This document shows positions 1 through 32,217 of a stretch of 32,217 nucleotides of DNA, piece by piece. Under the pieces are notes generated by a model. That model searched no databases. It was not told the DNA's origin and was given only the letters and a program-made list of their open reading frames with translations. How positions within the stretch are numbered: position 1 is the stretch's first letter; each line of letters starts with the position of its first letter. Location: the NCBI GenBank assembly GCA_913055825.1, contig CAJXKB010000035.1, positions 1-32,217 on the forward strand. The letters are read 5' to 3'. The stretch comes from an uncultured Bacteroidota bacterium. GTDB taxonomy: Bacteria; Bacteroidota; Bacteroidia; Bacteroidales; F082. Position numbers and translations under genes: made by a program.

Positions 1-117
1 GAGTCTGACGCGGAGCCGGTGCGTGGCGACTCGTGATAAAACTTCACGAACCATCCAATGAACAATAGACTGAAAACAAGGCACGAGTCCCTTCGCTTTT
101 GGCCTGGCTTCAGACTC
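1..117. repeat. GC-rich inverted-repeat segment at the left edge
   Basis: Two nested inverted repeats are visible. GAGTCTG at 1-7 is complementary to CAGACTC at 111-117, and GACTCGTG at 28-35 is complementary to CACGAGTC at 82-89. The segment is richer in G and C than the AT-rich spacer at 513-884. It lies directly before, and overlaps, the surviving reading frame of an acetyltransferase remnant. It could be the edge of a small non-autonomous element or a structured intergenic repeat that disrupts that gene. The window cuts it off on the left, so its true extent is unknown. Confidence 0.35.
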
Positions 118-245
118 GCGCCAAAGAGTTGATAGCCGGCCTACGATTGTATGTGGATAAAACCAACCACCACGCCATCAAGGTGCACACAAAACCTGGC
201 ATGAACGGCGAATATTACCAGGTTTTTGAGTGGATGAAAGAGTAA
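69..245 (+). pseudogene. C-terminal remnant of a GNAT-family N-acetyltransferase
   Basis: This frame is open from just after a TAG at 66-68 to the TAA at 243-245 and has no start codon of its own. Its last 40 or so residues (from about base 120) read like the C-terminus of a GNAT acetyltransferase: a GLRLYVDKTN strand and turn, then an AIKVHTKPGMNG helix that matches the usual 'N..A...Y.K.GF' pattern, and a YYQVFEWMKE final strand. An intact GNAT protein would be about 140-170 residues, so the N-terminal part with the acetyl-CoA loop is missing. The first 17 or so codons overlap the GC-rich inverted repeats and do not look like GNAT sequence. It is either a broken gene or a gene interrupted near the window edge. 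The family call rests on pattern recognition only. Confidence 0.5.
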
Positions 246-254
246 AATACAGGA

Positions 255-512
255 TTAGTGTTTTAATTGGACAGCTTCACGTTTTATTTTCGATTCAAAA
301 GTTTCACGATCCAATATTTCGGTATTGCCACAAATGGGGCAGTAATAAACATATTCGGTTTTGAAAGGCACCACAGGCATAAAAAACAAGCTGATAAATT
401 GCTGGTTTTTCTGCAAAATCCATTGCGAATCATTGTGGCAACGCGTACAATATTTTACTTGCAGCGATTGGTATTGTTCGGTTTTGGGTTGAATCCCTGC
501 GATGAAAATCAT
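255..512 (-). CDS. small zinc-ribbon protein
   Basis: An 85-residue protein with two CxxC knuckles, C22-x2-C25 (CTRC) and C58-x2-C61 (CPIC), the layout of a zinc ribbon. Between them lies a hydrophobic stretch (residues 39-49, FISLFFMPVVP), seen in small bacterial zinc-ribbon proteins of unknown role. I chose the internal ATG at 510-512 over a start at 626 because the frame becomes ribbon-like only from MIFIAGIQPK. A Bacteroidota -7 element (TATCTTTG on the minus strand, 561-568) also lies inside the longer version and would put the transcription start after its start codon. The gene stands alone. It probably binds one zinc ion; partner and process cannot be read from the sequence. Confidence 0.72.
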   Translation of the reverse strand: MIFIAGIQPKTEQYQSLQVKYCTRCHNDSQWILQKNQQFISLFFMPVVPFKTEYVYYCPICGNTEILDRETFESKIKREAVQLKH

Positions 513-884
513 GGGATAAAGATAATGAAAGTATACAATAAAAAAACAGGGAGATTTACTCAAAGATACTGCGTCTTCCCGGTTAAGTCGGAAAAAACAG
601 GCCATTTCTTTCCAATAAAAAGTCAACCGGAGTGCATATTTGGAACGAATTTTAGCGATAAACTTAGAAAAATGTAAGAATTTTCTGTTGATAGCCTTTG
701 TTCCGCAATCGTTTTTCTTGCAGATTTGAATTTTAGTGCCAAAAAACGTGAAAAATCAGATAATCATTTTTAAAACAATATAATGGTTTGTAAATCAGCT
801 TTTAAAATATATATTTCTAAGTTTACACCATAAACTCAGCTTTATCCCCTTTGCAAAATTTCAATTTTTTGAGGGGGAAAGTGC
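513..884. other. AT-rich intergenic region
   Basis: Apart from the -7 candidate for the zinc-ribbon gene, I see no convincing gene or strong structure here. An open frame on the plus strand (267-677) is antisense to the zinc-ribbon gene and its composition does not look coding. The region becomes very AT-rich toward 720-840. Confidence 0.5.
561..568 (-). promoter_or_regulatory. candidate -7 element of the zinc-ribbon gene
   Basis: On the minus strand the bases read TATCTTTG, matching the Bacteroidota -7 consensus TAnnTTTG. It lies about 49 bases before the ATG at 512. No convincing TTG was found at the -33 position, so this is a partial match. Confidence 0.35.
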
Positions 885-892
885 TATATTTG
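885..892 (+). promoter_or_regulatory. candidate -7 element of the P-II/amt leader
   Basis: TATATTTG matches TAnnTTTG. The -33 region 20 bases upstream has no TTG, so only half of the consensus is present. If used, transcription would start near 899 and produce a leader of about 270 nucleotides before the P-II start codon, covering the upstream ORF and the attenuator hairpins. Confidence 0.4.
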
Positions 893-931
893 TATACAAC
901 AACGCAACATACTGCGGCAAGCGTTCAGATC

Positions 932-1081
932 ATGAAAAGTTATTCTACATATAAATTGGTTACAAAAGAATTTGATACCCGGAAAGCATCACACCATATT
1001 TCCGGGGCTTTTGCCATTTCATGTAAAATAAACATCAAACATTTCAGGACTACAAATAAGATGACCCAATGGCTTGAATGA
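932..1081 (+). CDS. possible 49-codon leader peptide upstream of the P-II gene
   Basis: An ATG at 932 opens a 49-residue frame that ends with TGA at 1079-1081, inside the predicted leader RNA. The peptide starts MKSYSTYKLV and ends TQWLE, with a Gln codon (CAA) at 1067-1069 and a Glu codon (GAA) just before the stop. It resembles no protein family I know. The reason to list it is position: the stop codon overlaps the 5' arm of a predicted antiterminator (1078-1089), as in ribosome-mediated attenuators. There is no Shine-Dalgarno sequence, which is normal here. A perfect hairpin (CCCGGAAA at 978-985, TTTCCGGG at 999-1006) lies within it. The frame could also be chance inside a structured leader. 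Confidence 0.35.
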   Translation: MKSYSTYKLVTKEFDTRKASHHISGAFAISCKINIKHFRTTNKMTQWLE

Positions 1082-1126
1082 GCCTTTTATGAATAAAACA
1101 GAAATTATTTTTATTAAAAGGCTTAT
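1078..1126 (+). promoter_or_regulatory. antiterminator helix in the P-II/amt leader
   Basis: Bases 1078-1089 are complementary to 1115-1126 over 12 pairs with one G-U wobble. The core AGCCTTTTA (1081-1089) pairs perfectly with TAAAAGGCT (1115-1123). The 3' arm of this helix is the 5' arm of the terminator at 1116-1149, so the two structures exclude each other. The upstream ORF stop codon (1079-1081) sits in the 5' arm. A ribosome on the stop codon would cover the arm and favour termination. A ribosome held a few codons earlier would leave most of the arm free and favour readthrough. The pairing is seen in the sequence; the mechanism is inferred. Confidence 0.5.
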
Positions 1127-1149
1127 GAAAAAATTCATAGGCCTTTTTT
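1116..1149 (+). terminator. intrinsic terminator in front of the P-II gene (attenuator)
   Basis: A 14-bp stem (1116-1129 with 1134-1147, one G-U wobble) with an AAAA loop runs directly into a T tract (1144-1149, TTTTTT, then GTTT). It lies 22 bases before the P-II ATG and has no intact gene upstream on the same strand to terminate. This makes it likely to be a conditional terminator controlling the P-II/amt transcript. Confidence 0.65.
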
Positions 1150-1171
1150 GTTTAATCAAATATTTTAACCC

Positions 1172-1531
1172 ATGAAGAAAATTGAAGCAATTGTCAGGAA
1201 GTCAAAATTTGAGGATGTTAAAAAGGCTTTGTATGAAGCCGGCATTGGGTGGTTTTCATACTGGGACATTACCGGTCTTGGAAAATCTACTGAAGAACAA
1301 GTGGTAAGAGGACAAATATTTGAGTCTCATTATATCCAACGCCACATGCTTTCTATTGTTGTTCGTGACAAGAATTTGGAGAAAACCGTAAATGCGATTA
1401 TGAAGGCAGCACGCACAGGTGAAATGGGTGACGGAAAAATCTTTGTAAGCGACGTTGAGGCCACCTATAGGATTCGCACCGGAGAAACCGGACCGGAGGC
1501 TCTATACCTCAAAGAAAATGGAGAAAATTAA
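1172..1531 (+). CDS. P-II family nitrogen regulatory protein (GlnK-like)
   Basis: A 119-residue trimeric signalling protein that, in this family, senses 2-oxoglutarate and ATP/ADP and blocks the Amt channel by inserting its T-loop arginine. The N-terminal strand MKKIEAIVRKSKFEDVKKAL, the C-terminal signature TGEMGDGKIFV (residues 82-92) and the final YRIRTGE are typical P-II. The T-loop (about 36-55) is unusual. It is one residue shorter than in E. coli GlnB, the position of the uridylylated Tyr51 is Phe50, and the position of Gln39, which helps bind Mg-ATP-2-oxoglutarate, is Ser39. The pore-plugging Arg is kept (R46). It lies directly before amt, so control of ammonium uptake is the likely role, but uridylylation is unlikely. 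It follows a candidate attenuator. Confidence 0.93.
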   Translation: MKKIEAIVRKSKFEDVKKALYEAGIGWFSYWDITGLGKSTEEQVVRGQIFESHYIQRHMLSIVVRDKNLEKTVNAIMKAARTGEMGDGKIFVSDVEATYRIRTGETGPEALYLKENGEN

Positions 1532-1536
1532 GGCCT

Positions 1537-1582
1537 TATTTACTACTGAATTGACACAATAAAACTTACCGGATAGTAAATA
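1537..1582 (+). other. hairpin between the P-II gene and amt
   Basis: TATTTACTA (1537-1545) pairs perfectly with TAGTAAATA (1574-1582) across a 28-base loop. No T tract follows, so it is not a typical terminator. It might stabilise or process the transcript between the two genes, or have no function. Confidence 0.25.
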
Positions 1583-1645
1583 GGATGAGTGAAAGTGTTG
1601 ATGAGTATAAATAGCTTTATATCATGTTTTTAAACAAAGATTAAT

Positions 1646-3043
1646 ATGAAGATGAAAAAAATAAGTATAACAATAATTATTCTTTTTACTTTGATGAGCT
1701 TACCGGTATTGGCACAAGGTACAACAGCAACAGTTGTTCCTGTTCCTGCAATTAACAGGGGCGATACAGCATGGATGATGGTGGCCACCGCACTGGTATT
1801 ATTAATGACCATCCCCGGATTGGCTCTTTTTTATGGTGGCTTGGTCCGGCGCAAGAATATTTTAAATGTGCTGATGCAAAGCTTCATGATTACAGCCGTT
1901 GTCAGTATCGAATGGGTAACTATCGGTTATAGCCTTTCATTTGGCAGCACAAACGGCGTATTGGCACCTTACATTGGCGGGTTTCATTGGGCTTTTCTGC
2001 ATGGGATTCACATTAGCGATTTAAGTCCTTATTTTATTTCTCATTCTCAACCTACCGGAAAAATAGTCAACGGTGTTCCTGTAATGATTGGAACCATTCC
2101 TCATATTGTCTTTATATTGTTTCAGATGATGTTTGCCATTATTACCCCTGCCCTGATTATCGGTGCTTTTGCCGAGCGTATTAAATTCAAAGGTTTTTTG
2201 ATTTTCTCATTGCTTTGGGCTTTGATTATTTACAATCCGGTTGCACATTGGGTATGGTCAGCTGATGGTTGGCTGGCAAAATTAGGAGCCCTTGACTTTG
2301 CAGGAGGGACAGTAGTGCATATCAATGCTGGTATTGCAGCGTTGGTAATGATTCTGATGTTGGGGAAACGTCGTGATTATCAAGGGCATGCAATTCCGCC
2401 ACATAACATTCCTTTTGTAGCTATTGGTGCAGCTCTCTTGTGGTTTGGATGGTTCGGATTCAATGCCGGTAGTGGATTAGCTGCCGATGGAATTGCAGGA
2501 AGCGCTTTCCTTATTACTCATATCGCTGCGGCTACTGCGGCTTTTACATGGGCCATTTTGGATTGGATCATCGGAAAGAAACCGACACTTGTAGGCGTCG
2601 CTACGGGTGCAGTAGCAGGGTTAGTTGCTATTACACCAGCCTCCGGATTTGTTGATGTAACGGGAGCATTAATTATTGGGATGATGGTTTCATTGGTTTG
2701 TTTCTTTATGGTAGCTTATGTGAAACCGAAAATGGGATATGATGACACATTAGATGCTTTTGGTGTTCATGGTGTTGGTGGTATCGTCGGCGCTCTTTTT
2801 ACCGGTTTACTTGCCACACCTGCTATTCAATCTGCATATAGTGGTGCTTTCTACGGGAATCCTCATCAATTTATCATTCAGTTAATCGCTGTTTTGTCAA
2901 CAATTGTCTATTCGGGCGTTGGCACCTTTGTCCTATTTTTAATAGTGGATAAGCTATTTGGTTTACGGGTAACTGAAAAGCAAGAAGCCATAGGAATGGA
3001 TGAGGCCATGCATGGAGAAACGGCTTATACAACATTTGATTGA
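1646..3043 (+). CDS. amt: ammonium transporter (Amt/MEP/Rh family)
   Basis: A 465-residue inner-membrane channel for NH4+/NH3, with an N-terminal signal-like segment (residues 1-24, ending VLAQ) and about 11 membrane helices. The conserved pore residues are present: D217 in GALDFAGG, and the twin histidines H225 (VVHINAG) and H375 (GVHGVGGI). Their separation of 150 residues equals that of H168 and H318 in E. coli AmtB. WFGWFGFNAGS (266-276) is also typical. The first ATG at 1646 is used; a second at 1652 is possible. The gene follows the P-II gene by 114 bases and is probably cotranscribed with it, the usual glnK-amt pairing. It would supply ammonium for the glutamate synthase encoded downstream. 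Confidence 0.96.
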   Translation: MKMKKISITIIILFTLMSLPVLAQGTTATVVPVPAINRGDTAWMMVATALVLLMTIPGLALFYGGLVRRKNILNVLMQSFMITAVVSIEWVTIGYSLSFGSTNGVLAPYIGGFHWAFLHGIHISDLSPYFISHSQPTGKIVNGVPVMIGTIPHIVFILFQMMFAIITPALIIGAFAERIKFKGFLIFSLLWALIIYNPVAHWVWSADGWLAKLGALDFAGGTVVHINAGIAALVMILMLGKRRDYQGHAIPPHNIPFVAIGAALLWFGWFGFNAGSGLAADGIAGSAFLITHIAAATAAFTWAILDWIIGKKPTLVGVATGAVAGLVAITPASGFVDVTGALIIGMMVSLVCFFMVAYVKPKMGYDDTLDAFGVHGVGGIVGALFTGLLATPAIQSAYSGAFYGNPHQFIIQLIAVLSTIVYSGVGTFVLFLIVDKLFGLRVTEKQEAIGMDEAMHGETAYTTFD

Positions 3044-3089
3044 TGAAAATACAACATTTCATAGAAAAACTCAAGTTTACAGCTAACCG

Positions 3090-3120
3090 TTGTTACCTAA
3101 AATAATAGGGTATAAACTTG
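3090..3120 (+). promoter_or_regulatory. candidate promoter of gltBD
   Basis: TTG at 3090-3092, then 20 bases, then TAAACTTG at 3113-3120, one mismatch from the Bacteroidota -7 consensus TAnnTTTG. The predicted start near 3127 gives a short leader of about 45 bases to the ATG at 3172. It also argues against the TTG at 3118 being the start codon, because that codon would lie inside the promoter. Confidence 0.5.
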
Positions 3121-3171
3121 CGAATTATACGATTAAAATTGACTTGTAAAACGGAAAAATATAATCCAAAA

Positions 3172-6100
3172 ATGATAAAAGGACAACTTTCGGTAAAAGG
3201 CTTGTATAGCCCCGATAATGAGCATGATAACTGTGGAATTGGATTTGTAACCCATATTAAAGGAAAAGCCTCTCATGATATCATTGAAAAAGGTTTTGAA
3301 GTATTGCGCAATCTGGATCATCGCGGGGCAAAAGGTGCGGATGATGCCAGTGGTGACGGGGCAGGTATTTTGATGCAGATTCCTCATGAATTTATCAGGG
3401 AAGTGTTGAATATCAGGGTTTCTGATAAAGAAGAATATGGCACCGGACTGATTTTTTTACCCAAGGCCGAAAAAGAAGCAGCTGAATGTCTGCGAATATT
3501 GTCGGATACCATTAAAGCAGAAGGCCTTACATTGCTTGCTTATCGCGATGTGCCGGTAAATTCTTCCGTTATCGGGGATATTGCCCGTACTACAGAACCA
3601 CAAATCAAACAGGTTTTTGTAAAAGCAGCGCTGGAGCAGGATGAGATGGAGCAGAAGCTCTATATTATACGGAAACAAAGCGAAAAAAAAGTCCGGGCAT
3701 CCGAAATTGCATTGAAGGATGATTTTTATATCGTGAGCCTGTCTTCACAGACGATTGTTTACAAAGGAATGTTTACGCCGGAACAGCTTCGTAATTATTA
3801 CCCCGATTTGCAGCATCCCCGGTTTAAATCGGCCATTGCATTGGTACATTCACGTTTCAGTACCAATACTTTTCCTACCTGGGCGTTGGCACAGCCTTTC
3901 CGGCTGATGGCGCACAATGGAGAAATCAACACCATTAAAGGGAACCGCATGTGGGCACACGCCCGTGAGGCTTTGCTTGAATCGGATATTTTCGGCGAAG
4001 ACCTGAAAAAGGTTTTACCTGTTTTGGAAGAAGGAAAATCAGATTCTGCTTCTTTTGACAATGTGCTGGAGTTTTTATACATGACCGGCCGTTCGTTAGA
4101 TCATGCCCTTTGTATGATGATTCCTGAATCGTTCAATGAAAAAAATCCCATTCCCGATAGTCTGAAAGCTTTTTATGAATATAATTCCACCATCATGGAA
4201 CCATGGGACGGGCCGGCAGCAATCGTTTTTTCCAACGGCCGATATGTTGGAGGAACGCTCGATCGCAACGGGTTGCGGCCTTCGCGGTATGTCATCACCA
4301 AAACCGGTTTAATCGTTATGGCTTCCGAAGTTGGGGTTCTGCCGTTTACACCGGATGAAATCATCGAAAAAGGGAGGCTACATCCGGGGAAAATTCTGTT
4401 GGTGGATACCCGGCTGGGAACAATTATCCCCGATAAGGAAGTCAAAGACCGGTTAAGCCACCGGAACCCTTATGCCCGTTGGTTAAAAGAGAATCGGTTG
4501 ATGATGAACGATATCATTGTTAAAAAACGGGTTCCGTCGTCCATAGATAATTTTCAGGAACTTGCCGGTGTTTTTGCTTACACGAAAGAAGAAACCGAGT
4601 GGCTCATAAAAACCATGGCAGAAACCGGAGTTGAGCCCATCAGCTCGATGGGTAACGATACGCCCCTCGCTGTCTTTTCAGAAAAACCCCAGCGTCTTTT
4701 CAACTATTTTAAACAGATTTTTGCCCAGGTAACCAATCCTGCCATTGACCCTATCCGCGAAAACCTGGTAATGTCCATGACCAACTATATTGGTTCACTG
4801 AATTCTAATATTTTATCAGAAACCCCGGACCATTGTAAACTGATCAAATTCAGGAATCCGATAATAACCAATACCGATCTTGGAAAAATAAAAGACATGA
4901 AAGATGAGATGTTTTCTCACCAGATTGTCCCGATGATTTTTCCTGTACAGGATGGCTTTGATGGTTTTCAGAAAGCGTTTCAACAAATGTTGCAGGCTGC
5001 CGAAGCGGCAGTGGATAACAAAAAAAACTTTATCATTTTGTCCGACAGGTTAGTTGACACCCAACATGCACCCTTTCCATCTTTACTTGCTGTGGCTGCC
5101 GTTCATCACCACCTAATCCAAAAGAAAAAAAGAATGCAGATAGGAATTTTGGTTGAAACCGGCGAAGCACGCGAAGTAAACCATTTTGCCCTGCTGCTGG
5201 GCTATGGCGCCAGTGTGGTGAATCCTTATCTTGCATTTGCCGCCATCGACTATTTGGTAAAAGAGAAAAAAACAGAACTTGAATACAAAATAGCGAGAAA
5301 AAATTACATCAAAGCCATCAATAAAGGGCTGCTGAAGATTTTCTCAAAAATGGGGATATCCACTATCCGTAGTTATCACGGTGCCCAAATTTTTGAAGCC
5401 ATTGGGATAAGCCGCGAACTCATCGACAAATATTTTACAGGAACTTCTACACCCATTAGCGGTATCGGGATGAAAGAAATTTTTGAAGAATACAGCCGGT
5501 TTCATCAGGAAGCTTTTCGACAACAAACAAGCCCGGATAAAAAATTTCTGTTTCATCATGAGGGAATTTATGCCTGGCGCAAAGATGGCGAAAACCATGC
5601 CTGGAATCCTGAGTCCATCAGTCTGTTTCAATGGGCAACAAAAACCGGCGACTATGCCAAATACAAGGAATACAGCGCCTTAATCAACAGGTATAACCGG
5701 AAACCGGCCTTTATCAGAGGCTGTTTGACATTGAAAAAACGAAATCCCATCCCTTTGGAGCAGGTAGAGCCGGTCGAAAACATCATGAAACGTTTTGTTA
5801 CCGGGGCCATGTCGTACGGTTCTATCAGTAAAAATGCGCACGAGGCCATTGCCATTGCCATGAATACCATTGGCGGTCGAAGCAACACCGGCGAAGGCGG
5901 AGAAGACCCGCAACGTTTTGACACACAAAAGCAAAGCGCCGTAAAACAAGTTGCTTCCGGGCGTTTTGGCGTGACCAATAATTATCTGACACATGCCAAC
6001 GAAATTCAGATAAAAATTGCTCAGGGGGCCAAGCCGGGTGAAGGAGGCCAGTTACCCGGATATAAAGTGAACAAAATTATTGCCAAAACCAGAAAATCAA

Positions 6101-7701
6101 CGCCGGGGATTACCTTAATTTCTCCGCCACCCCATCACGATATTTATTCCATCGAGGATTTGGCGCAACTTATTTATGATTTAAAAGTTACCAATCCAAA
6201 AGCCGGCATTTCCGTGAAACTTGTTTCTGAGAATGGTGTGGGAACCATTGCCGCCGGTGTAGCCAAAGCACATGCCGATCTGATTATTATTTCCGGTGGC
6301 GAAGGAGGTACCGGTGCCAGTCCTGTTAGTTCCATCAAGCACACCGGATTGCCGGTGGAACTGGGTATTGCCGAAGTACAGCAGACGTTGATGATGAATC
6401 GCCTTCGGGGACGCGTAAAGCTACAGGTTGACGGCCAGTTGAAAAATGCCAATGATGTGGTGAAACTGGCCTGCCTCGGTGCGGAAGAGTTCGGCTTTGC
6501 CACATCGGCGCTCATCGCCCTCGGTTGTGTAATGATGCGAAAATGCCACACAAACACCTGTCCGATGGGGATAGCCACGCAGGATAAGTCATTGCAAAAA
6601 CGGTTCAGGGGAAAGTCGGAATATGTAATTAATTTCTTTCGCTTTCTTGCCATGGAAGTGCGTGAGGAGCTGGCCGCTTTGGGATTCTCTAAATTTGATG
6701 ATATTGTCGGACGTACAGATTTACTGGAAATCGATCGCAGGGTTTTTAACCGGAAAATGGAAAATATGGATTTTTCCGCCTTGTTGACAAGGGTGGAAAC
6801 AGGAAAAAACACCGTCAGGCATAACGTTTTATCAGAAAATGGAAGCGTGCTGAAAAATCATTTGGATTTCCATTTGATAAAAGAAGCAGAAAAAGCTATT
6901 CGGGCTAAAGAAAAGGTGTGGTTATTCCATATTATTCGCAATATTGACCGTTCCACAGGGGCCATGTTGTCCGGCGAAATTTCCCGTCGATACGGCGACA
7001 AAGGGCTGCCTGATGATACCATAAACGCTGCATTTTCCGGCTCGGCAGGGCAGAGTTTTGGTGCCTTTCTCGCTAAAGGTGTTACCTTTCGTCTCGAAGG
7101 AGATGCCAACGATTTTGTGGGGAAGGGGCTTTCCGGCGGAAAAATTATTATTGTTCCCCCGCGCGGCTCGGTTTTCAAGCCCGAAGAAAATATTATTATC
7201 GGAAATTCAACCTTTTATGGTGCTACGGGAGGGGAAGCTTATATTCAGGGAGTTGCCGGCGAACGGTTTTGTGTCAGAAACTCGGGAAGCCGGGTGGTAG
7301 TTGAAGGGGTTGGTGACCATTGCTGCGAATATATGACCGGCGGCAGAGTAGTCGTTCTTGGTAAAACCGGTCGGAATTTTGCTGCCGGAATGAACGGTGG
7401 CATTGCTTACATTTTGGACGAATCGGGCGATTTCGATTATTTCTGTAATAAAGGGTTAGTTGATCTGGAAAAAATAGAAAACAAAGCCGATACGAATGAA
7501 TTACAAGGACTTATCAATAATCATTTACTTCATACCCAAAGCCGGCTTGCTGCCAGAATTTTAACAAACTGGGATGAATATCTTCCCAAATTTGTCAAGG
7601 TAATTCCTTTTGAATACAGAAAAGTTCTTGAAGAAAAAAAGTTAAAGGAGCTTGAACGTAAGCTGAAAATGACGGAAGATAACCTGCGTCGTTACGAGTA
7701 G
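3172..7701 (+). CDS. gltB: glutamate synthase (NADPH), large subunit
   Basis: The large subunit of GOGAT, which transfers the amide of glutamine to 2-oxoglutarate to make two glutamates. From the ATG at 3172 the protein has 1509 residues, normal for the family. A short propeptide precedes Cys21 (CGIGF), the expected catalytic N-terminal nucleophile of the class II amidotransferase domain (about 21-430). Then come the central domain (about 470-760), the FMN-binding synthase barrel (about 820-1190) with GGEGGTGASP, a 3Fe-4S site with C1119, C1125 and C1130 (CX5CX4C), and a C-terminal GXGXG beta-helix (about 1270-1470). The frame also runs upstream to a TTG at 3118, rejected because it overlaps the candidate promoter. 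gltD follows after 33 bases. Confidence 0.97.
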   Translation: MIKGQLSVKGLYSPDNEHDNCGIGFVTHIKGKASHDIIEKGFEVLRNLDHRGAKGADDASGDGAGILMQIPHEFIREVLNIRVSDKEEYGTGLIFLPKAEKEAAECLRILSDTIKAEGLTLLAYRDVPVNSSVIGDIARTTEPQIKQVFVKAALEQDEMEQKLYIIRKQSEKKVRASEIALKDDFYIVSLSSQTIVYKGMFTPEQLRNYYPDLQHPRFKSAIALVHSRFSTNTFPTWALAQPFRLMAHNGEINTIKGNRMWAHAREALLESDIFGEDLKKVLPVLEEGKSDSASFDNVLEFLYMTGRSLDHALCMMIPESFNEKNPIPDSLKAFYEYNSTIMEPWDGPAAIVFSNGRYVGGTLDRNGLRPSRYVITKTGLIVMASEVGVLPFTPDEIIEKGRLHPGKILLVDTRLGTIIPDKEVKDRLSHRNPYARWLKENRLMMNDIIVKKRVPSSIDNFQELAGVFAYTKEETEWLIKTMAETGVEPISSMGNDTPLAVFSEKPQRLFNYFKQIFAQVTNPAIDPIRENLVMSMTNYIGSLNSNILSETPDHCKLIKFRNPIITNTDLGKIKDMKDEMFSHQIVPMIFPVQDGFDGFQKAFQQMLQAAEAAVDNKKNFIILSDRLVDTQHAPFPSLLAVAAVHHHLIQKKKRMQIGILVETGEAREVNHFALLLGYGASVVNPYLAFAAIDYLVKEKKTELEYKIARKNYIKAINKGLLKIFSKMGISTIRSYHGAQIFEAIGISRELIDKYFTGTSTPISGIGMKEIFEEYSRFHQEAFRQQTSPDKKFLFHHEGIYAWRKDGENHAWNPESISLFQWATKTGDYAKYKEYSALINRYNRKPAFIRGCLTLKKRNPIPLEQVEPVENIMKRFVTGAMSYGSISKNAHEAIAIAMNTIGGRSNTGEGGEDPQRFDTQKQSAVKQVASGRFGVTNNYLTHANEIQIKIAQGAKPGEGGQLPGYKVNKIIAKTRKSTPGITLISPPPHHDIYSIEDLAQLIYDLKVTNPKAGISVKLVSENGVGTIAAGVAKAHADLIIISGGEGGTGASPVSSIKHTGLPVELGIAEVQQTLMMNRLRGRVKLQVDGQLKNANDVVKLACLGAEEFGFATSALIALGCVMMRKCHTNTCPMGIATQDKSLQKRFRGKSEYVINFFRFLAMEVREELAALGFSKFDDIVGRTDLLEIDRRVFNRKMENMDFSALLTRVETGKNTVRHNVLSENGSVLKNHLDFHLIKEAEKAIRAKEKVWLFHIIRNIDRSTGAMLSGEISRRYGDKGLPDDTINAAFSGSAGQSFGAFLAKGVTFRLEGDANDFVGKGLSGGKIIIVPPRGSVFKPEENIIIGNSTFYGATGGEAYIQGVAGERFCVRNSGSRVVVEGVGDHCCEYMTGGRVVVLGKTGRNFAAGMNGGIAYILDESGDFDYFCNKGLVDLEKIENKADTNELQGLINNHLLHTQSRLAARILTNWDEYLPKFVKVIPFEYRKVLEEKKLKELERKLKMTEDNLRRYE

Positions 7702-7734
7702 GACAAAAACAAAAATCAGAAAAATATTGACATT

Positions 7735-9156
7735 ATGGGTGATTTGAAAGGTTTCATAACTGTAAGCAGGAAAGAGGGCGGCTATCGGCCTGTGAATGAA
7801 AGAATTTATGATTTTGGTGAGGTGGAGCAAACGCTTGACTTTCAGGACAGAAAGCTGCAGGCTTCACGCTGTATGGATTGTGGCGTTCCGTTTTGTCATT
7901 GGGCTTGTCCTGTGGGGAACAAAATGCCCGAATGGCAGGATGCCCTTTATCGCGGTCGCCTTGAGGAAGCGTATGAAATTCTGCATGCTACCAATACTTT
8001 CCCGGAAATTACCGGCAGAATATGCCCGGCTCCTTGTGAAAAATCATGTGTGCTTGCTATTCACGAAGAAGCAGTTACCATCCGCGAAAACGAATGTGCC
8101 ACGGTTGAGATGGCTTTTAGCCATGGGATTATCAAGCCATGCCCTCCACAAAAAAGAACAGGTAAAACCGTTGCGGTTATTGGTTCCGGCCCTGCCGGAT
8201 TATCTGTCGCTGACAGGCTGAACCAGTTAGGCCATCTTGTAACGGTTTTTGAGAAAAATGATGCCATTGGCGGTTTGATGCGCTATGGTATTCCTGATTT
8301 TAAACTGAACAAAGCAGTCATTGACAGGCGGCTTTCTATCTTTGAAAAAGAAGGTATTATCTTTAAAACCAATGTTTTGGCAGGTAAAGATATTTCATCT
8401 GATGACTTATTGGAAAATTTTGATGCGGTTGTCCTGGCCATGGGGAGTGAACAACCACGTGATTTACAGGTTAACGGCCGTGAGTTGAAAGGGATTCATT
8501 TTGCCATGGATTTCCTGAAGCAAAGCAATTTGAAAGTAGTGGGAAAAGAAATTCCGGCAGGTGAAATGATAGATGCCGCAGGAAAAGATGTTCTGGTTAT
8601 AGGGGGAGGCGATACCGGTTCAGATTGCGTTGGAACGGCTATTCGCCAGCGTGCAGCTTCCGTAACTCAGATAGAGATTTTACCGAAGCCTCCTGTAAAA
8701 CGGGAGTTGAATAATCCGTGGCCCTATTGGCCCAATGTATTACGTACTTCAAGTTCACATGAGGAAGGATGTGCAAGGCGATGGAGTTTGTTAACAAAAA
8801 AGTTTTTGGGGCAAAACGGTCAGGTGAAACAGGCAGAGGTGATTAAAGTTGAATGGACCAAAAACGAACAGGGACAATGGACAATGACAGAAAAGGGGAA
8901 ACCGGAGCTGCTGAAAGTGGATTTGGTTCTGCTTGCCATGGGATTCACCCAACCGGTTCACCACGGCTTCCTTGACAGCCTCGGATTGGAATATGATAAG
9001 AGGGGAAATGTGAAAATAAATGAAACAAATCAAACGTCAGTAAACAAAGTTTTTGCCGCCGGAGATGTTGCCAAAGGTGCTTCACTGGTAGTAAAAGCCA
9101 TTGCTGAGGGTATTTCAACCGCTACTTTTGTGGATGCATTTCTTACCGGAAGTTAA
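7735..9156 (+). CDS. gltD: glutamate synthase (NADPH), small subunit
   Basis: A 473-residue FAD- and iron-sulfur-containing partner of GltB that passes electrons from NADPH to the large subunit. The N-terminal cysteine motifs for the 4Fe-4S clusters are intact (C46, C49, C54, C58 and C97, C101, C105). The FAD Rossmann fold is at VAVIGSGPAGL (146-156), the NADPH fold at VIGGGDTG (288-295), and the C-terminal FAD motif is AAGDVAKGASLVV. The gene begins 33 bases after gltB and is clearly in the same operon. The length is normal for the family. Confidence 0.97.
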   Translation: MGDLKGFITVSRKEGGYRPVNERIYDFGEVEQTLDFQDRKLQASRCMDCGVPFCHWACPVGNKMPEWQDALYRGRLEEAYEILHATNTFPEITGRICPAPCEKSCVLAIHEEAVTIRENECATVEMAFSHGIIKPCPPQKRTGKTVAVIGSGPAGLSVADRLNQLGHLVTVFEKNDAIGGLMRYGIPDFKLNKAVIDRRLSIFEKEGIIFKTNVLAGKDISSDDLLENFDAVVLAMGSEQPRDLQVNGRELKGIHFAMDFLKQSNLKVVGKEIPAGEMIDAAGKDVLVIGGGDTGSDCVGTAIRQRAASVTQIEILPKPPVKRELNNPWPYWPNVLRTSSSHEEGCARRWSLLTKKFLGQNGQVKQAEVIKVEWTKNEQGQWTMTEKGKPELLKVDLVLLAMGFTQPVHHGFLDSLGLEYDKRGNVKINETNQTSVNKVFAAGDVAKGASLVVKAIAEGISTATFVDAFLTGS

Positions 9157-9244
9157 TTTGTGAAAAGGGTTTTAAAATTATTTGTTTTAATTTTGTGCAT
9201 TATGTTAATGATTACTTTTATAATTTGAAACCGACAAAAAAGGT

Positions 9245-9397
9245 TACCTGTGAGCAGGTATGCGGCAGGGATGGAAGCGGCACCCCGGACGTACGGCAGC
9301 CGATTTGGAGTAGGAGGCCAAGAGCGACCTCGGGAGCTCCCTGGCCGACGTACGGAAAACGGCTGCTGTGCGCCGGAGTATAGCGTACAGCCCGCCT
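9245..9397 (+). ncRNA. GC-rich structured intergenic element, possible small RNA or repeat
   Basis: The element is much more GC-rich than its flanks and folds almost end to end. TACCTG/CAGGTA (9245-9250/9255-9260) forms a small hairpin. GGC-A-GGG (9264-9270) pairs with CCCGCC (9391-9396). A long helix joins 9290-9302 to 9360-9372 (13 bp, two wobbles) and continues as CCGG 9285-9288 with 9373-9376. GGCCA (9316-9320) pairs with TGGCC (9342-9346). Between the outer and long helices is an asymmetric loop, GATGGAAGCGGCACC opposite AGTATAGCG. From memory, boxes like GGGATnGAAGCGGCA and TATAGCG..AGCCCG recur between genes in many Bacteroidota; I could not check this. Strand is assigned by analogy. 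No protein frame across it is convincing. Confidence 0.55.
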
Positions 9398-9442
9398 GGC
9401 CGCCCAACAAATTAAACAGCAAGTTTGACTTAAACTTTAATA

Positions 9443-10426
9443 ATGATGAATGAATTATATCCTTTAAAATTTCAACCGGTTTTTAAAGATAAAATCTGGG
9501 GAGGACAAAAAATAAAAACTGTGTTGGGTATGGATTTTGGAAAATTGCCCAATTGCGGTGAGGCTTGGGTAGTTTCGGGAGTGGAAGGGAATCCGACCTT
9601 GGTGAAAAATGGCTTTTTGGCCGGTAACGAACTCAATGAGCTTGTGAGTGTTTACATGGGCGATTTGGTGGGCGATGATGTGTATGAAAAACATGGCGAT
9701 GAGTTTCCATTGCTCATTAAATTTATTGATGCCAATGACTGGTTATCTGTTCAGGTTCATCCTGATGATGAGCTGGCCGAGAAAAGAGGAATGCCTAATG
9801 GGAAAACAGAGATGTGGTATATACTTGAGTCGGATAAAGATGCAGAATTGATCAGCGGATTTAATCAGCCTATGACGCGCGAGAACTATTTGAAATATTT
9901 CGAGGAAAAACGCTTAAAGGAGATTTTGAATTTTGAGAAAGTAAAAAAAGGAGATGCTTTTTTTATTCCCGCAGGCCGTGTACATGCACTTGGGCCAGGC
10001 GTATTATTGGCCGAAATTCAGCAAACTTCTGATACCACTTACCGTATTTACGATTGGGATCGTATTGATGCCGGGGGAATGAAACGGGAACTACATACGC
10101 GCGAAGCACTTGATGCCATTGATTTTGAGATGGCCGATCAATATAAAACCCGGTACAAGGCAAAAAAAAATAAAACGGCCACATTGATTTCCTGTCCACA
10201 GTTTACCACTAATTTGTTGGATTACGACCAGGAAATGTCGAAAGATTATGAAGAACTGGATTCTTTTGTAATTTATTTGGGTATCGAAGGTACCACCTTC
10301 CTGACGTGGGAAGATGGAGAAATGGAACTGCAAACAGGTGAGGCTGTTGTTGTGCCAAATGTGATTAAGCGAATTCAGTTGAAGCCACTGGCCCATGCCA
10401 AATTGTTGGAAATATTTTTGCTTTAA
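9443..10426 (+). CDS. manA: mannose-6-phosphate isomerase, class I
   Basis: A 327-residue zinc-dependent isomerase that interconverts fructose 6-phosphate and mannose 6-phosphate, feeding GDP-mannose and surface-polysaccharide synthesis or mannose use. The cupin zinc site is visible: Q104 and H106 in SVQVHPDD, E123 in KTEMWY, and H181 in RVHALGPG. The substrate-site arginine is in TYRIYDWDR. The length matches the short Bacteroidota/Firmicutes ManA form. The start could be either of two adjacent ATGs (9443 or 9446). A DUF4442 gene follows within 17 bases and is probably cotranscribed. Confidence 0.93.
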   Translation: MMNELYPLKFQPVFKDKIWGGQKIKTVLGMDFGKLPNCGEAWVVSGVEGNPTLVKNGFLAGNELNELVSVYMGDLVGDDVYEKHGDEFPLLIKFIDANDWLSVQVHPDDELAEKRGMPNGKTEMWYILESDKDAELISGFNQPMTRENYLKYFEEKRLKEILNFEKVKKGDAFFIPAGRVHALGPGVLLAEIQQTSDTTYRIYDWDRIDAGGMKRELHTREALDAIDFEMADQYKTRYKAKKNKTATLISCPQFTTNLLDYDQEMSKDYEELDSFVIYLGIEGTTFLTWEDGEMELQTGEAVVVPNVIKRIQLKPLAHAKLLEIFLL

Positions 10427-10443
10427 TTTTAAAATGATTTTTT

Positions 10444-10962
10444 TTGAAACTTTTTGAAACAAATAAAAAATCCAGTCTGCAAACAAGATTTCAATGCCTG
10501 GTGTTTAATTTTTTTCCGGCATACCGCAGTACGGGGGCAAGAGTGAAATTTATTTCGCACGATTATAGTGAAATTCATGTCAGGTTGCGTTTGTTTTGGC
10601 GTACCCGTAATTATGTGGGAACAGTTTTTGGCGGGAGTATTTTTGGTGCCCTCGATCCTATGCATATGATTCAGCTTATCAAATTGCTGGGTGATGATTA
10701 TGTGGTGTGGGACAAAGAAGCCCGGGTTCGTTTTATGCGCCCCATTTCGAAGCCTGTTTTTGCCAGGTTTTTGGTTGCCGAAGAGGAGTTGAATGAGATC
10801 CGTAAAGAAGTGGCCGAAAAAAAGGAAATACACCGTGTGATGCATTCACAATTTGAAGACCGGCGTGGAAAGGTTTATGCCACTGTGGATAAAACTATTT
10901 ATATTGCCTCTAAACCTTTTTATAAAAACAAACAAAAATTGCGGAAAACGCAATCTGTCTGA
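10444..10962 (+). CDS. DUF4442 hotdog-fold protein (thioesterase-like)
   Basis: A 172-residue protein whose middle reads like the DUF4442 hotdog family: VKFISHDYSEIHVRL, then NYVGTVFGGSIFGALDPMHMIQLIKLLGDDYVVWDKEARVRF (about 33-97). This family is related to PaaI-type acyl-CoA thioesterases; the substrate is unknown. The start is uncertain. The open frame begins with TTG at 10444. An ATG at 10434 is in another frame but would join this one if the T run at 10438-10445 were one base shorter, which suggests a homopolymer slip or sequencing error. The C-terminus is basic and lysine-rich. It is cotranscribed with manA by position. Confidence 0.8.
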   Translation: MKLFETNKKSSLQTRFQCLVFNFFPAYRSTGARVKFISHDYSEIHVRLRLFWRTRNYVGTVFGGSIFGALDPMHMIQLIKLLGDDYVVWDKEARVRFMRPISKPVFARFLVAEEELNEIRKEVAEKKEIHRVMHSQFEDRRGKVYATVDKTIYIASKPFYKNKQKLRKTQSV

Positions 10963-11034
10963 GGCAAAATTACCTCACCATCACCTGTTGCCCGGTAAAA
11001 TCCCCAAAAGCCTATTCCCAACCTAACTCTAAGT

Positions 11035-11106
11035 ACTCCACACTTTAGGCACTCCAAACTTTAGGCACTCCAAACTCTAGGCACTCCAAACTCCAGCCAC
11101 TCCAAC
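11035..11106. repeat. 16-bp tandem repeat between convergent genes
   Basis: The unit ACTCCAAACTTTAGGC is present four times in a row at 11035-11050, 11051-11066, 11067-11082 and 11083-11098 with a few substitutions. A half copy ends at 11106, right against the glnS stop codon. The repeat sits between the convergent ends of the DUF4442 gene and glnS. It looks like a short minisatellite; copy number may vary between strains. Confidence 0.8.
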
Positions 11107-12786
11107 CTACTTTTTCTTTTTCCAGCTGTCGCGCAAAGGAACAGTGCGGTTGAACACCATATGATCGGGTTGACTGTCGTTGTCGACACAGAAATAGCCC
11201 AGGCGCTGAAACTGAAACTTATCACCGGGTTTTACACCTTTCAACGAAGGTTCCAGCTTACAGTGTTTCAATATCTTTAACGAATCGGGATTGATAAATT
11301 CCTTAAAATCTTTGTCTTTATGACCTGCGGGGTCTTCATCGGTAAAAAGCCGGTCGTACAAACGCACTTCTGCATCTATTGCATGTTCAGCCGAAACCCA
11401 GTGTAACGTTCCTTTTACTTTTCGCTGTGCATTGCCCCCGCTTTTGGTTTCAGGATCGTAAGTACAATATATTTCTGTTATCTTTCCGTTTTCATCTTTT
11501 TTATAATCCATACATTTCACAATGTAAGCCCCTTTCAGGCGGACTTCACGCCCGGGGCCGAGACGGAAGAACTTTTTAGGCGGCTCTTCCATAAAATCAT
11601 TGCGTTCAATATAAACTTCCCGGGTAAAAGGAATCATACGGCTGCCACCTTCGGGATCTTCCGGATTATTAATTAATTCCAGTTCTTCCACTTTGTTTTT
11701 GGGATAATTGGTTATTATCAACTTCACCGGATCAAGTACACCAAACACCCGTGGGGCAATCTGGTTGAGATGCTCGCGTACACTGTATTCCAGTAAACCT
11801 ACATCAATCACGTTATCGCGTTTGGCAATGCCGATACGGTCAGCAAAATTACGGATAGACTCAGGGGTGTAACCTCTGCGCCTTAACCCCGATATGGTGG
11901 GCATGCGGGGGTCGTCCCATCCGGTAACCATGTTTTTCTCAACCAATTCAAGTAATTTCCGTTTGCTCATTACCGTATAACTCAGGTTCAGACGGGCAAA
12001 CTCAATCTGACGCGGGCGATAATCACCATCTGCTATTTGATTGAGATACCAGTCGTACAGTGGGCGATGAATTTCAAATTCAAGTGTACAAAGCGAATGG
12101 GTAATTCCTTCGATATAATCGGATTGCCCGTGGGCAAAATCATAAATAGGGTAAATATTCCATTTATTTCCGGTGCGGTGATGTTCGGCATGCAACACCC
12201 TGTACATGATAGGATCACGCATGTGCATATTGGGCGAGCTCATGTCCACTTTGGCGCGCAACACCATTGAACCGTCAGCCACTTCACCGTTTTTCATTTT
12301 TTCAAATAAAGCCAGATTTTCTTCTATGGGACGGTTACGGTGCGGACTTTCAATTCCGGGGCGTGTAGGTACCCCCCGCTGTTGGCTGATTTCTTCCTGA
12401 GGCTGTTCGTCCACATAAGCTTTTCCGTCTTGAATCAATTTAATGGCCCATTTATATAACTGGTCAAAATAATCGGAAGCGTAATGCGGCTCATCCACCC
12501 ACTGAAAACCCAGCCACTTAATGTCTTCTTTGATGGCATCCACATATTCAACATCTTCTTTGGCGGGATTGGTATCGTCGAAACGCAAATTACATTTACC
12601 ATGATATTTTTCGGCCAGGCCAAAGTTTAAGCAGATCGACTTGGCATGGCCAATGTGCAGATAACCATTGGGTTCGGGGGGAAACCTGAAATGAACCCGT
12701 CCCTCATTTTTATTGTTTTTAAGGTCTTCTTCTATAATGCTCTCAATAAAATTGAGCGACCTGCTGCTGTTTTCAACCGCTTCCAT
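11107..12786 (-). CDS. glnS: glutaminyl-tRNA synthetase
   Basis: A 559-residue class I synthetase that charges tRNA-Gln with glutamine. The Rossmann-fold signatures are present: [15 protein letters not shown] with HIGH at 44-47, and VMSKR (272-276) as the KMSKS loop. The GlnRS-specific anticodon-binding beta-barrels fill the C-terminal half, with [20 protein letters not shown] typical of the family. The length matches E. coli GlnS. The ATG at 12786 lies about 32 bases after a strong promoter match on this strand. Having GlnRS implies direct charging of tRNA-Gln rather than the GatCAB route. The gene is convergent with the manA operon and divergent from the dsbD-type gene. Confidence 0.97.
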
Positions 12787-12817
12787 AGTGTATTCAGCTT
12801 AAAATAAAATGAAAAGG

Positions 12818-12847
12818 CAAAAGTACAGAGAAATGAGATAGAAACAA
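12818..12847 (-). promoter_or_regulatory. glnS promoter
   Basis: On the minus strand, TTG (12847-12845), 19 bases, then TACTTTTG (12825-12818), an exact TAnnTTTG. The predicted start gives a leader of about 25 bases before the glnS ATG. Confidence 0.6.
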
Positions 12848-12901
12848 GCAGCTTGGAAAGGGAAATTTACAGGCAAAAGTTGTAAGGTTTTGTATTTGAT
12901 G

Positions 12902-12935
12902 TTGTCTAAGCATTGTGAAGATTATCTTATTTTTG
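12902..12935 (+). promoter_or_regulatory. candidate promoter of the dsbD-type gene
   Basis: TATTTTTG at 12928-12935 matches TAnnTTTG exactly. The nearest TTG upstream (12902-12904) is 23 bases away, a little more than usual. It lies about 37 bases before the chosen ATG at 12972 and inside the longer open frame that begins at 12915, which supports the shorter protein. Confidence 0.4.
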
Positions 12936-12971
12936 CCAATCAACCAAATTGAATTAATCTCATTTGTCAAT

Positions 12972-14996
12972 ATGAAAAATTCACGATTCTTTTTTCTGGG
13001 CTTTTTAATGTTCCTCGGCCTTGCCTTATCCGCACAAATTCTGGAACCTGTAAAATGGTCGTTTTCATCAAAAAAACTGACGGATAGCACCTACGAATTA
13101 CGTTTTAAAGCCACCATTGATAATCGTTGGCATTTGTATTCGCAAGATATCCCCATGGCGCCACCGGCTACCACTTTTCATTTTGTGAAGGACAGCAGCT
13201 ATCAGCGTATCGACACCGTAATGGAAATCGGGAATGTGATCCAGGAGTTTGATAAGAACTTCAACATGGAGTTGAAATATTTTGCCGACAGTGCGTTGTT
13301 TGTGCAAAAAGTTAAGCTAAATACCGATGGTACAACAGTAAAAGGTACATTAAATTTCATGTGTTGTGATGATACACAATGCCTGCCTCCTCAGGATGTT
13401 GATTTTAGTTTCGATTTGGGGAAAGTTGTTGCCCCCGCACAAAAGGTTGCAGCACCCGAGAAAGCTGTTATTGGTAAAGATAAAATTGACATCGGCGGAA
13501 GCCGCAAAAGCCTTTGGGGCTTTTTTATCCTCTCCATTTTGGGTGGATTACTGGCCATTTTAACCCCTTGTGTTTTTCCCATGATTCCTATGACGGTGAG
13601 CTTTTTTATGAAAGAAGGTGAAGAAAAAACCAAAGGAAAAATGCAAGCCCTTTTATATGGAATCAGTATCATCCTTATTTATACTTTTGTTGGCTTTGTA
13701 TTGGCGGCTATTGCGGGGCCAAACTTTGCCAATTGGTTAAGTACTAATTGGTTGCCTAATATTCTTTTCTTTTTGGTTTTTATCATTTTTGCTTTTTCAT
13801 TTTTTGGGATGTTCGAAATAACCCTGCCTCACTGGCTGGTGAATTCATCCGACAAAAAAGCTGACAAAGGAGGTTTTATGGGGCCAATATTCATGGCTTT
13901 AACACTGGTGCTGGTTTCTTTTAGCTGTACAGGTCCCATCGTGGGAACCATTCTTGTTGAATCAGCCGGAGGTGCAATTCTTAAACCCATTGTTGGGATG
14001 TTCGGCTTTTCGCTGGCTTTTGCCTTACCTTTTACCCTTTTTGCCTTTTTCCCGTCATGGCTTTCGGGTTTGCCCAAATCGGGTGGCTGGCTCAATTCGG
14101 TGAAAGTGGTGTTGGGATTTTTAGAGCTTGCTTTGGGATTGAAATTTTTAAGTATTGCCGATCAAACCTACCACTGGCATATTCTTGACCGTGAGGTTTA
14201 TCTCGCACTGTGGATTGTAATTTTCTTCCTTATGGGGCTCTATCTTTTGGGGAAATTAAAATTTGCCCACGATGATGACGTGCCGTACATCGGTGTTCCG
14301 CGCCTGTTAATGTCAATTATCACGTTCAGTTTTGTGGTGTATATGATCCCGGGTATGTTCGGTGCACCTCTTAAAGCACTGGCCGGTTATCTTCCCCCAC
14401 AAAGCACCATCGACTTTGACATGAATAAAATTGTGAGGGAGAATGTAAAAGCTTATTCAGGAAACGGTGGTAATTCCACCAAACCGAAAGAAATTTGTGC
14501 TACCCCAAAATATCATGAATTTCTCGATCTGCCTCACGGACTGGAAGGTTATTTCGATTATGATCAGGCGGTGGCTTGCGCCAAAAAGCAAAACAAACCC
14601 ATTTTCATCGATTTTACCGGACATGGTTGTGTAAACTGTCGCGAAATGGAAGCCAATGTTTGGTCAGATCCGCGGGTGTTGCAACGTCTGCGTAATAACT
14701 ATGTGATACTGGCGCTTTATGTGGATGATAAATATAAATTACCTGAGAACGAGTGGATTAAATCGACCTACGATGACAAAATGAAAAAGACCTTGGGAAA
14801 AAAGGATGCCGATTTCCAGATTACCAAATTCGGTGTCAATGCCCAGCCGTTTTATGTACTGATGAATCAAAAGGGCGATGTACTTGTACAACCACGGGCT
14901 TATAACCTGGATGTTGATGAGTTTATTAAATTCCTGGATCAGGGAGTCAAAAATTACAAAAGCGGCAAGAGTTTGTTTAACATAAACGCAAAGTGA
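12972..14996 (+). CDS. dsbD: thiol:disulfide interchange protein, DsbD family
   Basis: A 674-residue inner-membrane protein that carries reducing power from cytoplasmic thioredoxin to the periplasm. Residues 1-21 form a signal peptide (cut near ALSA-Q). The N-terminal DsbD alpha-type domain has C131 and C137, spaced six apart as in E. coli nDsbD. The CcdA-like membrane domain carries its redox pair as C200 (TPCVFP) and C319 (SFSCTGP). The C-terminal thioredoxin-like domain has C553-V-N-C556 (GHGCVNC). All three cysteine pairs are intact. The ATG at 12972 was chosen because it begins the signal peptide; an in-frame ATG at 12915 would add 19 residues and overlap the promoter. Confidence 0.92.
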   Translation: MKNSRFFFLGFLMFLGLALSAQILEPVKWSFSSKKLTDSTYELRFKATIDNRWHLYSQDIPMAPPATTFHFVKDSSYQRIDTVMEIGNVIQEFDKNFNMELKYFADSALFVQKVKLNTDGTTVKGTLNFMCCDDTQCLPPQDVDFSFDLGKVVAPAQKVAAPEKAVIGKDKIDIGGSRKSLWGFFILSILGGLLAILTPCVFPMIPMTVSFFMKEGEEKTKGKMQALLYGISIILIYTFVGFVLAAIAGPNFANWLSTNWLPNILFFLVFIIFAFSFFGMFEITLPHWLVNSSDKKADKGGFMGPIFMALTLVLVSFSCTGPIVGTILVESAGGAILKPIVGMFGFSLAFALPFTLFAFFPSWLSGLPKSGGWLNSVKVVLGFLELALGLKFLSIADQTYHWHILDREVYLALWIVIFFLMGLYLLGKLKFAHDDDVPYIGVPRLLMSIITFSFVVYMIPGMFGAPLKALAGYLPPQSTIDFDMNKIVRENVKAYSGNGGNSTKPKEICATPKYHEFLDLPHGLEGYFDYDQAVACAKKQNKPIFIDFTGHGCVNCREMEANVWSDPRVLQRLRNNYVILALYVDDKYKLPENEWIKSTYDDKMKKTLGKKDADFQITKFGVNAQPFYVLMNQKGDVLVQPRAYNLDVDEFIKFLDQGVKNYKSGKSLFNINAK

Positions 14997-15085
14997 GTTT
15001 CTTTTTAATGAAAACAGAGCGTTTATTTTTTGAATGTTACGGGGCAAACGCTCAACGCTATTCAGGCATTAACAGCCATTAGCAA

Positions 15086-15679
15086 CTACCGGCTTTCTAC
15101 TTTAATATCTTTAAGCCATTTTCCCATGGAGACAGGGCGATAAGCCTGCATTTTTTCCATTAATTCCGGTATGTTATCCGATACCAGTATATTGTTGCGG
15201 TGTTCGGCACGCACGTAACCTTCAACCACGGCATGGTCAAAAAAGGCAAGCAGTTGATCAAAATAACCGTTCACGTTTAAAATACCGAGTGGCTTATCAT
15301 TGATACGTAACTGATTGTATATTAATATTTCCGAAAGTTCATCCAACGTCCCAAAGCCTCCCGGAAGGGCAATAAAGCCATCCGAAAGTTCAATCATTTT
15401 AGCTTTACGTTCAGCCATGGTTTTTACCTCAATAAATTCGGACAGTCCTTCGTGTGCTACTTCTTTATCAACCAACATGCCGGGCATGATGCCAATCACT
15501 TCTTTGTGGTTTTCAAGCAAAGTATCAGCCAGAATTTTCATCAGTCCTACTTTGGCACCGCCATACACCAGGCTGATGTTGTTTTTTACAAAAAAACCTG
15601 CTACCTCGCGGGCCGCTTCCTGATACACCTTATCACGGCCCATGCTGGACCCACAAAACACACAAATTTTTACCGACAT
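15086..15679 (-). CDS. LOG-family nucleoside 5'-monophosphate phosphoribohydrolase
   Basis: A 197-residue Rossmann-fold protein of the LOG ('lonely guy') family, often annotated TIGR00730. The defining motif PGGFGTLDE is at 106-114, and the upstream Arg-Lys (AERKAKM, R91) is also conserved. Characterised members hydrolyse the N-glycosidic bond of AMP or cytokinin nucleotides. The N-terminus VCVFCGSS is typical, here KICVFCGSSMG. A -7 element (TACTTTTG on the minus strand, 15707-15700) lies 20 bases before the ATG with no clear -33, between the start codon and the terminator of the upstream gene. The physiological substrate in bacteria is often unknown. Confidence 0.92.
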   Translation of the reverse strand: MSVKICVFCGSSMGRDKVYQEAAREVAGFFVKNNISLVYGGAKVGLMKILADTLLENHKEVIGIMPGMLVDKEVAHEGLSEFIEVKTMAERKAKMIELSDGFIALPGGFGTLDELSEILIYNQLRINDKPLGILNVNGYFDQLLAFFDHAVVEGYVRAEHRNNILVSDNIPELMEKMQAYRPVSMGKWLKDIKVESR

Positions 15680-15711
15680 AAGTTTCCGAATTTTGGGGAC
15701 AAAAGTAATAA

Positions 15712-15741
15712 AAAACCCCTCCGGGATGCCGAAGGGGTTTT
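15712..15741 (-). terminator. terminator of the Asp-box propeller gene
   Basis: AAAACCCCT (15712-15720) pairs perfectly with AGGGGTTTT (15733-15741) across a 12-base loop. On the minus strand the stem is followed by TTTTTATTAC. It lies 22 bases after the stop codon of the gene ending at 15764 and just before the LOG gene promoter, separating the two transcripts. Confidence 0.82.
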
Positions 15742-15763
15742 GAAATGAAAAATCAAATTGATT

Positions 15764-18700
15764 TTATAATTTGGGCAATCGACCAGGCGTATAGGGTGCT
15801 TTTAAAGCATCGAGTTGTTTTTCGAGCGCTTTCAGGCGTTCGTTCACTTTTTGGATTCTTTGTAATACACCGGGCAATTCGTCTTTCACAATTTTATAGT
15901 TCATCATTTGTGTAGCAGTTGGTGCCGAGGTTGATTGCCATGAAGCATATACAGCCTCGTTAAGCCGTTTAAGCAATGACATCTGAGCCGGGGGAACCTC
16001 TTCAAAACTGGCTTTTGCCGGCGTACCGTTAAAGAGGAAATCGATCTTCTCAATTTCTTCCTTTACCGACTGCGCTTCATTCTTCATATTCAGGCTGGCA
16101 TTATTTGTAACCTGAATGGCTTGCTGGATATAAGCCGTCTTGCTATCCAGGCTGTTCAGGTATTTTTGGGCTCCACTCGCCACACGCCACACATCTGAAA
16201 TCTTATTGAAGAAATCGTTGAGCTGGCTTCTGTCTTTTGCGGGAAGAGTAGTGTTGTGCAACACCTTAGCCGTAAAAGTAACCGGCCCTGCCATTGCCTG
16301 TTCTTTACCATTATGAAACATGGATAGTTCCACGGTATAATTTCCCGGAAGGGCCAACATGCCATCAGGGCCATCGTTTAAGGGGTTAAATTTTCCTTTT
16401 TTCAGCCGGACAGGCGAAGGGTTCAGATAACGTAAATCCCAGGTAACCCGATGTATACCTTTCTGTGCGCTTTTGTACAGCTTCCGCACCACCGTTCCGT
16501 TTTTATCCTTAATGGTGAAGACAAAATAGGGGCCGGTTTCATTTTTCTCTTTATCCAATTGTTCTTTGGTGGGTTGCGGAATGGGCAATCCTTTTTTAAA
16601 CAATTCCTTTTCCTTTTTCAGGCGTATTTGTTTCAGCGTTTTCGGTACATCTTTCACATAATAAGTAAAAGTAGCACCAAAAGGCGGATTGGGTGCCAGG
16701 TAATAAGCTGACCCTTGTCCGTAGCGTGTTCCTTTTTGAATGTACATCAGTGCGTCCCTTACGGGGAAAAGCAAAGCCTTGCTGTTTTTCAGCTTGTCGG
16801 CCGAAAGCTGTCGCAAAGCGGAATAATCATCAAGGATATAAAACCCGCGACCGAAAGTGGCAATGATCAAATCTTTTTCGCGTTTCTGGATGGCGATATC
16901 GCGAACTGCCACATCGGGTAATCCACTACTTAGTTTCATCCAGTGCTGACCGCCGTTCAGGCTAAAATAAAATCCGAATTCAGTACCAACGAAAAGCAAA
17001 TTCTTGTTCACCGGATCCTGAGCCACTGTATGGACAGTTTCTTTGGGAAGGTCACCGGCAATGGAAACCCAGGTTTTCCCTTTGTCGTTGCTTTTAAAGA
17101 GATACGGCTTAAAGTCGTCGCTTTTAATACCGTCGAAGGAAGCAAAAATTACATTTTCATTAAAGTTGGATGGAAAAACGTCACTTACAGAAGTATATTT
17201 TGGAACCCCCGGAAACTCGGCTGTTTTAGTCCATGTTTTGCCGTCATTATCCGTTACCTGAATCAGTCCGTCGTCGGTACCCACAACTAAAAGACCGTCT
17301 TTTAGGGGGGATTCGGCTAATGCAATAACCAGTCCCCATTGCGAGGTGGAAACATCTTTGGCTACCGCATCAGCCGGCCAGTATTTTCCCATCATCTTAA
17401 ACTGATTACGGTCTTCGTTACGGCTTAAATCGCCGCTAATTTCTTTCCATGTATCTCCACGATCGTCACTTTCAAATAATTTGTTGGCAGCCATATAAAG
17501 CCGGGTATTCTGGTGGCTACTTACAATAAAAGGGGCATCCCAGTACCAGCGGAAGGTTTTTTCACCTTTTTGTGGCATGGGTTTAATTTTGATGCGTTCG
17601 CCCGATTTACGGTCGTAACGGAAAATATTTCCATACTGATAGGCCGAATAGACGATATCCGGGTTTTTGGGATCAACGGCCTGCCAAAAGCCGTCACCGC
17701 CCACGGTTGTAATCCATTCGCTGCTGGTAACTCCGCCTCTGCTAAGGTTTCGTGTCGGCCCGCCCATGCTGTTGTTGTCCTGTGTACCACCATAAACCCA
17801 GTAAAAAGGTTTGGTATTATCGGCATATACATGGTAAAATTGTGTTACGGGCAATGTGGTTTTGAAATCAAAGGTTTTGTTGCCATTCCAGGTTTCATAA
17901 ACACCTCCGTCGCATCCAATAAGCATGTGATCGGTATGATTGGGGTCAATCCAGTAAGCATGGTCGTCCACATGTCGTTTAAAATTGCCCATGGCTTTCC
18001 ATGTTTTTCCGCCATCAAGGGTTACCTGTCCGTAAGTATCTACAGAATACACTTTATCAGGATCGATCGGGTCGGGGTATAATTCGCTGAAATACTGTCC
18101 ACTGCTGTAATAACCGCTCATCTTTTTAAATGAAGCACCACGGTTTGTCGAGCGGAAAAATCCGCCTTTGCCGTTGGAAGCCTCAAACATTACATAAACA
18201 ATATCGGGATTGGCAGGTGAGACGACGATTGCCATACCTCCTTTATCTACCGAAGGGATTCCGTTGGTAAGTTTGTTCCATGTTTTACCGCCATCGGTAG
18301 TTTTATAAAACGCTGATTCGGGGCCACCGCCAATTTTACCGAATGCCCTCCTGCGGCGTTGCTCGGCACCGGCATAAATAACATCCGGATTACCGGGTTC
18401 AAAAACCATATTGGCGACGCCGGTATTTTCAGATATATTTAATACTTTTTTCCATGTTTTACCGCCATCGGTGGTTTTGTACAAACCGCGGTCGCCACCC
18501 GGGCCCCAGGCTGAACCTTCGGCTGCCACATATACCACATCCGAATTGCGGGGGTCAATTAAAATTTTACCAATTTGGCGCGATTCTTTTAAGCCCATGT
18601 TTTTCCAGGTTTTCCCGTCGTTGGTGGTTTTCCAAACGCCGTTTCCATAACCTAAAGCCCTTTGGTGATTGTTTTCACCTGTTCCGGCCCAAACCACATG

Positions 18701-19042
18701 ATGATTGTTGGGATCCATGGCCAGGCATCCGATAGAATAAGCACCATAATGATCAAAAACCGGCTTAAAGCTGGCTCCGTCATCATTGGTTTTCCAAATA
18801 CCACCCGAAGCCGTTGCCACATAAAAGTGACTTGGGTTATCCGGGTTAACGGCGAAATCGGCTACCCGCCCAGATGTAAAGGCGGGCCCTATGCCACGCC
18901 ATTTTAAGCCACTGAAAACGGAAGCTTTCAGTTCGTCTTTTTTTGTCGTCTTTTTTTTCACTTTTTTAGCTTCCAATGGCGAAAAAGCCACCAAAAAAGC
19001 CAGCAATAAAAAGACACTTTTCAGAATTGGTTGATGTTTCAT
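15764..19042 (-). CDS. secreted Asp-box (sortilin/VPS10-like) beta-propeller protein
   Basis: A 1092-residue exported protein with a signal peptide (residues 1-25, ending PLEA) and a lysine-rich linker. Ten Asp-box-like motifs of the form S/T-x-D/N-x-G-x-x-W/F are visible, such as TNDGKTW, TTDGGKTW (twice), TLDGGKTW, SDDRGDTW and SNDKGKTW. They indicate one or two large beta-propellers in roughly the first 720 residues, as in VPS10/sortilin and exo-sialidase-like folds. A C-terminal beta-sandwich-like region and a final coiled coil (VNERLKALEKQLDAL) follow. Such proteins are often labelled 'glycosyl hydrolase' only because of the Asp-box; I see no catalytic site, so function is open. It may bind or process proteins or glycans outside the cell. 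Confidence 0.85.
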   Translation of the reverse strand: MKHQPILKSVFLLLAFLVAFSPLEAKKVKKKTTKKDELKASVFSGLKWRGIGPAFTSGRVADFAVNPDNPSHFYVATASGGIWKTNDDGASFKPVFDHYGAYSIGCLAMDPNNHHVVWAGTGENNHQRALGYGNGVWKTTNDGKTWKNMGLKESRQIGKILIDPRNSDVVYVAAEGSAWGPGGDRGLYKTTDGGKTWKKVLNISENTGVANMVFEPGNPDVIYAGAEQRRRRAFGKIGGGPESAFYKTTDGGKTWNKLTNGIPSVDKGGMAIVVSPANPDIVYVMFEASNGKGGFFRSTNRGASFKKMSGYYSSGQYFSELYPDPIDPDKVYSVDTYGQVTLDGGKTWKAMGNFKRHVDDHAYWIDPNHTDHMLIGCDGGVYETWNGNKTFDFKTTLPVTQFYHVYADNTKPFYWVYGGTQDNNSMGGPTRNLSRGGVTSSEWITTVGGDGFWQAVDPKNPDIVYSAYQYGNIFRYDRKSGERIKIKPMPQKGEKTFRWYWDAPFIVSSHQNTRLYMAANKLFESDDRGDTWKEISGDLSRNEDRNQFKMMGKYWPADAVAKDVSTSQWGLVIALAESPLKDGLLVVGTDDGLIQVTDNDGKTWTKTAEFPGVPKYTSVSDVFPSNFNENVIFASFDGIKSDDFKPYLFKSNDKGKTWVSIAGDLPKETVHTVAQDPVNKNLLFVGTEFGFYFSLNGGQHWMKLSSGLPDVAVRDIAIQKREKDLIIATFGRGFYILDDYSALRQLSADKLKNSKALLFPVRDALMYIQKGTRYGQGSAYYLAPNPPFGATFTYYVKDVPKTLKQIRLKKEKELFKKGLPIPQPTKEQLDKEKNETGPYFVFTIKDKNGTVVRKLYKSAQKGIHRVTWDLRYLNPSPVRLKKGKFNPLNDGPDGMLALPGNYTVELSMFHNGKEQAMAGPVTFTAKVLHNTTLPAKDRSQLNDFFNKISDVWRVASGAQKYLNSLDSKTAYIQQAIQVTNNASLNMKNEAQSVKEEIEKIDFLFNGTPAKASFEEVPPAQMSLLKRLNEAVYASWQSTSAPTATQMMNYKIVKDELPGVLQRIQKVNERLKALEKQLDALKAPYTPGRLPKL

Positions 19043-19181
19043 GTCTGTTGAGATTAATAAATGTTAATAAATAATTGCGGATATAAAATTACAAAATTTC
19101 AGTTTGCAGCTGGCATATCATACCGGGAAATCATAAAAAACCCGATAAATCGTTCTTACTGAAAATAAAAACTTCCTTTTC

Positions 19182-19212
19182 TTGCTATTGGCTCTTTAAT
19201 CCGTTAACTTTG
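19182..19212 (+). promoter_or_regulatory. cfa promoter
   Basis: TTG (19182-19184), 20 bases, TAACTTTG (19205-19212): a full match to the Bacteroidota consensus. The predicted start is about 25 bases before the cfa ATG. I found no comparable match for the divergent propeller gene in this 201-base spacer. Confidence 0.65.
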
Positions 19213-19243
19213 GTGGCATGATTGACAATTAAAAAATAAAATT

Positions 19244-20362
19244 ATGAATGCAAAATCTGTGATTCAGGATTTAATGTCGTTGGCAGGCATACAAATCAAC
19301 GGAAACAGGGCATTTGATGTTCAGGTGAAAGATGAGCGGGTGTTTAGCCGATGGCTCACAGAAACCGAAATGGGCTTGGGCGAATCGTATATGGACGGAT
19401 GGTGGGAATGTGATGCGCTGGATGAGATGATTAACAAAATCCTACGGGCCCATCTCGAACAGAAAGTAAAACGTAATTTAAAAACAGCCCTGTTTATCTT
19501 AACCACTAAGCTGTTCAATCAGCAAACAAAAACAAAATCGCAAGAGGTGGGTAGGAAGCATTACGATTTGGGAAACGAACTTTTCCAAAACATGCTTGAT
19601 CCTTACATGAACTATTCGTGTGCGTATTGGAAAAAAGCCGTGAATTTAAATGAAGCCCAAGAAGCTAAAATGGATATGATTTGTAAAAAACTGGAGTTAA
19701 AACCCGGAATGAAAGTGCTGGATATCGGATGTGGATGGGGTGGTTTTGCCAAATATGCTGCCGAAAAATACGGCGTGGAAGTGCTGGGGGTAACCATTTC
19801 TGAAAAACAGGCCGAATTTGCACAAGAGGCCTGTAAAGATTTGCCTGTAGAAATTCGCTTGCAGGATTACCGTGAAATACAAGGGCAATTTGATGCGATT
19901 CTTTCCATAGGATTTTTTGAGCATGTGGGCTATAAAAATTACAACACTTATATGCAATTGGTTGATCGTTGCCTGACTGACGAAGGAATTTCACTTTTGC
20001 ATACCATTGGCAACAACATCAGTATTACTTATGTGAACGGATGGACGAACAAATATATTTTTCCTAACGGGATGCTGCCTTCCATTGCCCAGATTGCGAA
20101 AGCTGCCGAAAAGTTTTTTGTGATTGAAGACCTTCACAATTTTGGCCCCTATTATGATAAAACACTGATGGCCTGGGTTGCCAACTTTGAAAAAGCCTGG
20201 CCGAAACTGAAATCAATGTATGATGAACGTTTTTATCGCATGTGGCGTTATTATTTACTCAGCAGTGCGGGCGGTTTCCGTTCACGATTTAACCAGCTGT
20301 GGCAATTTGTGATGACGAAGCCTGGTCGTGTTCAGCCGGAGTGCCGGTTTAGTATTGCCTGA
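19244..20362 (+). CDS. cfa: cyclopropane-fatty-acyl-phospholipid synthase family methyltransferase
   Basis: A 372-residue SAM-dependent enzyme that adds a methylene group across double bonds of membrane phospholipid acyl chains. The SAM motif VLDIGCGWGG is at 158-167. Family signatures include HYDLGNELF, the active-site cysteine in YSCAYW (C126), and the glutamate and histidine of FFEHVGYKNY and LLHTIG, which in E. coli Cfa help hold bicarbonate. The length is close to E. coli Cfa (382). It is a single gene with its own promoter. A related methyltransferase activity (for example on other lipids) is possible, but the match to Cfa is strong. Confidence 0.92.
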   Translation: MNAKSVIQDLMSLAGIQINGNRAFDVQVKDERVFSRWLTETEMGLGESYMDGWWECDALDEMINKILRAHLEQKVKRNLKTALFILTTKLFNQQTKTKSQEVGRKHYDLGNELFQNMLDPYMNYSCAYWKKAVNLNEAQEAKMDMICKKLELKPGMKVLDIGCGWGGFAKYAAEKYGVEVLGVTISEKQAEFAQEACKDLPVEIRLQDYREIQGQFDAILSIGFFEHVGYKNYNTYMQLVDRCLTDEGISLLHTIGNNISITYVNGWTNKYIFPNGMLPSIAQIAKAAEKFFVIEDLHNFGPYYDKTLMAWVANFEKAWPKLKSMYDERFYRMWRYYLLSSAGGFRSRFNQLWQFVMTKPGRVQPECRFSIA

Positions 20363-20404
20363 CAGCCTTTTGGAAATAGCCGGTTATTAGTCATTCAGTT
20401 ATAT

Positions 20405-21628
20405 TTACTCATTAATTTCCCGGTCCCTGAACCCGAGCAAATATAAAATGGTATCAAGACCTGCTGTGGATATGGCGTGTTGTGCCGAAGCTTGTACTTT
20501 GGGTTTAGCATGAAAAGCAATGCCAAGGCCTGCTTTCTCCAGCATGGGCAGGTCGTTGGCGCCATCGCCCACGGCAATTACCTGTTCTAAATGAATATCT
20601 TCCTTAAAAGCGAGCAATTCCAAGAGCTCGGCCTTTCGTTTGCCATCCACAATTTCATGTAAATGCTTACCGGTAAGTTTGCCGTTTTTTATTTCCAGTT
20701 CATTGGCAAAAACATAGTCGAACCCCAGTTTGTTTTTCAGGAAATTGCCAAAATAGGTAAAGCCACCGGATAAAATGGCTGTGCGGTAACCATACTGTTT
20801 CAGGGTACGTAACAACCGTTCGGCGCCTTCGGTAACAGGCAGGTTTTCGGCAATTTCTTTCATCACCGATTCATCAAGCCCCCTTAAAAGTGCAATTCTT
20901 TTTTTAAAGCTCTCCTTAAAATCTATTTCGCCCCGCATGGCACTGGCCGTGATTTTTTTCACTTCTTTACCCACACCAGCTTTTTCGGCCAGCTCATCAA
21001 TCACTTCTGTTTGTATCAGGGTTGAGTCCATGTCGAAACAAACCAGACGGCGGCTTCTCCTGAAAATATTATCCTCCTGAAAAGCAATGTCAATGCCCGT
21101 CTCCAACGCAATACTCATCAGCGATTGTTTCATTATGTTGGTATCCTCGGGGGTGCCCCGTACCGAAAACTCCACAACGGCATTGGTAACCTTATTGTTT
21201 CCATTTAATGACTTCCTGCCCGACAAGCGCGAGATGGTATCAATATTCATTTGCTGATCGGAAATAACCCGAGATACTTTTGACAGGTGCAACGCGGTAA
21301 GTTTGCGGGCCAGCAAGGTGATGATATATCGTTCTTTTCCCTGTTCAGAAACCCACTCTTCATATTCCTCAATTGGGACAGGTGTAAACTTGATATGACT
21401 TCCCCATTCGTAGGCTTTAAAAAGAAGGTCTTTCAGAATACTCGAAGATCCGAATTCTTTTGGGACCTCAAACAAAATCCCCAAACCCAGATCTTTGTGG
21501 ATAACCGATTGGCCTATATCCAGGATGTTCACATGGTATTCGGAAAGGATTTCCGTGAGTGATGCTGTTAATCCGGGTTTGTCTTCTCCCGAAATGTTGA
21601 GTAGGATGATTTCTTTTTGTTCTGCCAT
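20405..21628 (-). CDS. serB: phosphoserine phosphatase with N-terminal ACT domains
   Basis: A 407-residue HAD phosphatase that carries out the last step of serine synthesis. The N-terminal half (about 1-185) contains two ACT-like regulatory domains, the first beginning IILLNISGEDKPGLTASLTEIL. The catalytic half has CFDMDSTLIQTE (D199 nucleophile, D201), the motif II serine in ILSGGF (S287), and GDGANDLPML (motif IV, 354-363). ACT domains usually bind amino acids, here probably serine for feedback control (inference). A -7 match (TACATTTG, minus strand, 21656-21649) lies about 21 bases before the ATG. The radical SAM gene ends 36 bases upstream on the same strand, so some readthrough is likely. 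Confidence 0.94.
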   Translation of the reverse strand: MAEQKEIILLNISGEDKPGLTASLTEILSEYHVNILDIGQSVIHKDLGLGILFEVPKEFGSSSILKDLLFKAYEWGSHIKFTPVPIEEYEEWVSEQGKERYIITLLARKLTALHLSKVSRVISDQQMNIDTISRLSGRKSLNGNNKVTNAVVEFSVRGTPEDTNIMKQSLMSIALETGIDIAFQEDNIFRRSRRLVCFDMDSTLIQTEVIDELAEKAGVGKEVKKITASAMRGEIDFKESFKKRIALLRGLDESVMKEIAENLPVTEGAERLLRTLKQYGYRTAILSGGFTYFGNFLKNKLGFDYVFANELEIKNGKLTGKHLHEIVDGKRKAELLELLAFKEDIHLEQVIAVGDGANDLPMLEKAGLGIAFHAKPKVQASAQHAISTAGLDTILYLLGFRDREINE

Positions 21629-21664
21629 GATGGTCTGTTTTGAGGCTACAAATGTATAATTTCT

Positions 21665-22687
21665 TCAATCGCAATACAGGTTTTTTTCTTGGAATGTTCT
21701 TCCTTTAAGATCGGGGTTGCCCGTGAATCTCACATGTTGAAAATGCTGTAAAAGCATTTTTTTATTTTTTGCACCATAACCGATGGCATAATTTATTTCG
21801 CCGGAGGGAACCTGTATTTCAATTGCTTTTCTGTTTTTCTCTTTTAAAAGTGGCGACAGAATGTCTTTCCAGATTGCTGATAGTACAAGTTCGCGAAAAG
21901 AGGGGTGAAAAGGCCCGGCGATTAATTCGCTGCCATCCAGCAATCCCTCTGACGGATGCAGCCCCAAACGGATAACATTAACCCCGGCTTCTTCAAAAAG
22001 CAGTAATAATTGTTTCGACCATTCCACAGCTTCTTCCAGGGATAAAGGTTGATATTTTCCTTGCTCAAACCAGCGGTGCATGGCTGTATCGCGAATCACC
22101 AGTGCCGGATAAATACGTGTGTTGGAAGCACCGATGGAAATAATTTTTTTTGCTGTAGCCAACGACTTTTCCAGTGTGTCTCCGGGAAGGCCAATCATCA
22201 TTTGCAATCCTAGATGAAAGCCTGCTTCCCGAATCATCAGGGAGGCGTCTTCTACCTGTTTTGCGGTATGTCCGCGAAATGAGGCTTTCAGTACTTCGTC
22301 ATCCAGCGATTGGGCACCAAGTTCGATGGTAGTAACACCATATTTTTTGAGGATTAAAAGCACCTCGGTATTGATATAATCGGGCCGTGTGGAAAGGCGA
22401 ATGCCCTGCACCCTTCCGGAGTCAATATACGGTTGCACCAAGCGAAGGTAGTTTTCCTGTTCCGCCAGCGGAATGCCCGTAAATGTTCCGCCAAAAAAAC
22501 CGACTTCCACATGTCTTTTATTTTCTTTAAAAGAGCGTATATGAGCCTCAATTGTTCCCATAATTTCTTTTTTGTTGGGAATATTTAGGTGTCCCGAAAT
22601 TTTTTGCTGGTTACAAAACGCACACTGAAACGGGCAGGCAAGCTGGGGTATAAAAACCGGAATAGTATAGTGTTTTATGCTTTGCAT
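21665..22687 (-). CDS. Elp3-like radical SAM protein
   Basis: A 340-residue radical SAM enzyme. The 4Fe-4S ligands are C18, C22 and C25 in ACPFQCAFCNQ. FFGGTFTGIP, STRPDYI, TIELGAQSLDDEVL and MMIGLPGDT follow in the order found in Elp3/oxygen-independent coproporphyrinogen oxidase-like barrels. It lacks the acetyltransferase domain of true Elp3, so annotation as 'elongator protein 3' would mislead. Many short bacterial members are uncharacterised and may modify tRNA. The promoter is a good match at 22696-22729 on this strand. serB lies 36 bases downstream, giving a possible two-gene transcript. Confidence 0.88.
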   Translation of the reverse strand: MQSIKHYTIPVFIPQLACPFQCAFCNQQKISGHLNIPNKKEIMGTIEAHIRSFKENKRHVEVGFFGGTFTGIPLAEQENYLRLVQPYIDSGRVQGIRLSTRPDYINTEVLLILKKYGVTTIELGAQSLDDEVLKASFRGHTAKQVEDASLMIREAGFHLGLQMMIGLPGDTLEKSLATAKKIISIGASNTRIYPALVIRDTAMHRWFEQGKYQPLSLEEAVEWSKQLLLLFEEAGVNVIRLGLHPSEGLLDGSELIAGPFHPSFRELVLSAIWKDILSPLLKEKNRKAIEIQVPSGEINYAIGYGAKNKKMLLQHFQHVRFTGNPDLKGRTFQEKNLYCD

Positions 22688-22695
22688 TGTATTGG

Positions 22696-22729
22696 CAAAA
22701 GTAGGAAAAGCTTTTTGTCAGGAAACAAA
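22696..22729 (-). promoter_or_regulatory. promoter of the radical SAM gene
   Basis: On the minus strand, TTTG (22729-22726), 22 bases, TACTTTTG (22703-22696). The -7 element ends 8 bases before the ATG, so the message would have an almost absent leader. Confidence 0.5.
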
Positions 22730-22797
22730 AAAGAAAGCAGGATACACACAAAAAAATCCCGGGGAGAAGCCATTAAAGTAATTAGTAAAGCACCTTT

Positions 22798-23538
22798 TTA
22801 TATAGTAAAATCAAAATTCTCCTTTTTCAATTTTTGATAGATATCCCGGCTGAACATATATAATTTTGCCGGACGGTGAGAAACAGCGGTTTCGTGTTCG
22901 TTTAAAGGTACAATATAACTCAAGTTGGCTATTTTTTTTCTAAAATTTCTCTTGTCTAATTTTTTTTCAAAAATGACTTCATAAATTTTTTGAAGTTGAC
23001 TTAGTGAAAATTTTGTTGGGAGTAACTCAAAAGCGAGGGGTTTTGTTCGCAATTCGTTTCTAAGGGTTTCCAAGGCAAATTGTAATATTTCCTTGTGGTC
23101 GAAGGCTATTTGCAAATGTTTTAATTCTTTTACCGGGAACCAGCGAGCATTTGCATTCAGCATTAAACCGGCATTTGAATTTTCGCTCAGATTAATCAGT
23201 GAATAATAAGGAATAGTTATAACTCTTTCTTCAGGATGGTCGATTGCTTTCAGCCATACCATGTCCTGAGGTCGGCGGGTAAGCCGGTCAAGAGCACCGA
23301 AAGCTTTTAACTGTTTCATATAAATATTATGTAGCCCTGTCAGCTCTTTTAGAATACGCTTTGAAGCAGTATCAAGGTCTTCATCCTTTCTAATTAAATC
23401 GCCCGGGAATTTCCAATCATGGTATTGAGTGCCCTTAAGCACAATACTCCTGCCAATTAGTAAAACATTTAAATTAATTGAATCGAAGCCAAAAACGACA
23501 GAGTCGACAGAAACGTTAGGAACCAGCTGTTTGTCCAT
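22798..23538 (-). CDS. Nudix-fold transcriptional regulator (NrtR/AraR-like)
   Basis: A 246-residue protein with an N-terminal Nudix fold (about 1-150) and a C-terminal winged helix (about 165-235), the design of the NrtR/AraR-type regulators that control sugar-use genes in Bacteroidota. The Nudix box (46-69) is degenerate: G46 and E64 remain, but the catalytic REUxEE core reads RILKEL, so hydrolysis is unlikely and sugar or nucleotide sensing is more plausible. The gene is divergent from susC, and strong palindromes lie in the shared 528-base spacer. It is therefore the likely local regulator of the polysaccharide locus, probably a repressor released by a ligand (inference). A -7 match (TAGATTTG, minus strand, 23634-23627) lies upstream. 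Confidence 0.85.
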   Translation of the reverse strand: MDKQLVPNVSVDSVVFGFDSINLNVLLIGRSIVLKGTQYHDWKFPGDLIRKDEDLDTASKRILKELTGLHNIYMKQLKAFGALDRLTRRPQDMVWLKAIDHPEERVITIPYYSLINLSENSNAGLMLNANARWFPVKELKHLQIAFDHKEILQFALETLRNELRTKPLAFELLPTKFSLSQLQKIYEVIFEKKLDKRNFRKKIANLSYIVPLNEHETAVSHRPAKLYMFSRDIYQKLKKENFDFTI

Positions 23539-23554
23539 AAGATGTCTATTTGTG

Positions 23555-23568
23555 ATATGATGTCATAT
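23555..23568. promoter_or_regulatory. small palindrome before the regulator gene
   Basis: ATATGA-TG-TCATAT is a perfect 6-bp inverted repeat with a 2-base spacer, 17-30 bases before the regulator ATG and downstream of its candidate -7 element. Overlapping it, 23565-23585 resembles the left two thirds of the 28-bp palindrome at the susC promoter. It may allow autoregulation. Confidence 0.35.
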
Positions 23569-23638
23569 TAGTTGTTATATTAATAGTTTTTAGTGACTTA
23601 TTTAATTAAAAGTCATTTCTACCCTGCAAATCTAAAAA

Positions 23639-23910
23639 CTTTTTCCGAAAATAAAAAAGTAAGTGTATAAAATAATAAATCTTATTGTGGAAATAAGAAT
23701 AACACTTATAAATCATTGTTGATGTCTTGGGAAATTAATTATTTTGTTGATAAGAGACGTTGTCAGTTCTAGTAAAAATTACATCTTTAGATATTTATAA
23801 TTATTATAAAAATATTCAAAAAGCACTATAAGTCAAAAGTTTAAAAGACAAGTTGTTTTTATTTCAGAATTTAAGATTAGGATATAGATTGAAAGAGTAA
23901 AAATATTTTA
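23639..23910. other. AT-rich spacer in the divergent regulatory region
   Basis: Very AT-rich and without a recognisable gene or strong hairpin. It lies between the candidate regulator promoter and the susC promoter and may simply be flexible promoter DNA. No other binding site stood out. Confidence 0.4.
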
Positions 23911-23916
23911 ACATTT

Positions 23917-23948
23917 TTTGTGTTTTGTATTTATTTTTTATACTTTTG
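23917..23948 (+). promoter_or_regulatory. susC promoter
   Basis: TTTG (23917-23920), exactly 20 bases, TACTTTTG (23941-23948): a complete match to the Bacteroidota -33/-7 consensus. The predicted transcription start, near 23954, falls at the left end of the palindrome at 23953-23980. The leader to the susC ATG is about 113 nucleotides. Confidence 0.75.
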
Positions 23949-23952
23949 ACTT

Positions 23953-23980
23953 TTGTTAGTAGTAATATTACCACTAACAA
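23953..23980. promoter_or_regulatory. 28-bp palindromic operator at the susC start site
   Basis: TTGTTAGT (23953-23960) mirrors ACTAACAA (23973-23980) perfectly, and the centre GTAATATTAC (23962-23971) is itself a perfect palindrome. Only the joint position 23961/23972 breaks symmetry. It begins four bases after the -7 element, covering the predicted start, a position where a bound protein would block transcription. The divergent Nudix-type regulator is the obvious candidate ligand (inference). Confidence 0.65.
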
Positions 23981-24053
23981 ATTATAAAATATATGCAAAG
24001 TAAAATCTTTCGATGGATATTACAGGTATAAATTTTTTTATTAATTAACAAAA

Positions 24054-24059
24054 AAGGAG
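24054..24059 (+). promoter_or_regulatory. Shine-Dalgarno-like site of susC
   Basis: AAGGAG lies 7 bases before the susC ATG. Few other genes here have such a site, as expected for Bacteroidota, so it may reflect strong translation of susC. Confidence 0.5.
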
Positions 24060-24066
24060 TTTTTTT

Positions 24067-27060
24067 ATGAAGAAACATGTACGGGAATTTAGTATTTTGT
24101 TTCTGTTTTTGATGTTCTCAACAGCCTTTCAGGCTATTGGTCAGAATATTCAAATTACAGGAAAAGTTACCGATGCTGGCACCGGACAATCATTACCGGG
24201 AGTTAGTGTACTGGTAAAAGGAACAACGACGGGTACGATTACCGATTTGAACGGTGTGTATTCACTGAATGTGAAAACGGGTTCAAGTTTGGTGTTTTCG
24301 TTTGTGGGCTACACAACACAAACCGTTGTGGTCGGCCAACAAAAGACCATTAATGTTATCCTGAAACCTTCTGCTGTTGGGTTAAATCAGGTAGTGGTAG
24401 TAGGTTATGGTGTACAAAAGAAAACTGATGTAACGGGTGCTACAACTACGCTGGGTGAAAAAGGATTTAACCCTGGCGTTGTTATTTCACCTGCTGAAAT
24501 GATGAAGGGCCGAATTTCGGGCGTTCAGGTAACTTCTAACAGTGGAGAACCCGGAGCGGGATCTACAGTTCGTATTCGTGGTAACTCTTCCATCAGGGCT
24601 AATCAGGATCCATTGTATGTAATAGATGGCGTACCCCTTAATATTACGAGTGCCTCTCTTGGTGCTGCCGGGGTTGCAGGTATTAATGCAAGCGCAAAAA
24701 AAGACCCGCTTGATTTTCTGAACCCTGATGATATTGCTACGGTAACCGTTTTAAAGGATGCTTCTGCTACAGCAATATATGGATCGCGTGGTGCCAACGG
24801 GGTAATTTTGATTACTACTAAAAGCGGCAAAAAAGGAAAGGGTAAACTAACTTATTCCGGTTATGCAGGCGTTTCATCGCTCCCTAAGAAATTGGATCTT
24901 CTATCGGTATCCGAATTTAAAAAAGCCAGCGATCAAAATGGTTTTGGTTTACCTGATAAAGGAGCTAATACCGATTGGCAGGATGAGATTTTCCAATCAG
25001 GATATACGCAAAGTCACAATATTTCATACAGTGGCGGTACTGATAAATCAAATTATTATACATCTATTGGCTATCTGGATCAAAACGGAATTGTTAAAAG
25101 AACCGGAATTAAAAAGTATACAGGTCGATTTAATGCCAGTAAAAAACTTTTTAATGATAAGTTGAAAATCACAACAAATATGGCTTTGTCAAGAACCGTT
25201 GACTCCAGAGTCCCAATAGGTGAAACCGGTGGCTACGAGGGTGATGTATTGATTAGTGCACTTCGCGGCAACCCTACTTTTCCTGTTTTTAATCCTGACG
25301 GAACATACTTGCAGTATAGCCAAACGTATCGTAACCCGGTGGCTATGATAAATTTGACAAACGACCATACGTATACCGACCGGGTTTTAGCTAATGCAAC
25401 TGCTTCGTACCAAATTATCAAAGGGTTAACTTATAAAGTAAATCTCGGTATTGATCATACCAATGCAACTCGTAAAGTATCCGAAAATGATCAATTGTCA
25501 TATTTGGTAAATGGCGGACAAGCCAGCATTTCAAACATGGAAATGACGAACTTGCTTATGGAAAACTATTTAACATACGATAAACAGTTGGATAAGAACA
25601 ATCATTTGACTGTTTTGGTTGGACAATCTTACCAAAGGTTTGATAATAATGGAAACAACTTGTATGTGGATGGTTTCCATGTAAATGGTATCGACTATAT
25701 TGATAACTTGGGGTATGGTAATAAAGACAAGGCCTCGGTGGGATCTTATAAATTTCAAAATGAATTGCAGTCATTTTATACTCGTGTAAACTACTCATTT
25801 AAAAGTAAATATTTATTGACTGCTACATGGAGGGCTGACGGCTCTACTAAATTTGGTAAGAACAATAAATATGGTTATTTCCCATCAGTGGGTTTGGCAT
25901 GGCGCCTGTCCCAGGAAGACTTTATTAAAAACCTTAATGTTTTTGATCATTTAAAATTGCGTTTAGGATGGGGAGAAACCGGTAACCAGGAAATTCCGAA
26001 CAAAATTTCTTTATTGGCTATTGGTACTTCTTCTGATGCAAATTATTACTTTGACGGACAAAATCTTAGTAACGGTACTACCTTTATTAGAACACCTAAT
26101 CCAAATATTAAATGGGAAACCACAACTCAGGCAAACGTTGGCTTGGATTTTGGATTCTTTGGCGGCAGATTGTCCGGAAGTTTCGATTATTTTTATAAAA
26201 GTACCAAAGATGTATTATTGAAGTTGACTTCACTGGCACCAGCCCCTACAGCTTTTATGTGGTTGAACGTTCCAAATATGAAGATTAAGAACTCTGGCGT
26301 TGAGGTGAGTTTAACAGGTGTTATTGTTAATACTAAAAATGTGTCATGGAATGCCACCTTGAATTTTACATCGATTCATAATGAAGTTACTGATCTTCCG
26401 GTTAATCTTATCGAAACCGGGGTTGCCAGCGGCGCAGGTTTATCGGGTACACGTGTTCAGATTATCAAAAGTGGGTATCCTATTGGAACATTTTGGGGAA
26501 AACGTTTTCTTGGGTATGCCGATGACGGGACCAGTTTGTACAAAAAAGATGAAAACGGAAAAGATATAAAAGAAAATCTGGGCTCGGCTTTGCCTAAATT
26601 TACCTTTGGCTTAAACAATGCTTTTACATATAAGCACTTAGATGTTTCATTTTTTATTCATGGTGTATTTGGTAATAAGGTTTATAACAATACTGCCAAT
26701 GCCCTTTTCAGTATGCCTAGTTTTTCAAAAGGGAACAACGTAACACGCGACGTGCTTACATCTGGAGAAGGAGTTAACAATACGCCTGAATTTTCAAGCA
26801 GATTTATCGAAGATGGTTCGTTTATCAGGTTAAGCAACGCCACTGTTGGTTATCGCTTTACATTCAAAAAAACAAGCTGGGTTCGTGGTTTGAGGATTTA
26901 TGTTACAGGTAGTAACCTGTTCCTGATTACTAAATACTCAGGCTATGACCCTGAAGTAAATACCAATGCCGAATATGACGGGGTACCTTCTTTAGGAATG
27001 GATTACACCGGATATCCGCATGCCCGTACAATTCAATTTGGTGTAAGTGCTCAATTCTAA
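24067..27060 (+). CDS. SusC/RagA-family TonB-linked outer membrane receptor
   Basis: A 997-residue outer-membrane barrel that imports oligosaccharides with TonB energy. A signal peptide (1-25) is followed by a carboxypeptidase-regulatory-like domain (about 27-100, ITGKVTDAGTGQSLPGVSV). Then come the QVVVVGYG segment (108-115), the plug with YVIDGVP (184-190) and GSRGANGVILITTK, and a 22-strand barrel ending in an aromatic-type residue (VSAQF). These are the hallmarks of SusC. It is the first gene of the locus, has its own consensus promoter and operator, and susD follows after 20 bases. The transported glycan cannot be read from the sequence. Confidence 0.96.
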   Translation: MKKHVREFSILFLFLMFSTAFQAIGQNIQITGKVTDAGTGQSLPGVSVLVKGTTTGTITDLNGVYSLNVKTGSSLVFSFVGYTTQTVVVGQQKTINVILKPSAVGLNQVVVVGYGVQKKTDVTGATTTLGEKGFNPGVVISPAEMMKGRISGVQVTSNSGEPGAGSTVRIRGNSSIRANQDPLYVIDGVPLNITSASLGAAGVAGINASAKKDPLDFLNPDDIATVTVLKDASATAIYGSRGANGVILITTKSGKKGKGKLTYSGYAGVSSLPKKLDLLSVSEFKKASDQNGFGLPDKGANTDWQDEIFQSGYTQSHNISYSGGTDKSNYYTSIGYLDQNGIVKRTGIKKYTGRFNASKKLFNDKLKITTNMALSRTVDSRVPIGETGGYEGDVLISALRGNPTFPVFNPDGTYLQYSQTYRNPVAMINLTNDHTYTDRVLANATASYQIIKGLTYKVNLGIDHTNATRKVSENDQLSYLVNGGQASISNMEMTNLLMENYLTYDKQLDKNNHLTVLVGQSYQRFDNNGNNLYVDGFHVNGIDYIDNLGYGNKDKASVGSYKFQNELQSFYTRVNYSFKSKYLLTATWRADGSTKFGKNNKYGYFPSVGLAWRLSQEDFIKNLNVFDHLKLRLGWGETGNQEIPNKISLLAIGTSSDANYYFDGQNLSNGTTFIRTPNPNIKWETTTQANVGLDFGFFGGRLSGSFDYFYKSTKDVLLKLTSLAPAPTAFMWLNVPNMKIKNSGVEVSLTGVIVNTKNVSWNATLNFTSIHNEVTDLPVNLIETGVASGAGLSGTRVQIIKSGYPIGTFWGKRFLGYADDGTSLYKKDENGKDIKENLGSALPKFTFGLNNAFTYKHLDVSFFIHGVFGNKVYNNTANALFSMPSFSKGNNVTRDVLTSGEGVNNTPEFSSRFIEDGSFIRLSNATVGYRFTFKKTSWVRGLRIYVTGSNLFLITKYSGYDPEVNTNAEYDGVPSLGMDYTGYPHARTIQFGVSAQF

Positions 27061-27080
27061 ATTGTTAAAATACTAAGAAA

Positions 27081-28625
27081 ATGAAAATTATAAAATCTAG
27101 TTTATTATTTAAAGTGATGGTGTTGTTCGCGGCTATCTCTCTCGTTTCATGTACCAAATTGAACGAAAAAGTATATGATGAAGTCTTGGACACCAGTTTA
27201 ATTAACGATCCTGCCAATGCACCTGGTTTGGTAAATCCTGCCTATGCCACATTAAGAAGACTTAACGAATTCTGGGGAGTATGGGGTTTGCAAGAAGCCT
27301 GTACTGATGAAGCTATGTTCCCTACAAGGGGAACTGACTGGTATGATAATGGTAGCTGGCAAGCTTTTCATTTGCACACTTGGACACCTCAGCATACAAT
27401 TGTTGGAAGTGCATGGGATGTTATTTTGCAGGGAATCAGCAGGGCCAATACCGGAATCTATTATTTAAAACAGTTTCCTTCGTCTGCTGATATTGATGAA
27501 TATATTGTTGAATTGCGGTTTCTGAGGGCTTATTATGTTTACCTGGCCAATGATTTCTGGGGGCAAACTCCATTCAGGGATTGGGATGAAACTGACTATT
27601 CTATTCCTCCTAAAGTGATGAACCGGAAGGAAGCCACTCAGTGGTTGATTACGGAATTAACCGAAATTATACCTTCCATGAAGACCAAATCGCAGGTCCC
27701 TTTTGGCAGGGCTACAAAAGCTGCTGCTCAAACCTTGCTGGCTAAAGTTTATTTGAACCAGGAAGTTTATACCGGAACAGCTGATTGGCCTGATGTGATT
27801 ACACAGTGTACCAATGTGATTAACAGCGGTGATTATACTATTGCTTCCGATTATTGGGCGCAATTTCAATACAATAACCCTGATACCGAAGAAGCTATTT
27901 TTACTATTATCCATAACGATAATTACGATGAAGGTGGTGGCGGTGTTTGGGTTAATTTTACCCTTCACTACAATCAGGTATTCGGAAATTATACCAGCTT
28001 GTGGAATGGCGGGTGTATTACCAAAACCTATTGGGATACATGGACGAAAACTGATGATGCCGATGTTAGAAAATATGATGCGCGCATTAAACCTGTTTGC
28101 GGTTTTAATCAGGGTTTCCTCGTAGGACAACAATATGGCCCCGATGGAACAGCATTGACAACACGCGATGGTTCCCCGTTGGTTTTTGTTCCTGACGTAA
28201 ACCTTAAGAATGCCAGTGAGGCTGAAGGTATTCGTGTTATTAAATTTGCTCCGAATCCGCAAACTACGCGTCAGTTTAATGAAGGTAACGATTTTTATGC
28301 ATTTCGTATTTCTGATGTTTACCTTATGCGTGCTGAAGCGGAATTAAGAAATGGTGATGAAGCAGCTGCTTTGGCTGATGTGAATGCCATTCGCGAAAAA
28401 CGTAATGCGACACCCAGAACCTCATTAACATTGAATGATATTTATAATGAGCGCGGGTATGAACTTTACTGGGAAGGTAAGCGCCGTCAGGACATGATCC
28501 GTTTTGGCACTTTCAATAAGGCTATGTCGGAAAAACCGGTTACTCCCGATTATACAAGTCTTTTCCCAATTCCGCAATCTGCTTTGGATGTGAATCCTAA
28601 TTTGGTTCAGAACCCGGGATATTAG
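27081..28625 (+). CDS. SusD/RagB-family glycan-binding lipoprotein
   Basis: A 514-residue surface lipoprotein that closes over SusC and captures the glycan. The signal peptide ends in the lipobox LVSC (C24). Family features include the helical TPR-like N-terminal half, FLRAYYVYLANDFWG (about 148-162) and the C-terminal pattern in which SDVYLMRAEAELRNGD leads to NERGYELYWEGKRRQDMIRFG and a final FPIPQSALDVNPNLVQNPGY. The gene lies 20 bases after susC. A hairpin downstream may reduce expression of the enzyme genes relative to this pair. Confidence 0.96.
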   Translation: MKIIKSSLLFKVMVLFAAISLVSCTKLNEKVYDEVLDTSLINDPANAPGLVNPAYATLRRLNEFWGVWGLQEACTDEAMFPTRGTDWYDNGSWQAFHLHTWTPQHTIVGSAWDVILQGISRANTGIYYLKQFPSSADIDEYIVELRFLRAYYVYLANDFWGQTPFRDWDETDYSIPPKVMNRKEATQWLITELTEIIPSMKTKSQVPFGRATKAAAQTLLAKVYLNQEVYTGTADWPDVITQCTNVINSGDYTIASDYWAQFQYNNPDTEEAIFTIIHNDNYDEGGGGVWVNFTLHYNQVFGNYTSLWNGGCITKTYWDTWTKTDDADVRKYDARIKPVCGFNQGFLVGQQYGPDGTALTTRDGSPLVFVPDVNLKNASEAEGIRVIKFAPNPQTTRQFNEGNDFYAFRISDVYLMRAEAELRNGDEAAALADVNAIREKRNATPRTSLTLNDIYNERGYELYWEGKRRQDMIRFGTFNKAMSEKPVTPDYTSLFPIPQSALDVNPNLVQNPGY

Positions 28626-28650
28626 TGGTTGTGATTTTTCTTAATAATGA

Positions 28651-28695
28651 AATGATGGGGCTTTGGGAGGGTTATTTCCTGATAGCCCCATTATT
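28651..28695 (+). terminator. hairpin after susD, possible partial terminator
   Basis: AATGATGGGGCT (28651-28662) pairs with AGCCCCATTATT (28684-28695) over 12 bp with one G-U wobble and a 21-base loop. Only a weak T-rich tail (ATTTATCTTT) follows. It lies between the transport genes and the enzyme genes, where a leaky terminator or stability element would keep susCD message above that of the enzymes. Confidence 0.45.
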
Positions 28696-28746
28696 ATTTA
28701 TCTTTAACAACTTTACTTCGTTTTTATAAGCCCAATATTTAATCAA

Positions 28747-29901
28747 ATGAAAAAATATTTTGTAAACAGCAGTTTTTATCTCGTAGTCATTATCCTGTTA
28801 AGTGCCGGATGTACGCCAAAACAATCAGGGTCATCTTCAACGTGGGCAATTGGTCCTTTTGTTAAAGTCGATTCGGTAAATCCGATTATGGGCCCGATTG
28901 ACAGTGTTTCTTTTAAAGGACCTATATTAAATAAACAAGTAAAATGGGAAGCAAAAGACGTCTTTAATCCGGCATGTATTGTTAAAGAAGATACCTTGTT
29001 TTTGCTTTACCGCGCAGAAGATTCAATTGGAAAATATAACGGAACTTCCCGTATAGGATTGGCATACGGCCTTGACGGACTTCACTTTGTGCGATATGGG
29101 AAACCGGTACTATATCCTTCAAATGACGAATATTCTAAGTATGAATGGGAAGGAGGCTGTGAAGATCCAAGAATTGTTCAGGATTCATTAGGAACTTACT
29201 ATATGACTTATACTGCTTACGATGGGCATACTGCACGGCTTTTTATAGCTACATCCACTGATTTAAGACATTGGAAAAAATATGGGTCTGTATTTAAAAA
29301 GGCAGGTGATGAATATGTAAATATGTGGTCAAAATCAGGAGCTATTGTTTGCAAAGATGTGAAGGGAAAACTGGTAACTGCAAAAATCAATGGAAAATAT
29401 TGGATGTTTTGGGGTGAATCAAATATTTATATGGCAACTTCCAAAGATTTAATCAATTGGACTCCAATTCTGGAGACTGATTCTGCAAAGCAGAAACTCG
29501 ATACAATGAGACATTATACTGCTCCATTTAAAATCTTGTTTTCTCCCCGTAAGGGTAAGTTCGATAGTGAGCTGGTAGAATCTGGTCCTCCCGCAATTAT
29601 CACTAATAATGGAATTGTATTTATATATAACAGCAAGAATAGCCCCACATTTGGGAATCCTAATTTAGCTCGAGGCACTTATGCTGCAGGCCAGGTGCTT
29701 GTAGATAATAACGATCCGACAAAAGTGCTGAAAAGGACTGATAAATGGTTTATTTCACCAGATAAGCCTTATGAAATTACGGGTCAGGTGAATAATGTTT
29801 GTTTCGTAGAAGGGCTCACATATTTTAAAAACAAATGGTATCTCTATTACGGAACGGCAGATGCAAAAATCGCCGTTGCCGTTTATTCAACGAAAAAATA
29901 G
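28747..29901 (+). CDS. GH130-like five-bladed propeller glycosidase, lipoprotein
   Basis: A 384-residue lipoprotein (lipobox LSAGC, C22). The fold signatures of GH130 are clear: VFNPACIV (72-79), YRAEDSIG, WEGGCEDPRIV (134-144, with the EDPR motif whose Asp140 corresponds to the proposed acid), YMTYTAYDG (152-160), LFIATSTDLRHWKK, ESGPPAIIT (278-286) and the final WYLYYGTADAKIAVAVYS. Known members act on beta-mannosides, as phosphorylases or hydrolases. Here the usual YHG phosphate-binding histidine reads IYNS (293-296) and GAGPPPI reads ESGPPAI, which favours a hydrolase (inference). The export signal also fits hydrolysis, since phosphorylases are normally cytoplasmic. Its substrate may differ from mannosides given the neighbours. 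Confidence 0.85.
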   Translation: MKKYFVNSSFYLVVIILLSAGCTPKQSGSSSTWAIGPFVKVDSVNPIMGPIDSVSFKGPILNKQVKWEAKDVFNPACIVKEDTLFLLYRAEDSIGKYNGTSRIGLAYGLDGLHFVRYGKPVLYPSNDEYSKYEWEGGCEDPRIVQDSLGTYYMTYTAYDGHTARLFIATSTDLRHWKKYGSVFKKAGDEYVNMWSKSGAIVCKDVKGKLVTAKINGKYWMFWGESNIYMATSKDLINWTPILETDSAKQKLDTMRHYTAPFKILFSPRKGKFDSELVESGPPAIITNNGIVFIYNSKNSPTFGNPNLARGTYAAGQVLVDNNDPTKVLKRTDKWFISPDKPYEITGQVNNVCFVEGLTYFKNKWYLYYGTADAKIAVAVYSTKK

Positions 29902-29922
29902 TTATTCTATAATACTGTACCC

Positions 29923-31974
29923 ATGAAACGCTCTAAACTTCAGCTCCTGACTTATGTTTTGTTATTTCTGGTTTTTATGACTGCCATGGTTCAACATATA
30001 GTTGCTCAGGATGTTAATGGCTCTCCATGGCAAATAACTGCTACCGACACATCAAATTATGCCGGAATAGCTTTGGCAAATGGCCGCATTGGGCTTTTAC
30101 CGTCATTAAAGCCATTTTCGGTAAATTCAATCATTTTAAACAATGTTTTTGACAAAGGCTCTGAACGTGGTGTTAGCCGCATATTAAAGGGCCTCAATTT
30201 TGCCAATATTGATATGTTTATTGATGGCGTTAAAGTGGACGAATCAAATATATCCAACTGGAAGCAGGTGCTAAACCTTAAGGAGGCAGCGTTGACCACC
30301 TATTTTAAGTTCAAAAACAAAGCGGAGATTTCTTACACTCTTTATGCTTTACGGGGAATGCCTTATGTAGGTTTGATGGAGGTAAACATAGAAGCTTTAA
30401 AAAACATTTCAGTTACCGTAGCAGGCAAGATACTTTGTCCCGCTGAAGATAAAAATCCATCAAACAGCTATAAAGTTTATGTCGATTTAGAAAACAAAAT
30501 GCCATTGCTGCAAACTACGGCAAAAAGCCCTTTCGGGAAATATTTGCTGGCATCAACGGCCTCTTTTATATTTAAAGGAAAACGCCCTGAATTGCATCAT
30601 AAAGTTGTTTCAAATCGTGACAATGAATTAATATTCGACGAGAAGATAAAAAAAGGAGAAAACTACAGTTTCGGATGGACGGGTGCCACATGTACCACAC
30701 ACGATTTTAACGACCCGTTGAGTGAATCGGCAAGAATGGTAATTTTTGTGATGCAGGGAAACGAAGATGCAGTTATTGCCAAGCACAAAGCTCTTTGGGC
30801 TAAATTGTGGCAGGGAGATATCGAAATAAAGGGCGATTTGCAATCACAACGAGATGTTCGCCTGGCACTGTTTAACTTATATTCGTTTGGAAGGGCAAAT
30901 TCCGGTTTAAGCATCCCTCCGATGGGATTATCGTCGCAAGGCTACAACGGACATATTTTTTGGGATGCTGAATTGTGGATGTATCCGCCACTACTGATTT
31001 TCAATCAGGGTATTGCAAAATCGATGATGAATTATCGATTCAACCGTCTTGAAAAAGCCAAACAGAAAGCAGCTGACTTTGGTTACCAGGGGGCTATGTT
31101 CCCATGGGAATCGGATGATACCGGCGAAGAAGCCTGTCCCGTTTTTGCACTTACCGGTACTTTTGAGCAACACATTACCGCCGATGTGGGCATTGCTTCC
31201 TGGAACTATTACAGAATATCCCGTGATAAACAGTGGCTAAAAAACAAAGCTTACCCTTTACTAAAGGAAGTGGCTGATTTTTGGGTGAGCCGTGCTACAA
31301 AAAACCCTGATGGCAGTTATTCAATCATCAATGTAGTTGGAGCCGACGAATTTGCACAAAACATTGACGATAATGCATTTACAAATGGTTCGGTAAAATG
31401 TGTGTTGGAATATGCATCCAGGGCAGCGAGAGAACTTGGTATAACTCCTGATACAACTTGGATGCATGTGGCCGACCATATACGGTTTATGAAGATGCCC
31501 AATGGTGTTACAAAAGAAAATGCAACCTATCATGGACAAATTATTAAACAGGCCGATGTAAATCTTCTGGCATATCCTCTTGGGGTTATTAAAGACAAAA
31601 AGCAAATTAAAAAAGACCTCAACTATTACGAAAGTAAAATTTCCAAAGAAGGTCCGGCCATGGGATTTTCTATTCTTTCGATATTATATGCCAGGTTAGG
31701 CAATAAAGAGAAGGCGTATGATTTATTTAAGAGAGCCTATATTCCTAATAAGCGCCCTCCGTTTGGCGCACTTTCGGAATCCGCCAATAGTAATAACCCC
31801 TATTTTGCAACGGGTGCAGGTGGAATGTTGCAGGTAGTTTTGTTTGGATTTGGAGGTTTGAAACTTACAGATAATGGAATAATTCAGGAGAAACCATGCC
31901 TGCCTAATCAATGGAAAAGTCTTACAATCAAAGGGGTTGGCTCCAATAAAAAAACATATTATATTATTCGTTAA
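29923..31974 (+). CDS. secreted GH65 family glycoside hydrolase (kojibiose hydrolase-like)
   Basis: A 683-residue enzyme with a signal peptide (1-29, ending IVAQ), an N-terminal beta-sandwich (about 35-290) and an (alpha/alpha)6 barrel. GH65 motifs are strong: GYNGHIFWDAELWM (340-353), GAMFPWESDDTGEE (390-403), the acid E476 in GADEF, and KQADVNLLAYPLG (542-554). E619 in FGALSESANSNNPYFATGAGG matches the general base of hydrolytic GH65 enzymes rather than the phosphate loop of phosphorylases. From memory, the kojibiose hydrolase of Flavobacterium johnsoniae uses Glu472 and Glu616, at nearly the same places. The gene follows the GH130-like gene by 21 bases and is in the same operon. The exact disaccharide (kojibiose, trehalose or another alpha-glucoside) is uncertain. 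Confidence 0.88.
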   Translation: MKRSKLQLLTYVLLFLVFMTAMVQHIVAQDVNGSPWQITATDTSNYAGIALANGRIGLLPSLKPFSVNSIILNNVFDKGSERGVSRILKGLNFANIDMFIDGVKVDESNISNWKQVLNLKEAALTTYFKFKNKAEISYTLYALRGMPYVGLMEVNIEALKNISVTVAGKILCPAEDKNPSNSYKVYVDLENKMPLLQTTAKSPFGKYLLASTASFIFKGKRPELHHKVVSNRDNELIFDEKIKKGENYSFGWTGATCTTHDFNDPLSESARMVIFVMQGNEDAVIAKHKALWAKLWQGDIEIKGDLQSQRDVRLALFNLYSFGRANSGLSIPPMGLSSQGYNGHIFWDAELWMYPPLLIFNQGIAKSMMNYRFNRLEKAKQKAADFGYQGAMFPWESDDTGEEACPVFALTGTFEQHITADVGIASWNYYRISRDKQWLKNKAYPLLKEVADFWVSRATKNPDGSYSIINVVGADEFAQNIDDNAFTNGSVKCVLEYASRAARELGITPDTTWMHVADHIRFMKMPNGVTKENATYHGQIIKQADVNLLAYPLGVIKDKKQIKKDLNYYESKISKEGPAMGFSILSILYARLGNKEKAYDLFKRAYIPNKRPPFGALSESANSNNPYFATGAGGMLQVVLFGFGGLKLTDNGIIQEKPCLPNQWKSLTIKGVGSNKKTYYIIR

Positions 31975-31979
31975 CATAA

Positions 31980-32217
<238 letters not shown>

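Follow-up and report, generated by a model that had tools for sequence, protein, structure and literature searches.

A candidate leader-peptide attenuator before the P-II and ammonium transporter genes of a Bacteroidales genus, with glutamine codons in several of its members

We have studied the leader that precedes the gene for a P-II nitrogen regulator in a stretch of 32,217 nucleotides, termed the window, from an uncultured Bacteroidota bacterium. Comparison and folding of the nucleotide sequence suggest that this leader (885-1171) is probably a ribosome-mediated transcription attenuator of the P-II-amt operon, sensing Gln-tRNA(Gln). The evidence comprises the anatomy of the leader, its recurrence in seven genomes, runs of glutamine codons in four of the seven leaders, a coupled change of antiterminator and terminator arm in two, and further leaders before trpE and ilvD.

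On this reading RNA polymerase would start near position 900, and a ribosome would translate the leader peptide. When Gln-tRNA(Gln) is plentiful the ribosome would reach the stop codon and cover the antiterminator arm, so that the terminator would form and transcription would end near 1150. When glutamine is scarce the ribosome would wait on the Gln codons before the stop, for which the single such codon of the window would have to suffice. The antiterminator arm would then be free to pair with the 5′ arm of the terminator, and P-II and Amt, perhaps with GltBD in this genome, would be made. If this is correct, translation of a Gln-rich peptide links the charging of Gln-tRNA straight to ammonium uptake, glutamine joins the amino acids that are sensed by attenuation, and the Bacteroidota gain a concrete circuit of nitrogen control.

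Anatomy of the leader

The features of the leader and of the genes below it are collected in Table 1. A preliminary description of this DNA had placed a terminator with a T tract just before the P-II ATG. The sequence and a pattern scan return the same terminator, correct to the base: 14 pairs and a loop of 4, followed by T's, with 24 nt from the end of the stem and about 22 nt from the T run to the ATG. The exclusive 12-bp antiterminator that it had proposed was confirmed by direct reading as an unbroken helix of 12 pairs that includes one G-U, and is present in the minimum free energy (MFE) structure of the RNA lacking the 3′ arm of the terminator. Its placing of the Gln codon, and of the stop of the leader ORF (TGA, 1079-1081) within the antiterminator arm, is likewise borne out. 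Terminator and antiterminator are mutually exclusive, because nucleotides 1116-1126 are common to both. Comparison of alternative folds, as had been advised, gave the terminator on folding 900-1152 and the antiterminator on folding 900-1135, where the 3′ arm has not yet been made.

Table 1. Coordinates of the leader and of the genes downstream of it in the window
Feature	Position	Strand	Remarks
−7 promoter box, Bacteroidota type	885..892	+	TATATTTG
Leader ORF, 49 codons	932..1081	+	MKSYSTYKLVTKEFDTRKASHHISGAFAISCKINIKHFRTTNKMTQWLE, then stop
Sole Gln codon of the leader, CAA	1067..1069	+	3 codons before the stop
Possible protecting hairpin, GGCTT-GAAT-GAGCC	1071..1084	+	would hide the antiterminator arm
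Antiterminator, 5′ strand	1078..1089	+	overlaps the leader stop codon
Antiterminator, 3′ strand	1115..1126	+	shared with the 5′ arm of the terminator
Intrinsic terminator	1116..1149	+	stem 1116-1129/1134-1147, T run 1144-1149
P-II nitrogen regulator (glnB/glnK type)	1172..1531	+	PF00543 above cut-off
Ammonium transporter Amt	1646..3043	+	TIGR00836 above cut-off
gltB, glutamate synthase large subunit	3172..7701	+	NF008730 above cut-off
gltD, glutamate synthase small subunit	7735..9153	+	TIGR01317 above cut-off

The fold of 900-1152 has z = −2.8, with none of 200 shuffles as stable, a value in which the terminator itself is included. The best complement to the terminator arm has p = 0.015 (1000 shuffles), and an ORF of 49 codons or more that starts with ATG and stops next to the arm has p = 0.013 (2000 shuffles). 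Taken singly these statistics of the window are modest, and the case is made by its relatives.

The promoter box conforms to TAnnTTTG, which we take to be the consensus of the Bacteroidota −7 box; no −33 box was seen upstream of it at the proper spacing. The leader ORF has no NCBIfam or Pfam match. The earlier statement that no gene lies upstream to be terminated stands within the searches made: no gene matched by a protein family was found there on the plus strand, and the nearest upstream ORF matched by Pfam (255-626) is on the minus strand. The window gave no match to Rfam 15 at gathering scores, and hence none to a glutamine riboswitch or T-box.

Recurrence within the genus

P-II of the window type is encoded in 7 of 12 genomes of the genus, that of the window included (E ≤ 1e-30), and the same 7 alone carry it among 173 genomes of the family (E ≤ 1e-22). 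Copies of four contigs from another collection (L032, L033, L036 and L038) were counted once only. All seven loci have a TAnnTTTG box upstream, by which alone the promoter was judged, and a terminator that ends 22-26 nt short of the P-II start codon, i.e., between the box and the first gene. An ATG ORF of 32-98 codons ends at the stop beside the antiterminator arm in six of the seven, with its start 14-39 nt past the box. The exception is L003, where the frame at the arm stop has no start and a 37-codon ATG ORF, containing no Gln, ends 13 nt later. Each of the six ORFs is longer than those usually obtained in dinucleotide shuffles (Table 2).

Table 2. The seven leaders of the genus
Leader	Arm stop relative to P-II ATG (nt)	ORF (codons)	p, ORF length	Gln in last 30 codons	p, Gln enrichment	Codons from last QQQ to stop	p, complement of terminator arm	Peptide end (before stop)
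Window	−93	49	0.013	1	0.64		0.015	MTQWLE
L010	−85	98	0.0015	11	1.6e-9	13	0.27	ANNQQQSQQQSQQQNQQNFNWNSNRKK
L036	−83	63	0.002	8	4.5e-6	4	0.011	LFNQQQQNQQQNRLH
L033	−88	64	0.0035	7	4.6e-5	5	0.001	NQMMNQQQNQIRT
L007	−92	32	0.02	5	0.003	17	0.13	MSKQHFCTGCFKQQQNRCCSAKLSGRKQPPDE (peptide)
L006	−91	34	0.017	3	0.08		0.12	AIKQKHNYTG
L003	−93			0	1		0/1000	

Glutamine codons in the leader peptides

A run of three glutamine codons (QQQ) is present in four of the seven leader ORFs, most clearly in the one that ends in NNQQQSQQQSQQQNQQNFNWNSNRKK before its stop. Against a background of 3.3% Gln (9042 residues of the window), the last 30 codons are strongly enriched in Gln in these four and marginally in L006; the p-values are not independent since the seven genomes are related. 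In L010 and L007 the QQQ run does not adjoin the stop, which speaks against the glutamine reading; L007 also carries another Gln, 4 codons from its stop. The preliminary description had proposed that attenuation is coupled to glutamine. The Gln-rich leaders of the relatives argue for this more strongly than does the single Gln codon of the window, whose own leader shows no enrichment (p = 0.64).

The attenuator in the species of the window might sense the general rate of translation or another amino acid, for example through the Trp and Leu codons that follow the Gln, rather than glutamine. A single Gln in 49 codons and the lack of a Gln-containing ORF in L003 would fit such a sensor. However, the one Gln of the window stands at a place from which a stalled ribosome would leave the arm unpaired, and the QQQ runs of the relatives end at 4 and 5 codons before the stop in L036 and L033, and at 13 and 17 in L010 and L007. 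We therefore consider sensing of something other than glutamine to be rather improbable. Specificity for glutamine is well supported in part of the genus and less so for the window, where homology and the location of the one Gln codon are its grounds; the window leader has retained the layout of the others but is the weak case, though its Gln is well placed.

Antiterminator pairing and the position of the ribosome

When the best complement of the 5′ arm of the terminator was sought within 70 nt upstream, it was found to start between −7 and +4 nt from the leader stop in all seven loci. The complement is significant singly in the window, L036, L033 and L003, and not in L010, L007 or L006 (1000 shuffles each; Table 2). 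In a cross table of regions and arms, region 2 of L033 and of L036 gives −14.3 and −14.8 kcal/mol with its own arm, and about −6 kcal/mol with that of the window. Region 2 of the window gives only −6.4 kcal/mol with the arm of L033, yet −11.6 kcal/mol with that of L036, and L010 and L006 pair better with the arms of some other genomes than with their own. The antiterminator has thus changed together with the terminator arm in two genomes, in a table that is not clean throughout.

Covariation in the helices had been put forward as a check, and for the antiterminator it is seen as the coupled change in these two genomes. In the terminator helix, 93.9% paired across the leaders, 2 pairs have both partners changed; the covariation does not rise above that of shuffles (65/500) and is consequently not used as proof.

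The effect of a ribosome was calculated with a simple model, in which its 3′ edge was assumed to lie 10 nt after the A-site codon. In the window, a ribosome at the Gln codon is predicted to leave an antiterminator of −11.5 kcal/mol, and one at the stop codon −0.3 kcal/mol. L010, L036, L033 and L007 switch in the model as the window does, and L006 less cleanly; with the ribosome at the stop some pairing of the arm is left in L006, in L003 and, weakly, in the window. The antiterminator is also predicted when no ribosome is present (−14.1 kcal/mol in the window), and therefore the off state needs either a ribosome or a protecting hairpin. The hairpin at 1071-1084 could possibly serve, although no conserved counterpart was recognised in the folds of the relatives. 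The anatomy of the leader is real, and ribosome-mediated attenuation, as first proposed, is the best-supported reading of it.

In L003, L006 and L007 the sequence that separates the antiterminator arms, GCCTATAATGTGATCAGTTTATTATA, just past the leader stop, is almost unchanged. This conservation perhaps exceeds what a loop would need.

Genes below the leader and nitrogen physiology

The P-II protein of the window is also matched by two NCBIfam equivalog models, both below cut-off. Directly 3′ of amt (3044-9153) lie gltB and gltD, which would belong to the same operon. They were not found downstream of amt in the stretches fetched for the six relatives, two of which, at less than 1.4 kb, say little. 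Glutaminyl-tRNA synthetase is encoded at 11110-12786, and Gln-tRNA can thus be made directly from glutamine.

Glutamine is a central nitrogen signal. As a rule it is sensed by riboswitches or by GlnD, the protein through which it usually acts on P-II. No full GlnD reaches the cut-off in the 12 genomes of the genus; short partial matches occur in 10, of which the best scores 32.8 bits where the cut-off is 519.4. Among 14 control genomes 5 have a match, 2 of them above cut-off. A ribosome-based glutamine sensor would fill the place of GlnD, and since several relatives have a Gln-rich leader peptide, the ribosome itself may report low glutamine.

In the sister genome G006, of the same genus, identity to the proteins of the window is 61% for P-II and 34% for Amt, and its P-II is 77% identical to that of a locus (L121) from another family of the order. 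Its leader, the most Gln-rich, aligns with that of the window, and a stretch of 22 bases reaching into the terminator arm is identical in the two. The case leans on this alignment and on the shared bases because percent identities of the attenuator disregard gap columns and are as high as 60-80% even where the ORF regions of those pairs are compared. The likelier event would seem to be an exchange of the P-II-Amt pair, not a move of the leader; retention of a control element over a differing pair is hard to explain without function. The wider proposition, that glutamine is sensed by the ribosome on behalf of P-II and Amt, in a lineage in which no full GlnD was found, the leader staying with its promoter while the P-II-Amt pair was exchanged, is one that we hold to be evenly balanced.

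Distribution of the element

Upstream regions of other P-II genes, from the Bacteroidota and beyond, were also inspected; 40 of the best order-level matches without a locus were fetched, and phylum matches were limited to those given as loci. Among 154 distinct non-members, a terminator-like site lies within 110 nt in 5, with scores of 15, 9, 6, 6 and 5 versus 16-19 in the members, and QQQ occurs in some frame in one (L052). The 27 P-II loci of the phylum (2 of them repeats) have weak sites in 5 (scores 6-9) and no QQQ. The preliminary description had looked to Bacteroidota at large for conservation of the leader. The terminator, the position of the antiterminator and the ORF stop do recur in the genus (L003 lacking the ATG ORF), but not across the phylum, and on this sample the element belongs to one genus.

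The only non-member site of similar strength, in L065 (Flavobacteriaceae, score 15), is a strong hairpin before P-II, but it follows an upstream reading frame and has no Gln run, and was rejected as a member. Two similar hairpins stand there in tandem before P-II (2880-2970), beginning ACCCTAAAAT and ACCCCTAAAAT.

The hairpin might instead be an ordinary terminator or a chance structure, with P-II transcribed from a promoter beyond 1150 and a spurious ORF before it. This would have to place a promoter in the short interval between the T run and the ATG, and to account for a position and geometry that recur in seven of seven loci and are nearly absent from the 154 other upstream regions, as well as for the lack of an upstream plus-strand gene with a family match. 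We regard it as scarcely credible.

A covariance model (R1) was built from the seven leaders and run over the 173 family genomes. The seven score 87-95 bits, a match by construction, and all else 45.3 bits or less. Matches at E ≤ 0.1 occur in 71 of the 173, those inspected being mostly ordinary terminators or gene ends. A match in the genome of the window itself, L203, was set aside as an ordinary gene end. Positions 1-39 of the window are near-identical to a stretch of L203, GTCTGACG.GGAGCCGGTGCGTGGCGACTCGTG, which on its contig (C70) follows a terminator; this suggests a repeat or a mobile-element end.

Relation to known systems

Ribosome-mediated attenuation of the trp, his and ilv type uses leader peptides. 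The P-II leader resembles these systems in its leader ORF with a stop beside the antiterminator arm, its exclusive terminator and antiterminator and its control codons matching the pathway. It differs in that the codons are for Gln (in the relatives), that the peptides have 32-98 codons, and that it would control a nitrogen regulator with an ammonium transporter, not a biosynthetic operon. The glutamine riboswitches, i.e., the glnA and Downstream-peptide RNAs, bind glutamine directly; they too link glutamine to nitrogen genes through a 5′ leader, but they have no Rfam match here.

A known class of glutamine riboswitch is mentioned in the part consulted of PMC8632094. The same part describes the uORFC-8-2 motif upstream of cysS, with a predicted uORF, tandem control codons and a terminator, which differs in having cysteine codons and in belonging to Rhodobacterales; the gltD motif described there was set aside, as its place is immediately before gltD, in Selenomonadales and Veillonellales. 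Within the Bacteroidota, leader-peptide attenuation has been suggested upstream of amino-acid operons of Flavobacterium psychrophilum (PMC9723704), and short ORFs reminiscent of leader peptides have been noted in Bacteroides thetaiotaomicron (PMC7366714); the parts consulted of these two papers mention no glutamine leader, P-II or ammonium transporter. The preliminary description knew of no attenuator at this locus in Bacteroidota. Our literature search, with subscription papers mostly outside its scope, likewise met neither a glutamine leader peptide nor an attenuator at P-II or amt, which does not prove their absence.

Other leader-peptide candidates

Weaker matches of R1 include WWW leaders before trpE in G001, G005 and G006 (MNKMNLN.NWWWLFF) and leaders rich in Ile, Val and Leu before ilvD in G003 and G011 (MKRVFGRIYVIITILVLVGHTP, then stop), the gene names being read from the protein starts rather than from a family search. 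Leader-peptide candidates were recognised in 3 of 23 second-tier R1 loci (L196, L199 and L200 being viewed off-centre) and in 5 of 14 stretches of the genus, two of the latter repeating the former. The genome of the window has both kinds. On contig C65 (L257) a trpE leader, MNQMKQNTNWWWLFFRPELT, and on contig C28 (L298) a GTG-started leader before ilvD, VKNILRFIVVSFVILIGNSL, are each followed after the stop by a terminator-like hairpin. The stop of this ilvD leader is followed by GGAGAG, complementary by eye to CTCTCC in the terminator arm. In a duplex test region 2 lies at +2 nt from the stop in both ilvD leaders given and at −9 nt in the trpE leader of the same genome; the arm-beside-stop geometry was absent from three other trpE leaders and from a Met/Cys leader.

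These leaders share with that of P-II the order of promoter, short ORF, terminator and gene, but carry WWW or Ile/Val/Leu codons, and the arm beside the stop is clear for ilvD and not for most of trpE. Judged from their sequences, the trpE and ilvD leaders are candidate further attenuators in the genome of the window. If so, leader-peptide attenuation would form a working repertoire (trp, ilv, gln) within one genome.

Such matching-codon leaders bear on a further explanation, in which a protein or small molecule works the terminator-antiterminator switch and the CAA-rich stretches are no more than unstructured spacer RNA. CAA repeats do lack structure, and the near-identity of the stretch between the arms in L003, L006 and L007 (attenuator identity 87-97%) would suit such a switch. 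Against this, the window has no Rfam match at gathering scores, an ATG frame reaches the arm in six of seven leaders with lengths beyond chance, and the trpE and ilvD leaders of the same genome have codons that match their genes. A switch of this kind is thus very unlikely, and we retain ribosome-mediated attenuation.

Two further groups of nitrogen genes were considered and rejected. Upstream of the second amt copies (8 loci, L165-L172, read by eye) a porin-like frame ends shortly before amt in 7; L171 is at a contig end and was not properly read. Glutamine synthetase genes of the genus have a terminator-like site within 120 nt in only 3 of 19 loci: L146 (score 14, at 46 nt), L141 (score 11, at 83 nt) and L157 (score 5). 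The start was taken as the first ATG, which is doubtful for L143 and L157.

At L146 (G007), before a type I glutamine synthetase, a possible GTG mini-ORF with two Gln (VQQKRF, then stop) stands just before the hairpin. It is the only one of the 19 loci with a possible Gln mini-ORF, and is a possible second glutamine attenuator. At L182 (G072), another of the weaker R1 matches, a terminator and a leader containing codons for Met and Cys, MRKETINMRNMMCAEVCAKGIFV before its stop, precede a gene read by eye as that of a putative enzyme of Cys/Met metabolism.
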